Shown here piece after piece: positions 1-64,000 of a stretch of 64,000 bases of DNA (positions are counted from its first letter, which is position 1; each line of letters begins with the position of its first letter). The notes beneath the pieces are model-generated. The model searched no databases, was not told where the DNA came from, and saw only the letters and a list, made by a program, of their open reading frames with translations. The translations under genes were made by a program, and so were the position numbers. Source of the stretch: Clostridia bacterium (lineage in GTDB: Bacteria > Bacillota > Clostridia > Christensenellales > CAG-138); contig QKAN01000190.1 in the NCBI GenBank assembly GCA_003246365.1, forward strand, positions 57,015 to 121,014, written 5' to 3'.

Positions 1-1
1 T

Positions 2-388
2 ACGGTGACCGACGCGGTCGTCATCGGCTGTATGCAAGGCGTCGGTGTTCTGCCCGGCGTGTCGCGTTCCGGCAGCACGATTTCCGGTGCGCTCTTTACG
101 GGGTTAAACCGCAAAACCGCGGCGGACTTTTCCTTTCTGATGTCGATTCCGGCGATCCTTGGCGGCGCGGTGTTCGAGATTCCGGGTGCAATTGAAACTG
201 GAATGAGCGGCATGCACTGGACGACGCTCGTCGCCGGCATGATTGTTGCGGGATTGACGGGGTATTTCGCCATCAAGCTGATGATCTCCGCTGTCAAGAA
301 AAAGAAACTCTGGGGATTCGCGGCGTATACCGCCATACTCGGCGTGCTGATTCTGATTGACCAGTTCGCAACGCATCTGTTCTTCTAA
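2..388 (+). CDS. uppP: Undecaprenyl-diphosphatase (UppP/BacA), 5'-truncated by window edge
   Basis: Translation contains GVSRSGSTISGALFTGLNRKTAADFSFLMSIPAILGG, the conserved UppP C-terminal motif region; frame is open to the window start. Confidence 0.93.
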   Translation, partial: TVTDAVVIGCMQGVGVLPGVSRSGSTISGALFTGLNRKTAADFSFLMSIPAILGGAVFEIPGAIETGMSGMHWTTLVAGMIVAGLTGYFAIKLMISAVKKKKLWGFAAYTAILGVLILIDQFATHLFF

Positions 389-401
389 AGAAAACGCATT
401 T

Positions 402-433
402 AAAAACCGGCGGGAGCTCCCGCCGGTTTTTTT
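402..433. terminator. Bidirectional intrinsic terminator between convergent genes
   Basis: AAAACCGGCGGGAGCTCCCGCCGGTTTTTTT: perfect GC-rich palindrome with T tract. Confidence 0.9.
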
Positions 434-441
434 GCTTATGG

Positions 442-951
442 CTAAAGTTGAATGATATAGCGTACCGCCTGCAGCTCAATTTCGATGGTTACCGTTTGGC
501 GCGCGCCGTCGCGGCGCATACCCTGCGATTCATAAAACGAGATTGCGCGGAGATTTTCTTCCAACACCCAGCAGCAAAGATGTGTGAACCCTTGCGTGCG
601 TGCTTCGCTTTTCAGGTGTTGAAGTAAATGTTTTCCGTAGCCAAGCCGCCAAACTTCCGGCAGAAAATAGAAAAAACTGAATTCCGCCGTGTTGGTTAAA
701 TCCTGATCGCGCGTCGGGTGCAGATCCGCCGTGCCGACGGGTATGCTGTCCGCTTCCAGCAGATAACAGCGCAGGCTTGCCGTGTGGCGCAATCCTTCGG
801 CAAGCTGCCGCTCGCGCGGCAGGCGATCCAGCTTATCCAGATAGCTCTGTGGCACGATGCCCGCGTAGGCTTTTTTCCATGCAGAATTGATGATTGAGGC
901 GATAACGGGCGCATCATCGACGGAAGCGGGACGGATTTTAATTTCATTCAT
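442..951 (-). CDS. GNAT family N-acetyltransferase
   Basis: MNEIKIRPASVDDAPVIASIINSAW...LPEVWRLGYGKHLLQHLKSEARTQGFTHLCCWVLEENLRAISFYESQGM; start chosen behind an AGGAGG Shine-Dalgarno. Confidence 0.85.
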   Translation of the reverse strand: MNEIKIRPASVDDAPVIASIINSAWKKAYAGIVPQSYLDKLDRLPRERQLAEGLRHTASLRCYLLEADSIPVGTADLHPTRDQDLTNTAEFSFFYFLPEVWRLGYGKHLLQHLKSEARTQGFTHLCCWVLEENLRAISFYESQGMRRDGARQTVTIEIELQAVRYIIQL

Positions 952-1023
952 AATATCCTCCTGCATCTGCCGGGAACGAACCCGTCGTTGCTGCATCATT
1001 GATATTGTTTTGCGAATGCGCGG

Positions 1024-2241
1024 TTATTGCGCGGTTGGCGGAGCAACCGGCGGAACCGCGTGTTTATGTTTGGGTTCCACCTCGATTTCGCCCGCTTTAA
1101 TGAGCGAGAACTTGGTTACGATCGGGCCGACCAGCTCGTAAATTAGCGTTGCGCAGAGGATGACGGCCTGAATGGACGCGCCATATTCCGGCAGCTCGCG
1201 CACAACCAGCTGCGCAATACCGATTGCGACGCCGGCTTGCGGGATGAGCGAGAAGCCGAGATATTTTCGTATTTTATGCGATGTTTTGGAAATTGTGCAG
1301 CCGATGAACGCGCCGAAATATTTGCCCAGTACACGCGTGATAATGTACACAACGCCGATTACGCCGAGAGACGGCAAAACGGAAACGTTCAGCTCCGCGC
1401 CGGAGAGCACGAAAAACAGCATGAACAGCGGGGGCGTCCAGGCGTCCGCTTGCTCAAGCGTTTGAATCGCGTCGTCACGCAGGTTGACATAGGTTGCGCC
1501 GATTGCCATGCAGACAAGCAGATGGGACAGATTGAACTGCTGCGCAAGACCAACACCGAGCAGCACCGCCGCAATGCTGATGGTAAGGCGGTTGGCACGA
1601 CTCTTGAAAAACCGGTTGGAGAGCGCGACCAGCAATCCGATAACCGCGCCGCCGCCGAGTGAGAATACGATTTCCAATACGGGATCGACGATGGTGGTCA
1701 TCACGTTGAATGCTTCGCCGTTTTGAATCATTTTCGCAACAGAGACCGAAAGCGCATAGGCCATGAGCCCGATCGCGTCGTCCATCGCAACGACGGGCAG
1801 CAATGTGCTGGTCAGTTCGCCCTTTGCGTGATATTGCCGAACGACAAGCAGCGTTGCCGCAGGCGCAGTCGCCGCGGCAATTGCGCCGAGGCAGAGCGCC
1901 ATCGGAACCGGAAACCCGAGCAAGCTCACAACGACGTCAACCAGAATTACGGCGCCGAGCGCTTCGCAAGCCGTGATGACGAGAATCTTGCTGCCGATTG
2001 CCCGGATATGCGCGAGTTTAAATTCACTGCCGATGGAAAAGGCGATAAAGCCCAGCGCCGCGACGGTGATGACGTCCAGCGTTGCAAGCGCATCGACGGA
2101 GATCAGTTTGAAACAATACGGTCCGATCAAAAGACCCGCAACAAGGTATCCCGTTACGTTCGGAAGATTGACTAGTTTGGCGACGCGGGTTAAAAGAAGT
2201 CCCGCGATCATGGCAAGAGAAATAATGAATAACGTATGCAT
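1024..2241 (-). CDS. Cation:proton antiporter (CPA2/KefB-type membrane domain)
   Basis: Polytopic protein with LLTRVAKLVNLPNVTGYLVAGLLIGPY and GAIAAATAPAATLLVVRQYHAKG typical of Na+/H+ exchanger-family transporters. Confidence 0.85.
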   Translation of the reverse strand: MHTLFIISLAMIAGLLLTRVAKLVNLPNVTGYLVAGLLIGPYCFKLISVDALATLDVITVAALGFIAFSIGSEFKLAHIRAIGSKILVITACEALGAVILVDVVVSLLGFPVPMALCLGAIAAATAPAATLLVVRQYHAKGELTSTLLPVVAMDDAIGLMAYALSVSVAKMIQNGEAFNVMTTIVDPVLEIVFSLGGGAVIGLLVALSNRFFKSRANRLTISIAAVLLGVGLAQQFNLSHLLVCMAIGATYVNLRDDAIQTLEQADAWTPPLFMLFFVLSGAELNVSVLPSLGVIGVVYIITRVLGKYFGAFIGCTISKTSHKIRKYLGFSLIPQAGVAIGIAQLVVRELPEYGASIQAVILCATLIYELVGPIVTKFSLIKAGEIEVEPKHKHAVPPVAPPTAQ

Positions 2242-2242
2242 G

Positions 2243-2590
2243 TTACTTGTGCGAAACTCCTTCCCAGTTCATAACCGGCACGGTGAAAAAGATACCGGTA
2301 TTCGGGCCGTGAAGATCTCCAGCAACGCTGTGAATAATGTCTTTCACAAGGGGAACGTCTTCGTCTTTCAGCACGATCAATATCATCTTGTTCGTTTGAC
2401 GGCAGGGGTTGATGAACTGACGAAGCGAGCCGAAAATCGGCGGGGCGTCTTCCGCGTTGCATTCGCTCAGCGTGGTGAGCATACCTTGGCAGTCGACAAC
2501 GCTTGCGCCTTTTAACCCGGCTTCCATCATTTTGGTAAAAATCGGCGTAACGCTTTCCTCATGGTTGGTGATATGGACAAAGAGCTGCAT
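2243..2590 (-). CDS. PII-like small signalling protein (putative)
   Basis: 115 aa, MQLFVHITNHEESVTPIFTKMMEAGLKGASVV...GPNTGIFFTVPVMNWEGV; size and motif layout resemble PII-like proteins; immediately upstream of the antiporter gene (1-nt gap). Confidence 0.5.
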   Translation of the reverse strand: MQLFVHITNHEESVTPIFTKMMEAGLKGASVVDCQGMLTTLSECNAEDAPPIFGSLRQFINPCRQTNKMILIVLKDEDVPLVKDIIHSVAGDLHGPNTGIFFTVPVMNWEGVSHK

Positions 2591-2782
2591 AGACCCGTCT
2601 CCTTTTCAGCGACGCAGGCGTTTTTTGTGTTGGAGCAATCGCCTTTTCGCGCCGCATTATTCGATGTGTTTTCGACTTGGTAACAATAGAAAACTACGCC
2701 GATTTACCGCGTTTGTCAATAGACGCACGCGTGTTGCGCGTGCGTCTAAATGATTTAACCGTATTCTATTATTTTATTTGGT

Positions 2783-3760
2783 TTACTTGCTTTCGCCGCG
2801 TTTCAGGTGCCCGTGACCGTGGCAATAAATCTGGCGGTTGTCCAGCGCCCACTGCCGCTCGGAAAATGCGCCGACGGATACACCGGAGAGCGCATCAAAC
2901 ATTTCATACATCTTGCTGTCGAGCAAGTCGATTTCTGCGAGCACTTCCGCCTCCGGAAACATTGGCAGTTTCGGACTGCCAAACTCCGCCTGTCCGTGAT
3001 GCGCCAGCAGCATGTGCTCCACCAGCATTGCGGTTTCTTCCGGCACGCCGAGCATTTCGCAGGCGGCGGAAACATCCGATATGCCGATGGATATATGTCC
3101 GACCAGTTGCCCGCGTGCGGTGTATCCGCTCGCGATGCCAAGCTCGCCGGTTTCCAATTCCTTGAGTTTGCCGATATCGTGCAGAATTGCGCCGGTATAA
3201 ATCAAATCCCCGTCCAGCGCGGGATAGATGTCGATGATGGACTTGGCGAGTTTCGTCAGCGTCCAGGTGTGGTGCAGCAGACCGCCGCGCGTTGCGTGAT
3301 GCAGCTTGACCGCAGCGGGGAAAAACAGAAGTTTGTCTTTGTTTTCCCGCATGATGTATTGCACCAACCGTCTTAAGTCGTCGTCCTGAAACTTTTCCGC
3401 AAGCGAAAACAGCTCGTCGAACAGCCATTCCGGATCAAACGGCGAACACGGCAGCAGTTTGGACATATCAACATCGTCCTCCGGCGTTACGCGGCGGATT
3501 TTGTCGATTTTGAGTTGTTCTGTGTCTTTCCAGATATTGATTGATCCGCGCACTTTGATGACGTCGTCCGGATCATAGGTGCCGTGCAGTTCTTTGCTGT
3601 AGTCCCAGAGTTTCGCGGCGCAGTCGCCTTCGCTGTCCGCAACGATTAAATCGAGGTATTCGGTTCCTTTTATATTGGTTTTTACGCTTACGCTTTTGAT
3701 GAGGCAGAATCCCTCGAATGTTTGTCCGTTGCTTTCGTTGAGTAAACGCATGCGGCTCAT
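2783..3760 (-). CDS. yhaM: 3'-5' exoribonuclease YhaM family (OB-fold + HD domain)
   Basis: OB-like N-terminus (FCLIKSVSVKTNIKGTEYLDLIVADSEGDCAAKLWDYSKE) and HD motif GAILHDIGKLKELETG. Confidence 0.85.
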   Translation of the reverse strand: MSRMRLLNESNGQTFEGFCLIKSVSVKTNIKGTEYLDLIVADSEGDCAAKLWDYSKELHGTYDPDDVIKVRGSINIWKDTEQLKIDKIRRVTPEDDVDMSKLLPCSPFDPEWLFDELFSLAEKFQDDDLRRLVQYIMRENKDKLLFFPAAVKLHHATRGGLLHHTWTLTKLAKSIIDIYPALDGDLIYTGAILHDIGKLKELETGELGIASGYTARGQLVGHISIGISDVSAACEMLGVPEETAMLVEHMLLAHHGQAEFGSPKLPMFPEAEVLAEIDLLDSKMYEMFDALSGVSVGAFSERQWALDNRQIYCHGHGHLKRGESK

Positions 3761-3857
3761 GATTGTTTTCCCCCTGGTCATTTGGCGCAATCACGCCTTT
3801 TTCTTAGTATAGCATACTCCCGTCCGCCCCGCGCAACCTTTCGCGCAATCCGCCGCG

Positions 3858-3886
3858 TTGCCAGCAACCGCCTTGTGTGGTAAAAT
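3858..3886 (+). promoter_or_regulatory. Sigma70/A-type promoter upstream of mnmG
   Basis: TTGCCA - 17 nt - TAAAAT with TGG extended -10. Confidence 0.65.
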
Positions 3887-3932
3887 GCGCGTGTGCATGG
3901 ACGCGGGACGATATTGATCGCGTCCAAAAGGA

Positions 3933-5849
3933 ATGGAACAAAGAAACCAAATGACATTTGATTCGCAAATTTACGACATCGTCGTTATCGGCGCGGGGCA
4001 CGCGGGGGTGGAAGCATCGCTTGCCTGCGCACGAATGGGGCAAAAGACGCTTCTATTAACATTAAACCTTGACTCGGTGGGGCTTATGCCCTGCAATCCG
4101 GCCATTGGCGGCACAGGAAAGGGGCATCTCGTGCGCGAGATTGACGCGCTCGGCGGAGAGATGGGTCTTGCCGCGGATGATACGCTGATTCAGATGCGCA
4201 TGCTCAACACCGGCAAAGGTCCGGCGGTGCATTCTCTGCGCGCGCAGATGGACAAACGCCGCTATCACGAGCGCGTGAAGCGCGCGATGGAAGAACAGGA
4301 AAACCTCACCCTCGTGCAAGGCGAGGCGAGCCGCTTTCGTACAGAAGGCGGACGCATCAGCGGAGTAGAGACCGCGGAAGGGTTTGTCTATGAGTGCCGC
4401 GCGGCTGTCGTCTGCGCGGGCGTTTATATGAAGAGCCGGATTCTCATCGGCGAGCTCGCGCGAAACAGCGGTCCCGCTGGATTGCTGCGGAGCGAAACGC
4501 TCTCGGATGCGCTCAAGGAACTCGGCGTTCCGTTGCAGCGGTTTAAAACGGGTACGCCCGCGCGCGTCAACGGATTAACACTCGATTACAACGAAATGGA
4601 ACGGCAGGACGGTGATGTACCGATGCCCGCGTTTTCGTTTCTCAACGGTAGACTGGAACGCGAACAGACGCCGTGCTATTTAACCTATACCAACGACGAA
4701 ACGCACCGCGTAATACTGGAAAATCTGCATCGTTCTGCCATGTACAGCGGAAAGATCAACGCGACGGGCACGCGATATTGTCCCAGCATCGAGGACAAGC
4801 TTGTTCGCTTTGCGGACAAGGAACGGCACCAGATTTTTATCGAACCGGAAGGAAACACGACCAACGAAATGTATGTACAGGGCATGAGCACGAGCCTGCC
4901 GGGCGAAGTGCAGATTGCGATGCTGCGCACCATGCCGGGATTGCACCGCTGCGAAGTGATGCGCCTTGGCTATGCGATTGAATACGACTGCATCGATCCG
5001 ACTGCGTTGGATGCTTCGCTGAATGTGCGCGCCGTGCCCGGTCTCTATCTGGCGGGACAGGTGAACGGCACAAGCGGATATGAGGAAGCCGCCGCGCAAG
5101 GTCTGCTCGCGGGCATCAATGCCGCGTTCTACTGCCGCGGGGAAGAACCGCTGACCCTCGGGCGCGATGAAGCATATCTTGGCGTACTGGTGGACGATCT
5201 TTCGGTCAAAGGAACGCCGGAACCGTATCGCATGATGACGTCGAGATGCGAATACCGTCTGCTGCTCCGACAGGACAATGCGGACGATCGGCTGACGCAC
5301 AAATCTCTGCGCACGGGGTTAATCTCCGCCGAGCGGTACGAGCGATTGATGCAAAAGCGCGAACGCGTAGAAACCGCATTGCTCTCTCTCGAAAAAAACG
5401 CGCCGCCGACGGAAACGCTCAAACAGCTTTTGATCGATCGCGGAGAGAGCGTGCCGCAAAATGGCGTAAAGTTATTCGATTTGCTCAAGCGCACAAACAT
5501 CCGCTATACCGATTTGCTTTCGATCTTCGATTCGCTTTCCCCGCTGGATTGGGAAACGGAAGAGCGCGTGGAAACCCTTGCGCGATATGACGGATATATC
5601 CAGAAACAGCAGGAGCAGGTCAACCGCAGCCGCGCGCTGGAAAACACGCCGCTGCCGCAGGACATCGACTATCTGACGCTGGACGGGCTTCGGTTGGAAG
5701 CGCGCCAGAAGCTCAACAAACATAAACCCGCGAACATCGGCATGGCGGGGCGCATCTCCGGCGTTACGCCGGCGGACGTAAACGTGCTGCTGATCTACCT
5801 GAAGCGCGGGTTTCACGCCGCGGAACCGAAAGGGGAGGAACGCGCTTGA
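3933..5849 (+). CDS. mnmG: tRNA uridine-5-carboxymethylaminomethyl(34) synthesis enzyme MnmG
   Basis: YDIVVIGAGHAGVEASLACARMGQKTLLLTLNLDSVGLMPCNPAIGGTGKGHLVREIDALGG. Confidence 0.98.
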   Translation: MEQRNQMTFDSQIYDIVVIGAGHAGVEASLACARMGQKTLLLTLNLDSVGLMPCNPAIGGTGKGHLVREIDALGGEMGLAADDTLIQMRMLNTGKGPAVHSLRAQMDKRRYHERVKRAMEEQENLTLVQGEASRFRTEGGRISGVETAEGFVYECRAAVVCAGVYMKSRILIGELARNSGPAGLLRSETLSDALKELGVPLQRFKTGTPARVNGLTLDYNEMERQDGDVPMPAFSFLNGRLEREQTPCYLTYTNDETHRVILENLHRSAMYSGKINATGTRYCPSIEDKLVRFADKERHQIFIEPEGNTTNEMYVQGMSTSLPGEVQIAMLRTMPGLHRCEVMRLGYAIEYDCIDPTALDASLNVRAVPGLYLAGQVNGTSGYEEAAAQGLLAGINAAFYCRGEEPLTLGRDEAYLGVLVDDLSVKGTPEPYRMMTSRCEYRLLLRQDNADDRLTHKSLRTGLISAERYERLMQKRERVETALLSLEKNAPPTETLKQLLIDRGESVPQNGVKLFDLLKRTNIRYTDLLSIFDSLSPLDWETEERVETLARYDGYIQKQQEQVNRSRALENTPLPQDIDYLTLDGLRLEARQKLNKHKPANIGMAGRISGVTPADVNVLLIYLKRGFHAAEPKGEERA

Positions 5850-6526
5850 TTCAAGAATTGCTATCACCGCTGCGTCCCGACCTGAAACCGGAGCAGTTAA
5901 ATCAGTTTGAAACCTATTTCAATATGCTCGCGGACTGGAACACGCGGGTAAACCTCACCGCGATTACCGACCCGGAAGGCGTTGTAAAAAAGCACTTTTT
6001 GGATTCGCTTGCCGCGGAACCATACTTAAAACCTGGTGCGCGCGTGATCGACGTCGGCACCGGTGCGGGGTTTCCCGGCGTGCCGCTGCTGATTGTGCGG
6101 CCGGATCTGAAAGTGACGCTGATGGACAGCCTGCAAAAACGGCTTGTATTTCTGGAAGCGCTATTAAATGAGCTAGGGTTATCGGCGGAGCGCGTACATG
6201 CGCGGGCCGAGGACGCAGGACAAAACCCGCTGTATCGGGAAAAATTTGACGTTGCGTTGACGCGCGCGGTGTCCGGCCTGCCCGCGCTTTGCGAACTGAC
6301 GCTGCCGCTGGTCAAAGTCGGCGGAATCAGCATTGCGTATAAGGGCGATGCAGAAGAAGAACTTCAGTCGGCAAACAATGCGCTGCAAATATTGCATGCA
6401 ACGGCGGAGCGCGTTTCGGTTTCTTCCGATTATGGTGCGCGGGAATTGGTTGTTTTAACGAAACACGGAGCAACACCGAAGCAATATCCCAGGAAAGCCG
6501 GAACGCCTTCGAAGAAACCGTTATAA
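5846..6526 (+). CDS. rsmG: 16S rRNA (guanine(527)-N7)-methyltransferase RsmG
   Basis: FNMLADWNTRVNLTAITDPEGVVKKHFLDSLA, VIDVGTGAGFPGVPLLI; TTG start overlapping the mnmG stop behind AGGGGAGGAA. Confidence 0.96.
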   Translation: MIQELLSPLRPDLKPEQLNQFETYFNMLADWNTRVNLTAITDPEGVVKKHFLDSLAAEPYLKPGARVIDVGTGAGFPGVPLLIVRPDLKVTLMDSLQKRLVFLEALLNELGLSAERVHARAEDAGQNPLYREKFDVALTRAVSGLPALCELTLPLVKVGGISIAYKGDAEEELQSANNALQILHATAERVSVSSDYGARELVVLTKHGATPKQYPRKAGTPSKKPL

Positions 6527-6593
6527 AAGCTTATATTATTCGAAACAAAATAGAAGAATTAATTTTGAAGTACTTGCTATAAAGGAAAAAGAG

Positions 6594-7598
6594 TTGGAGA
6601 GAAAAACTGCCGCAAAAAAAGCATCTCAAACACGAAATGCGAAAATGACAACCGCATCGATTACGGCCGGCGTTGCCGGCCTTCTTCTCGCCGCCTGGCT
6701 TATCTATGGCACGGTGAGCATCGATCCCTTTCTTTGGGGAATTTTTACGGAAGAGATGATCGCCGCGCTCTGCGCGCTGTTTGCGTTGAGACTGTTGTGC
6801 TTTTTGCGGTTCCCCAAATGGATAACGATCGCCTCGGTAGCGGTGCTGCCCGCCGTAATTGCGCTATACGGGGCGCTTTCGCTGCCGGAAGATATCGCGG
6901 GTTTTCTTCGTGCGCTTTGTCTGGCATCCGCGGTGCTGTTTGCTCTGATGGCTGCAACAGAATTGGACAATAAGCCGGACGGGGTGTTGCTTTCGGCGGT
7001 GTTTGCTGCGGTTTGCATGCCGGTACTGCTTTCTGCTCAAACGAGGTTGATTGACGAAATGATGCGCGCGTTGGTGATGGGCGGCATCTATTTGAGCGTT
7101 TTAGCGCTGCGCCGGAAATCAACGGGTATTGCGGCGCTTGCGTCTGTGCCGGTTGCGCTTGCGGGCGCGGCGGGATTTTACGCCGCGTTTGCCGGACTCG
7201 GAACAGGAATCGGACTGCTGTTGCTTGCGCCGAAACGGAAACGAAGCGGATGGGTGTTGGCTGCCGTATTGTTGGTTGCGCTGCCGGTTGCGGTTCGGCT
7301 TTTTGCAGGCGCACTGTTGCCGGAATCGAATATGATATTTGCGCAAAACACGGCAGTTGCGGGTGCGTTTACGGAATTGGTGAAAACGCATTTGCTGCGC
7401 GCGCTTGCGCTGGGACTTTTGCTGATATCGATCCGATTTTTTATTCGGCGGGAAGACGCGGCGATTCCCTTGGTTCTTGCGCTGGCGGGTTGTGCTGTGT
7501 TTCGACTTTTGTTTTTCGCCATTGCGCCGGATGTCTGGATGGATGCGCTCCCGCTTTGCGTGCTTGCCGGCGTAGGCGTGGCAAAGACCGCTCGCTGA
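6594..7598 (+). CDS. Hypothetical polytopic membrane protein
   Basis: 334 aa, multiple hydrophobic segments, TTG start; no family recognised. Confidence 0.6.
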   Translation: MERKTAAKKASQTRNAKMTTASITAGVAGLLLAAWLIYGTVSIDPFLWGIFTEEMIAALCALFALRLLCFLRFPKWITIASVAVLPAVIALYGALSLPEDIAGFLRALCLASAVLFALMAATELDNKPDGVLLSAVFAAVCMPVLLSAQTRLIDEMMRALVMGGIYLSVLALRRKSTGIAALASVPVALAGAAGFYAAFAGLGTGIGLLLLAPKRKRSGWVLAAVLLVALPVAVRLFAGALLPESNMIFAQNTAVAGAFTELVKTHLLRALALGLLLISIRFFIRREDAAIPLVLALAGCAVFRLLFFAIAPDVWMDALPLCVLAGVGVAKTAR

Positions 7599-7733
7599 CC
7601 GGCTTGTTGACTTTGAAAAGACATAATCTGTTCTTGATAACGCCGCATTTCGCGGCGTTTTATCGCATAGAATAGTTACGAAATCTATCGCCGGGAAAAA
7701 ACGCGTTAGAAACGTCCAATGTACTGCTTGATT

Positions 7734-7762
7734 TTGTTTTACAGTCGGCTCGGTGGTATAAT
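7734..7762 (+). promoter_or_regulatory. Promoter of the three-gene GT-C-like operon
   Basis: TTGTTT - 17 nt - TATAAT with TGG extended -10. Confidence 0.65.
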
Positions 7763-7925
7763 GCTTGTAAAGCGAATTGGAAATACAAAAATGCGACTGA
7801 TTTCAGATGGGATATTGCTGGATGCCAAACCTAGATAGAATCATGATTCGTGGAGCGATCAATGATCGCCTGATATCGACTAATAGCCATCGATATTCCG
7901 CGTCGCTCAGAGGAAAAAGAATGAT

Positions 7926-9548
7926 ATGAACAGAAAACCAATGGCTGCAAAAATTGAGAGAACGGTTACGGCGCGCGCGGCGAGCACACTGGAAATCATC
8001 GCTCTTTGCGCGGTGCTTCTCGCGGCCCTAATGCTGAGCGTTACCAGCTTGACGACAACGAATGTGATTGATTCGACGCAATACAGCGCCCAACACATTC
8101 TTGCCCAGAAAGATTCTTTGCTGCTCAACCTTGCTGTAGCAATTGTGGCAATTGCTGCGTTTCGAATTCTGCGTGTTGCGCACGTTTCGAAATCTTTTAT
8201 GATAACCGCATCCGTCTTATGTTTCCTTGCGCTTGCCGCTTTCGGCTCTGCGTGGTCTCTTATGATGCGCGCAACGCCAATATCTGATCAGAGTGTACTA
8301 TTGAATGCTGCGGTAACCATGTGGACGGGAGATCGTTCTATTCTGCGGGACCTTGCTAGTTACGAGCATTTTTACTTTGTCCGGTTCCCGTTTCAATTTG
8401 GCTTTTTGAGTTTTCTTGAACTGGTCGTCCGCTGCTTAGGCGAAATGAACACGATGGTATTCCTGCCAATCATCAATATTTTTCTTTTGATATCAGGATA
8501 TGCCGTGTTGTTGATGACGACCGACCGCCTCTTTCAAGACAATCGCATTACGTTTCTTACGTTGGTTTTGCTCTGCCTCTGTCCGCAGCCACTGTTTGCC
8601 TGCGTCTGGCTCTATGGTTTGATTCCCGCGCTTGCGTTTACGCTCTGGAGCGTCTATTTTGCGGTTCGGTATTTAAAAGACGAAAAAACCCGTTTCGCGG
8701 TTTTTGCCGCTGTGTTTTCAGCAATTGCGGTTTATCTGAAACCCAACGCTTGGATTGGCGCCGCAGCGATTGCAATTGTGTTTCTATTGCATGCGCTGAA
8801 AACGCGCGGTTGGAAACCCGCCGTTGCCGCAATTCTTTTACTGGTTGCCTGCTATCCTCTGCCAAAGATTGCGCAGGCAGTCTATGAAGATCGAATCGGG
8901 GTAACGTTCGGAAAAGGATATCCGATGTCGAGCTGGATGGCGATGGGTATGCGCGACAGTTGGATGGCGGCGGGCTGGTATAACGAATATTCCAAGGATA
9001 TGTATTATACCTATGGAACGGATTTGGAAGCGATTGGCGAGCAAAATGCGGCTGACATAGCGGAAAGCCTGCAAGCGTTCGCGGACAATCCGGAAGAAGC
9101 ATATGATTTTTATCAGGAAAAATTCGCGTCGCAATGGAACGAGCCGACGTTTGAAAGCCTTTGGATCGCAATCGTTTGTAACCCATATGACGATGCGGAA
9201 CGGTCGACGCTGGCGCAGAGTTTATATGACGGACGCTGGCCGGGTGTGATGCTTGAAAAAGAAATGAACTATACGCTGCAAACGCTTTATATTGGCTTTG
9301 CGCTGGGTGCGATTTTGCTGCTGCGAAAACGCGAAAGCGCACAGTTAATCTTTCCGCTTGCGATTCTTGGCGGCGTATTGTTTCATCTGTTGTTTGAGGC
9401 AAATTCGAAATATACGTTAACCTATTTGCCGATGTTCGCGCCAATTGCCGCATACGGAATATTGATGTTTGGCATAAACGCAAAGCAATGGTTCATACGC
9501 GAAGGGAACCCCGCCGGAAAGGGAAAAAATGGAGCCGCTGTCAATTAA
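7926..9548 (+). CDS. Polytopic glycosyltransferase-like (GT-C/GT39-type) membrane protein, paralog 1
   Basis: Multi-TM; shares YLKPNAWI, PLPKIAQ, FGKGYPMSSWMAMGM and SQWNEPTFESLWI blocks with the next two ORFs. Confidence 0.65.
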   Translation: MNRKPMAAKIERTVTARAASTLEIIALCAVLLAALMLSVTSLTTTNVIDSTQYSAQHILAQKDSLLLNLAVAIVAIAAFRILRVAHVSKSFMITASVLCFLALAAFGSAWSLMMRATPISDQSVLLNAAVTMWTGDRSILRDLASYEHFYFVRFPFQFGFLSFLELVVRCLGEMNTMVFLPIINIFLLISGYAVLLMTTDRLFQDNRITFLTLVLLCLCPQPLFACVWLYGLIPALAFTLWSVYFAVRYLKDEKTRFAVFAAVFSAIAVYLKPNAWIGAAAIAIVFLLHALKTRGWKPAVAAILLLVACYPLPKIAQAVYEDRIGVTFGKGYPMSSWMAMGMRDSWMAAGWYNEYSKDMYYTYGTDLEAIGEQNAADIAESLQAFADNPEEAYDFYQEKFASQWNEPTFESLWIAIVCNPYDDAERSTLAQSLYDGRWPGVMLEKEMNYTLQTLYIGFALGAILLLRKRESAQLIFPLAILGGVLFHLLFEANSKYTLTYLPMFAPIAAYGILMFGINAKQWFIREGNPAGKGKNGAAVN

Positions 9549-11133
9549 GGAAACGGGCAGCGCACGCATTGCGCACATACTGGAATGTCTGGCGTTGATC
9601 GTTGTGCTGTTTGCCGCACTGGCGCTTGCCTGTACGGGTTTGTTTGCTTCCGCAAGGATTAGCCCGGAAAGATATGATATATTACAGATCAACATATTCG
9701 ACGAAAACGAATTAACAAACGTAATTGCCGTTATTTTCGCAATTGCTGCAATGGCGCTGATCGAAAGAATTCCCGTCAGTCGAAAGTTCAATCTTTATTT
9801 CGGCGGTGCGGCGCTTTTGCTTCTCTTCGTATTCGGGGCGCTCTGGGCAACCTCCGTAAAAGCGCAGGCGGAGTCGGACGGCGATGTTCTAACGCTGATC
9901 GCGGAGTATATCATCGCCGGAGATTATGCTCAAGTTACGACGAGTGGTCAGTATTTGCATTATTATTTGGTACGGTTTCCCTACCAATGCGGGTTGCTAA
10001 CGTTTCTTGAGGTGCTGGTCCGGCTGTTTGGTTCGACCGGCGCGCTTGGAATCGCCCGGTTGATGAACGTGGGGCTTCTTGTTTCATCATACGCGGCGTT
10101 GCTGCTGATCACGCAGCGCTTGTTCAAAAACGACAGAATAACTTTTGTTACGATTCTTTTATTGTGTGCAACGCTGCAGCCTCTTTTCTCCTGCACATTT
10201 GTCTATGGTCTGATTCCTGCTTTTTCGCTTTGTGTTTGGGCGGTCTATTTTGTGCTGCGCTATTTGCAGGATGGAAAAAGATGGAACATTGCGCCTGCCG
10301 CAATTCTGTTTGCGTTTGCGGCGCTGATCCGCTCGAATACATGGATTGTGATCGTAGCGGTTGTTATCGTGCTGTTGCTTGCAGCGCTGCGGAAGAAGGC
10401 AGTTTTTCCAATTGTGTTTGCGGCCTTGATCGTAGCTTTGGCAATTCCTATGCCGAAACTTGCGCAAATAAGATATGAGACGATGCTTGATACGTCTTTT
10501 GGCACGGGATATCCGAAAAGTTACTGGATGGCGATGAGTTTGCAAGACGGTTGGAAAGCAAGCGGTTGGCACGTTCGCAGCTATCAGCTGATGATGGAAT
10601 CGTCTTATGGCGAAGATGTTGAGGCAATCGACGAGCGCGCAAAAAGTGATATTCAGGAGAAGCTGAGCGAGCTGATCAGCAATCCGGCGCGGCTAGAGCA
10701 ATATTTCTTTGAGAAGTTGGTTTCGCAATGGGACGAACCGACGTTTATGAGCATATGGATTACCAAGTCGGTTGGAACATATAAAGAACCCGGGGCTATA
10801 ACGCAGCTGGTCTACAGCGACTCGTTTGACTGGACCTATCGATTCTTTGAAGGGAAGGTTACAAAAACGCTTTATTTTGGATTTCTGCTTTTTGCCGCCG
10901 CATCCCTTAGAAAACACAAACCGGAATGGATGCTCTTGCCGTTGATCATTCTCGGCGGAATATTGTTTCATTTGCTGTTTGAGGCAAAATCGCAGTATGT
11001 GCTCGAATACATTCCGCTATTTTGCCCGTTGGCGGCGGCGGGCGCATACTCGTTTGGAAACAGTATGGACAAATTAGTGTTTGATAAAATAAAGAAGAGA
11101 AAGCTGGCAAAAATGCAAGAGGTGGCGAGATGA
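9529..11133 (+). CDS. Polytopic glycosyltransferase-like (GT-C/GT39-type) membrane protein, paralog 2
   Basis: Shares RSNTWI, PMPKLAQ, FGTGYPKSYWMAMSL and SQWDEPTFMSIWI with paralogs; start overlaps upstream stop. Confidence 0.65.
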   Translation: MEPLSIKETGSARIAHILECLALIVVLFAALALACTGLFASARISPERYDILQINIFDENELTNVIAVIFAIAAMALIERIPVSRKFNLYFGGAALLLLFVFGALWATSVKAQAESDGDVLTLIAEYIIAGDYAQVTTSGQYLHYYLVRFPYQCGLLTFLEVLVRLFGSTGALGIARLMNVGLLVSSYAALLLITQRLFKNDRITFVTILLLCATLQPLFSCTFVYGLIPAFSLCVWAVYFVLRYLQDGKRWNIAPAAILFAFAALIRSNTWIVIVAVVIVLLLAALRKKAVFPIVFAALIVALAIPMPKLAQIRYETMLDTSFGTGYPKSYWMAMSLQDGWKASGWHVRSYQLMMESSYGEDVEAIDERAKSDIQEKLSELISNPARLEQYFFEKLVSQWDEPTFMSIWITKSVGTYKEPGAITQLVYSDSFDWTYRFFEGKVTKTLYFGFLLFAAASLRKHKPEWMLLPLIILGGILFHLLFEAKSQYVLEYIPLFCPLAAAGAYSFGNSMDKLVFDKIKKRKLAKMQEVAR

Positions 11134-12782
11134 AGAAGAAAAACGGGACTATGCCGCTGCCTGAATTGGGACGCTCCCGCGTCGCAAATTTGCTCGGAAC
11201 AACGGCGGTCGGCTTTGTTTTGCTGGCGGCGTTGAGCTTGTTTTTGCTGAGTTTGTTTTTCGGCGCTCGTTTGCGCGCGTCTGTCTATGCGATTGCATCC
11301 CGCGTGGATTTGTTTCAGGAAAACGCAATAGTAAACATCATCGCTTTTTGCATTCTTTTTATACTGGTTCGTCTGATCGGAAAAATCAGAATTTCACGCA
11401 ATGTAAATATTATTGCGGGTATCGTTGTCCTACTGATGCTTACAATCGGCGGAATTGCCTGGGTCTGGTCGATATCGGGAATTCCTTCGTGCGACGCCGG
11501 TATTCTATACGATGTGGTTTTAAAAATGCATGGCGGAGAAAACGCCGCTGCCGAATTGCTGGAACAAGGCAATATGTACCGCTATTATTTGGTGAGCTAT
11601 CCGTTCCAATTCGGATATCTTTCCTATATGGATTTGATTTATTCCATCGTTGGAAGCGGATATTTTGCGGCTGCGCTTCGCGGGGCGAGCGTTTTGCTCA
11701 TCGTCGGCTCCTATGCGGCAATCATGCTTTTAACGCAGGAACTGTTTTCGGATGATCGCGTAACGCTGGTTACAATTCTGCTGCTGGGATTATGCATACA
11801 ACCGGTGCTTTACGCCGCTGCTTGCTATAGCCAGATTCCGTCGTTCACGGCGTCTGTTTGGGGCATATATGCGATGGTGCGTTACTTCAAGCACCGAAAG
11901 TTACGGAGTCTTGGTTTTGCCGTCATCGCGTTGGCAGTTGCAGTTTATATCAAACCAAACGCTTGGATCGTTATCGCCGCGCTGTGTATCGTTCTGGTGT
12001 TGGATGCGATTCGCGAAAAACGCTGGCGTTCGCTGATTGCCGTGGTCATCATTGTTGCGTGCGCGCTGCCCGCGCCAAAGCTGATTCAGACATACTATGA
12101 AAAGCAGACCAACACAACATACGGAGAAGGGTATCCGCTGGTCAGTTGGATCGCGATGTCTCTGCAGAGCGGAGAACATAGCACCGGGTGGTATGATAAC
12201 GACTATAACCTTTTACTCAAAGCGGAAGCCGGAGAGGACATGGATGCGATCAAGCAACAGAGCCTAGCAGACATTCAAACCGGATTGGCGGAAGTTATGT
12301 CTAGTGATGGCGGAATTTTCAGGTATTGCATAGAAAAAATCGGAACGCAATGGCTTGAACCGACCTTTATGTCGATTTGGGCGACAAACGGCGGCGGCGA
12401 TATTCACCCTGAACCGAAAAATGCGTTTGCGAGCATGATCTATAGCGATGCATTTGACGTAGTATTTCGTTTTGTTATGCGGTTCTATATTGTTTTTCTC
12501 TATGGCGGGTTTGCCATTTGCGCGATTTTGCTTTTGCGCAACCGAACGGATAGCCAATTGATTCTGCCGCTGATCATCCTCGGCGGTGTGCTGTATCATT
12601 TGATCTTTGAGGCACAGTCCCGCTATACGCTCAGCTACCTGCCGCTGTTTGCACCCCTTGCGGCATATGGCGTCCTCTTCTTCGGCGTAAATTCCGGAAA
12701 ATTATTTGCAAAAGACAAGCAAAAAACTGCGTTTAACAAGGCCGAAACAGCAAACGACGAGATTACGCCGGCGGCTTCTTGA
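11130..12782 (+). CDS. Polytopic glycosyltransferase-like (GT-C/GT39-type) membrane protein, paralog 3
   Basis: Shares YIKPNAWI, PAPKLIQ, YGEGYPLVSWIAMSL and TQWLEPTFMSIWA; ATGA overlap with paralog 2. Confidence 0.65.
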   Translation: MKKKNGTMPLPELGRSRVANLLGTTAVGFVLLAALSLFLLSLFFGARLRASVYAIASRVDLFQENAIVNIIAFCILFILVRLIGKIRISRNVNIIAGIVVLLMLTIGGIAWVWSISGIPSCDAGILYDVVLKMHGGENAAAELLEQGNMYRYYLVSYPFQFGYLSYMDLIYSIVGSGYFAAALRGASVLLIVGSYAAIMLLTQELFSDDRVTLVTILLLGLCIQPVLYAAACYSQIPSFTASVWGIYAMVRYFKHRKLRSLGFAVIALAVAVYIKPNAWIVIAALCIVLVLDAIREKRWRSLIAVVIIVACALPAPKLIQTYYEKQTNTTYGEGYPLVSWIAMSLQSGEHSTGWYDNDYNLLLKAEAGEDMDAIKQQSLADIQTGLAEVMSSDGGIFRYCIEKIGTQWLEPTFMSIWATNGGGDIHPEPKNAFASMIYSDAFDVVFRFVMRFYIVFLYGGFAICAILLLRNRTDSQLILPLIILGGVLYHLIFEAQSRYTLSYLPLFAPLAAYGVLFFGVNSGKLFAKDKQKTAFNKAETANDEITPAAS

Positions 12783-12827
12783 TTCGCATCCGCTTTCCTG
12801 ATATACTGAGCAAACCAAATTTGTTGC

Positions 12828-12910
12828 TGTAACGACGTTCGCATCGAACCGTTACAAGACTGCGCAAGATAAAAGCCTGCGAGGGCAATGCCCCCACGGG
12901 CCTTTTTTCC
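12828..12910 (+). promoter_or_regulatory. Two-hairpin leader with terminator-like element upstream of MATE gene
   Basis: GTAACG-ac-GTTCG-cat-CGAAC-CGTTAC hairpin, then GCCTGCGAGGGCA/TGCCCCCACGGGC hairpin and CTTTTTT, directly before the AAGGAG Shine-Dalgarno. Confidence 0.5.
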
Positions 12911-12924
12911 GTAAGGAGCAAACA

Positions 12925-14346
12925 ATGTTAAAAAAGCGTTTGGCAGATTTATTTGACCGCGGCTTCTGGGCCGCGGCGCTTCCACTTGCCCTGCCGATTG
13001 CAATGCAGAATTTGCTCATGACGTCGTTTCGCCTGATCGATACGTTGATGGTCGGCCGGCTGGGAGACGTCTCTATTGCGGCTGTCGGCCTCGCGGGGTG
13101 GGCTTCGTTTTTTGTGGAGCTGCTTGCGTTTGGCATGGCCAGCGGCGCGGCGGTGTTTGTTGCGCAATATCACGGCGCGAACAATCAAAAAGGGATGCTG
13201 CAAACTTACGGTATGATGCTCAGCTTCATGGTGCCGCTCGGGTTGATTTTTACGCTCGGCGTCGGGTTGTTTCCGGCGGCGGTAATGCGGTTGTTTACCG
13301 AAGACGCCGCACTGATCAGCGAGGGCGTAAAATATCTGCACTATGCCTGCATTTCCTATTTATCACTGACCATCAATTTGGCGCTTTCTACGATGCTGCG
13401 CTGCACCGAACAGGTGAAGATACCGATGTGGACCAGCGGTATTGCGGCGGCGTTGAACGCCATATTGAACTATACGTTTATCTTCGGCGCATTCGGCCTG
13501 CCCGCGATGGGCGTTGCCGGGGCGGGCCTTGCAACGGCGATTTCGTCTCTTGCAAACCCGGTTTTGATGCTGATTATTTCCGCCATTCGTAAAAACATCG
13601 TTATATCCCCGCTGCGTCAAATGTTTGCGTTAAAGGGGTTTTTCCGGTTGTTCTGGTCGCGCGCGCTGCCGGTGCTGCTCAACGAATTGTTCTGGAGCAT
13701 TGCGATCATCGTCGTGAATATGGTATTGGGGCGAATGGGCACAGATAATTACGCGGCGCTTACCGTGGAACGCACAATTGAAGGCCTGGTGTTCGTGTTC
13801 TTTGTCGGCCTTTGTAACGCTTGTAACATTCTCGTCGGAAAACTCATCGGCGCGGGAGACCAGGAAAACGCAAAAGCATATTCGCGCCGCTTTATGGTGC
13901 TAACGCCGACGATCGGTTTTATAATGGGACTTGTCATCGTTTCGCTGCGCTATCCGCTCATCGGGTTGTTTGACCTGTCTGAATCGGCAAAATATACGGC
14001 GCGCGTATTGTTGGTCATCTTTTCCATCGACGCGGTTGTTCGTTATATTCCGTATGTCGAAGTTGTCGGCATTTTTCGCGCGGGCGGAGACACGCGCATC
14101 GGCCTGATTACAGACGTTGTGTGCCACTATTTGTTTGTTGTCCCGGCGGTTGTACTCTGCGGACTGGTTTTTAAACTATCGTTCATTCAGACGTATATTG
14201 TCATGCTCGCGGCAGATGACATTTCCAAACTGATAATCACAATTCCGTATTACCGATCTATGCGCTGGATCAAACCGATTCAGCAGCAGGAACCGGAACG
14301 CCGGGAAGAAGCATTGATTGAGAGCGGAAACGAAACTGTTCTATAA
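12925..14346 (+). CDS. MATE family efflux transporter
   Basis: ALPLALPIAMQNLLMTSFRLIDTLMVGRLGDVSIAAVGLAGWASFF...FIFGAFGLPAMGVAGAGLATAISS. Confidence 0.93.
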   Translation: MLKKRLADLFDRGFWAAALPLALPIAMQNLLMTSFRLIDTLMVGRLGDVSIAAVGLAGWASFFVELLAFGMASGAAVFVAQYHGANNQKGMLQTYGMMLSFMVPLGLIFTLGVGLFPAAVMRLFTEDAALISEGVKYLHYACISYLSLTINLALSTMLRCTEQVKIPMWTSGIAAALNAILNYTFIFGAFGLPAMGVAGAGLATAISSLANPVLMLIISAIRKNIVISPLRQMFALKGFFRLFWSRALPVLLNELFWSIAIIVVNMVLGRMGTDNYAALTVERTIEGLVFVFFVGLCNACNILVGKLIGAGDQENAKAYSRRFMVLTPTIGFIMGLVIVSLRYPLIGLFDLSESAKYTARVLLVIFSIDAVVRYIPYVEVVGIFRAGGDTRIGLITDVVCHYLFVVPAVVLCGLVFKLSFIQTYIVMLAADDISKLIITIPYYRSMRWIKPIQQQEPERREEALIESGNETVL

Positions 14347-14541
14347 ACGCGGTGCACAGCGCGCAGATATTTTGTTTTTGTGGTATAATCAGGCATCCGA
14401 CCGACGGATATAATGTTGCATAGAGATGTATATTAAAAATATATCTTCTGAAAAAAACAAAAACAGCGATAATGCATCTGGAATGATTCCGTTTTGCAAC
14501 GCGGATATCAAACATATCCGCCAGGGGGGCAGTTCAAGCAT

Positions 14542-15897
14542 ATGGGCAAGGCGAAAACAGGCATAAAACCGATCAATGTTCTGCCGCTTGGCTTTCTTGT
14601 TATTATCTTGATCGGTACGACATTGTTGATGCTGCCGATATCGAGCAAAGATCACTCTTCGCTTCCTTTTTTAAACGCATTGTTTACGGCAACGAGCGCG
14701 ACCTGTGTTACGGGTCTTGTTGTCGTTGACACCGGAACCTTTTTTTCTGCGTTTGGACAAACGGTCATTTTGGTGCTGATCCAGCTTGGCGGTCTCGGAC
14801 TGATGACCATGTCGATGGTTCTGTTTTCGCTGACCGGCAGAAAAGTTTCCCTCCATGACCGGATGAGTATGGCGGAAGGCCTCGGAGAAAACCGCCTGCA
14901 GGGGATTGTTCGTCTCGCGCGCGGCGCGCTGCTTGTGACGGCGCTGGCTGAATTGACAGGAACCGCGCTGCTTTCATTCCGGTTTATTCCGCAATATGGC
15001 TTCTTGAAGGGCCTTTGGTTTTCAATTTTTCATAGTATTTCCGCGTTTTGCAACGCGGGGTTCGATCTGATCGGCGGCTATCGCTCGTTTACGCAGTACA
15101 GTCACGATCCATACATGTTGTTTGTACTCATGACGCTTATCGTGTCCGGCGGACTTGGGTTCGGCGTTATTTTCAACTTGCGGAACACGCGGGATTTAAG
15201 GCGACTTCGCCTGCACAGCAAAATTGTTCTGACCGGTACTGCGTTTATGATCGTGATGGGCATGCTGCTGTTTTTCTGGATTGAATACGATAATCCGAAC
15301 ACCATTGGCGACATGAATCTGTTTGATAAACTGATGAACTCGCTTTTCCAGTCGATTACACTCCGTACGGCGGGATTTAATACGATTGATCAATACTCGC
15401 TCCAAGATGCGAGCAAAGGAATCAGCATCATGTTTATGCTCGTCGGCGGCGGCCCTGCCGGAACGGCGGGCGGCCTGAAGATCACCACGATCTTTACGCT
15501 GCTTCTTGCGGCGCGGGCTTATATCCGCGGTCAGTTTGAAGCGGTTGCGTTCGGGCGCACGATTCCGCTGGAGCAAATTCGGCGTGCGCTGACCATCGTG
15601 CTGCTTGGCGGGTTGTTCCTGCTTGCGATGGCGATCATGCTCTCTTTCTCGGAGCAGGATATGGTGGCGGGCAATCTGGGGTTTGTAAACCAGATGTTTG
15701 AATCGACGAGTGCGTTTTGCACCGTTGGACTCTCGACCGGGGTTACCGGCGCAACGTCACATGTGACGCGGGTCATATTGATTTTGTTAATGTATGCGGG
15801 CCGCATCGGCATCATCACGGTTGCGGTTTCGCTTGTGGACAGCACAACGAAGGAAACGGTGCTGCATTATCCGCAGGAAGACATCCTGATCGGCTGA
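14542..15897 (+). CDS. trkH: TrkH family potassium uptake membrane protein
   Basis: LFTATSATCVTGLVVVDTGTFFSAFGQTVILVLIQLGGLGLMTMS selectivity-filter-like motifs; ATG start behind AGGGGGG. Confidence 0.93.
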   Translation: MGKAKTGIKPINVLPLGFLVIILIGTTLLMLPISSKDHSSLPFLNALFTATSATCVTGLVVVDTGTFFSAFGQTVILVLIQLGGLGLMTMSMVLFSLTGRKVSLHDRMSMAEGLGENRLQGIVRLARGALLVTALAELTGTALLSFRFIPQYGFLKGLWFSIFHSISAFCNAGFDLIGGYRSFTQYSHDPYMLFVLMTLIVSGGLGFGVIFNLRNTRDLRRLRLHSKIVLTGTAFMIVMGMLLFFWIEYDNPNTIGDMNLFDKLMNSLFQSITLRTAGFNTIDQYSLQDASKGISIMFMLVGGGPAGTAGGLKITTIFTLLLAARAYIRGQFEAVAFGRTIPLEQIRRALTIVLLGGLFLLAMAIMLSFSEQDMVAGNLGFVNQMFESTSAFCTVGLSTGVTGATSHVTRVILILLMYAGRIGIITVAVSLVDSTTKETVLHYPQEDILIG

Positions 15898-15948
15898 TGC
15901 GAAAAAGGACGAACTACAATTTGATCTGCAAGGAGCGGAGAAACGGAT

Positions 15949-16590
15949 ATGAGTAAAAGTTTTTTAATTATCGGACTCGGGCGTTTCGGACAGAGTACGG
16001 CGCGTATGCTGACTATTCTCGGACATGAAGTGTTAGCAGTCGATAAACGCGCGGACCGCGTTAACGCCGTAAAGGAAAGCGTGTTGCATGCAGTGCAGGC
16101 GGACACGACGGACGAACGGGCAATTACGCAGCTCGGCATCCGCAACTTTGACTGCGTCGTGATTTGCATTGGAGACGATATCCGCGCTTCCGTTCTTGCG
16201 ACGGTGCTTTGCCGCGAGATGGGCGCGAAAAAAATCGTTGCCAAGGCGCAGGACGATCTGCACCAGAAGCTGCTGATTAAAACCGGCGCAGATCGCGTTG
16301 TACAGCCGGAGCACGACGGCGGAATCCGTCTTGCGCGGTCGCTGGTTTCGGACGGGGTGCTCGATTCGCTGGATCTTTCCGAAGAATACAGCATTCACGA
16401 GGTCGAAATTCCGCGGGACTGGGTCGGCCGTTCCCTCGCGCAGATCGACGTCCGCAACCGCTATGGTGTTTCGATTATCGCAATGCGGCGCGACGGACAT
16501 GTTACGGTGAACATCGACCCGAACGAGACGTTCCACAAAGACGATTCTATTTATCTGCTGGGCGATGATAAGAGCCTTGAAAAATTCTGA
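15949..16590 (+). CDS. trkA: TrkA/KtrA family potassium uptake regulatory protein
   Basis: SFLIIGLGRFGQSTARMLTILGHEVLAVDKRADRV RCK_N domain plus RCK_C-like C-terminus. Confidence 0.93.
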   Translation: MSKSFLIIGLGRFGQSTARMLTILGHEVLAVDKRADRVNAVKESVLHAVQADTTDERAITQLGIRNFDCVVICIGDDIRASVLATVLCREMGAKKIVAKAQDDLHQKLLIKTGADRVVQPEHDGGIRLARSLVSDGVLDSLDLSEEYSIHEVEIPRDWVGRSLAQIDVRNRYGVSIIAMRRDGHVTVNIDPNETFHKDDSIYLLGDDKSLEKF

Positions 16591-16611
16591 TTTGAACACA
16601 CGGATATGATG

Positions 16612-16640
16612 AAAAGGCGGCGCAGTGCGCCGCCTTTTTT
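16612..16640 (+). terminator. Intrinsic terminator after trkHA
   Basis: AAAAGGCGGCGCAGTGCGCCGCCTTTTTT. Confidence 0.88.
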
Positions 16641-16722
16641 GCGGGTAAAAATTTGCCGTTTTTCGTATGTTCTGTTAAAATGCTTTTCATATATGCGATT
16701 CATCAACATCGGGAGGGGTCTC

Positions 16723-18012
16723 ATGGCAAAGCCGGAAAAAACGCTTGCGCAAACGCTGCACGCACGAAAAATTAAGAATCCGCCGAAACTGATCTATCTA
16801 ATGCTCGGCTATATCTGGCGGCTTCTGTATTTTAAGAAATTGAATCTTCATGTGGAAATGAAGGACGACCCGCGCAAATGCAAAGGACCGTATATCGTTG
16901 TGAGCAATCATGCGTCGCGGCTTGATTACATCTACACCGGCGCGGTGCTGCTGCCGCATACGTACAATTTCGTTGCGGGATACAACGAGTTTTTCCGCTC
17001 GCATCTAGCGGGAATTTTCCGGTTGTTGCAGGTGATCCCGAAAAAGAATTTTACGCCGGATATCTACACCATCAAGGAAATCGCGCGCATCATCCGCGGC
17101 GGCGGACGCGTGATGCTGTTTCCGGAGGGCATGAGCAGCATCGGCGGTGGAAACCAGCCTTGCGCCATCGGCAGCGGAAAACTGCTGAAGCATTTCGGTG
17201 TTCCGGTCTATTTCTGCAAAATCTCCGGCGGATATTTGACGAGCACAAAATATTGTCTCGACGAGCGACCCGGCGAGGTGCGCGTTGTAGTTGACAAACT
17301 TTTTTCGCCGGAGCAGATGAAAGAGATGACCGCGGACGAGATTCAGCTTGCGCTCGATCGCGCCATTCAAAACGACGACTACGAATGGAATCTGACCGAG
17401 AAAGTCCGTTACGAAGCAAACGGCAGAATTGCGCATCAACTGCATACGCTGTTGTATCGCTGCCCGCGCTGCGGCGAGGAGTTTTCCATGCGCGGTGAAG
17501 GCGAGACGATCCGCTGCACATCCTGCGGCAACGGTGCGCGGCTGAACGCGGACTACAGTTTCGAACCGCTCGAAGAAACCAGCGTTTTGCCGACCACCCC
17601 GAAGCAATGGTTTGAACAGGAGAGAAAGTTTGTTTATCAGGAGATTCTCGATCCCGCGTTCAAATTGATCGAACGCGTGCGCCTCGGCGTACTTCCGAAA
17701 TTTGAACCATTGAAAAATCTGGCGACGAGCCTGATTGCGGGAGAAGGGGAAATCTGCCTCGACCACAGCGGGTTTACCTATACGGGAACGAAAGACGGCG
17801 CGCCGTTTAGCTTCCATTTGGACCCGCATCTGCTGCCGACTTATGGCATGTGTACGGATGTTTCCCGCGTTTATACGTTTTTCGAAGGCGAGTTTTACGA
17901 GTTCTTTCCGGAGACGGAGTGCATCGGCAAGCTGTTGCTTGCAACGGAAGAACTGCATCGTCTGCACGGGGGAGAGTGGAAGAACTTTCCCTGGGCGGAC
18001 ACCTACGCGTAA
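16723..18012 (+). CDS. 1-acyl-sn-glycerol-3-phosphate acyltransferase (PlsC-like) with C-terminal extension containing a zinc ribbon
   Basis: VVSNHASRLDYIY (NHxxxxD) and LFPEGMSS motifs; RCPRCGEEFSMRGEGETIRCTSCGN; ATG behind GGGAGGGG. Confidence 0.8.
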   Translation: MAKPEKTLAQTLHARKIKNPPKLIYLMLGYIWRLLYFKKLNLHVEMKDDPRKCKGPYIVVSNHASRLDYIYTGAVLLPHTYNFVAGYNEFFRSHLAGIFRLLQVIPKKNFTPDIYTIKEIARIIRGGGRVMLFPEGMSSIGGGNQPCAIGSGKLLKHFGVPVYFCKISGGYLTSTKYCLDERPGEVRVVVDKLFSPEQMKEMTADEIQLALDRAIQNDDYEWNLTEKVRYEANGRIAHQLHTLLYRCPRCGEEFSMRGEGETIRCTSCGNGARLNADYSFEPLEETSVLPTTPKQWFEQERKFVYQEILDPAFKLIERVRLGVLPKFEPLKNLATSLIAGEGEICLDHSGFTYTGTKDGAPFSFHLDPHLLPTYGMCTDVSRVYTFFEGEFYEFFPETECIGKLLLATEELHRLHGGEWKNFPWADTYA

Positions 18013-18032
18013 TCGGGCGGAGAGAAGGCGGC

Positions 18033-18290
18033 ATGCAAAAAACAGCGGGCGCAGGCGCGGCGGCGGTAACGCTGGATCTGCACGGAAAAACGCAATATCA
18101 GGCGCGGGTAACAATTGACGCGGCGCTCAGGCGAAGCAGGGGATTGTATCGAATCCATATCATCCACGGGTATCATAACGGCACCGCGCTGAGGGACATG
18201 ATCCGGAGCGAGTATGCCGACAATCCGGCAGTTCTTCGGATCGACTTGGTTTCCGAGAGCGCGACGGATTTGGTGCTGAGGGAGTTATAA
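18033..18290 (+). CDS. Stand-alone Smr domain protein
   Basis: TLDLHGKTQYQARVTIDAAL...RIHIIHGYHNGTALRDMIR: Smr LDxHG and HGxG-like motifs. Confidence 0.75.
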   Translation: MQKTAGAGAAAVTLDLHGKTQYQARVTIDAALRRSRGLYRIHIIHGYHNGTALRDMIRSEYADNPAVLRIDLVSESATDLVLREL

Positions 18291-18292
18291 GA

Positions 18293-18322
18293 AAAAGAGC
18301 AGAGAAGGTTCTCTGCTCTTTT
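18293..18322 (+). terminator. Intrinsic terminator
   Basis: AAAAGAGCAGAGAAGGTTCTCTGCTCTTTT. Confidence 0.85.
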
Positions 18323-18429
18323 GTGATTTCGCTATTTTAACGATCGCAAACGCCGCGCTTTGTAAATCAAACGATTCCTAGATATGTATAATCTTTTGAT
18401 GGAACGGCTAATCAAAAAAGCTAAATTAG

Positions 18430-18454
18430 AAAAAAGGAGCAAAAGCTCCTTTTA
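18430..18454 (-). terminator. Intrinsic terminator of the glycosyltransferase gene
   Basis: Minus strand AAAAGGAGCTTTTGCTCCTTTTTT. Confidence 0.75.
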
Positions 18455-19624
18455 TTTGTAGTTAGCTTTGTGTTGCTCGATTAGCGCTGCGTAGCGGTCT
18501 ATCGCGTTTTTCGCGATGTCGTCCCACGAAAGATAGATCGTCTTTCGCGCTGTCTTGCCGATTTTCTTTGTCATGTCCATGTCGCTCAGCGCCATGTCGA
18601 TAATCTGGCAGAGGCTTTCGGATGTGTTTTCGCAGAGGAATCCGTTTTCGCAGTCCAATATCGGTTCCGCTGTTGCGCAGCCGCGCACGACCACGCTCGG
18701 CGTTTCCATTGCCGCCGCCTCGCGCACCACCATGCCGGAGGTATCGTAGAGCGACGGAAACACGAACAAATCCGCGTTTTCATATAGCCCGTACAGGTCT
18801 TCTTCTTCCGTAATGTGTCCGGTGAACCGCGTCCGCTCGCCAAGGCCGAGATCTTCCGCTTTCTGGCGGATGGCTTTTGCGTCCGGCCCCTGCCCGGCAA
18901 GGACGAGGGTAAACGGTTTTCCGGTTTTCTGATACAGCGCGCATGCTTCGAGAATGCGCAGAATATTTTTCTTCCAGTTCATCTGGCCGCAGTAAAACAG
19001 AATCGGCTCATCCGGCAAGTCAAACCGCTCCTTCACAACCGCCGCGCGCGCCGCGTTCGGGTCGATATCCGGTGTGCCGTTCGGCATCACGATAATTTCG
19101 CCCACATAGCCGTAGTCGTAAAGCGTGTCTTTCGAACTTTGGCTGACCGTCCAGACTTCGTCGCAACGCTGATAAAAATTGACGATGGTTGCAACCGCGA
19201 TGTTGGCGAGCATTTCCGTTTTTGTCAGCTGATAAAAATCGTCATAGTAGCGCGAATGGAACATACCGATCATGGGAATGTTGCGCCGCCGCGCTACCCG
19301 TTGCGCCTCCAGTCCGGCGATAAAAGGCGAGTGCGCATGAATGACGTCCAGCTGTATGCTGCGCATACGCGCGTCATAGTGTGTGTCGAGCGAGGGAATC
19401 CCCGTGCTGTACTGCCGTTGCCGCGGTAGCTCCATGCTGATGAAATCGACCAACTCAAACGGATAGCCGCCCCGGTAACCCGCGTCCAACATGGGCGCGA
19501 TCACATAACACTCCTCGCCTCTGCGGGAGAGCGCGGTTGCATAGTTGTATACGACGCGGCCGACGCCGTCGACAATCGGAAGAAACGAGTCGCTGAACTG
19601 ACCTATTTTCATTTTTTTATTCAT
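18452..19624 (-). CDS. Glycosyltransferase family 4 (diacylglycerol glucosyltransferase-like)
   Basis: MKIGQFSDSFLPIVDGVGRVVYNYATALSRRGEECYVIAP...ADLFVFPSLYDTSGMVVREAAAMETPSVV. Confidence 0.87.
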   Translation of the reverse strand: MNKKMKIGQFSDSFLPIVDGVGRVVYNYATALSRRGEECYVIAPMLDAGYRGGYPFELVDFISMELPRQRQYSTGIPSLDTHYDARMRSIQLDVIHAHSPFIAGLEAQRVARRRNIPMIGMFHSRYYDDFYQLTKTEMLANIAVATIVNFYQRCDEVWTVSQSSKDTLYDYGYVGEIIVMPNGTPDIDPNAARAAVVKERFDLPDEPILFYCGQMNWKKNILRILEACALYQKTGKPFTLVLAGQGPDAKAIRQKAEDLGLGERTRFTGHITEEEDLYGLYENADLFVFPSLYDTSGMVVREAAAMETPSVVVRGCATAEPILDCENGFLCENTSESLCQIIDMALSDMDMTKKIGKTARKTIYLSWDDIAKNAIDRYAALIEQHKANYK

Positions 19625-19927
19625 ACCTTTCCGGCAAGAGAAAATTACGAAGATAATGGATAGAGCCGCTATCGCACCAGCAAATCACCGGCGCGAAAGA
19701 CAAACGCTCGCAGTAGGAACACTGCTACAGGAACATTCTACCACAACACCTGAAAACGTGTTATGATGAATGGCAAGGTTTTCGCCGGACGGATGTAAAA
19801 TCATTGTGTCAATTTGCAAGAAAACCGCGTGTTTTTTCCACGAACAGAACCCGAAAAAGCCGAAAAAATAAACGCGGTACGGATTTTTCCGTGTTGCCGA
19901 ACACACAACGCGTTGAATGGAACCCGA

Positions 19928-21004
19928 ATGAAAAAAAGAACCGCTACCCTGATTACAATCGGATTGTTTATCGTTCTTTTTATGGCAGCCCCATCCGCGG
20001 CTGAAGAAGCGCCTTTTTGCGGCGACTTGACCGGGGACGGGATTACCAGCGCTGCGGATGCGGCGGCGATGCTGCGCGGCCTTGCTTTCGGCAGGCTTTC
20101 TGCGGACGACCGGCCGGATCTGGATTTCACCTATAACGGCGAGATCGACGGAATGGATGCGCGCGCGGCGCTGCTCTATGCCTGCGGCGGGATCGAATCT
20201 TTGGTTGACTTTGGCGAGCGCGTTGCAAGCGGACTTTGCGATGAATCGCTGTTTGATCATTTCTCGTATACGGGAATTCGGGACGACGGGGAAGGTAACT
20301 ATAAAAGCGATACCGTCTCGGTTACGATTTCAAGCGGACGCGTGGAAACCAGCAACTATCATCTGGCGGACATTTACGTGCAGGATATCGCCTGTATGCA
20401 AACCGCGTTCAGCGGCGGGGTGTATCGCGGCGGAACGGCGACCGTTCGTAAAATGTTTGATGCGACATCCGGCGCGGTCATCGCCATGAACGGGGATTAT
20501 TACACGCAGCATTATTACGGCCCGATCATTCGAAACGGAATTACCTATTCGGATCGAATCAATCGCAGCTGGGATATTGCGGTTCTGCTGACAAACGGGG
20601 AACTTTTAACTTATAACTATCGCGAACTCACGACCGAAATACTGGAAGGACTGGAAGTCTATCAAAGCTGGGTGTTTGGGCCGGCGCTTCTGGACGCGGA
20701 AGGGCACGCGAAAACAAAATTCCGAAGCGCCGTAACGACGGCCAATCCGCGCTCGGTAATCGGATATTACGAACCGGGACACTATGCGTTTTTAGCGGTG
20801 GATGGACGATCCAGCAAATCCAAAGGATTGACGATGAGCCAGCTTTCGCAGCTTTGCGAAGATTTAGGGTTTGCGGCGGCGTATAATCTCGACGGCGGGC
20901 AGTCCAGCGTGCTGCTTTCGCAGGACGGGCCGATCAATGTTCCTTACCGGGACGGACGACCCATCAGCGATGTGCTCGTTGTTTGCGATCTGCAGGAAGA
21001 ATGA
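19928..21004 (+). CDS. Secreted phosphodiester glycosidase (NAGPA) family protein with N-terminal dockerin-like module
   Basis: Signal peptide; GDLTGDGITSAADAAAMLRGL and NGEIDGMDARAALLYA dockerin-like repeats; SVIGYYEPGHYAFLAVDGR and AYNLDGGQSS motifs. Confidence 0.82.
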   Translation: MKKRTATLITIGLFIVLFMAAPSAAEEAPFCGDLTGDGITSAADAAAMLRGLAFGRLSADDRPDLDFTYNGEIDGMDARAALLYACGGIESLVDFGERVASGLCDESLFDHFSYTGIRDDGEGNYKSDTVSVTISSGRVETSNYHLADIYVQDIACMQTAFSGGVYRGGTATVRKMFDATSGAVIAMNGDYYTQHYYGPIIRNGITYSDRINRSWDIAVLLTNGELLTYNYRELTTEILEGLEVYQSWVFGPALLDAEGHAKTKFRSAVTTANPRSVIGYYEPGHYAFLAVDGRSSKSKGLTMSQLSQLCEDLGFAAAYNLDGGQSSVLLSQDGPINVPYRDGRPISDVLVVCDLQEE

Positions 21005-21146
21005 CGGTACACGTTTCATTGACTAATAAGAAAATAAACAGAAAACACACCAGGGACACAACTGAAAACGAAAGATAGTTTAAAATAAAACAGTATAATT
21101 CAACAAAAAGACGGAATAAAACAAGAACCAAACGAAAACAAGAAAA

Positions 21147-22493
21147 ATGGAAGATTTATTTCAAAACCATATAGAAGTAAATGCGCCGCTTGCCGACCGC
21201 ATGCGCCCGCGCACGCTGGATGAGTTCATCGGACAGCGGCATATCGTTGGCGAAGGCAAGCTGCTCAGGCGCGCAATTTTAACAGACCGGCTGCAGTCGT
21301 CCATCTTTTTCGGCCCGCCGGGCACGGGGAAGACGACGCTCGCCGCCATTGTTGCCAATGCGACCGGCGGCGCGTTTGTAAAACTCAACGCCGTTACCGC
21401 GGGGGTCAAGGAGCTCAGGGTTATCGTGGACGAGGCGGAACGGAGGCTGAAGCTATACCGCCAGCCGACATATCTTTTGCTGGACGAATGCCACCGCTGG
21501 AACAAGACGCAGTCGGACTCGCTTCTGCCCGCGCTGGAAAAAGGCATCATCCGCTTTATCGGTTCCACAACGGAAAATCCGATGATTTCGATGACGAGCG
21601 CTATCGTTTCGCGCTGCCGCGTGTTTCAGTTTTATCCGCTGACAAACGAAGACGTGGAACAGGCGGTGCAAAACGCGGTTTTGGACGAGGAGCGCGGGTT
21701 CGGCAAACTGAATGTCGTTTTGGAAGACGAGGCGCTGCATACCATTTCCGCAATTGCAAACGGAGACTGCCGCAACGCGCTCAACGCGCTGGAACTCGCG
21801 GTGCTGACCACTTCGCCGGATGAAGCGGGGGAGATTCGCGTCACGCGGGAAATCGCCGCCGAATCCAGCCAGAAAAAAGTGATCAAATGCGACGAGCAGC
21901 TTTTTTACGATATGCTCTCCGCGTTTTGCAAGAGCCTACGCGGCGGAGATTCCGACGCGGCGATCGCCTGGTTTTCGCGCCTTTTATATGCGGGGGTTGA
22001 CCCGCGCATTATCGCACGTCGGCTCATCGCCCATGCGAGCGAGGACGTTGGCCTCGCCAACCCGCAGGCAATGGTGCAGGCTGTTGCCGCGGCGGACGCG
22101 CTGGAGCACATCGGTTTGCCGGAAGCGCGGCTTTCGCTCGTGCAGGCAATCATTTTTATCTGCGAATCGCCAAAGTCCAACAGCGTGGTCGTTGCGCTGA
22201 GCGAGGCGGCGGCGGACGCGGAGGAGAGTTTTGACGAACCGGTTCCGGTCTATCTTCGGGATACATCCTATTCCGGCGCGGGCAAACTAGGCCACGGAAA
22301 AGGATATCTCTATCCGCATGATTATCCGGGTCACTGGGTCAAGCAGGATTATATGCCGCCTTCGCTGAAAGGCCGGCGATACTATCTGCCGTCCGAACAG
22401 GGGCAGGAGGCGAAGATTCGCGAAAACCACGAAAAACGGGAAAAACTAAGACGCGGAGAGCCGATATCAACCGAAGAGAAAACCGAAGTTTAA
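21147..22493 (+). CDS. rarA: Replication-associated recombination protein A (RarA/MgsA AAA ATPase)
   Basis: PLADRMRPRTLDEFIGQRHIVGEGKLLRRAI...FFGPPGTGKTTLA; RRIIARRLIAHASEDVGLANPQA-type region. Confidence 0.95.
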   Translation: MEDLFQNHIEVNAPLADRMRPRTLDEFIGQRHIVGEGKLLRRAILTDRLQSSIFFGPPGTGKTTLAAIVANATGGAFVKLNAVTAGVKELRVIVDEAERRLKLYRQPTYLLLDECHRWNKTQSDSLLPALEKGIIRFIGSTTENPMISMTSAIVSRCRVFQFYPLTNEDVEQAVQNAVLDEERGFGKLNVVLEDEALHTISAIANGDCRNALNALELAVLTTSPDEAGEIRVTREIAAESSQKKVIKCDEQLFYDMLSAFCKSLRGGDSDAAIAWFSRLLYAGVDPRIIARRLIAHASEDVGLANPQAMVQAVAAADALEHIGLPEARLSLVQAIIFICESPKSNSVVVALSEAAADAEESFDEPVPVYLRDTSYSGAGKLGHGKGYLYPHDYPGHWVKQDYMPPSLKGRRYYLPSEQGQEAKIRENHEKREKLRRGEPISTEEKTEV

Positions 22494-22523
22494 CGCGCGT
22501 GATGCAAAGAGCAGGAGGCTAAG

Positions 22524-22976
22524 ATGACTGCACTGATTCCAATGACCAATATTACGTTTGCGCAACTGTTTGTCGCGATTTTTTCCGGCACATTCGGCTT
22601 GATGGGGCTTACCTTTCTCAGCGTCGGGCTGGGCATCATCTTTGCGCAGAACCGGAAACGTACGCTCTGCACCGCTTATACGGAAGGCGTTGTCAGCGCC
22701 ATGCAAAGCCAGTTTGGCACAAACGCACTTCGCGCTGTATACAGTTTTTCCATCGAAGGAAAAGAGATGCAGTATATTTCCAACTATTCCGGCATGAACG
22801 ATCTGCTCGTCGGGCAAGCGGTTCATGTGTATTACGATCCGTCGCGGATCGGGCGCATTTATATTGAAGAAGATTCTCTGCAACTGCGTCGATTTTCCCG
22901 CATGTTCACGATTCTTGGCGGCATCTTTCTTGCCGTCGCGCTCATCGTTGCCGTCGTTTTGCTGGGCGTGCTGTAA
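22524..22976 (+). CDS. Membrane protein resembling DUF3592 family
   Basis: Two TM segments flanking a beta-rich region (TAYTEGVVSAMQ...VGQAVHVYYDPSRIGRIYIEED). Confidence 0.6.
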   Translation: MTALIPMTNITFAQLFVAIFSGTFGLMGLTFLSVGLGIIFAQNRKRTLCTAYTEGVVSAMQSQFGTNALRAVYSFSIEGKEMQYISNYSGMNDLLVGQAVHVYYDPSRIGRIYIEEDSLQLRRFSRMFTILGGIFLAVALIVAVVLLGVL

Positions 22977-23090
22977 AAAGGAACAAAACAACCGAAAAAA
23001 ACGGTGGAATCCGGCCAAATTACGAAAAAAACCGCCGTTGCAGGATTGCGATGATATTTCGGACATTTTGTGAATAATCTTGGGGCATCA

Positions 23091-23119
23091 TTGGCAGAGC
23101 TCCGGCCTTATGGTAAACT
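23091..23119 (+). promoter_or_regulatory. Promoter of the CotH-VTC-DUF4956 operon
   Basis: TTGGCA - 17 nt - TAAACT with TGG extended -10. Confidence 0.55.
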
Positions 23120-23170
23120 GGACGTTGCGAAAATGCGATTTTGCAGCTTCGCGAAAGGAGCATTTATCCC

Positions 23171-26100
23171 ATGGCGAAACGAAGAAGGAGAGCTTCCGGC
23201 GCACGCAAGATGCTGATTATTCTGCTTCTTGCCGTCTGCGTTGTTGCGCTCATTCTTTATTTAAGAAACGGCGGACAGGCTTCCGATACAACCGGCGCGG
23301 GGCAGGTCGAGATCAACGAGGTCATGACCAGCAACAAAGGTACCGTGCCGGACGAAACCGGCGATTTTCCGGATTGGGTGGAAATTTACAACAACACCGA
23401 TTCGGCGCTGGATATATCGGGCTATGGTTTGACGGACGATTTAATCTCCGCTGCAAAGTGGACATTCCCCGAGGGCTCGGTGATCGAAGCCCGCGGGTAT
23501 CTTGTGGTTTTCTGCAGTGGGGACACTACGCGCGGCAGCATGCATACGCCGTTTAAACTCTCTGCTTCGGACGATGTAATTCTTTCCAACGTATCCGGCA
23601 AAGTGGTTGACAGCATCAGTCTGACGCCCGTGACGAGCGGGTATTCCCTCGGACGCAGCGCGGACGATGGAACCACCTGGAAAGAAATGCTGCCAAGTCC
23701 GGGTTATGCAAACACGGATGAAGGCGCGGCACAGTATCTTTCGACGCTTTCCGCCTCGGCGGACGAGTCCATCGGCGTATATATCAATGAGTTTATGCCG
23801 AGCAACGCTTCTACGCTGATCGGTCCGGACGGATCGTATTGCGATTGGATTGAACTATACAACACCACCGGTTCGGAAATCGATCTTTCCGGATACGGTA
23901 TTTCGGATTCCGCGACGCAGCCGCTGAAATACACGCTGCCCTCCGGAACAAAGATTGCGGCAAACAGCGTTCTGCTGATTTACTGCACAGGTCGAGAAAC
24001 GCCGGACGGTTCGGAAAAAATCGAGGCGCCGTTTGGCCTTGCGGCATATTCCGAAAGCGTGGTGTTCTCAACGCCCGCCGGACGCATTCTCGACGAATAC
24101 GACTATACCCGCGCAGGCACCGACATCAGCTACGCAAGAAATCCGGACGGCACGGGTGAATGGGCAACCACATCCCAGCCCACACCGGGATACACGAACA
24201 ACAACGCGGGTTTGCAGGCGTTTATGAAAACGCTCTCCTTCGGCACGGGAGATATCGTCATCTCCGAAGTGCTCAACGCAAACGTTTCGTATTTGAAACA
24301 GCCGGACGGAGAATACTACGACTGGATCGAAATTCATAACACGACGGGATCTCCCATTTCACTGGCCGGATATGCTCTGAGCAACAATGCGAAGAATCCG
24401 GCCAAATGGACGTTTCCCGACGTAACGCTCGATGCGGGCGAATATTTAACGGTTCTGGCGTCGGGAAAGAATGTCTCCGACGCGCAAAAAAAAAATAATC
24501 TAGAAACCAACTTTACCCTCTCTTCGGAAGGGGACGTCGTGTTTCTCTTTTCCCCGGACGCTACGATCCTCGATAAAATTCTCGTGCCACAGGGTCACGC
24601 GGACGTGAGCTACGGCAGAACGGATTCGAGCCTGCTCTTTTATGCAACGCCGACGCCAAACGCGGCAAACGGTTCCGGTGTGCTCGGTTATGCGGAAGAG
24701 CCAACCATTGTTACCGCGGGCGGCGAGTTTGGCAGCGCGCAGCTGGTGACCATCGAGGTACCGGAAGGCTGCTCGGTTACCTACACCACAGACGGAACGG
24801 TTCCAACCGAAAATTCTACGCGGTATTCCGGCCCGATTACGATTTCCAAGACGACGCCGCTGCGTGCGCGCGCGTTTCAAACGGGATATTACGGCAGCGA
24901 TACCGCGAGCCAGACGTTTGTCATCTATACCGGCGAAAGCACGATTGAGAACCATCAATTTACGCTGCCGGTGGTCAGCATCGTCACCGATCCGGATAAC
25001 CTCTGGGATCCGGACACCGGCATCTATGTCATCGGCACGGAATATGCCGCGACGACCACAGACCAAAGCCCGACCGACCTTACGATGACAAAAGGCATGA
25101 ACGACTCGAACTGGTACCTTGCCAACTTTAATGCGGTTTCATCTTCGCACCCCGATCCGCTCGGCAGAGACTGGGAGCGGGACGTGCATTTTGACTACAT
25201 CGACGAAAATGGCGTTTCCCAATTCAGCGGAGACGGCGTCGTTCAGATTCAGGGACAGTATTCGCGCAACAAAGAACAAAAGGGTCTCGCGTTGATTGCG
25301 AAGGGCGCATACGGCGACTCGATGTTCAATTATGCGTTTTTTGAAAACCGCGATATTACGAGCTATAAATCGATCATTCTGCGTGCCAGCGCACAGGACG
25401 CGACGAACAGCAGAATCCGCGACAACCTGGTGACCACCCTTTTTGAAGAAGGAGACACCGGACTGCCTGCGGATCGCAACGTAATTGTGCAGGCGCATAA
25501 ACAGGTTGTCGTGCTGATCAACGGACAGTATTGGGGCGTATACGACCTGATGGAGCGCATCACGGCGGACTTTATCGCCGAGCGGTTCAATCTGAACAAT
25601 CCTGATTCTGTCGATCTGCTCTATGGCAACGGTAACGACAAGTGCGTCCTCGCCGGCGACGGCTGGGAAGACTACACCGATATGGTGGAATGGGCAGGCA
25701 GTCACGATTTAAGCAATTCCGCCAATTATGAATACATCAGCTCGCTCATGGACGTGGAAAACTACGCAACCTATGTCGCGGCTGAAATCATCGTTGGCAA
25801 CTCCGACTCCGGCAACATCAAATACTGGCGCAGTACAGAAACGGACAACAAGTGGCGTTGGATTCTCTATGACTTCTGCTGGGCGATGAACCGCAACGAC
25901 AGCTATTCCGATACGGCAACTGTCGGATACCGCAGAGACTTTTTCTCCCGCTACTTTAACGTGGAAGGTCATGGTTCCAGCAAAGCAACCTCAACGGTGC
26001 TGATTCGCGCGTTGCTTGAGAATGCTTCGTTCCGGCAGATGTTCCTCGAAAAAACGGCGATCATGATCAACGACATCTATTCTCCGGAAAAGATCAACGC

Positions 26101-26338
26101 CATGGTAGACCGTCTGCAGGGCAACATTGCCGAAGAGATGAAGTATGATGTAGATATCTGGAACGACATCAACTATAGCTCCTGGCAGCAGCATTGCGAT
26201 AACATCCGCGCATACGCGGACAACTATAAGCCATACGCGCTGAAATACGTGCAGAACTATTTCAGCCTCAGCGACGCAGAGATGCTCAGCATCTTCGGCA
26301 GCACAACAACACTGGAAGATACAACAAATGACGGCTAA
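23171..26338 (+). CDS. CotH kinase-family protein with three lamin-tail (LTD) domains and a chitobiase-C-like domain
   Basis: Three repeats of VEINEVMTSN/VYINEFMPSN/IVISEVLNAN...DWVEIYN/DWIELYN/DWIEIHN; CSVTYTTDGTVPTENSTRYSGPI; GVYDLMERITADFIAERF and WRWILYDFCWAMN CotH motifs. Confidence 0.88.
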   Translation: MAKRRRRASGARKMLIILLLAVCVVALILYLRNGGQASDTTGAGQVEINEVMTSNKGTVPDETGDFPDWVEIYNNTDSALDISGYGLTDDLISAAKWTFPEGSVIEARGYLVVFCSGDTTRGSMHTPFKLSASDDVILSNVSGKVVDSISLTPVTSGYSLGRSADDGTTWKEMLPSPGYANTDEGAAQYLSTLSASADESIGVYINEFMPSNASTLIGPDGSYCDWIELYNTTGSEIDLSGYGISDSATQPLKYTLPSGTKIAANSVLLIYCTGRETPDGSEKIEAPFGLAAYSESVVFSTPAGRILDEYDYTRAGTDISYARNPDGTGEWATTSQPTPGYTNNNAGLQAFMKTLSFGTGDIVISEVLNANVSYLKQPDGEYYDWIEIHNTTGSPISLAGYALSNNAKNPAKWTFPDVTLDAGEYLTVLASGKNVSDAQKKNNLETNFTLSSEGDVVFLFSPDATILDKILVPQGHADVSYGRTDSSLLFYATPTPNAANGSGVLGYAEEPTIVTAGGEFGSAQLVTIEVPEGCSVTYTTDGTVPTENSTRYSGPITISKTTPLRARAFQTGYYGSDTASQTFVIYTGESTIENHQFTLPVVSIVTDPDNLWDPDTGIYVIGTEYAATTTDQSPTDLTMTKGMNDSNWYLANFNAVSSSHPDPLGRDWERDVHFDYIDENGVSQFSGDGVVQIQGQYSRNKEQKGLALIAKGAYGDSMFNYAFFENRDITSYKSIILRASAQDATNSRIRDNLVTTLFEEGDTGLPADRNVIVQAHKQVVVLINGQYWGVYDLMERITADFIAERFNLNNPDSVDLLYGNGNDKCVLAGDGWEDYTDMVEWAGSHDLSNSANYEYISSLMDVENYATYVAAEIIVGNSDSGNIKYWRSTETDNKWRWILYDFCWAMNRNDSYSDTATVGYRRDFFSRYFNVEGHGSSKATSTVLIRALLENASFRQMFLEKTAIMINDIYSPEKINAMVDRLQGNIAEEMKYDVDIWNDINYSSWQQHCDNIRAYADNYKPYALKYVQNYFSLSDAEMLSIFGSTTTLEDTTNDG

Positions 26339-27041
26339 GCGGGATCTCGCCGGAAAGCAATACCGGCACGAATTAAAATACGTCATCTCCGAAGGGGAGC
26401 ACCACCTCCTGAGCACGCGCATCAAGGCGTGCCTCAGGCAGGATTATCACGCTTCCATCAACGGCGGAGAGTATTTTATCCGCAGCTTATATTTTGACGA
26501 TCCGTTTGACTCCGCGATATGGGAAAAGTCGATGGGCGTGAGCTCGCGCGATAAGTTCCGCATCCGCATTTACAACCTTTCCGACAGCGCGATAAAACTC
26601 GAACGCAAGCATAAGGAAGGGCAGTATATCAAGAAGGACAGCGTGTCGTTAAGCCGCGCGGACTGCGATTCGATTTTGCACGGCAATATCGAGTGTCTGC
26701 GGTTCAACGAAAACCCGATGGCGATGCAGTTTTACGGCATCTTCAAGGCGAATTATCTCAAGCCGAAAGTGCTGGTGGATTATACGCGCGAACCGTATGT
26801 GTTTCCCGATGAGGAAGTGCGCATCACATTCGATAAAAACGTCCGCACCGCAATGCGCAACACAGATCTGTTTAATCCACATTTGGTGACGTACCCCGTT
26901 TCGGAGTTGCGCAATTGCATGATCCTCGAGGTCAAGTTCAACCGCGAACTGCCCGAATATGTGCAGCAACTGCTCACGCTCGGCTCAGCGGAGCGCACCG
27001 CCGCAAGCAAATATGTTTTTTGCCGTCAATATGAGTTTTAA
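26328..27041 (+). CDS. VTC domain (polyphosphate polymerase-like) protein
   Basis: YRHELKYVISEGEHHLLSTRIKACL...YFIRSLYFDD...KFRIRIYN...IKLERKHKEG: VTC/TTM-fold basic motif order; overlaps CotH stop. Confidence 0.85.
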   Translation: MTAKRDLAGKQYRHELKYVISEGEHHLLSTRIKACLRQDYHASINGGEYFIRSLYFDDPFDSAIWEKSMGVSSRDKFRIRIYNLSDSAIKLERKHKEGQYIKKDSVSLSRADCDSILHGNIECLRFNENPMAMQFYGIFKANYLKPKVLVDYTREPYVFPDEEVRITFDKNVRTAMRNTDLFNPHLVTYPVSELRNCMILEVKFNRELPEYVQQLLTLGSAERTAASKYVFCRQYEF

Positions 27042-27163
27042 AACGATCTCGCTGTTGTAGTATATATGCATCTGAATTACAACAGGGAAACGAAATTCGA
27101 TTTCTTCACGCGGAACGCGTGAGCAAGATATTTGTTATCAGGACGATGGTAAGGAGGAACTAT

Positions 27164-27856
27164 ATGAATCCCATTTTTCGCGCGGCGGACGATCCCCTCG
27201 CAACCGCGTTCAACCTCAAGGACCTATTCTCCAGCACGCTCAACCCATTGCAGGTGATCCTGACGCTGATCATCGCGCTCGGTATCGGCGGATTTCTGTA
27301 TTTCATCTACAAGAAGACGTTTGCCGGGGTTGTGTATTCGCGCTCGTTCAACATGAGCCTGATCCTGCTTACCATGGTTTCCGCGATGGTAATCATGCTC
27401 ATCAGCTCCAACCTGACGCTCTCTTTGGGCATGGTCGGCGCGTTGTCCATCGTGCGTTTCAGAACCGCAATCAAAGACCCCATCGACACGGTGTATATGT
27501 TCTGGGCGGTGGGCGAAGGCCTTGCGCTCGGCGCCGGGTTTGTGGACGTCGGCCTCATCGGTGCGCTGGTCATCGGCGTGATCATGGTGATCATCACCTC
27601 GGCAAAGGGCAACAACACCATGCCGTATCTGCTGATTCTGCACTTTGACGACCGCGCGAGCCAGCAGATCAAAGGCTTGATCCGCCAGCTGCCCAAGGCG
27701 CACATCAAGAGCAAAACCGTGCAGCACGACGGAATTGAGCTGACGATCGAACTGCGCATCCGCGAGAGCGACACCGACTTTGTCGATAAGTTCCTGCGCG
27801 TGCCCGGCGTTTTCGATGCAACGCTTGTTGCGCATCAGGGAGACCTGCTCGCGTAA
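27164..27856 (+). CDS. DUF4956 family membrane protein
   Basis: MSLILLTMVSAMVIMLISSNLTLSLGMVGALSIVRFRTAIKDPIDTVYMFWAVGEGLALGAG; ATG behind AAGGAGG. Confidence 0.85.
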   Translation: MNPIFRAADDPLATAFNLKDLFSSTLNPLQVILTLIIALGIGGFLYFIYKKTFAGVVYSRSFNMSLILLTMVSAMVIMLISSNLTLSLGMVGALSIVRFRTAIKDPIDTVYMFWAVGEGLALGAGFVDVGLIGALVIGVIMVIITSAKGNNTMPYLLILHFDDRASQQIKGLIRQLPKAHIKSKTVQHDGIELTIELRIRESDTDFVDKFLRVPGVFDATLVAHQGDLLA

Positions 27857-27884
27857 ATAACAGAAAACCAACAAAAAACAGATC

Positions 27885-27925
27885 GGCCGGAAGGACGGAT
27901 ACTACCGTCTTTCCGGCTGTTTTTG
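27885..27925 (+). terminator. Intrinsic terminator after the CotH-VTC-DUF4956 operon
   Basis: GCCGGAAGGACGGATACTACCGTCTTTCCGGCTGTTTTT. Confidence 0.85.
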
Positions 27926-28102
27926 CGCGCAAAAATTGCGATTACATGCCTGCTTTAAAAAGACCGCGTAAAAATGCGTAAAATTACGGAAAAAAGCGTG
28001 TAAATTCAAAAAAATCAACCCAAAATCGGGAGTTCTTTTCTATAATATATATACGGACTATGAATTTTATGTTATACTATACAAGAATAAATTTGGGGAA
28101 GT

Positions 28103-29215
28103 TTGAGCAGCGAACGCATGCGCGTGACCGGTCTACGGCTTGTCAATTTCAGAAATTATCCGTCGCTCTCCCTGCGTCCCGACGCGGGCCTTTGCGTACT
28201 GACGGGTGAAAACGCCGCAGGCAAGACCAACGTGCTGGAGTCGCTGTTTTTATGCTCTCTCGGGCGCAGTCACCGAACGGTAAGGGACGGGGAAATGGTG
28301 CGCGCGGGAGAACTCTACGCCAGCGTGGCGGTAGATGTCGACACGCGCGGCGGCCCAAGAAGAATTGAATGCAAACTCTTTCCCGGCGAGCGTAAAAAGA
28401 TATTGATCGACGGCGCGCCGATTGCCCGAAGCGGCGAACTGCTGGGCTGTCTCAATGTGGTTATGTTTGCGCCGGAGGATCTGGAACTCGTCAAAGGCGG
28501 ACCGGGCGAGCGCAGGCGCTTTCTCGACATGGCGATATCTCAGCTGCGCCCGTCATACTATTACACCCTGCAGCAATACAACGCCGCGCTCAAGCAGAGA
28601 AACGTTCTGCTAAAAGACCCGGAAGGGCTGGACTACGACGCGCTGGAGAGCTGGGACGAACAGCTTGCCGTTCTCGGCGCATCCATCATCCTAAATCGTT
28701 CGGAGCTGGTCGATCGGCTTTCCGCCATTGCGGAAGAACAGCACGAAACCCTTTCCGACGGAGCGGAGACGCTCGCGGTTGAATACGAACCGAACGTGGC
28801 GCCCGTGTCGACCAGCGATTTGGCAAAGACGCTGCGCCTCGCGCTTTCGGACACGGCGGAGCGGGACGTTTTTCGCGGCAGCACATCCGTCGGCCCGCAT
28901 CGGGACGATCTTGCGCTCCGCGTGAGCGGAAAAGATGTGCGCGTATACGGTTCGCAGGGACAGCAGCGAACGACGGTGCTGAGCCTGAAACTTGCCCAGC
29001 TGGAAATTCTACGCATAGAAAAAGAAGATGCGCCGGTGTTGTTGCTGGACGACGTGTTTTCAGAGCTTGACCGCAACCGGCAGAAGATGCTGCTCATCGC
29101 CGCGCAGGACTGTCAAACGTTTCTCACCTGCACGCATCTCGAAGAGGTTGCGGCGGCGGGCGTGGAGCAGATGCAGGTGTATGAGGTTGCGAATCGACGC
29201 GTGACGGAACAATAA
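28103..29215 (+). CDS. recF: DNA replication and repair protein RecF
   Basis: MRVTGLRLVNFRNYPSLSLRPDAGLCVLTGENAAGKTNVLESLFLCSLGRSHR; TTG start or internal ATG at 28118. Confidence 0.97.
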   Translation: MSSERMRVTGLRLVNFRNYPSLSLRPDAGLCVLTGENAAGKTNVLESLFLCSLGRSHRTVRDGEMVRAGELYASVAVDVDTRGGPRRIECKLFPGERKKILIDGAPIARSGELLGCLNVVMFAPEDLELVKGGPGERRRFLDMAISQLRPSYYYTLQQYNAALKQRNVLLKDPEGLDYDALESWDEQLAVLGASIILNRSELVDRLSAIAEEQHETLSDGAETLAVEYEPNVAPVSTSDLAKTLRLALSDTAERDVFRGSTSVGPHRDDLALRVSGKDVRVYGSQGQQRTTVLSLKLAQLEILRIEKEDAPVLLLDDVFSELDRNRQKMLLIAAQDCQTFLTCTHLEEVAAAGVEQMQVYEVANRRVTEQ

Positions 29216-29228
29216 GGAGGCAGACGAA

Positions 29229-31567
<2,339 letters not shown>

Positions 31568-31597
31568 TAGCAGGGCACAGGAATCGAGAGTGAGAAT

Positions 31598-34159
31598 ATG
31601 GAAGAAAAAGACGTAACATTGAACCCTACCCCGACGGCAACTGCAAACCGTATCGTGCCGATCAAGCTCGAAACCGAGATGAAAAAGAGTTTCATCTCCT
31701 ACGCGATGGCGGTCATCATCAACCGCGCCCTGCCGGATGTGCGGGACGGCCTGAAACCCGTTCACCGCCGCATCCTTTATTCGATGGACGAATTGGGTTT
31801 GCAGCCGGATAAACCGTTTCGTAAAAGCGCGCGTATCGTCGGCGATTGTCTGGGTAAATATCACCCGCACGGCGACTCCTCCGTTTACGACGCGATGGTC
31901 CGCCTTGCGCAGGATTTCTCCACGCGCTATATGCTCGTAGAAGGCCACGGCAACTTTGGCAGCGTGGACGGCGACGGCGCGGCGGCAATGCGTTATACCG
32001 AGGCGCGTTTGTCCAAGATGGCAAGCGAAATGATGGCGGACATCGAAAAAGATACCGTCGATTTTATGCCGAACTTCGACGAAACGCTCATGCAGCCGAC
32101 CGTGTTGCCGAGCCGATATCCGAATATCCTCGTCAATGGTTCCGGCGGTATCGCTGTCGGCATGGCGACGAATATTCCCCCGCATAACCTCGGCGAAACG
32201 ATCGATGCGCTCTGCGCGCTCATCGACGATCCCGAAATCGACAGCGATGCGCTGATGCAGTATCTGCCCGGCCCGGATTTTCCGACGGGCGGCATCATCA
32301 TGGGTCTCTCCGGCATTGCGAGTGCTTACCGCACGGGACGCGGCCGCATCGTTGTGCGCGCGCGCGCCGAGATTGAAGCCTATGGCGTTGGCAGAAGTCG
32401 CATCATCATTACTGAAATTCCCTATCAGGTGAATAAAGCGCGGTTGGTGGAACGCATTGCCGAACTCGTGCACGAAAAGCGCGTAGAGGGCATTTCCGAT
32501 CTGCGCGACGAAACCGACCGCACGGGCATGCGCATCGTCATCGAACTCAAAAAAGACGTCAACGGCAGCGTCATTTTGAACCAGTTGTATAAGCACACGG
32601 ATTTGCAGTCCACCTTCGGCGTGATCATGCTCATGCTGGTGGACGGCGAGCCGAAAGTGCTGCCGCTGCGGGACGTACTCTACTATTATCTGGAGCACCA
32701 GAAAAACGTTGTCACCCGCCGCACGAAATACGACCTCAACCGCGCGAAAGAACGCCTCCATATTTTAGAAGGCCTTATCATCGCGCTGGACAACATCGAC
32801 GAGATCGTAAACCTCATCAAAGCGAGCGGAAGCCCCGCGGAAGCGAAACAGAAACTGATCGACCGGTTTGGTCTGTCCGAACGGCAGGCACAGGCGATTC
32901 TCGACATGCGTCTCCAGCGGCTGACCGGTTTGGAACGCGACAAGATCATGGACGAAGACCGGATGCTGCGCGAGCGCGTGAGCTATCTGCAGGGAATTCT
33001 GGACGACGAGGGCAAGCTGCTTTCGATCATCAAGGAAGAAGCGCTTGCGGTTAAGGAACGTCACAACGATAAACGCCGCACCGAAATCACGCAGATGATC
33101 GACGACATCGACCTCGACGACGTGATTCAGGAAGAGGATATGGCCGTCACCATGACGCACTTTGGCTATATCAAACGCCTCACGCCGGACACCTATCGCG
33201 CGCAGAACCGCGGTGGACGCGGCGTCATCGGTCAGGGTACGCATGAAGAAGACTTTGTGGAGCGTCTGTTTGTAACCAGCACGCACAACCAGATTCTCTT
33301 CTTTACGAATTTGGGACGCGCGTTCCGGAAAAAGTGCTATACGATTCCGGAAGCGGGCAGAAACGCCAAAGGCATGCCGATTGTCAACCTGCTGCAGCTT
33401 GGCGAAGGCGAAAAGGTTACCGCCATGTTCCCGGTGCAGGGCGAGGGCACGGAAGGCTATCTCGTTATGGCGACCCGCAACGGCATCATCAAAAAGACGC
33501 CGGTGAGCGACCTGCAGAACATCCGCAAGGGCGGCCTGATTGTGCAGAGCCTGCGCGAAGGAGACGCGCTCATCGCCGTTGAATACTCGGTTGGCGACGA
33601 CGAGTTCATCATCGCGAGCAAAAAGGGCAAGTGCGTTCGCTTCGCGGAAGAGGATGTGCGACCCATGGGCAGAAACGCGATGGGCGTCCGCAGTATCAAC
33701 CTGGCGGACGACGACGAGGTCGTCGACATGGTCAAGGTTGTCAAAGGTGGAAACGTGCTGACCGTAACCGAACTCGGCATGGGTAAGCGTACGCCGGAGG
33801 ATCAATATCCGGTGCACCACCGCGGCGGCAAGGGCGTTCTGGCCACGCAGCTGACGGACAAGACGGGCGATCTGGCGTGCCTCAAGATGACGGCCGAGGA
33901 TGAGGACGTCATGCTGATTCGCGATGATGGAACTATCATCCGTATGCCGCTGGATCAGGTAAACGTGATCTCCCGCAACACGCAGGGCGTGCGCCTGATG
34001 CGCGTTGACGAAGGCACCCGCGTGGTGTCCGTTGAAATCGTTCCGCATTCGGACGAAGAAGAAAATCCCGAAGAAGTAACGGAAGCAACCGCCGAAGCTA
34101 CCGCAACAGAAACATCTGCAACGGAAGCAGCCTCAGCGGAAGAAACAACAAAAGAATAA
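31598..34159 (+). CDS. gyrA: DNA gyrase subunit A
   Basis: [30 protein letters not shown]...[25 protein letters not shown]. Confidence 0.98.
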
Positions 34160-34168
34160 CAGGCGATC

Positions 34169-34197
34169 GGGGGTCCGCGCTGAAGCGCGGAACCCCA
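34169..34197 (+). terminator. Possible terminator hairpin after gyrA
   Basis: GGGGTCCGCGCTGAAGCGCGGAACCCC; only a weak T tract follows. Confidence 0.5.
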
Positions 34198-34403
34198 TAT
34201 TTTCAAAAAAATAAAACAACTGCTGTTAATTATTTAGAGCACATCAAAAGTTCATTCAAAAAAAGTAAAATATCGATTTTCACCGGTGTTGCTGGTGACT
34301 TGTCAGTAAACTTCCTTGTTCGTTTCAAACTTCAATGCTATACTGCAAGTAGTCTTTATTCCTGTTTTTAACAAATTTATATGTGGGAGAGGTGGATCAA
34401 TTC

Positions 34404-36041
34404 ATGCGTCAGCGCGACGAAAGCAAGCGATTTACCAAGGTAGAAAAAAGCTGGATCTTCTACGACTGGGCAAACTCCGTCTATGCAACGAATATCATGG
34501 CGGTCATTTTCCCGATTTACTATGCCAGCGTTGCGGGAGACCTCGGCAACAAATGGTGGGGGATCGGCGTTTCGATTGCCTCGCTCATCGGCGCAATCAT
34601 CTCGCCGACGCTGGGCGCGGTTGCGGACTTTAAAGGCAACAAGAAAAAGCTTCTGTTTGCGTTTATCCTCATCGGTGCGCTGTCAACCGCCGTGCTTGCG
34701 TTTGTGGGCGACTGGAAATGGATGCTGATTGGCTACGTAATTTCGCACATCGGCTTCTCCGGTTCCTGCGTGTTCTACGATTCGTTCCTGACGGACGTTA
34801 CCACGGAAGACCGAATGGATCGCGTGTCGAGCTGGGGTTATGCGATGGGTTATATCGGCGGAAGTACGATTCCGTTTGTCATCTCCATCGCAGTCATGCT
34901 CCTGCGCAACTATGATCCGATTGCCATGAAATTCGCCATCCTGATCGTTACGGTGTGGTGGCTCGTGTTCTCCATCCCGATTTTGAAGAACGTCAAGCAG
35001 GTTCACTATGTGGAAACCCCGCCGAGCGAATTGGCAAAACACGCGTTTTCCAACCTCTGGGATACGATGAAACGCTGCGTAAACAACAAGGGTCTCTTCA
35101 TTTACCTGATTGCATATTTCCTCTATATCGACGGCGTTGGCGCGGTCATTTCCCTCGCGACCAACTACGGTGCAACGCTGGGCCTCGGCACAACCGGCAT
35201 GATCTTTGCGCTGCTGGTGACGCAGCTTGTCGCCGCGCCCTGCGCAATTCTCTTTAGCAAACTTTCCGGCAAGTTCGGCGCAATCAAGATGATCATCGCT
35301 GCGATCGCGATGTATTTTGTCATCTGCGGCGTCGGGTTCTTTATGGGTCGCCTGGTCGAACCGTATCAGCTTGATCTTGTCGATTCAACGCGCTCTTCGA
35401 TTGCGGCGCAGAATGTCGTATATGAGAGCAAGGAAGACACAAAAGCCTGGGATACGCTCACAAAAGACCTTGTGGAAGACACGCGCGCCGCGCTTTCCGA
35501 AACGGACCGCACCGCCGCGTTTGACGAAATCGTCGCAACCTATGCAACCAAAGCCGCCGATCCGGCCGATGTGCTGTATCAGTTCAGCTCCGATGAAAGC
35601 CGCAGCGTCGCCGTGACGGCGATTGAAGCCGTTGGCGCAGATTTGGATGTTTACGCGCAGGATACGGCAAAACAGACGTCGTATGACGGCGCAAAGTCTG
35701 TTGCAACCGCGCTGTTCTGGGTGCTCGCGGTACTCGTCGGCACCGTGCAGGGCGGCATTCAGGCGTTGTCCCGCTCTTACTATGGCAAGCTCGTGCCGCA
35801 AAAACGCAGCGCGGAATACTTCGGGTTCTACGATGTATTCGGCAAGTTTGCAACCGTCATCGGTCCGCTGCTTTACGCCATGTTCTATTTCCTGACCGAC
35901 CGTGCATCCGTCGGCATCCTGAGCCTGCTGCTGCTCTTCGGCGCCGGCGGCATCCTGCTGATTTCGGGACGCAAGGAACTGGAAAAGACCGAAAAAGAAA
36001 TGCGCGAAGCCAACGCAAGAATGGCGATGAGCGAAGAATAA
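34404..36041 (+). CDS. MFS transporter, UMF1/Atg22-like, with large inserted soluble segment
   Basis: KSWIFYDWANSVYATNIMAVIFPIYYASVAGD and LSRSYYGKLVPQKRSAEYFGFYDVFGKFATVIGP. Confidence 0.85.
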   Translation: MRQRDESKRFTKVEKSWIFYDWANSVYATNIMAVIFPIYYASVAGDLGNKWWGIGVSIASLIGAIISPTLGAVADFKGNKKKLLFAFILIGALSTAVLAFVGDWKWMLIGYVISHIGFSGSCVFYDSFLTDVTTEDRMDRVSSWGYAMGYIGGSTIPFVISIAVMLLRNYDPIAMKFAILIVTVWWLVFSIPILKNVKQVHYVETPPSELAKHAFSNLWDTMKRCVNNKGLFIYLIAYFLYIDGVGAVISLATNYGATLGLGTTGMIFALLVTQLVAAPCAILFSKLSGKFGAIKMIIAAIAMYFVICGVGFFMGRLVEPYQLDLVDSTRSSIAAQNVVYESKEDTKAWDTLTKDLVEDTRAALSETDRTAAFDEIVATYATKAADPADVLYQFSSDESRSVAVTAIEAVGADLDVYAQDTAKQTSYDGAKSVATALFWVLAVLVGTVQGGIQALSRSYYGKLVPQKRSAEYFGFYDVFGKFATVIGPLLYAMFYFLTDRASVGILSLLLLFGAGGILLISGRKELEKTEKEMREANARMAMSEE

Positions 36042-36061
36042 CATCCGAAAGGGAACGTTGT

Positions 36062-37489
36062 TTGAACGCTGGAACGAAAGCAATCAATGCGCTTCTGCTC
36101 GTCGGCGCAGCCACGGTATTGTTGGCTGCGCCGGCGATTTCGCATGCGGAAGAAAGCGAAACGGCACAGGACGTCACCGCGCAGGCGGTCGTCTCCGCGC
36201 CGGTAGAAGCGCGCGCTGTAAAACGCACACGGGACGGAAACGTCAACACCTACACGACCTTTGCAGCGGAAGAACCGTTTTCCTGTACATGGCTACAGGA
36301 GACCGAGGTGCGCGGCGTATATGTGAAGTGGTATACGCTGCCGGATTCTGTTATACTGGTGCAGATGGACGAAAACGGAGTGGAGCTAAACCGCGAAACC
36401 GTTGACGAGCCGGTCTTTAACGATTATTATCCGCTGTTGGAAACGACGCGCGGACTGCAAATATGGTCGGATAGCGGTATGCAGATTGCGGAACTGACGC
36501 TGTATTCCGCGGGAGAACTGCCGGACGGCATATACGACTGGCAGCCGCCTGTTCAAAAGGCGGATCTTCTCGTGGTTTCGGCGCATTGCGACGACGAACT
36601 GCTCTTTTTCGGCGGTACGATTCCGTATTACGCCGGAGAGCGCGGACTTGCGGTTCAGGTTGCCTATATGGCAAACGGGGAACGCGCGCGTGTTGACGAA
36701 GCGCTCAGCGGCCTCTGGCACTGCGGCGTGCGAAACGCGCCGGTGTTTCTGCCATTGCCGGATATCTACACGGAAACGTTGCGCGACGCGCTGATCCGCT
36801 GGGGAGAAGATACAACTCTCGATACGCTCGTGTCTCTGATCCGCCGGTTTGAGCCGGAGGTAATCGTGACGCACGACCTGAACGGCGAATACGGTCACGG
36901 TGCCCATATGGCAACTGCATACTGCATGCAGGAGGCGCTGCCGCTTGCGGCGGACGCGGCGGCATATCCCGATTCGCTTAAGCAATATGGCGTATGGCAA
37001 ACGCAAAAGCTCTATCTGCATCTTTATGCCGAAAACGCAATCACAATGGATTGGAATATTTCTCTCGATGCGTTTGACGGAAAATCCGCACTTGAGGTTG
37101 CCAACGAAGCGTATCATATGCACGTTTCCCAACTGGAGTACCATAGAAATATCTATAGCGCGGGAGATCTCAGCTCTGCGGAATATGGGTTGGCATATAC
37201 GGCTGTCGGCGCGGATGAGGCAAAGAACGACTTTTTTGAGCACATCGATTTTACGCGGTTGACCACATATGTTGCGCCGGCTGCGACCGATACGCCCGAG
37301 ATAACGGCAACACCGGAACCGACGCCGACGCAGACGCCGGAGCAGACTGCGGCAGCATCGCAGGAAGTGTCGATACAATCGAATTTCAATCCGCTAACGT
37401 ACGCCATTCTGGGAATTCTGGCGCTTGCGGCGGCGGTTCTCATATGCCTGATGATCAGGCGGCGCAAGAAACAAAATAACCGGAGTTAA
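36062..37489 (+). CDS. PIG-L family deacetylase with signal peptide and C-terminal TM anchor
   Basis: DLLVVSAHCDDELLFFGGTIPYYAGERG and THDLNGEYGHGAHMATAYCMQEA; C-terminal TM plus RRRKK. Confidence 0.85.
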   Translation: MNAGTKAINALLLVGAATVLLAAPAISHAEESETAQDVTAQAVVSAPVEARAVKRTRDGNVNTYTTFAAEEPFSCTWLQETEVRGVYVKWYTLPDSVILVQMDENGVELNRETVDEPVFNDYYPLLETTRGLQIWSDSGMQIAELTLYSAGELPDGIYDWQPPVQKADLLVVSAHCDDELLFFGGTIPYYAGERGLAVQVAYMANGERARVDEALSGLWHCGVRNAPVFLPLPDIYTETLRDALIRWGEDTTLDTLVSLIRRFEPEVIVTHDLNGEYGHGAHMATAYCMQEALPLAADAAAYPDSLKQYGVWQTQKLYLHLYAENAITMDWNISLDAFDGKSALEVANEAYHMHVSQLEYHRNIYSAGDLSSAEYGLAYTAVGADEAKNDFFEHIDFTRLTTYVAPAATDTPEITATPEPTPTQTPEQTAAASQEVSIQSNFNPLTYAILGILALAAAVLICLMIRRRKKQNNRS

Positions 37490-37495
37490 CGCACA

Positions 37496-39931
37496 ATGAA
37501 GAGACGCATTGCCCTGCTTGCCTGCGCGCTGGCGGTTCTCATGATCGCCCCCGCTGCGGCGCGCGCGGAAGACACGGAACAAACGACAACCGGCGGCGTT
37601 TCGCTGCTATTCGAACTGCCCGAAGAAAGCGCGGATTACGTGTATCGCCTGACGGACGATACTGTTTCCTCGCGCATTTCGTTTCGAGCGGAGGAGTCTT
37701 TGACCGTGCTGCCGGATGCGCCGGTGCAGGCAATTCGGCTGGACTGGTATGATGTGCCGGAAACGTATATGGTGTCGCAGATCAATGCGGGTGGCGAAGT
37801 CATGTCCGAGGAAGTCATTACGGACGGACAGTATGCGCGCCTCGTACCGATTGATGAAACTTGCAGCAAGATTGTTATCACGATGCAGACCGCGGGAGCG
37901 CTCGGCGGAATTTCCGCCTTTGCCGCAGAGGAACCATTGCCGGAAAACGCGATTTGTTGGCAGTCCACGCCGGAACAGGCGGATCTGCTGGTCGTGACTG
38001 CCGAACCGGGGATGGAATGGTTGCAATTCGGCGCTGTGCTTCCGATTTATGCGAAAGAAAACGGTACAAAAGTTGCCGTGCTGTATGTTTCGGACTATGG
38101 CAAGCGCGCCCGCGCTTATGAGGCGCTGGATGGGCTCAACGATGCGGGCTACACCGTGTACCCGATATTCGGCGGCTTTACCTGCGATAACTACGATTCC
38201 TATAAAATGGCGGTTTCCGGATTTGACAAAAAGACGCTGACGGAATATCTGGAGGGTGAGTTTGCCGCGCTGAACCCGAAGGTGATCGTGACGCATTCCG
38301 CGCTGGATACGTCCGGCGCACATAGCTTCGTTGCGGAGTGTGTGCTCAGCGCTGCGGGTAACAGCGCGAGCGTTGAAAAAGTTTATACGACGGGAGAAAC
38401 AGAGGGCACAACCGCCACCGTGCTGGATATGAACGCGCCGCTGAACGCATACGGCGGAAAGACCGCCGCGGAAGTTGCGACAAATGCCTATGCGATGCAT
38501 GCGTCCAGACGGCTGTTCAACAGCGTGATTGACGCAAGCGGTGCGTTTACGCTCGCGTATACAACGGTCGGCGAAGATACCGCAAACAACGATCTGTTCG
38601 AGCATATCGATACATCTGCGCTGTTAGCCTACGCGCCCGTTACGCCTTCTCCCGCGCCTACGCTGGAGCCAACTGCAACGCCGGAGGCAACTTCGACTGT
38701 TGCAGCTCCTGAAACGACGGAGAACGGTGATTCAGAGGGTTTTTCTCTTTTGTTTTCACCTGCGCTGCTTTGCGTTGCAGCGGGACTTCTTCTTACGGCG
38801 GCGCTCTTTGTGTTTGCATATCGTCCGATCAGCGCGAAACGCGGTAAAGGTGACGCGGTTTGTTTCTGCTTGATTCCGCTTGCGCTGGGCTTGGCAGCCA
38901 GCGCGATTCTCTCAGCGATGCAGGCAGAACCGAAAGCGCCTGCGGAACCGTCCGCAAGCATTATGCCTGCCGAACCCGCGATCGTAGAAGCGGCATCGGA
39001 ACCGTCCCCAGAACCAGCAGCTGAGCCGACACCGACGCTCGATCCCGTTGCGCTGTTTGAGGAAAACTATTACCGCAAAGAGGGTGACCCTGCCGAGGTG
39101 ATCGTTACCGACAGCGAACACGGACACTGGGCATACCGTTCGGATGACCTCGGTATCGACATTGAACGCGTCAGTACGACAAACAGCGAAGGAGACCCGG
39201 TTACGTATTTTGTGGCGGATATCCACATGAAGGACATCAGCCAGTTCCGCCCCGGATTCGGCGCGGAGGCGCACACCGGAAGAGGTGCAATTTATCCCTG
39301 GATCATCGCGCGCCGCGAAAGCGCCGTACTTTGGATTACGGGTGACAACCTGATTAACGATGAGCGCGACGAAAAAGGCATATTAATTCGCGACGGTCGC
39401 TTTTTCTACTCCGCAAATGTGGAAGATACGATTGCGATCTATCCCGACATGAGCATGCGCATCATCAAAAAGCGGTTGTCAACGGCAACGATACTGCTCG
39501 AGGACGGCGTAGAAAACGCCTATTCCTTCGGCCCGACGCTAATTGAAAACGGCGTAATCAACGAAAATGCAAAATATCACCGCGTGCGCCGTGCAAATCC
39601 GCGCTGCGGCATCGGCTACATCGAACCGGGACACTATATTGCAATCGTGGTCGACGGACGGCAAAAGGATTACAGCGTCGGCATGCCGATTTGGGATTTT
39701 GCCGATCTGTTTGCGGAATATGGCTGCGTCAATGCCTATAACCTCGACGGCGGACTTTCCGCGGCGATGATTTTTATGGGCGAACAGCTCAATTCCCATA
39801 ACGGCAACCGCATCGGCAGCGACGACGATATTTCTTATCAGCGCGCGGTGCCTGACGGGTTGATGTTTGGATACAGCGAATTGGTGCCTTCCGTGGACGA
39901 TCCGATTTATAACAACGGAAACAAACAATAA
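37496..39931 (+). CDS. PIG-L-like (catalytic motif lost) - TM - phosphodiester glycosidase (NAGPA) fusion protein
   Basis: N-terminal LLVVTAEPGMEWLQFGAVLPIYAKENG aligns with the PIG-L HCDDE block; two TM helices; C-terminal GIGYIEPGHYIAIVVDGR...AYNLDGGLSAAM. Confidence 0.8.
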   Translation: MKRRIALLACALAVLMIAPAAARAEDTEQTTTGGVSLLFELPEESADYVYRLTDDTVSSRISFRAEESLTVLPDAPVQAIRLDWYDVPETYMVSQINAGGEVMSEEVITDGQYARLVPIDETCSKIVITMQTAGALGGISAFAAEEPLPENAICWQSTPEQADLLVVTAEPGMEWLQFGAVLPIYAKENGTKVAVLYVSDYGKRARAYEALDGLNDAGYTVYPIFGGFTCDNYDSYKMAVSGFDKKTLTEYLEGEFAALNPKVIVTHSALDTSGAHSFVAECVLSAAGNSASVEKVYTTGETEGTTATVLDMNAPLNAYGGKTAAEVATNAYAMHASRRLFNSVIDASGAFTLAYTTVGEDTANNDLFEHIDTSALLAYAPVTPSPAPTLEPTATPEATSTVAAPETTENGDSEGFSLLFSPALLCVAAGLLLTAALFVFAYRPISAKRGKGDAVCFCLIPLALGLAASAILSAMQAEPKAPAEPSASIMPAEPAIVEAASEPSPEPAAEPTPTLDPVALFEENYYRKEGDPAEVIVTDSEHGHWAYRSDDLGIDIERVSTTNSEGDPVTYFVADIHMKDISQFRPGFGAEAHTGRGAIYPWIIARRESAVLWITGDNLINDERDEKGILIRDGRFFYSANVEDTIAIYPDMSMRIIKKRLSTATILLEDGVENAYSFGPTLIENGVINENAKYHRVRRANPRCGIGYIEPGHYIAIVVDGRQKDYSVGMPIWDFADLFAEYGCVNAYNLDGGLSAAMIFMGEQLNSHNGNRIGSDDDISYQRAVPDGLMFGYSELVPSVDDPIYNNGNKQ

Positions 39932-39964
39932 TGCAAACAAAATGTGATACCGTTATTTTACCGG

Positions 39965-39993
39965 TTGACGCGTTGTATTTGCCGTGCTAAAAT
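39965..39993 (+). promoter_or_regulatory. Promoter of SAM riboswitch-metK transcript
   Basis: TTGACG - 17 nt - TAAAAT. Confidence 0.75.
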
Positions 39994-40022
39994 AACACCC
40001 GAACAAAAAAATTGAATACCGC

Positions 40023-40172
40023 CTTATCAAGAGTGGCAGAGGGACCGGCCCTGTGAAGCCCGGCAACCTGTTTGTGAAGAGCAAATAAGGTGCCAATTCC
40101 GGCAGCGAAAGCTGAAAGATGAGAGTTGCACCATCGACTTTGTGAAACCTCATCAGCGGATGAGGTTTTTTT
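40023..40172 (+). promoter_or_regulatory. SAM-I (S-box) riboswitch with terminator expression platform
   Basis: CTTATCAAGAGTGGCAGAGGGACCGGCCCTGTGAAGCCCGGCAACC...GCTGAAAGATGAG; P1 CTTATC/GATGAG; terminator AAACCTCATCAGCGGATGAGGTTTTTTT whose CTCATC can pair with P1 3' strand. Confidence 0.96.
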
Positions 40173-40203
40173 GTATCCAAACTTCAGGAGGAATCATTTT
40201 ACC

Positions 40204-41385
40204 ATGACTACCCGACTTTTCACTTCCGAATCGGTAACGGAAGGACACCCCGATAAAGTATGCGACTGCATCTCGGATGCGGTTCTGGACGCAATCTTCG
40301 CGCAGGATGCGGCGGCCCGCGTCGCCTGCGAATGCGCGGCGAGCACGAACCTTGTTCTCGTCATGGGTGAAATAACGACAACGGCGCAAGTGGATGTGAA
40401 GGACATTGTACGCGACGTCGTCAACTCGATTGGCTACAACAAACCCGAATATGGATTCGATGCAACCTCGCTGAATGTGATCACCGCGTTGAATCACCAG
40501 TCTCCGGATATTGCGCTTGGCGTTGATCACGCGCTGGAGCAAAAGAGCGGGGAACAGGAAGCGCTTTTTTCCACAGGAGCGGGCGATCAGGGAATGATGT
40601 TCGGCTACGCCTGCGATGAGACACCGGAATATATGCCGCTGCCGATCTCGTTGGCGCATGCGTTGACGAGAAAGCTCACCGAAGCGCGCAAAAGCGGGGA
40701 AATCCCATATCTGCGGCCGGATGGTAAAAGTCAGGTGACGGTGGAATACGACGGCAATACACCCGTGCACATCAACACCGTCGTCGTCAGCGCGCAGCAC
40801 GACGAAGTAGACATGGAGCAGTTACGCACGGATATCGCGCAAAAGGTGATTTATCCAATTTTACCCGCCGCGCTATGCGATGCGCGCACGCGCATTCTCG
40901 TCAACCCGACGGGGCGGTTCGTCATTGGCGGGCCGACAGGGGATTCCGGCCTGACAGGGCGCAAGATCATCGTTGACACATACGGCGGATATGCGCGGCA
41001 TGGCGGTGGGGCGTTCAGCGGAAAGGACCCGACAAAGGTAGACCGCAGCGGCGCGTATATCGCGCGCTATGCGGCAAAGCACGTCGTTGCCGCTGGGTTG
41101 GCGAAGCAGTGCGAAATCCAGCTCGCTTACGCAATCGGTGTGGCGCGTCCGGTTTCCGTGCGTGTGGATACATTCGGCACAGGCGTTGTTGACGATGCAA
41201 TCATCGAACGTGCCGTGGAAAAAACGTTCGACTTCCGTCCCGCGGCAATCATCGAAACGCTTGGCTTGCGGCGGCCGATTTACCGCCAAACGGCGGCATA
41301 CGGGCACTTTGGCAGACACGATCTCGACCTGCCTTGGGAACGGTTGGATCGCGTCGACGCGCTGAAAAAAGCAATTCAAGAATAA
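40204..41385 (+). CDS. metK: Methionine adenosyltransferase
   Basis: [67 protein letters not shown]. Confidence 0.98.
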
Positions 41386-41423
41386 AAACGCGATAAAGAT
41401 TGAAAGAAACAAACAAATAGAAC

Positions 41424-41455
41424 AAAAAAAGAGCTGCTGTAAAGCAGCTCTTTTT
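41424..41455. terminator. Bidirectional terminator between convergent metK and minus-strand operon
   Basis: AAAAAAAGAGCTGCTGTAAAGCAGCTCTTTTT. Confidence 0.88.
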
Positions 41456-41462
41456 GTAAATG

Positions 41463-41768
41463 TCAGTGCGTTTCTTCGCTGGGGTCGATCTCCGGCAATT
41501 CTTCATTTTGCGCAGCGAGGGCGAGTGCCGCTTCCTGCTGGCGCAACGCTTTTCTTGCTTTGCGGTCGTCTTCTTTCCATTGGCGGGAAATCAGCATCAC
41601 CGAGGTGGAGATTGCGCAGACGGCAAGTACCGCAAATATCTTTTTCGAAAGTTCGCTTGCCATAAACGCCATGACGGAGTTAAATCCGTCTACGGCGAAG
41701 AACACAAGCGTCATGACGGAAAGTATGATGGTTAAATGCGGCAATGCGCGGGTAATCCAACGTTTCAT
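41463..41768 (-). CDS. Small hypothetical membrane protein
   Basis: 101 aa, two hydrophobic segments; 10 nt downstream of the phosphodiester glycosidase gene. Confidence 0.6.
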   Translation of the reverse strand: MKRWITRALPHLTIILSVMTLVFFAVDGFNSVMAFMASELSKKIFAVLAVCAISTSVMLISRQWKEDDRKARKALRQQEAALALAAQNEELPEIDPSEETH

Positions 41769-41778
41769 GCGCTCCTCC

Positions 41779-42837
41779 TTACTGTCCGCTTGTCGCGTCG
41801 ACCGGTTCGCAAATATAGAGAATATCGCTCACGTCGCGCGGGTCATCGTCCTGCGGCTGATTTTCCCATGCGCCGTTATAGGTCATGACCGCGGTGTCGC
41901 CGCCGTCGAGGTTGAAGGCGACCGTGCATCCAAGATCATAAAACACCTGCGCGAGTTCGCTGTATGTCATGCCCCAGGAATATTCCTTCTGCCGCCCGTC
42001 CACGAGGATAAAGCAGTAGTGACCTGGTTCATAGTAGCCAACGGCGGAAAGCGGGTTTGCTTTGGTGTTTGCAAACGTAGCGGGAATCTGCCCGTCTTCG
42101 AGCAGCTCCGGCCCAAAGGTCCAAATTTGATACGGGGTCTTTGCATAGATTGCTTCGAGCGTATCTTTTGAAATCGGTTCGGGATAGGTTTCCATTGTGC
42201 CGTCGTAGTACATGACACAAATGTCTCCGTACACCGGTAAAGTCTTGTCCCATTCCACACCGTCTCTAACCGCAATGCTGTCGTGATAGGTGAAGTTATC
42301 GCCGGAGATGGCGACAATGGAACTGACAATCTCCGACATTTGTAACGTAGACATCACGTTTTTGCGGCTGCCTTCGTTTTGATCCTGATAGTCATATGCT
42401 ACCGCGGTTTGAAAACTAGTGATGTCTTTCACATAGATATCGGCGACATAATAGGTAATCGGTTTGCTCTCGGTGCCGGCAACAACCTGCGACATCTCTA
42501 CGCAAACATTTTCGCTGCGATAAGAGGACTCGGTCTGCTCTACTTCACCAGTGGTGAATTTTTCGGCATAGTTACCGTTGAGCAGACCGGTGTCAACGGC
42601 TTCCGGCGTGGGCGTGGCGTCGTCCGGCAGCGCGGTTTCATCCGTTTGCGCCGCATCCTCCGGCGCGGGCGTTGCCGCCGGCGCAGTGGTCGCGGAAGAA
42701 AGCGTCTTTGGCTCGTAATTCGGTACACGCAAAAAATGCACGTAGGAAAACGCGCCGAGAAAGATGCCAAGCACGATCAGATCGACAACGATCGCCCTGA
42801 TCAACCGCTTGACGGAACGGGAGCGGAGACTATCCAT
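41779..42837 (-). CDS. Membrane-anchored phosphodiester glycosidase (NAGPA) family protein
   Basis: N-terminal TM; AVGYYEPGHYCFILVDGRQKEYSWGM...AFNLDGGDTAVM. Confidence 0.85.
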   Translation of the reverse strand: MDSLRSRSVKRLIRAIVVDLIVLGIFLGAFSYVHFLRVPNYEPKTLSSATTAPAATPAPEDAAQTDETALPDDATPTPEAVDTGLLNGNYAEKFTTGEVEQTESSYRSENVCVEMSQVVAGTESKPITYYVADIYVKDITSFQTAVAYDYQDQNEGSRKNVMSTLQMSEIVSSIVAISGDNFTYHDSIAVRDGVEWDKTLPVYGDICVMYYDGTMETYPEPISKDTLEAIYAKTPYQIWTFGPELLEDGQIPATFANTKANPLSAVGYYEPGHYCFILVDGRQKEYSWGMTYSELAQVFYDLGCTVAFNLDGGDTAVMTYNGAWENQPQDDDPRDVSDILYICEPVDATSGQ

Positions 42838-42897
42838 GATGTTCGGTGTTCCTCCTGACGTTGGAGATGGGAAATCAGTCTATCAGCGCAGATTGCG

Positions 42898-43935
42898 TCA
42901 ATCTTCGGGGTTGAGTTCCTCGGTTTCCGGCGGAAAGACATATTTGCGCTGAATATAAAAGCTGAGCGGATAGAGTGCAAGTTCAACAAGTATTTTGCCG
43001 ATAGCGATGGGCATCAGGTGCGTAATAATCACCATCAATCCATAATTGATCGCAAGAATGCTGATGACGAGCATATAGTAACGCAAAATTGCGCTGCGGC
43101 TCCGGTTTTCAAACACCAACTTGCAGTTCATGTAATAGTTGGCAAGCGAGCTTAGGATACGCGCGCCGACGACGCTGATTAAAAGTGACTGCGCCATGCC
43201 TTTTGTCGTAGACGACAGCAACAATACAAGCACATAATCCAGCAGCATCGCAACAAGAGAAGACGCAACAAAAAACAGGATCATCTTATAGATGCGCCAA
43301 GCGTCGCGAACAGGATTAAAATGGGACGATTTATTGTCTTCGATATACACAGTTTCGATTGTGACCTCTTCAATTGGAATTCGGTGGCGCGTGGCATAGA
43401 GCAGAACGTTGATTTCATACTCGTACCGGTCGCCTTTCATCTCCAGCATCATGGGGATGCGGAACACACCGAACGCCCTGAGACCGGTCTGTGTGTCAAA
43501 TACTTTTACGCCTGTTGACAACGCAAACACAAAGCGTGTAATCGCGTTTCCGGCGCGGCTTTTAAACGGTACGTTTCCGGAAAACTGACGACTGCCGAGA
43601 ACGAGTTTTTCCGGCGCGGCTTCCCAGGCTTTGCTGACGCGGATAATGTCGTCCGGTAAATGCTGTCCGTCTGCGTCGATGGTGACGACGCCTTCGTCCG
43701 CCGGGTATTGATCATAGATATAGGACAATGCGGTTTTGAGAGCCGCGCCTTTGCCGCGGTTGACAGAGTGGCGCAGAATTTTTGCGTAGGGTTCCAACGA
43801 ATCAAACAGGTCCCGCTTGCTTTTGTCGCTGCCGTCGTCAACGATGAGCAGGTCATAATCGGTTTTTTCGCGCAACGCAAGAACAAGGTTATACAGTTTT
43901 TCGTCAGGCTGGTATGCCGGTATAATGACGACCAT
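42898..43935 (-). CDS. Bifunctional glycosyltransferase family 2 / GtrA family protein
   Basis: VVIIPAYQPDEKLYNLVLAL...LLIVDDGSDKSK...TIDADGQHLPDD followed by a GtrA-like four-TM domain; ATG behind AAGGAGAG. Confidence 0.88.
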   Translation of the reverse strand: MVVIIPAYQPDEKLYNLVLALREKTDYDLLIVDDGSDKSKRDLFDSLEPYAKILRHSVNRGKGAALKTALSYIYDQYPADEGVVTIDADGQHLPDDIIRVSKAWEAAPEKLVLGSRQFSGNVPFKSRAGNAITRFVFALSTGVKVFDTQTGLRAFGVFRIPMMLEMKGDRYEYEINVLLYATRHRIPIEEVTIETVYIEDNKSSHFNPVRDAWRIYKMILFFVASSLVAMLLDYVLVLLLSSTTKGMAQSLLISVVGARILSSLANYYMNCKLVFENRSRSAILRYYMLVISILAINYGLMVIITHLMPIAIGKILVELALYPLSFYIQRKYVFPPETEELNPED

Positions 43936-44266
43936 ACAAGCTCTCCTTATCATCATTTCAGTCAGGATCAGGGGATGCCAAATGTAAAACATCGAGTGAT
44001 CGGCCGAGGTGTTACGGGGAAACAAAACAATCCACACCAAGGCATTGTATAGTATAACCTATTTTCCGGTTTGTGAAAAGCATTCGGGCGCGGTTGTCAA
44101 TGGTGTGCCATAATCGTTTGAATTCTCCCGTTATCTCTCTTTTTCAACGATTCTCTTGTGAACAACTTTGTAAACTATTTGTAATAATTGGAAACCCCCG
44201 CAGATTTCCATGAAATCCTGATATAATGATAGCGGCTTGCAAAGCTTGAAAGGACACGGCATAGAA

Positions 44267-46180
44267 ATGACCCGAAAATCCAATCCACGCGCCGGTAAAC
44301 GCAATGAAGCGGATCGGGAACCGCTGACGCAGGCTGGCGAATCAGAACAAGAACCCATACAGACGCCGGAAAACGATCTGGCGGAATACGAATATCCTCA
44401 AATTGAAGTGGAGCCTTTTGTTCCAACCGATTTTTATCCTTCGACGCATGTGCGCGGCGGACGAACCCGCGCGCGCAAAAAAAAGCGCGCGCTTTGGGCG
44501 CTGCTTCTCGTCGGCGGAATTGTGCTGCTTGCCGTTGGCGGTGTGTTCGCGTATGCGTTGCTGCTGAATCCGAGCGAACAGTTTGCCGATGTGTCTGACA
44601 TGCAGAATCCAACCGACATCGTCGCGCTGGAAAACGAGGACACAACCGCTGCGCTGGAAACGCTGACACCCACACCGACGCTGAACCCCTATGATGTAAT
44701 CAGCGCGCAGGCGGACACTTCGATGATGCAAAACATCGTCAACGTGCTTTTAATCGGCGTGGACTATGCGGAAGAGCGCGAAACCTGGAGCGGCAAACAC
44801 GAATATCACGCGGACGTCATGATGGTTATGGCCATCAATTTTGACGAAAACCGTGTGGATCTAATTTCGCTTCCGCGCGATACTTATGCGGAGATTCCCG
44901 GCGTAAAGGGCATCTACAAACTAAACGCATCGCTCAACTGCGGCGGCGGGTTTGAGGCGGAAGGCGGTGCGGGTTTCTTGAAAACCTGCGAAGCGGCGAG
45001 CTGGATGATCGGCGGTATTCCGATTAACTATTATTATGCTGTTACGATGCCTGCGGTAAAGCAGTTGGTCAATACGATCGGCGGCGTAGATTATAATCTT
45101 GAAATGGATTTTAAAATGGACGGGCGAAGTTATGACGCAGGCCCGATCCACTTTAGCGGTCAAGGCGTGCTGGACTATCTGCGCGTACGCAAAAATGTGC
45201 AGGGCAGCGGCGATCTCAACCGTATCAACCGTCAAAAAGAGATGTTGATTGCAATCTTCGAGTCCATGCAGGAGCAAAACCTGATTTTAAAGGTGCCCGA
45301 AATACTGAACTCGTTTGAAGGACAGCTCTACACCAACTGCACGCTCGGTCAAACGGCCGCGCTGACGAAATTTGCCTATACGCTCGATAAAGATAATATC
45401 GGTATGTATTCCATCGGCGGTACGCTGACGAACATCTTCAACTGGAACTTCTGTTTAACAGATCAGAGTAACCGAGTCGATGTGATCAAGACGGTCTATG
45501 GAATCGATGTGCCGAAAGAACTGGAATACACCGCCGACTATGCGGCATACCGCTGGGCGGATATGATCGCGACGCAGTATCTGGATACCACGGAACCGTT
45601 GGTCTCTTTTGTATCGGCAGCGCTTGCGGAAGACGATCTTCTGCCAACGATGACGCCAACGCTGGAACCGACCGTTACGCCGACGGCGGAGGAGACCGTT
45701 ACGCCAACGCCTTCGGATGAAACGCCGGCGCCGACCGCCGAAGTGACGCCAACGCCAACGGTGACCATAACGTCGACACCGACGCCAATAGCAACGCCAA
45801 CACCGACAGTCTCCGTCACCTCGAGCAATCTGACGGATTCGTTCAGCGTTGTGCGACTGAGTGCACTCACCCCGGTACGCAGCGAAACCTACCGCAGATA
45901 TTCGGAGTATTCCCGCGATATGTTCAATAATTTCCTCATGTCGCTGGACGATTTGGAAGAAGCGCAGGCGGTTGCCCGAAAAGAGGCGGCAAAGTATGCC
46001 TCCGGAAAGAGCAATAATCTCAAGCAGGCAAAACAAGACGTTGCGGACTACGCCTCGCACGTTAAGACAAACGCGCTTGCGCTCGCGCAGGAATTCGGCT
46101 ACTCAACCGGCTTGCTTGAATGGTCCTGCCGGTATGATCTGGACAAGAGTTTCAACGAGGTAACGGTAGACTTCCGTTAA
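44267..46180 (+). CDS. LCP (LytR-CpsA-Psr) family protein with TP-rich C-terminal linker and extra C-terminal domain
   Basis: NVLLIGVDYAEERETW...DVMMVMAINFDENRVDLISLPRDTYAEIPG...KLNASLNCGG...LDYLRVRKNVQGSGDLNRINRQKEML. Confidence 0.9.
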   Translation: MTRKSNPRAGKRNEADREPLTQAGESEQEPIQTPENDLAEYEYPQIEVEPFVPTDFYPSTHVRGGRTRARKKKRALWALLLVGGIVLLAVGGVFAYALLLNPSEQFADVSDMQNPTDIVALENEDTTAALETLTPTPTLNPYDVISAQADTSMMQNIVNVLLIGVDYAEERETWSGKHEYHADVMMVMAINFDENRVDLISLPRDTYAEIPGVKGIYKLNASLNCGGGFEAEGGAGFLKTCEAASWMIGGIPINYYYAVTMPAVKQLVNTIGGVDYNLEMDFKMDGRSYDAGPIHFSGQGVLDYLRVRKNVQGSGDLNRINRQKEMLIAIFESMQEQNLILKVPEILNSFEGQLYTNCTLGQTAALTKFAYTLDKDNIGMYSIGGTLTNIFNWNFCLTDQSNRVDVIKTVYGIDVPKELEYTADYAAYRWADMIATQYLDTTEPLVSFVSAALAEDDLLPTMTPTLEPTVTPTAEETVTPTPSDETPAPTAEVTPTPTVTITSTPTPIATPTPTVSVTSSNLTDSFSVVRLSALTPVRSETYRRYSEYSRDMFNNFLMSLDDLEEAQAVARKEAAKYASGKSNNLKQAKQDVADYASHVKTNALALAQEFGYSTGLLEWSCRYDLDKSFNEVTVDFR

Positions 46181-46196
46181 CCGAAACGAACCAAAT

Positions 46197-46229
46197 CAAA
46201 AACAGACCCGTAGAGGGTCTGTTTTTTTG
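46197..46229. terminator. Terminator between convergent genes
   Basis: AAAACAGACCCGTAGAGGGTCTGTTTTTTT. Confidence 0.85.
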
Positions 46230-46239
46230 TTGCGTACTT

Positions 46240-47676
46240 TTATTTCTTTCGAACGACGGTAACGCGCGGATTTAAACCGCCCGCTTCGGTTGTCAGCTCG
46301 GCGGCGACAATCAACCCGGGTTCGTTTTTCAGGCAGGCAGAAAGCAGGCGGTGTTCCATCGTATAGAGCACAGCAACGCCGTCGGCCGCCAGCAGTCGCG
46401 GTAACATCTTCACAAAACCGCGGTAGAGCGGTTCGTTGCTTTCGTGTGTGCCGACGCGGTTGCCGAACGGCATATTTGTCAGTATCAGGTCAAACGCATC
46501 GCGCGGCTCAAACTTGAGAATATCCTTGTGGACAAAGCGCGCGCCGCTGTGCGCGGCCTGCGCGTTCTCTCGCGCGGCGTCCAGGGTGCGCTCCGAGATA
46601 TCAACGCCGATGGTCGGCGTGTTTACCGCGCGCTCCAGTTCAAACAACAGCGTTCCGCTGCCGCAAAACGGATCCAGCGTACGCGGGCGTGCGCGCGAAA
46701 TAAAAGAGAGCGCGTAACGCGCGAGACACGCGGCGTGTACCGGATGGATGGAGGCAGGAATGGCGCGTTTGCGATATGCAAATCGCGTGTCCGGCACATC
46801 CTTCGGGCGAATGAATAAATTGCAGGTTTTCCGATTGCAGACAATGCGAAGTTCGTCCGCATAGCGGGAAGGATTGTCCCCGCCGCCGAGCGCAAGCGAT
46901 ACGGCGCGGATAAACGCGGACCGGTCGCCGTCGTAATCGCGCAATTCAATCCGGTAGGGACGCGAAAGCACGGGGGAAGCGAGCACGGCGATTGCGGTGG
47001 CATCCAACGAAATGGATTCAGCAACCGGAAGTAGAAGCTCTTGCGCACAGCGTAACTCCTGCAGCGTTTTGATCTGGTCGGTAACAACGTGAACCCCATC
47101 GGCAGCGAGCGTGCCCTGAAAACCGCGGGACAGTGTCTCCTTCAGGAGAATCTGACCGAATCCTTGCGGCGGCACCAGAAGCACTTCCATCGGGCTTTTC
47201 AAGCGATTTCTTGGCGGCAGGGGAACGTCTTTTTCCAGAACGGCAAGCGCTTTCCGGTGCGCTTCCAGAATATCGTTTACATGTTTGACTTCGGTTTCAT
47301 CCGCGGCTGTCGGCGGCACATATGCGTTTAACGCGGCAACTGCCTGCGCTCCGCCGATGCTGCCCAGCGCGAGCAGGATGGAGGGGACGACAAAACGCGT
47401 TTCCTCCGCGTTCAATGCCGAGATGAGCGCACCCGCGTCTTTTTTCTGCGCCAGTGCGCCTAAAAGACGCGCGGCATTTTTTCGCGCTTTGGGTTCACCG
47501 CCCGAAAGTAGCGCATAAATTTGGCTGCGGTCAGCGAGCAGGTTGTCGATGATGATTCGCGGAGCCTGTTTTTTTGCATGCGCGGTCAGCGCGGAAAGCG
47601 CGCCGACTGGATCGTCCGTCAATTGACCGGCGAGGCCGCGAAGCTCCTGTTCGGAAACGACGAGTTCGTTATGCAT
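46240..47676 (-). CDS. HEAT-like repeat protein fused to RNA/DNA methyltransferase domain (TRM11/RlmL-like)
   Basis: N-terminal ALLSGGEPKARKNAARLLGALAQKKDAGALISAL repeats; LDPFCGSGTLLFELERAV and ILTNMPFGNRVG motifs. Confidence 0.8.
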   Translation of the reverse strand: MHNELVVSEQELRGLAGQLTDDPVGALSALTAHAKKQAPRIIIDNLLADRSQIYALLSGGEPKARKNAARLLGALAQKKDAGALISALNAEETRFVVPSILLALGSIGGAQAVAALNAYVPPTAADETEVKHVNDILEAHRKALAVLEKDVPLPPRNRLKSPMEVLLVPPQGFGQILLKETLSRGFQGTLAADGVHVVTDQIKTLQELRCAQELLLPVAESISLDATAIAVLASPVLSRPYRIELRDYDGDRSAFIRAVSLALGGGDNPSRYADELRIVCNRKTCNLFIRPKDVPDTRFAYRKRAIPASIHPVHAACLARYALSFISRARPRTLDPFCGSGTLLFELERAVNTPTIGVDISERTLDAARENAQAAHSGARFVHKDILKFEPRDAFDLILTNMPFGNRVGTHESNEPLYRGFVKMLPRLLAADGVAVLYTMEHRLLSACLKNEPGLIVAAELTTEAGGLNPRVTVVRKK

Positions 47677-48751
47677 GATTTGCCGCATCCTTAATGATCT
47701 TTAAGATCGCTTGTGTGCCGTCGGAGCGCGTGTCTTCGCACATCATTTCAGAAAACGCTGCGCGGTTTGCGTATAGGTCGTCAATCGCAACAACGAGGGA
47801 TTCCGCCGTCGCCGTGTTTTGATCGAGCACTTTTGCATAGCCCTTCTTCTCAAAATACTTTGCGTTTAACAACTGATCTCCGCGTGTGCTGGCCGATGTG
47901 AGCGGCACCAGAATGCTGGGCTTATTCAGCGCGAGCAGCTCAAACACGCTGTTTGCGCCGGCGCGGGAGAGCACGATATCGCTCAGCGCGAACAGATCCG
48001 GTAACTCTTTGTCGATGTATTCATATTGGTTATAACCGCAGGCGGCGCAATTGCAATCGTTTTTACCGCGTCCGCAAAGATGGATTACGTCATAGGTTTG
48101 CGACAAAACAGGCAGCGCTTCACGGACGAGTTCGTTGAGCTTCAGCGCACCGAGGCTGCCGCCCATCACGAGCAACACGGGTTTTTCGCCCGATAGTCCG
48201 GTGAAGGCCAACGCGCGTTCGCGGCTGCCTTCATACAGGGCAGGGCGAATCGGCGTTCCGGTGAAAATGCCTTTTCCATCCGGAATATGCGGCAGGGTGT
48301 CCTCAAAACTCACGCAGACCTTGTCCGTAAACCGCGTTGCAATCCGGTTGCTCAAGCCGGGGGAATAGTCCGATTCGTGCGCGACGACAGGCACCTTTCC
48401 CGCGCCAAGCACGACGGGAACGGAAACAAAGCCGCCCTTGCTAAAGATGACGTCCGGTCTGATCTGCCGAATCAATTTGCGTGCCTGAAAATAGCCCTTG
48501 ATCACTCGAAACGGATCGATGAAGTTTTGCCAGGAAAAATAGCGGCGAAGTTTGCCCGTTGAAACGCCGTGAAAATGGACGCCTTCGAGCGAAGAGATCA
48601 ATCCTTTTTCCATGCCGCTGGTAGAACCGATATAGTGAACTTCCCAGCCTTCTTTCAACAGCGGTTCGATGAGCGCGATATTCGGGGTTACGTGCCCCGC
48701 CGTGCCGCCGCCGGTAAAAATGATGCGTTTCGTGATGTTTGAAGATTCCAT
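47669..48751 (-). CDS. murG: Undecaprenyldiphospho-muramoylpentapeptide beta-N-acetylglucosaminyltransferase
   Basis: IIFTGGGTAGHVTPNIALIEPL; VIFSKGGFVSVPVVLGA; LVMGGSLGALKLNELV; LSRAGANSVFELLALNKPSILVPL. Confidence 0.96.
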   Translation of the reverse strand: MESSNITKRIIFTGGGTAGHVTPNIALIEPLLKEGWEVHYIGSTSGMEKGLISSLEGVHFHGVSTGKLRRYFSWQNFIDPFRVIKGYFQARKLIRQIRPDVIFSKGGFVSVPVVLGAGKVPVVAHESDYSPGLSNRIATRFTDKVCVSFEDTLPHIPDGKGIFTGTPIRPALYEGSRERALAFTGLSGEKPVLLVMGGSLGALKLNELVREALPVLSQTYDVIHLCGRGKNDCNCAACGYNQYEYIDKELPDLFALSDIVLSRAGANSVFELLALNKPSILVPLTSASTRGDQLLNAKYFEKKGYAKVLDQNTATAESLVVAIDDLYANRAAFSEMMCEDTRSDGTQAILKIIKDAANHA

Positions 48752-48770
48752 AATATATTTCGTTCCCCCG

Positions 48771-48811
48771 AAAAACCACACGACCGGCGAGAACCGATCG
48801 TGTGGTATAGT
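48771..48811 (-). terminator. Terminator downstream of the PBP gene
   Basis: Minus strand CCACACGATCGGTTCTCGCCGGTCGTGTGGTTTTT. Confidence 0.75.
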
Positions 48812-48870
48812 ACGATTCTAATTCAGTTTATGCCCGAATCAATGGTTTGTCTACAGAAACTTGATTCCGC

Positions 48871-51849
48871 TTAACCTTCGGTTTCGTTGAGCACGTCGTC
48901 CTTCAACAGCGCGCGGGCGATGTCGAACTTCATCTGTGCCCATTCTTCCGGCGCGGTCGTCAGGTCGATTTCCAGCATGATGCAGACGAGACGCGCGTCT
49001 TCTGCGTCAACCTTTACGCCGTCTTTGCTGTCGCGCCAGCAGATGAACCATGCGAGTTCCTTCGTCTTGTCGTTGTTGATTTCGGCGGTGCCTGTTTTTC
49101 CGGCCATGGTATAGCCCAGATCAAGCGGCGACTTGGTGATGAAACTCTTTGTCAGATAGCGCGCGGTGCCGTCGGTGCAAACCTTGAGCAGAGCGGGGTA
49201 GATGTTGTCGATCGTCCCCTGCTGCAGAATAGTACGGTAGATTTTTGGTTCGTTCTGCTGAACGAGCGTATAGTCCGTTCCGTCTGCATGCCAGATACTG
49301 TCCACAAGATACGGCTGCATGATAACGCCGTCGTTGGCATAGGCGGAGGCATAGCAAGCCATCTGTAACGGCGACATCAGAATTTCACCCTGACCATAAC
49401 CCGTAACCGCGAGGTCATATTCGTTGAGCGGAGTATCTTCCGTACGTTCATTTGCCAACTGCGGCTGGCTGACGTCGAGACCATAGAGCATTTTCTCGAG
49501 TACAAGATGTACGTTGGGCACTTCGCTATAGCTGCCGTCTGCGTTTTCTTTCCAGAGACTGGTTCCACCCTCGGCGAGGTTCATCCAGGACACTTGTTCC
49601 GTATCGCTCGGATTCACCTGCCAGTAGAGGCGGGGCAGTGTGCCGTCGGCTTCCAGTTCTATGGTTGTGTTCCAGCCAATCTTATCCATGAATTCCTGGA
49701 ATTTTGTCCAACCCATACGCATCGCTGCATAAGAGAAGAAGATATTATCCGATGAGATAATGGAGTTGATCATGTTCATCGGAGAAGGACGGCTGTCGCT
49801 TCTTGTACGAACCAACGCGTGGTCGTTACTCTGCTCGTTCCAGGTTAAGTCACTGGAATTGTCGGCGAGATTCGCAAGGAACGTTTCAGAAGGATACCAC
49901 TGATCATTGCTGATCTCTTCGGACGCAGGGAATACGTCGTTGATGGTCATGGTGTTTGTTTCCAGCAGAGCCGCGCTGGTCATGAGTTTAAACACTGAAC
50001 CGGGCGTATACAAACCTTGCGTGGCACGGTTGTAAAGCGGGATATCCGGGTCTGTCTGTAACGCTTCCCAATCTTCAATCGGAAGGCCTCGGCTCAGGTC
50101 GTTCAGGTCGAATCCGGGCCATGAGGTCATCGCTTGAATAGCGCCGGTTTTGGGATTTAATACGATAACGCTGCCGTGTATCTTTTCGTCGTATACGACG
50201 GTGTCGATGACGTCTTCAAGCCGTTCCTGCAACTCTGGAATAATGGTCAGATGCAGGTCGTTGCCGTCCACCGCATCGGTGGAATACAGCATGCCCCGGC
50301 TGCCGCCTTCCTTGGTTTGAATATAGGTAAAGCGTCCGTTGGTACCCAGCAGCTGGTCTTCATAGAGCTGCTCCAGGCCGTATTTGCCGATGTAACTGTC
50401 GCCGTTGTATCGTGTATCGGTCGTCACGTAGCGGTCGTTTGCTGCATCGTACGTGATATCGCCATACGTTTCAAAGTTGATCTTCTCTTTTTTGGAGATG
50501 ATACCGGCGTAGCCAACGATGTGGCAAAGCGAACTTCCGTTGGGATAATATCGCAATGTGCCGTAGTTGGCGGTGTCGATTGCAAGACCGGTGATGGCGA
50601 GCAATCGGGTTTTCAAGTCCGTCGTCGCCTCATCCGGATAGAAAGTTTTTAGTTTAACGAAATCGTTTCGAACTTTGGTGAGCGCTTCGCGCACTTCATC
50701 TTCGGTCATTTCCATTTCCGGCACATCGGCAACCGCCTTGATGAATTCGCTCACATCCGGAATTGTGCTGGGCACGCAGAAGATGGTGACCGCACTTACA
50801 TTCTGCGCGTAAGGTTCGCCGTATGCGAGGATTTCTCCGCGGTTTGCTTGCAAAACGCCGACGCGCAGGCTGTCGCCCCATTCCATATCCGGAAAGATCA
50901 GGCTGGGCGACCAATTGATGGTCCAGCGGTGTTCAATGCGGTTTGCCTCAATGGTGAAATCGTAGGTAAGGTCTTCGTTCGCGCGTTCACTGTGATAGGT
51001 GAGCGTATAGTTCACTGTCGCGATGATTTCACCGTCGAGAACATCCGTCGCCGTATAGTCGATGCCGGTGAGTTCCAGCTCGTCAAAAATGCTCTGGTAA
51101 CGCTCGATAAACTCCACCTTCGTGATGGTGGTTTCTACTTCGTCGGCTGTTTCATCCGTGGTTTCGTCTGTTGCCGCCGGCGTTGCCGTTGCGTTCGGGT
51201 CGGCCGTTGCGTTGGGATCGGGCGTATCGGTAATGGTCGGCGTCGCCGTGTCTTCCGGCGCGGGCGTCATGTCCGTGTCGCGCTGGTCGGCGGGAATCTG
51301 ACTCTCGTCTACCATGTCGGGATCGGGGGTGGCATCCGGGTCAATAGTAGCGTCCGGGTCGGCGGTTGCATCCGGGTCAACGGTCGCGTCCGGATCCGGC
51401 GTTGCGTCGGGATCGACGGTGGCGGAAGTTTCGTCCATGGGATATTCGCCCGTTTCGGGGTCGGGTGTAAACCCGTTTTCAATGACGGGCGTCGGCGTCG
51501 CAAATTCCGGTGTAGGCGTTGCGGAGGCCTCCGGTGTGGGGGTTCCTTCCTCCGGTGTGGGCGTTGGCGTTTCCGCCTTGTCCAAACCAAATACCTGCCG
51601 CCAAATCTCGCGGTTTTCTTCTTTCTCTTTTTCTTCTTCGGCAACGCGGGCTTCGCGTTCTTCTTCGGTTTCCGGCGCTTTAATGCTGTCCGCAAGCATT
51701 TCGTAGGCTTTGTCGAAATCTTGCGAACAGATATAGTCCAGGAATCGATAACAGTAATCGCTGCCGCGCGTAACGATCGAACAGCCAAGGTTCAGACCGA
51801 ACATGCCCAGCATAACAACAGCGATTAAAAATGCAAAAAATCGTTTCAT
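48871..51849 (-). CDS. Class B penicillin-binding protein (PBP2a-like, MecA_N/NTF2-like N-domain) with repeat-rich insertion
   Basis: TPGSVFKLMTSAALLE (SxxK), GKTGTAE (KTG); N-terminal FLDYICSQDFDKAYEMLADSIK and FIERYQSIFDELEL halves separated by D/P/T-rich segment. Confidence 0.9.
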   Translation of the reverse strand: MKRFFAFLIAVVMLGMFGLNLGCSIVTRGSDYCYRFLDYICSQDFDKAYEMLADSIKAPETEEEREARVAEEEKEKEENREIWRQVFGLDKAETPTPTPEEGTPTPEASATPTPEFATPTPVIENGFTPDPETGEYPMDETSATVDPDATPDPDATVDPDATADPDATIDPDATPDPDMVDESQIPADQRDTDMTPAPEDTATPTITDTPDPNATADPNATATPAATDETTDETADEVETTITKVEFIERYQSIFDELELTGIDYTATDVLDGEIIATVNYTLTYHSERANEDLTYDFTIEANRIEHRWTINWSPSLIFPDMEWGDSLRVGVLQANRGEILAYGEPYAQNVSAVTIFCVPSTIPDVSEFIKAVADVPEMEMTEDEVREALTKVRNDFVKLKTFYPDEATTDLKTRLLAITGLAIDTANYGTLRYYPNGSSLCHIVGYAGIISKKEKINFETYGDITYDAANDRYVTTDTRYNGDSYIGKYGLEQLYEDQLLGTNGRFTYIQTKEGGSRGMLYSTDAVDGNDLHLTIIPELQERLEDVIDTVVYDEKIHGSVIVLNPKTGAIQAMTSWPGFDLNDLSRGLPIEDWEALQTDPDIPLYNRATQGLYTPGSVFKLMTSAALLETNTMTINDVFPASEEISNDQWYPSETFLANLADNSSDLTWNEQSNDHALVRTRSDSRPSPMNMINSIISSDNIFFSYAAMRMGWTKFQEFMDKIGWNTTIELEADGTLPRLYWQVNPSDTEQVSWMNLAEGGTSLWKENADGSYSEVPNVHLVLEKMLYGLDVSQPQLANERTEDTPLNEYDLAVTGYGQGEILMSPLQMACYASAYANDGVIMQPYLVDSIWHADGTDYTLVQQNEPKIYRTILQQGTIDNIYPALLKVCTDGTARYLTKSFITKSPLDLGYTMAGKTGTAEINNDKTKELAWFICWRDSKDGVKVDAEDARLVCIMLEIDLTTAPEEWAQMKFDIARALLKDDVLNETEG
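51300..51425 (-). repeat. In-frame ~15/30-bp tandem repeats encoding (T/A/V/P/I)DPDA(T)
   Basis: Translation TVDPDATPDPDATVDPDATADPDATIDPDATPDPD within the PBP gene. Confidence 0.85.
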
Positions 51850-51983
51850 GAATTATCCTGTTTCTTTGTGATTTACCCCCGGTAAAGCGTTATTATTATA
51901 CCAAATGTGCCACAAGGGGGAAGTGAAACCGAAAAAAGTTAATAATCCTGCCACGATTGACCGCCCAAACGGGTCGATTGTGA

Positions 51984-52012
51984 AGAAAAAAATCCCGCGC
52001 GCACGCGGGAAT
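51984..52012 (-). terminator. Terminator downstream of SDR gene
   Basis: Minus strand ATTCCCGCGTGCGCGCGGGATTTTTTT. Confidence 0.8.
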
Positions 52013-52036
52013 CCGCAACAGGAAAATCAGGTTTCT

Positions 52037-52930
52037 TCAGGTGAATTCGTCTTCTTTTGCCGCCAGCGGATCGTCGGTATATCCGCAAAGCCGCAGGCTG
52101 AGCGCGTAAAGGCGTTCGGCGCTTTCCAAGTTTTTGGATGCGGCGCTGGAAGGCTCAATTCTGCAGCGGTAAAAATATTCTCCGCTGACGGAGGCAAGCG
52201 CTGGGTCGGCGGTAAGATACACGCTGGTTTTCGCTCCCTCGTCGCTGGTCATAAACAGTATTTTCATTAGCGAAGCAACCCAGCGAAAGCGATTGTTCGC
52301 GCGGTTGACGACGATATCCGTCGCGACGATGCCGGGGTGAACGGCGTTGATGGTGATTCGGCTGTTTCGCGCGCGGAGTTTTTGCGACAAAGCACGGGTA
52401 AAGAGCAGGTTGCAGAGCTTGCTCTGGCCATAGGCGGAAAAGCGGTTATAGCCGTGTGTAAAGTTGATGTCGTTCCAATGCACGTCGCCCCATGCGTGGG
52501 CAACGCTGCTCATCATGACGATTCGTCCTTGCTCGCTTTTTTCCAATAATGGTAAGAGCAATAAGGTCAGCAGAAACGCGCCGAGGTAATTGACGCCGAA
52601 ACTGCGTTCATATCCCTGCGTTGTTTCCTCACGTCGGCGGCCGAGGATGCCCGCATTGTTGATCAGCGCGTCGAGACGGTCGTATTTTTGCGAAAATGCG
52701 GCGGCGAATGCGCGCACGCTGTCGAGATCGGCAAGGTCGAGATGCATCAATTCGAAACAACGTCCGCCGAAACACATGAGGTCGCTCATCGCGGCTTCGC
52801 CGCGCTCCTTCGAGCGGCAGGCGAGAATTACGGTTGCGCCCATGTCCGCCAGCTGCGCGGCGGTCGCTTTTCCGATGCCGGAGTTCGCGCCCGTCACGAT
52901 TACGATTTTTCCCGTCATGTTTCCATCCAT
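52037..52930 (-). CDS. SDR family NAD(P)-dependent oxidoreductase
   Basis: KIVIVTGANSGIGKATAAQLADMGA; LINNAGILG; YGQSKLCN (YxxxK). Confidence 0.92.
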   Translation of the reverse strand: MDGNMTGKIVIVTGANSGIGKATAAQLADMGATVILACRSKERGEAAMSDLMCFGGRCFELMHLDLADLDSVRAFAAAFSQKYDRLDALINNAGILGRRREETTQGYERSFGVNYLGAFLLTLLLLPLLEKSEQGRIVMMSSVAHAWGDVHWNDINFTHGYNRFSAYGQSKLCNLLFTRALSQKLRARNSRITINAVHPGIVATDIVVNRANNRFRWVASLMKILFMTSDEGAKTSVYLTADPALASVSGEYFYRCRIEPSSAASKNLESAERLYALSLRLCGYTDDPLAAKEDEFT

Positions 52931-53133
52931 GCGATTGAGTATATACAAATATGGCATACGGCGCAACACAAACACGCGGCATTGTTGCGTTGGTTTGCTG
53001 GCGCGGGAAATCCGACCTTTTCGTTTGCGGTGAAAATCGGTATACTATTGTTAATTCGATAGACATGTTGAAGAACGAATACTGACGCGACTTGCCGGAA
53101 AGGCCGCGGCGCAAGCTGCGCGGAGGAAAAAAT

Positions 53134-54030
53134 ATGTTTTTAGCAGACGGTTGGAAAGATTTTCGCGTGTTGGACGCGGGCGGCGGCATGAAGCTGGAAC
53201 GCTGGAAAGGCGTTACACTGCTTCGTCCCGATCCGCAGGCGGTTTGGCCGATGGAAGAACACGCGGCGGACGCGGTGTATATCCGCTCCGAAACCGGCGG
53301 CGGACACTGGGAGGAGCGCAAGACTCTGCCGGAATCCTGGCAGGTGTCCTATCGTGACCTGACGTTTGTGGTGCGCCCGACCGGATTTAAGCACACGGGG
53401 CTGTTTCCGGAGCAGGCGGTCAATTGGGACTGGATGCGCGGCGAACTCGACCGCTGGCAGCAGACGCACGACCGCGCGCCGAAGGTGCTGAATCTCTTTG
53501 CATACACCGGCGGGGCGACGCTCGCCTGCGCAAAATCCGGCGCGGAAGTGGTGCATGTGGATGCGGCGAAAGGCATGGTTGCCTGGGCAAAGGACAACGC
53601 CGCCGCAAGCGGACTGGGCGACGCACCGATTCGCTATATCGTGGATGACTGCGTCAAATTCGTGAAGCGCGAAATACGCCGCTGCAACCACTACGACGCG
53701 GTGGTCATGGATCCGCCGAGCTACGGACGCGGGCCGACGGGTGAACTTTGGAAAATTGAAAACGATCTCTATCCGCTGGTTGCGGATTGCGCCCAGCTTT
53801 TGAGCGAAACACCCGCTTTTTTCTTGGTCAACTCATACACCACGGGCCTTGCCGCGAGCGTGCTGAGCAATGTTCTGCGCGTTGCGTTGCCGGAAGGTAG
53901 CGTTACGTCCGACGAAGTAGGGTTACCGATTGAACGGGGCAATCTCGTGCTGCCCTGCGGCGAAAGCGGACGCTGGACACCGAAGAAGAAATTCTCGCGC
54001 GCATATGCGGACTTAAACCGCGCGGATTAA
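53134..54030 (+). CDS. Class I SAM-dependent methyltransferase (RlmI/RlmK-like)
   Basis: KVLNLFAYTGGATLACAKSGAEVVHVDAAKGMVAWAKDNA; VMDPPSYGRGPTGELWK. Confidence 0.88.
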   Translation: MFLADGWKDFRVLDAGGGMKLERWKGVTLLRPDPQAVWPMEEHAADAVYIRSETGGGHWEERKTLPESWQVSYRDLTFVVRPTGFKHTGLFPEQAVNWDWMRGELDRWQQTHDRAPKVLNLFAYTGGATLACAKSGAEVVHVDAAKGMVAWAKDNAAASGLGDAPIRYIVDDCVKFVKREIRRCNHYDAVVMDPPSYGRGPTGELWKIENDLYPLVADCAQLLSETPAFFLVNSYTTGLAASVLSNVLRVALPEGSVTSDEVGLPIERGNLVLPCGESGRWTPKKKFSRAYADLNRAD

Positions 54031-54057
54031 CACAAAGCGAAACGGAAAGCGAACGAA

Positions 54058-55386
54058 TTGGAAGAACAGGCAGCCTTGTCCAAACTCCGGCGGGACGAGC
54101 GCACGGAGAGCGGCATCCGAATTTTATACGAGGACAATCATCTTCTCGTGGTCGAAAAGCCAGTCAACCTGCCGGTGCAGGCGGACAGCTCCGGCGACGA
54201 GGATTTGCTGACGCTGCTCAAAAAATATCTGCGCGACCGCTATGAAAAACCGGGTGAGGCATATCTTGGCCTCGTGCACCGGCTCGACCGTCCGGTTGGC
54301 GGGGTGATGGCGTTTGCGAAAACCAGCAAAGCCGCGGCGCGGCTGAGCGCGCAGTTTAACACGCACGAAGCGAAAAAGCGATATGCCGCGATCGTAACGG
54401 GCCGACCGAAACCGCGCGATTATCTCGTGGATTGGCTGTATAAAGATGAAACCACGTTTTCTTCCCGCGTGGTGCCAAAGGGAACCGAAGGCGCGAAGGA
54501 AGCGCGGTTGAGTTACGCTCTGCTTGGGCAGGCGGAACAAACGGCGCTCGTCGATGTGGAACTCTACACCGGCAGGCCGCACCAAATCCGCGTGCAGCTC
54601 ATGCACGCCGGATATCCGATTTTTGGCGATCAGCGTTATGCGAAGGAAAATGCAGGAGAGCAGATTCGCCTCTGGGCATATGCGCTCACGCTGACGCATC
54701 CGACGCAAAAAGAACCAATGACATTTTTCTCCGCTCCGCCGTGGGACGAGGCGGCGTTTGCGCCGCAAATCGCGCTGCTGCCTGCGTTTTCCGTTTGCCG
54801 GGGGGTCTATCTGGACGGAGACTGCATCGCCGTGGACAAAAACGCGGGTGTGGAGACGGAGGGGGAACTGCTCGGCGAACTGGAGTCGCTGTTTGAAAGC
54901 GTGTATCCCGTGCACCGGTTGGACGCAAACACGGAGGGGATTGTACTCTTCGCGCGGACGGAAGAGAGCGCGGAGCGATATGAGCAGTTGTTTTATACCC
55001 ATGATTTGCGAAAAATCTATCATGCCGTGGTGCGCGGTGTGCCGAAACAGGAAGACCGCCTCGTGCACTGGGTAAAAAAAGACGCGGACGAATCGTATGT
55101 CCGCATTTGTCGCGAGGGGGATGCGGGCACGCAGCGATGCGAGTTGAGCTATCGTGTGCTCGGGAGCGACGGCGAAGCGAGTCTACTCGAAATCGAGCTC
55201 TTCACCGGACGCACGCATCAGATTCGCGTGCAGATGGCGGCAATCGGTCATCCGGTTGTGGGAGACGACAAATACGGCGACCGGGATTTCAACAAGCTCC
55301 GCAAAAAGAAAACCCAGCAACTCCTAGCCAAATGGTTGGAGATCGACGGGCATGTGTTTGAGAGCTTGCGGGAGCTGGAACTTTGA
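54058..55386 (+). CDS. Tandem-domain RluA family pseudouridine synthase
   Basis: Two RluA catalytic motifs in one ORF: GLVHRLDRPVGGVMAFAKT and PVHRLDANTEGIVLFART, each followed by an LxTGRxHQIRVQ motif (LYTGRPHQIRVQL; LFTGRTHQIRVQM). Confidence 0.9.
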   Translation: MEEQAALSKLRRDERTESGIRILYEDNHLLVVEKPVNLPVQADSSGDEDLLTLLKKYLRDRYEKPGEAYLGLVHRLDRPVGGVMAFAKTSKAAARLSAQFNTHEAKKRYAAIVTGRPKPRDYLVDWLYKDETTFSSRVVPKGTEGAKEARLSYALLGQAEQTALVDVELYTGRPHQIRVQLMHAGYPIFGDQRYAKENAGEQIRLWAYALTLTHPTQKEPMTFFSAPPWDEAAFAPQIALLPAFSVCRGVYLDGDCIAVDKNAGVETEGELLGELESLFESVYPVHRLDANTEGIVLFARTEESAERYEQLFYTHDLRKIYHAVVRGVPKQEDRLVHWVKKDADESYVRICREGDAGTQRCELSYRVLGSDGEASLLEIELFTGRTHQIRVQMAAIGHPVVGDDKYGDRDFNKLRKKKTQQLLAKWLEIDGHVFESLRELEL

Positions 55387-55463
55387 TTTTTCACGCTATG
55401 TCGTGATTACGGATGAATAAAAATAGAGAGAGAAATGCTCTGAAAATTGATCGTGAGAATTCT

Positions 55464-56606
55464 ATGAATTATGATGTTTCTATCGCGCGCTGCGAAAGTT
55501 ATGACCCGCAGGCGGTGAAAAACGCGCTGATCGCGGCGCTGGAACCAATCAACGGATTAGACTGGGTGACGCCCGGCATGAAAATTGCCGTCAAGGCAAA
55601 TCTGATGATGCAGGTGAAGCCGGAAAAGGCGGCGTCCGTGCATCCGCAGGTTGCCGTCGCGCTCTGCGAACTGCTGGTTGAACGCGGCGCGAACGTCGTG
55701 GTGGGGGACAGTCCGGGCGGGCCGTTTGCCGCGGGATATCTCGCTTCAATTTATTCCAGCACGGGTATGCGCGCGGTGACGCAGACAGGGGCCGCGCTAA
55801 ACGAGGACTTTTCCTATATCGAGGTGTCCAACCCGGACTCGGTTGCGGCAAAGGAATTTCAGATCACGAATTATCTGGTCGAGGCAGATGCGATCATCGA
55901 CCTGTGCAAGCTGAAAACGCACGGCCTGATGGCGTTCACTGGAGCCTGCAAAAATCTATTCGGCGCGATACCCGGCATGCGAAAGTCCGAATACCATTAC
56001 CGCTATCCGACGCACGAGTTGTTTTCCAATATGCTGGTGGATGTTTGCGAGTGGTGCAAGCCGCGCCTGTCGATTGCCGACGGCGTGCTCGCCATGGAAG
56101 GAAACGGCCCTTCCGGCGGAACCCCGCGCTTGATGGGTGCGATTATGGCATCATATAACCCGCATGCGCTCGACCTTGCAGCGGCGCACCTGATGAACAT
56201 GGGGATAGACGACGTGCCGACGCTCCGCGCGGCGTACGAAAGAGGTCTCATTCCGCAGGATGTTTCCGAACTAAACGCAATAGGCGATTTGGAGTCGTTC
56301 GTCATACCGGATTTTAAGCTGACGCCGAAGCATGATGTAAAGCTCTGGGGATCGAAAAATCCGGCAATCGCCAAAGTGCTGTCCATGCTCTTTGCCAGCA
56401 GCCCGCGAATTGATCTGAACCGCTGTGTCGGCTGCGGAGAATGCAAAACGGTTTGTCCGGCGCACGCAATCACAGTCAACGACCGCCGCGCAAAGATAGA
56501 TACCGCAAAATGCATTCGCTGTTTCTGCTGTCAGGAGTTTTGCCCCAAGGGAATCATCCGCGTGCATCGCCCGCTTCCGGCGCGGTTGATTGACAAGATG
56601 TCATAA
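55464..56606 (+). CDS. DUF362 domain protein with C-terminal 2x[4Fe-4S] ferredoxin domain
   Basis: LCKLKTHGLMAFTGACKNLFGAIPG; CVGCGECKTVCPAHAI and CIRCFCCQEFCPKGII. Confidence 0.9.
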   Translation: MNYDVSIARCESYDPQAVKNALIAALEPINGLDWVTPGMKIAVKANLMMQVKPEKAASVHPQVAVALCELLVERGANVVVGDSPGGPFAAGYLASIYSSTGMRAVTQTGAALNEDFSYIEVSNPDSVAAKEFQITNYLVEADAIIDLCKLKTHGLMAFTGACKNLFGAIPGMRKSEYHYRYPTHELFSNMLVDVCEWCKPRLSIADGVLAMEGNGPSGGTPRLMGAIMASYNPHALDLAAAHLMNMGIDDVPTLRAAYERGLIPQDVSELNAIGDLESFVIPDFKLTPKHDVKLWGSKNPAIAKVLSMLFASSPRIDLNRCVGCGECKTVCPAHAITVNDRRAKIDTAKCIRCFCCQEFCPKGIIRVHRPLPARLIDKMS

Positions 56607-56636
56607 GACTATATTTTGGCGTGTAACGCATTAGAA

Positions 56637-56662
56637 AAGAGGCTCGCGTATGCGAGCCTCTT
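56637..56662. terminator. Terminator between convergent genes
   Basis: AAGAGGCTCGCGTATGCGAGCCTCTT. Confidence 0.75.
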
Positions 56663-58217
56663 AGTCGTCATATAACCCGTATCCGCAATAAGGGCATCGA
56701 TCCCTTGCGGCGGAATATCTTCTGCCGCATTCGGGGCACTCGATGGAGTTTTTCTCGTTCAGGTGCCGCGGGTCGGGCACACGGGGCAGCCGTTGCGTCG
56801 GCCGCTGAATGCGCTCGGTGTCGCGCTTTGGCGGAAACGGATATCCGCAGTGCGGACAGATTTCCGTGCCAACGATCACCTCGTTGTCGCAGCGGGGGCA
56901 GAAGATGTATTCTTCCTCCACCTCAGGCTCAAAGAGCGATTCAACCCCTTGCATGGGCGGAAGCGGCGGCGGCAGGCGGTCATCGTCCGGATGATAACCA
57001 CAGTATGGACAAGTGGCGAGTCCGCCGGGAATCTTTTTGCCGCATTTTTCGCAGACCGGCTCCGGCTTGGGCGGCGGCATATTGGCGGCGGCTTCCGCGG
57101 CTTCGGCCTCTTCCTGACGCTTTCGTTCCGCTTCAATCTCCGCCTGTTCAATCGGGTCCCCGGGGTAATAGCCGCAATGCGGACAGGTGCTTAAAAACGG
57201 CGGCTTCTTTTTGTTGCAGCGCGGGCAGATATCCTTCGGCAGTTCCTGTCGCACGGGCGCGACGGGGGCTACGGGTTCCGGCTCTTCCTCAAAATCGTCA
57301 TACTCCGGTTCGTCCGCCCAGTCCTCGTCATACTCCGGATCATCGAGCGGAAGATCGTCTTCCTCGAACTCCTCATCCTCGTCAAACAGGCTCGGCGTGT
57401 CGAGGTCAAACCCGCAGCGCGGGCAGATTTCCGTTCCGGCGGGCAGTTTTTTGCCGCAGTCCGGGCATTCGATTCTGCCTTTGGGATCGGGCTTCTTCTT
57501 CGGTTTCAGCTTTTCCTTTACGGGCGGCGGCGCAACTTTCGGCATGGAGGCGACGAGTTCCGGCAGCTCCGCGCGGAGTTTGATCGCCTTGAGCAGTCCC
57601 GCTATGCCGAATAGGATGATTCCCGTGCGGAACATCAGCTCTCTTAACAGCTGGAACGACGTATAGCTTTTGCGCAGCACGAGCGCGACGATTAGCGTCG
57701 CGATGACGGAAAGTCCGGTGGAAGCAATGCCGGCGGCAAACAGCGGGTTGTCCGGCGGAATGTTTTGCTTGCGGTCGGAGAGCTGATAGATCACGCTCGG
57801 TACGACAATTGCCGTAATGAGCGTAACAAAATCCAGCAGATACACAAACTCGAAGAAGATGATCATCTCGACGAGGTAACTGATTGCGTTGACGACGCCC
57901 CAAATGACGAAGAGCGTGTTCAACAGCAGATAGAAGTTGCCTTTTTTCATGCGGAGCCGCTTCTGCCGGTTTTGCACCAACAGATAAAACGCAAATCCGA
58001 TGACGCCGATGATCAGCAGCGAGCCGACGATACCAAAGAACGTGAAGTTTTCCGGTGGCGCCTGACCGAGTTTATTGCGGCTGTATGCGTCCGAAAACAG
58101 CTGAAGCAACGTGAAGATGCGCGCAACCGTAAATAACAGCGCACCGTAAAAAACCGCCCCGCTGGTTAGATAGCTGGCGGATTGATAGCGCTTTTTTGTT
58201 TGTGCGCGCTGTTCCAT
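56661..58217 (-). CDS. Polytopic membrane protein with acidic linker and five tandem zinc ribbons
   Basis: Five CxxC...CxxCG modules (CPDCGKKLPAGTEICPRCGF, CPRCNKKKPPFLSTCPHCGY, CEKCGKKIPGGLATCPYCGY, CPRCDNEVIVGTEICPHCGY, CPECGRRYSAARDRCPYCGY). Confidence 0.82.
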   Translation of the reverse strand: MEQRAQTKKRYQSASYLTSGAVFYGALLFTVARIFTLLQLFSDAYSRNKLGQAPPENFTFFGIVGSLLIIGVIGFAFYLLVQNRQKRLRMKKGNFYLLLNTLFVIWGVVNAISYLVEMIIFFEFVYLLDFVTLITAIVVPSVIYQLSDRKQNIPPDNPLFAAGIASTGLSVIATLIVALVLRKSYTSFQLLRELMFRTGIILFGIAGLLKAIKLRAELPELVASMPKVAPPPVKEKLKPKKKPDPKGRIECPDCGKKLPAGTEICPRCGFDLDTPSLFDEDEEFEEDDLPLDDPEYDEDWADEPEYDDFEEEPEPVAPVAPVRQELPKDICPRCNKKKPPFLSTCPHCGYYPGDPIEQAEIEAERKRQEEAEAAEAAANMPPPKPEPVCEKCGKKIPGGLATCPYCGYHPDDDRLPPPLPPMQGVESLFEPEVEEEYIFCPRCDNEVIVGTEICPHCGYPFPPKRDTERIQRPTQRLPRVPDPRHLNEKNSIECPECGRRYSAARDRCPYCGYGLYDD

Positions 58218-58340
58218 AGGGGTATGATAGCACAGCCCGCCTTGCCATGCAACACGGCTGCGGGTATAATCAAATGTAGAATTGTCGCACTGTGGCAGGG
58301 CATGTTGGATCTGTTTGAAGCAAAAAAGGAGCGAAAAAAC

Positions 58341-59216
58341 ATGAACGCAAAACATCGTTGCCTGCTTGCGGGATGTCTGGCGGCCGTCATGTTGCTGGCA
58401 TCAGGCGGGTGCAAAAACACTTCCCAGGAAAACACGGAAGGAACAGCTGCCGAAAGCGCGCAGGAAACCGCGCAGGCGAGCATCACCGAAACCCCGACGA
58501 ACAGCCCGGAGGAAACTGCAATGGAAAAAACTGTCGAAACAATCACGTTTGAGGCTGCGGACGGCCTGCGTGTTACGGGCGACCTGTATCTTTGCGGAAA
58601 AGCGGACGCACCGTTTATCCTGCTGTTCCATCAGGCGAGATACAGCCGCGGAGAATATCTGGAAATTGCACCAAAACTGAACGATTTGGGCTATAACTGC
58701 CTCGCGATCGATCAGCGTTCCGGCGACAAGTGCAACGGCGTATCCAACCAGACAAGAGCGGCGGCAGATGCGCAGGGACTTTCCACCAATTATCCGGATG
58801 CGTATCCGGATTTGGAAGGTGCGCTCTCCTATATAATAGCGCAGTACGCTCCGAAAGAATTGATCGTATGGGGCAGCTCATACTCCTCGTCGCTGACGCT
58901 GATTCTGGCTTCCGAACACCCGCAAGAAATTCAAGCGGCGCTTGCGTTTTCGCCGGGCGAGTATTTCCAGTTCAACGGTCAGACCATAGCAGACTATGCC
59001 AAAGCGATCACGCAACCGGTGTTTATCACATCCGCCAAATCCGAGGAGTCTTCCTGGAGAAGCATTGCGGACGCAATCCCTTCTGAAGGATGCATGTTCT
59101 TTGTTCCGGAGGGGCAGGGTGTACACGGCTCCAGCGCACTGTTTGCATCGAACGCGAATTATATGGAATACTGGAACGCGGTGGAGACATTTCTCAGCTC
59201 GCTTTCCAAATTTTAA
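58341..59216 (+). CDS. Lipoprotein-like alpha/beta hydrolase
   Basis: Lipobox-like LLASGGC; LLFHQARYSRGEY; LIVWGSSYSSSL nucleophile elbow. Confidence 0.78.
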   Translation: MNAKHRCLLAGCLAAVMLLASGGCKNTSQENTEGTAAESAQETAQASITETPTNSPEETAMEKTVETITFEAADGLRVTGDLYLCGKADAPFILLFHQARYSRGEYLEIAPKLNDLGYNCLAIDQRSGDKCNGVSNQTRAAADAQGLSTNYPDAYPDLEGALSYIIAQYAPKELIVWGSSYSSSLTLILASEHPQEIQAALAFSPGEYFQFNGQTIADYAKAITQPVFITSAKSEESSWRSIADAIPSEGCMFFVPEGQGVHGSSALFASNANYMEYWNAVETFLSSLSKF

Positions 59217-59309
59217 AACCAACATTTGTTTAATATTGGAAACAACAATAGCTTGATCAAGAAATAGTATGCCGCAGAATTGCGGGAGATAAGAAAGAGG
59301 ACAGAACGA

Positions 59310-61040
59310 ATGGACACACAATCCGTTTTTGAAGCCTGGCTCAACGAACCGACGCTGGACGACGCAAGCCGCAAGGAACTCGCCGCCATAAAAAACGATC
59401 CGCAGGAGATTGAGGAGCGGTTTTACCGCGAGTTGGAGTTCGGCACGGCGGGACTCAGAGGAATCCTCGGCGCGGGCACCAACCGCATGAATGTGTATGT
59501 CGTGCGCAGGGCCACACAAGGGCTGAGTAACTATTTGCTCGGTTGCGAAGGCGCAAAAGAGTGCGGCGTCTGCATCGCGTATGATTCGCGTCATTTTTCG
59601 GCGGAGTTTGCAAAAGAGGTCGCTTGCGTACTCGCGGCAAACGGAATCAAGACCTATCTGTTTTCTACGCTGCACTCCGTGCCGCAGCTTTCGTTTGCGC
59701 TGCAGCACTTGGGCTGCATTGCGGGCGTTGTGATCACCGCATCTCACAATCCCAGCAAATACAACGGTTATAAGGTCTATTGGGCATATGGCGGACAAGC
59801 CGCGCCCGAACAGGCAGAGGCGATCTTTGAAGAAATTCAAAAAGTGCCGATGTTCTCGCCGAAGGTGATGGACTATGACAAAGCGGTATCATCCGGCGAA
59901 ATCAAGCTGGTTGGAAAAGAAGAGGACGAGGCGTATTATGCGGCGACGGAAAAGCTGCTGCTCGATCCGGTTCTCGTACGCCAGCGCGGCGGCGAACTGC
60001 CGATCGTGTATACGCCGCTGCATGGAACGGGCGCCGTACCGGTTCGGGAACTGCTCTCCCGCGTCGGGTTGACAAACGTGACCACCGTACCGGAGCAGAG
60101 CGCGCCGGACGGAAGCTTTCCAACCGTTACCGCGCCGAATCCCGAGGACCCCGGCGCATTTCGTCTCGCCATTGCGCTTGCGGAAGAAAAAGGTGCGCGC
60201 GTGTGCCTCGCAACAGATCCGGACGCAGATCGCCTGGGTGTTGCGGTCAAGACAAAGGACGGCAACTGGGCAACGCTCTCCGGTAACCAGATCGGCTGCA
60301 TTCTGCTTGAGCACATCCTTTCGTCGATGAGCAAGCAAAATCGTCTGCCGAAAAACGGCGTTGTCATCAAGAGCATTGTCTCTACGCGGCTGGCGGACGC
60401 AATTTGCGCGGCTTATGGCGTTAGCCTTGAAAACGTGCTGACCGGATTTCGGTTTATCGGCGAAAAAGTAGACGAATATCAATCCAGCGGCAAGAAGACG
60501 TTTCTCTTCGGCTTTGAGGAGAGTTTCGGTTTTCTTGCGGGCGGGCTGGCGCGAGATAAAGACGCGGTTTCTTCCGCGATGCTTGCGGCGGAGGCGTGCA
60601 TTTCCTATGCCGAGCGCGGCATGACGCTTTCCGACGCGCTGGATGAAATCTATGCGACATACGGTTTTTTCAGCGAGAGCGTTAAAAGCTATACGCTCGA
60701 AGGCAAAGAAGGCATGGAGAAAATCGCCGGTGCGATGGCGCGCCTTCGTGAAACGCCGCCGACGGAATTTGCCAACACAGCCGCGGTCACTTATGAAGAC
60801 TTTCTCTCGCGGCGCTGCCAAAACAACGACGGAACCAGTTGCGACATCTCGCTACCGACGTCGGATGTGCTGCGCTGGTTGCTGACGGACGAGAGCTGGA
60901 TTGTCATCCGCCCAAGCGGCACCGAACCGAAACTGAAGCTTTACATCGGCGCGCGGGCAAAGACAAAAGAACAGCTGGATGCAACGCTTACAGCTTTAGT
61001 CAAAGACGTAGATGCATTGTTGAAAGGGTATCTGGCGTAA
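59310..61040 (+). CDS. Phospho-sugar mutase (phosphoglucomutase/phosphomannomutase family)
   Basis: ELEFGTAGLRGILGAGTNRMN; GVVITASHNPSKYNGYKVYW; ATDPDADRLGVAV; FGFEESFGFLAG. Confidence 0.94.
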   Translation: MDTQSVFEAWLNEPTLDDASRKELAAIKNDPQEIEERFYRELEFGTAGLRGILGAGTNRMNVYVVRRATQGLSNYLLGCEGAKECGVCIAYDSRHFSAEFAKEVACVLAANGIKTYLFSTLHSVPQLSFALQHLGCIAGVVITASHNPSKYNGYKVYWAYGGQAAPEQAEAIFEEIQKVPMFSPKVMDYDKAVSSGEIKLVGKEEDEAYYAATEKLLLDPVLVRQRGGELPIVYTPLHGTGAVPVRELLSRVGLTNVTTVPEQSAPDGSFPTVTAPNPEDPGAFRLAIALAEEKGARVCLATDPDADRLGVAVKTKDGNWATLSGNQIGCILLEHILSSMSKQNRLPKNGVVIKSIVSTRLADAICAAYGVSLENVLTGFRFIGEKVDEYQSSGKKTFLFGFEESFGFLAGGLARDKDAVSSAMLAAEACISYAERGMTLSDALDEIYATYGFFSESVKSYTLEGKEGMEKIAGAMARLRETPPTEFANTAAVTYEDFLSRRCQNNDGTSCDISLPTSDVLRWLLTDESWIVIRPSGTEPKLKLYIGARAKTKEQLDATLTALVKDVDALLKGYLA

Positions 61041-61052
61041 TCGAAAACAACA

Positions 61053-61083
61053 TAAAAAACAGCGGCAGCATGCCGCTGTTTTT
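61053..61083 (+). terminator. Intrinsic terminator
   Basis: AAAAAACAGCGGCAGCATGCCGCTGTTTTT. Confidence 0.88.
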
Positions 61084-61219
61084 CGCTGAATTGCAAGTGA
61101 ACCCAACTCAACCAACGCTTGAGTCGACAAATCCGCCAACTCAAGCACTGCTTGCTGGTGTTAACCGGTGCCTTTTTGTATGCTGAACGCGTACCAAGCG
61201 AAAGGCGGTGACACACTGC

Positions 61220-61366
61220 ATGCGGATGCAAATTAAAAAAACATTATTTCATAAACGCACGCCGGAAGAACTGGAAAAAAGTTACCGGCGGATGCTCGCC
61301 GAACGCGAAATGAAAAATCGTTCGGAACACTGGTTTAGTCTGCGTTACGGCAGTCCAAAGAACTGA
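61220..61366 (+). CDS. Small 48-aa ORF (below the supplied ORF track's apparent cutoff)
   Basis: ATG...TGA encoding MRMQIKKTLFHKRTPEELEKSYRRMLAEREMKNRSEHWFSLRYGSPKN; GGCGGTGA-type upstream sequence. Confidence 0.45.
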   Translation: MRMQIKKTLFHKRTPEELEKSYRRMLAEREMKNRSEHWFSLRYGSPKN

Positions 61367-61380
61367 AGGGAGAGGGATTC

Positions 61381-62469
61381 ATGTTTGACGCGGTAGAGAT
61401 CGGGCGGCGAATTTCGCGCCTGAGAAAAGAGAAGGATATGACCCAGCCCGCGCTGGCGGATTTGATGGGCGTGAGTTTTCAGGCGGTGAGCAACTGGGAA
61501 CGCGGCGCCTCTATGCCGGATATCGGCAAACTGCCGGAGCTGGCGGAGGCGCTTGGTGTGAGCGTTGACGAGCTGATCGGAAGCGGTCGAAGCGGCGAGC
61601 TCATCCGCAGTGTCATAGACGGCAACGAGGAAACGTTTGTAAAAAAAGAACGCATCACGCTATCGGAAGCGGGCGACGCTGCCCCGCTGCTCAAACCGAA
61701 ACAGGTGACGCGAATCGTAAAAGTCATAGAACAAGAGCAGGATGAGCAGGAAGAAGCGCAAGACGAAGAAGAGAAAAACGAGACCGAAGAAAAGCATCGT
61801 TTTAGATCGAAAAAGTCAGGTAAAATCAAGCTCGAAAGTCTTGTGAAAATTGCGCCGTTTTTAGACGAAGACCATTTGGACGATCTGGCAACCCGGCTTG
61901 CTTCCAATATCGGAATCGGAAAGCTCGCGGCAATTGCGCCGTTTGTTCGCGAGGAAACGCTGGGAAAACTGGCAATGTCGGCAATTGAGAACGGGGGGAA
62001 AGCGGGGGAACTCGCAGCAATCGCGCCGTTTCTCTTGGATGCAGATTTAGGAAAAATAGCAATTTATGTAATAAGCAACGGCGGATCGATGGGTGATCTT
62101 GCGGCGATTGCACCGTTTTTAGAGGAAGAAGACCTTGGAAAAATTGCGCAGGAAACGGTTAAAAAGAGCGGTTCGCTGGGCGAATTGCCCGCGATCGCAC
62201 CATTTTTAAAAGAGGACGATCTGGGAAGAATTGTAAACGCCTTTTTGCAGGACGGAGGCAGCGTTTCTCAGGTTGCGGCAATCGCGCCGTTTCTGGAAGA
62301 AGACGCGTTGGATGAAATTGTGAAAACCGCAATTCAAAAGGGTCAAAAAGTCGGCGATCTCAATTCGCTGTTTCCGTTTCTCTCGGGAGAAACGCTGCGC
62401 GTATTGGTGGAAGACGCATTAAAGCAAAATGATACCGGAAGTCTTTCCAAGATTTCAAAATTCTTATAA
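61381..62469 (+). CDS. XRE-family HTH protein with C-terminal ~31-aa repeat array
   Basis: ISRLRKEKDMTQPALADLMGVSFQAVSNWERGASMPDIGKLPELAEALGVSVDELIG; repeated LAAIAPFLxEEDLGKIA units. Confidence 0.88.
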   Translation: MFDAVEIGRRISRLRKEKDMTQPALADLMGVSFQAVSNWERGASMPDIGKLPELAEALGVSVDELIGSGRSGELIRSVIDGNEETFVKKERITLSEAGDAAPLLKPKQVTRIVKVIEQEQDEQEEAQDEEEKNETEEKHRFRSKKSGKIKLESLVKIAPFLDEDHLDDLATRLASNIGIGKLAAIAPFVREETLGKLAMSAIENGGKAGELAAIAPFLLDADLGKIAIYVISNGGSMGDLAAIAPFLEEEDLGKIAQETVKKSGSLGELPAIAPFLKEDDLGRIVNAFLQDGGSVSQVAAIAPFLEEDALDEIVKTAIQKGQKVGDLNSLFPFLSGETLRVLVEDALKQNDTGSLSKISKFL

Positions 62470-62500
62470 CGAAAAAGAAGCATTAGGATAAAGAACTTTG

Positions 62501-62530
62501 TTGACAAGTTTTCTTGACACGATGTAGAAT
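62501..62530 (+). promoter_or_regulatory. Promoter of small-membrane-protein/XRE pair
   Basis: TTGACA (62501-62506) - 18 nt - TAGAAT (62525-62530). Confidence 0.7.
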
Positions 62531-62556
62531 GGCATCGATGACAAGAAAACTTGTCA
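62502..62556. promoter_or_regulatory. Two palindromic operator-like sites
   Basis: TGACAAG-TTTT-CTTGACA (62502-62519) and TGACAAG-AAAA-CTTGTCA (62539-62556), flanking the -10. Confidence 0.75.
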
Positions 62557-62578
62557 AATTTTATCTGTAGAGGGTCGT

Positions 62579-62884
62579 ATGAACAAAGAAGAAATCCTTG
62601 AGAAAGCAAGGGAAGAAAACAAAGATGAGCGGGAAGAGAGCGTTCGCGATCAATCCATCAAGTGGACATTTTTGACGATGGTTATACTGTCTGCCTTGTT
62701 TGCATATATCCGCGCAAGTCAGGGTCAAAGCATGATGGATTTGACGGTCGTGGTTTGTGGTTCGGTTTGCGTATCGTTTTCATATCGCTTTTTCAAGACG
62801 GGAAGACGCACATTTCTGATTCTGGGGATTGTACTGCTGCTGACGGCAATCCTTGCGCTGATACGGTTTTGTCTGGGATATTAA
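62579..62884 (+). CDS. Small integral membrane protein
   Basis: 101 aa, several hydrophobic segments; directly upstream of XRE regulator. Confidence 0.75.
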   Translation: MNKEEILEKAREENKDEREESVRDQSIKWTFLTMVILSALFAYIRASQGQSMMDLTVVVCGSVCVSFSYRFFKTGRRTFLILGIVLLLTAILALIRFCLGY

Positions 62885-62895
62885 TTAAAACGCAT

Positions 62896-63105
62896 ATGAA
62901 AAACAAGCTGGAATTATTAAACCGCCTGAAAACAGCGCGCCAGAAAAAGAACATTTCTCAGGACGAGCTTGCGCGTCTTGCAGGCGTTTCGCGGCAAACA
63001 ATCAGTTCGATTGAAACAGGCCAGTTTAATCCCACCGCAAAACTCGCGCTTCTGCTGTGCATTGCGCTGGATGAAAAATTTGAAGATCTGTTTTACTTCG
63101 AATGA
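62896..63105 (+). CDS. XRE-family HTH transcriptional regulator (69 aa)
   Basis: RLKTARQKKNISQDELARLAGVSRQTISSIETGQFNPTAKLALLLCIALDEKFEDLFYFE. Confidence 0.92.
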   Translation: MKNKLELLNRLKTARQKKNISQDELARLAGVSRQTISSIETGQFNPTAKLALLLCIALDEKFEDLFYFE

Positions 63106-63161
63106 TTTGCAGATGGGAAAGCAAAACAGAATTTAAATTGAATTGGTTGCTTAAAAAATGA

Positions 63162-64000
<839 letters not shown>

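Follow-up and report, generated by a model that had tools for sequence, protein, structure and literature searches.

Pseudoenzymes paired with active paralogues are a general concept: selection maintains a dead copy next to its live counterpart. A search of open-access papers found no pseudoenzyme or pseudoenzyme pair of the PIG-L/LmbE family. The LmbE enzymes carry the motif HXD1D2 + H in which D1 is the general base and the others are metal ligands; the substrates reviewed in 2014 have GlcNAc-type cores (PMC4101496). Enzymes of the NAGPA family release phosphodiester-linked sugars (PMC12419801). At the locus presented here a PIG-L protein with a complete site is followed by a PIG-L homologue which has lost the site and is fused to a NAGPA domain.

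The window analysed, 64,000 nucleotides in length, stems from an uncultured Clostridia genome assembly of 248 contigs; the genomes compared are mostly fragmented assemblies. The upstream gene (36062-37489, + strand) has a TTG start and encodes 475 aa: a signal peptide, a jelly-roll/galactose-binding-like N-domain, the PIG-L domain, a Pro/Thr-rich linker and a C-terminal TM helix. PF02585 (PIG-L) matches with 59 bits (cut-off 28.2, E 8.6e-16), and the Pfam stretch covers residues 170-292 (36569-36937). In the alignment the metal/base set is complete, i.e., the ligands H175, D178 and H282, the base D177, and H279. Judged from its sequence, this protein should be a deacetylase for an N-acetylated amino sugar. 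A gap of 6 bp separates its stop codon from the start of the downstream gene (37496-39931, + strand). A terminator-like hairpin, identified by a consensus scan only, is located 3' of the pair and 5' of metK (40144-40169, + strand); a promoter scan gave 3 matches versus 5.8 expected. The longest form of the metK ORF (40126-41385) begins upstream of this hairpin, and its true start is probably an ATG at about 40204. An assembly artefact is unlikely since the pair is on a single 121 kb contig and is present in four other members of the genus (L005-L008).

The downstream gene starts with ATG and encodes 811 aa. As far as the linker, its layout equals that of the upstream protein; a TM hairpin and a NAGPA region follow. 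A signal peptide (37496-37570; hydrophobic stretch at residues 4-22) precedes a jelly-roll domain (37583-37960; residues ~30-155) with a fold match to F5/8-type lectin/CBM domains and the pseudo-PIG-L domain (37973-38650; residues ~160-385). According to hydropathy, the TM hairpin (38762-38911) consists of residues ~423-441 and ~454-472, connected by the basic loop RPISAKRGKGD. The NAGPA, i.e., phosphodiester glycosidase, region comprises residues ~516-811 (39041-39928; Pfam stretch 610-791). Both proteins, by their predicted signal peptides and TM segments, have their domains on the outer side of the membrane.

The Pfam PIG-L profile scores the fusion protein under its cut-off (E 0.19). A BLASTP comparison with the upstream neighbour returned 32% identity over 423 aa (E 7e-48), the N-terminal domain included. 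A profile built from 20 pseudo-domains matches MshB in the PDB (E 6.7e-12); therefore the fold of the pseudo-domain is that of PIG-L. Searches with the predicted models, which are of modest confidence (pLDDT 58 for the fusion and 63 for the active protein, built from six sequences only), assign the Rossmann part of both to LmbE-family deacetylases (BshB, TT1542 and MshB for the fusion) and the N-domain of both to F5/8-type lectin/CBM domains. In the alignment H175, D177, D178, H279 and H282 of the active protein correspond to E170, G172, M173, S273 and H276 of the fusion. Thus, one of three metal ligands (H276) is retained, and the loss extends to the general base and the conserved His. By alignment, the N-part of the fusion is a PIG-L homologue outside the deacetylase membership because the HXD1D2 + H motif is absent.

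For the C-terminal part, PF09992 (NAGPA) yields 104.6 bits (cut-off 25, E 8.4e-30) and the domain aligns with solved family members. D617, R632, R703, D751, G752, G753 and R783 are about 100% conserved in 92 fusions. The domain looks intact, and catalysis is predicted. In these structural respects the original prediction, made from the DNA letters, was largely right. Both ORFs are at the positions given, the HxDD and GHxxH motifs of the upstream protein are intact and all motifs were quoted correctly, the downstream N-domain does align with PIG-L and has lost its HxDD ligands, and hydropathy confirms the two TM helices. The NAGPA domain stands too; the term glycosidase has to be corrected to phosphodiester glycosidase family, a name which does not fix the substrate.

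The proposed history, a tandem duplicate which lost its site and was then fused to NAGPA, did not hold. The fusion, or just its NAGPA domain, has a match in 86 of 103 genomes of the family, often at some ten loci each. Among 127 N-domains the site is intact in 31 solo and 9 fused copies, lost in 78 fused and 5 solo copies, and intermediate in 4. The 80 pseudo-domains belonging to the window's family group in a single clade with a support of 100. Since this clade is separate from the active domains, the two genes of the window are, according to the tree, ancient paralogues which split before the family radiated. They are not sisters, which rules out that a copy arose locally in tandem and then decayed. 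Nor can NAGPA coupling be a consequence of the loss, because nine PIG-L-NAGPA fusions have intact sites and unfused adjacent genes exist outside the order.

Two pseudo fusions of family f4 (L089, L091) nest within an active clade. Constraining all pseudo-domains to a single origin costs 131 units of lnL (AU p 8.2e-6), and a single origin is thereby ruled out. On this phylogenetic evidence the site was lost independently at least twice, one of these losses being in family f4, in which a pseudo-NAGPA fusion again adjoins an intact solo PIG-L copy. Quick trees contain long branches; the independence result is taken from the careful tree, in which none was flagged. Three other fusions (L040, L062, L063) read HPGDE, i.e., the base D is replaced by G, with a complete or partial second motif, and are positioned apart from the main pseudo clade in a quick tree. 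Possibly, they represent a third, partial loss.

Next, the adjacent PIG-L genes were compared. Of 23 such pairs 22 combine an intact with a pseudo copy, one is intact with intact (L088), and pseudo with pseudo does not occur. The mixed pairs, partly related by descent and hence not 22 independent events, are found in the window's genus, in genera g10, g20 and g23, and in family f4. This near-exclusive adjacency makes it likely that the active and the pseudo protein function jointly. Pairing is not obligatory: within the DNA examined (flanks mostly 1.5-3 kb), 59 pseudo fusions lack an active PIG-L neighbour. The recurrent combination of a live with a dead copy speaks for a functional surface machine of two parts and against gene decay.

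The NAGPA domain is mostly carried by the pseudo partner. In genus g10 (L051, L052, L115) it resides on the active partner and a solo pseudo gene adjoins; at another locus (L049) a standalone NAGPA gene is flanked by an active gene on one side and a pseudo gene on the other. The NAGPA domains of these four loci nest among those of the pseudo fusions, therefore NAGPA has changed its partner. At L076 (f15) an intact PIG-L gene and an unfused NAGPA gene line up with a CapA-type gene and with metK, which comes after the pair in the window as well. Outside the order a standalone NAGPA gene adjoins an intact PIG-L gene in 8 of 14 loci examined. Such unfused neighbours, taken together with the partner swaps, indicate that the coupling of PIG-L and NAGPA is probably older than the fusion and older than the loss of the site.

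In the window LytR-CpsA-Psr and GT2-GtrA genes are near the pair. Two further NAGPA proteins of the window, membrane-anchored and without PIG-L (41779-42837, - strand; 19814-21004, + strand), belong to lineages other than the fusion NAGPA; the former adjoins a GT2-GtrA glycosyltransferase gene and is close to a LytR-CpsA-Psr gene. In the same genome a cluster (L036; G000:C143:28000-47500) harbours two more pseudo-PIG-L/NAGPA fusions together with two CapA-type genes, LRR proteins, a Core-2/I-branching glycosyltransferase, a D-Ala-D-Ala carboxypeptidase, nagA, CBM9 and nagB; it is partly conserved in relatives within the genus (L041, L043, L045). A GlcNAc-containing glycan fits because this paralogue cluster adjoins nagA, nagB, CapA-type and glycosyltransferase genes. 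Genes for secreted LRR-type proteins adjoin fusions at many loci (23 genes in 21 loci, e.g., L024, L036, L040, L044, L051), possibly encoding an adhesin or a further partner. In a subclade with the motif PTPADVME (L016, L021, L029, L032, L047 and others) the upstream gene resembles a zinc peptidase by eye, and ApbE-like and small membrane protein genes regularly follow downstream.

We propose, with a modest preference over the alternatives, that the non-catalytic PIG-L module binds glycan and/or scaffolds NAGPA with the active deacetylase on the cell surface. The products of both genes would together form one glycan-processing unit, extracytoplasmic and anchored in the membrane. The upstream protein would remove the acetyl group from an N-acetyl sugar, presumably of the glucosamine type. 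The pseudo-domain, with its fold and probably its carbohydrate-facing surface kept, would together with the lectin-like N-domain hold the glycan and/or the active paralogue beside NAGPA, which in turn may cut a sugar-1-phosphodiester bond. Such a surface unit could edit or recycle a GlcNAc-containing phosphodiester glycan. The model presumes sugar binding, a physical association of both proteins, catalysis by the intact PIG-L and NAGPA domains, and a GlcNAc-containing phosphodiester surface polymer as substrate.

What has been conserved in the pseudo-domains is the fold and not the catalytic site. At positions where 90% or more of 40 intact domains agree, the 80 pseudo-domains of the window's family retain H175 in 6%, D177 in 3%, H279 in 3% and H282 in 10%; D178, retained in 66%, is the exception. 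Fold positions are kept, i.e., P227 in 100%, P265 in 99%, Y318 in 99%, G222 in 95% and K316 in 90%. Within the genus dN/dS of the window's pseudo-domain is ~0.10-0.17 versus ~0.10-0.14 for NAGPA and is near that of the active domain, values which indicate purifying selection but are approximate as dS is high. The loss of the site is conserved in five of five orthologues of the genus. The view of the original prediction, a pseudo-deacetylase kept for a role other than deacetylation, is supported by these orthologues, by the low dN/dS and by the family-wide clade; the roles it suggested, sugar binding or regulation of the active neighbour, are candidates. An ongoing pseudogene decay is ruled out by the intact ORFs and the low dN/dS.

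In a first alternative the old, dead PIG-L domain is a passenger, kept as a folded spacer or stalk for NAGPA without ligand and without partner. The former active-site columns are indeed not conserved above average. In most pseudo subclades the motifs of the former active site and the remainder of the domain are about equally conserved (65% vs 61% in the genus), a negative result with respect to a retained sugar pocket; the substrate-binding Arg and Asp of LmbE enzymes are kept in just 44% and 34% of the pseudo-domains. Further, the pseudo-domains have diverged widely (25-66% identity to that of the window), and many fusions lack an adjacent active gene. Nevertheless, we regard the passenger role as unlikely. 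It is at odds with the low dN/dS, with the near-exclusive adjacency of intact and pseudo copies and with a loss which recurred independently beside an intact copy. The solo pseudo-domains of genus g10 (L051, L052, L115) are kept without NAGPA beside active fusions, where a spacer makes no sense.

The pairing data bear on a second alternative, namely that the pseudo partner mainly serves the active deacetylase, in a heterodimer, as a dedicated subunit for regulation or assembly, and that glycan binding is secondary or absent. In its favour, BshB is reported to be a hexamer of strand-exchanged dimers and to be inactive when these are disrupted (PMC4101496). The 22 mixed pairs out of 23 and the solo pseudo gene beside an active fusion in one genus are consistent with such a subunit. 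Against it, unpaired pseudo fusions are numerous, and in genus g23 the partners are transcribed divergently and do not form one operon (L053, L057, L069). On balance this explanation appears rather improbable. Least probable is that the pseudo-domain has gained a different catalytic activity, be it through a new metal site or without any: the hydratase GalB (5cgz) demonstrates that the PIG-L fold can carry a different reaction and the subclades do have replacement motifs of their own (e.g., QPQALFEELGG, PTPADVMExFGP, GVSDELDMLGG), yet the conservation analysis identified no new polar residues that the pseudo clade shares at the former site, and conservation there is mostly only average.

Taken together, a glycan-binding and/or scaffolding module remains the preferred reading, and the account of duplication, decay and fusion is replaced by an older, repeated partnership of active and pseudo proteins. 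A far-reaching extension, which we put forward tentatively and with considerable doubt, is a previously undescribed class of surface machines for glycan editing: at least twice, an inactivated LmbE/PIG-L domain would have become the partner that connects an active deacetylase with a phosphodiester glycosidase, and it would later have diversified to some ten paralogues in each genome that differ in glycan specificity.

How does the pair compare with known systems? With the PIG-L/LmbE deacetylases (MshB, BshB, TT1542, diacetylchitobiose deacetylase, LnmX) both proteins share the fold, and the upstream protein shares the full HXD1D2 + H set. Unlike these enzymes, the proteins of the window are predicted to be extracytoplasmic and have a lectin-like N-domain; the upstream protein possesses a C-terminal TM helix and the downstream protein is devoid of the metal site. 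The C-terminal domain of the fusion aligns with NAGPA/DUF2233 proteins (human uncovering enzyme, 3ohg) and keeps the DGR / NLDGG core, yet, unlike in those phosphodiester glycosidases, a pseudo-PIG-L domain and a TM hairpin precede it in one fused protein. In many Clostridia PIG-L deacetylases and NAGPA phosphodiester glycosidases are thus linked, be it fused, separate or adjacent, and this link makes the substrate of bacterial NAGPA testable, the candidate being a GlcNAc-containing phosphodiester surface glycan. As in other pairs of a pseudoenzyme and an active paralogue, the dead PIG-L copy is kept under selection beside the live one. The locus therefore offers a natural case, within the LmbE metalloenzyme family, of an enzyme domain repeatedly converted to a non-catalytic partner while its live sister is kept adjacent.
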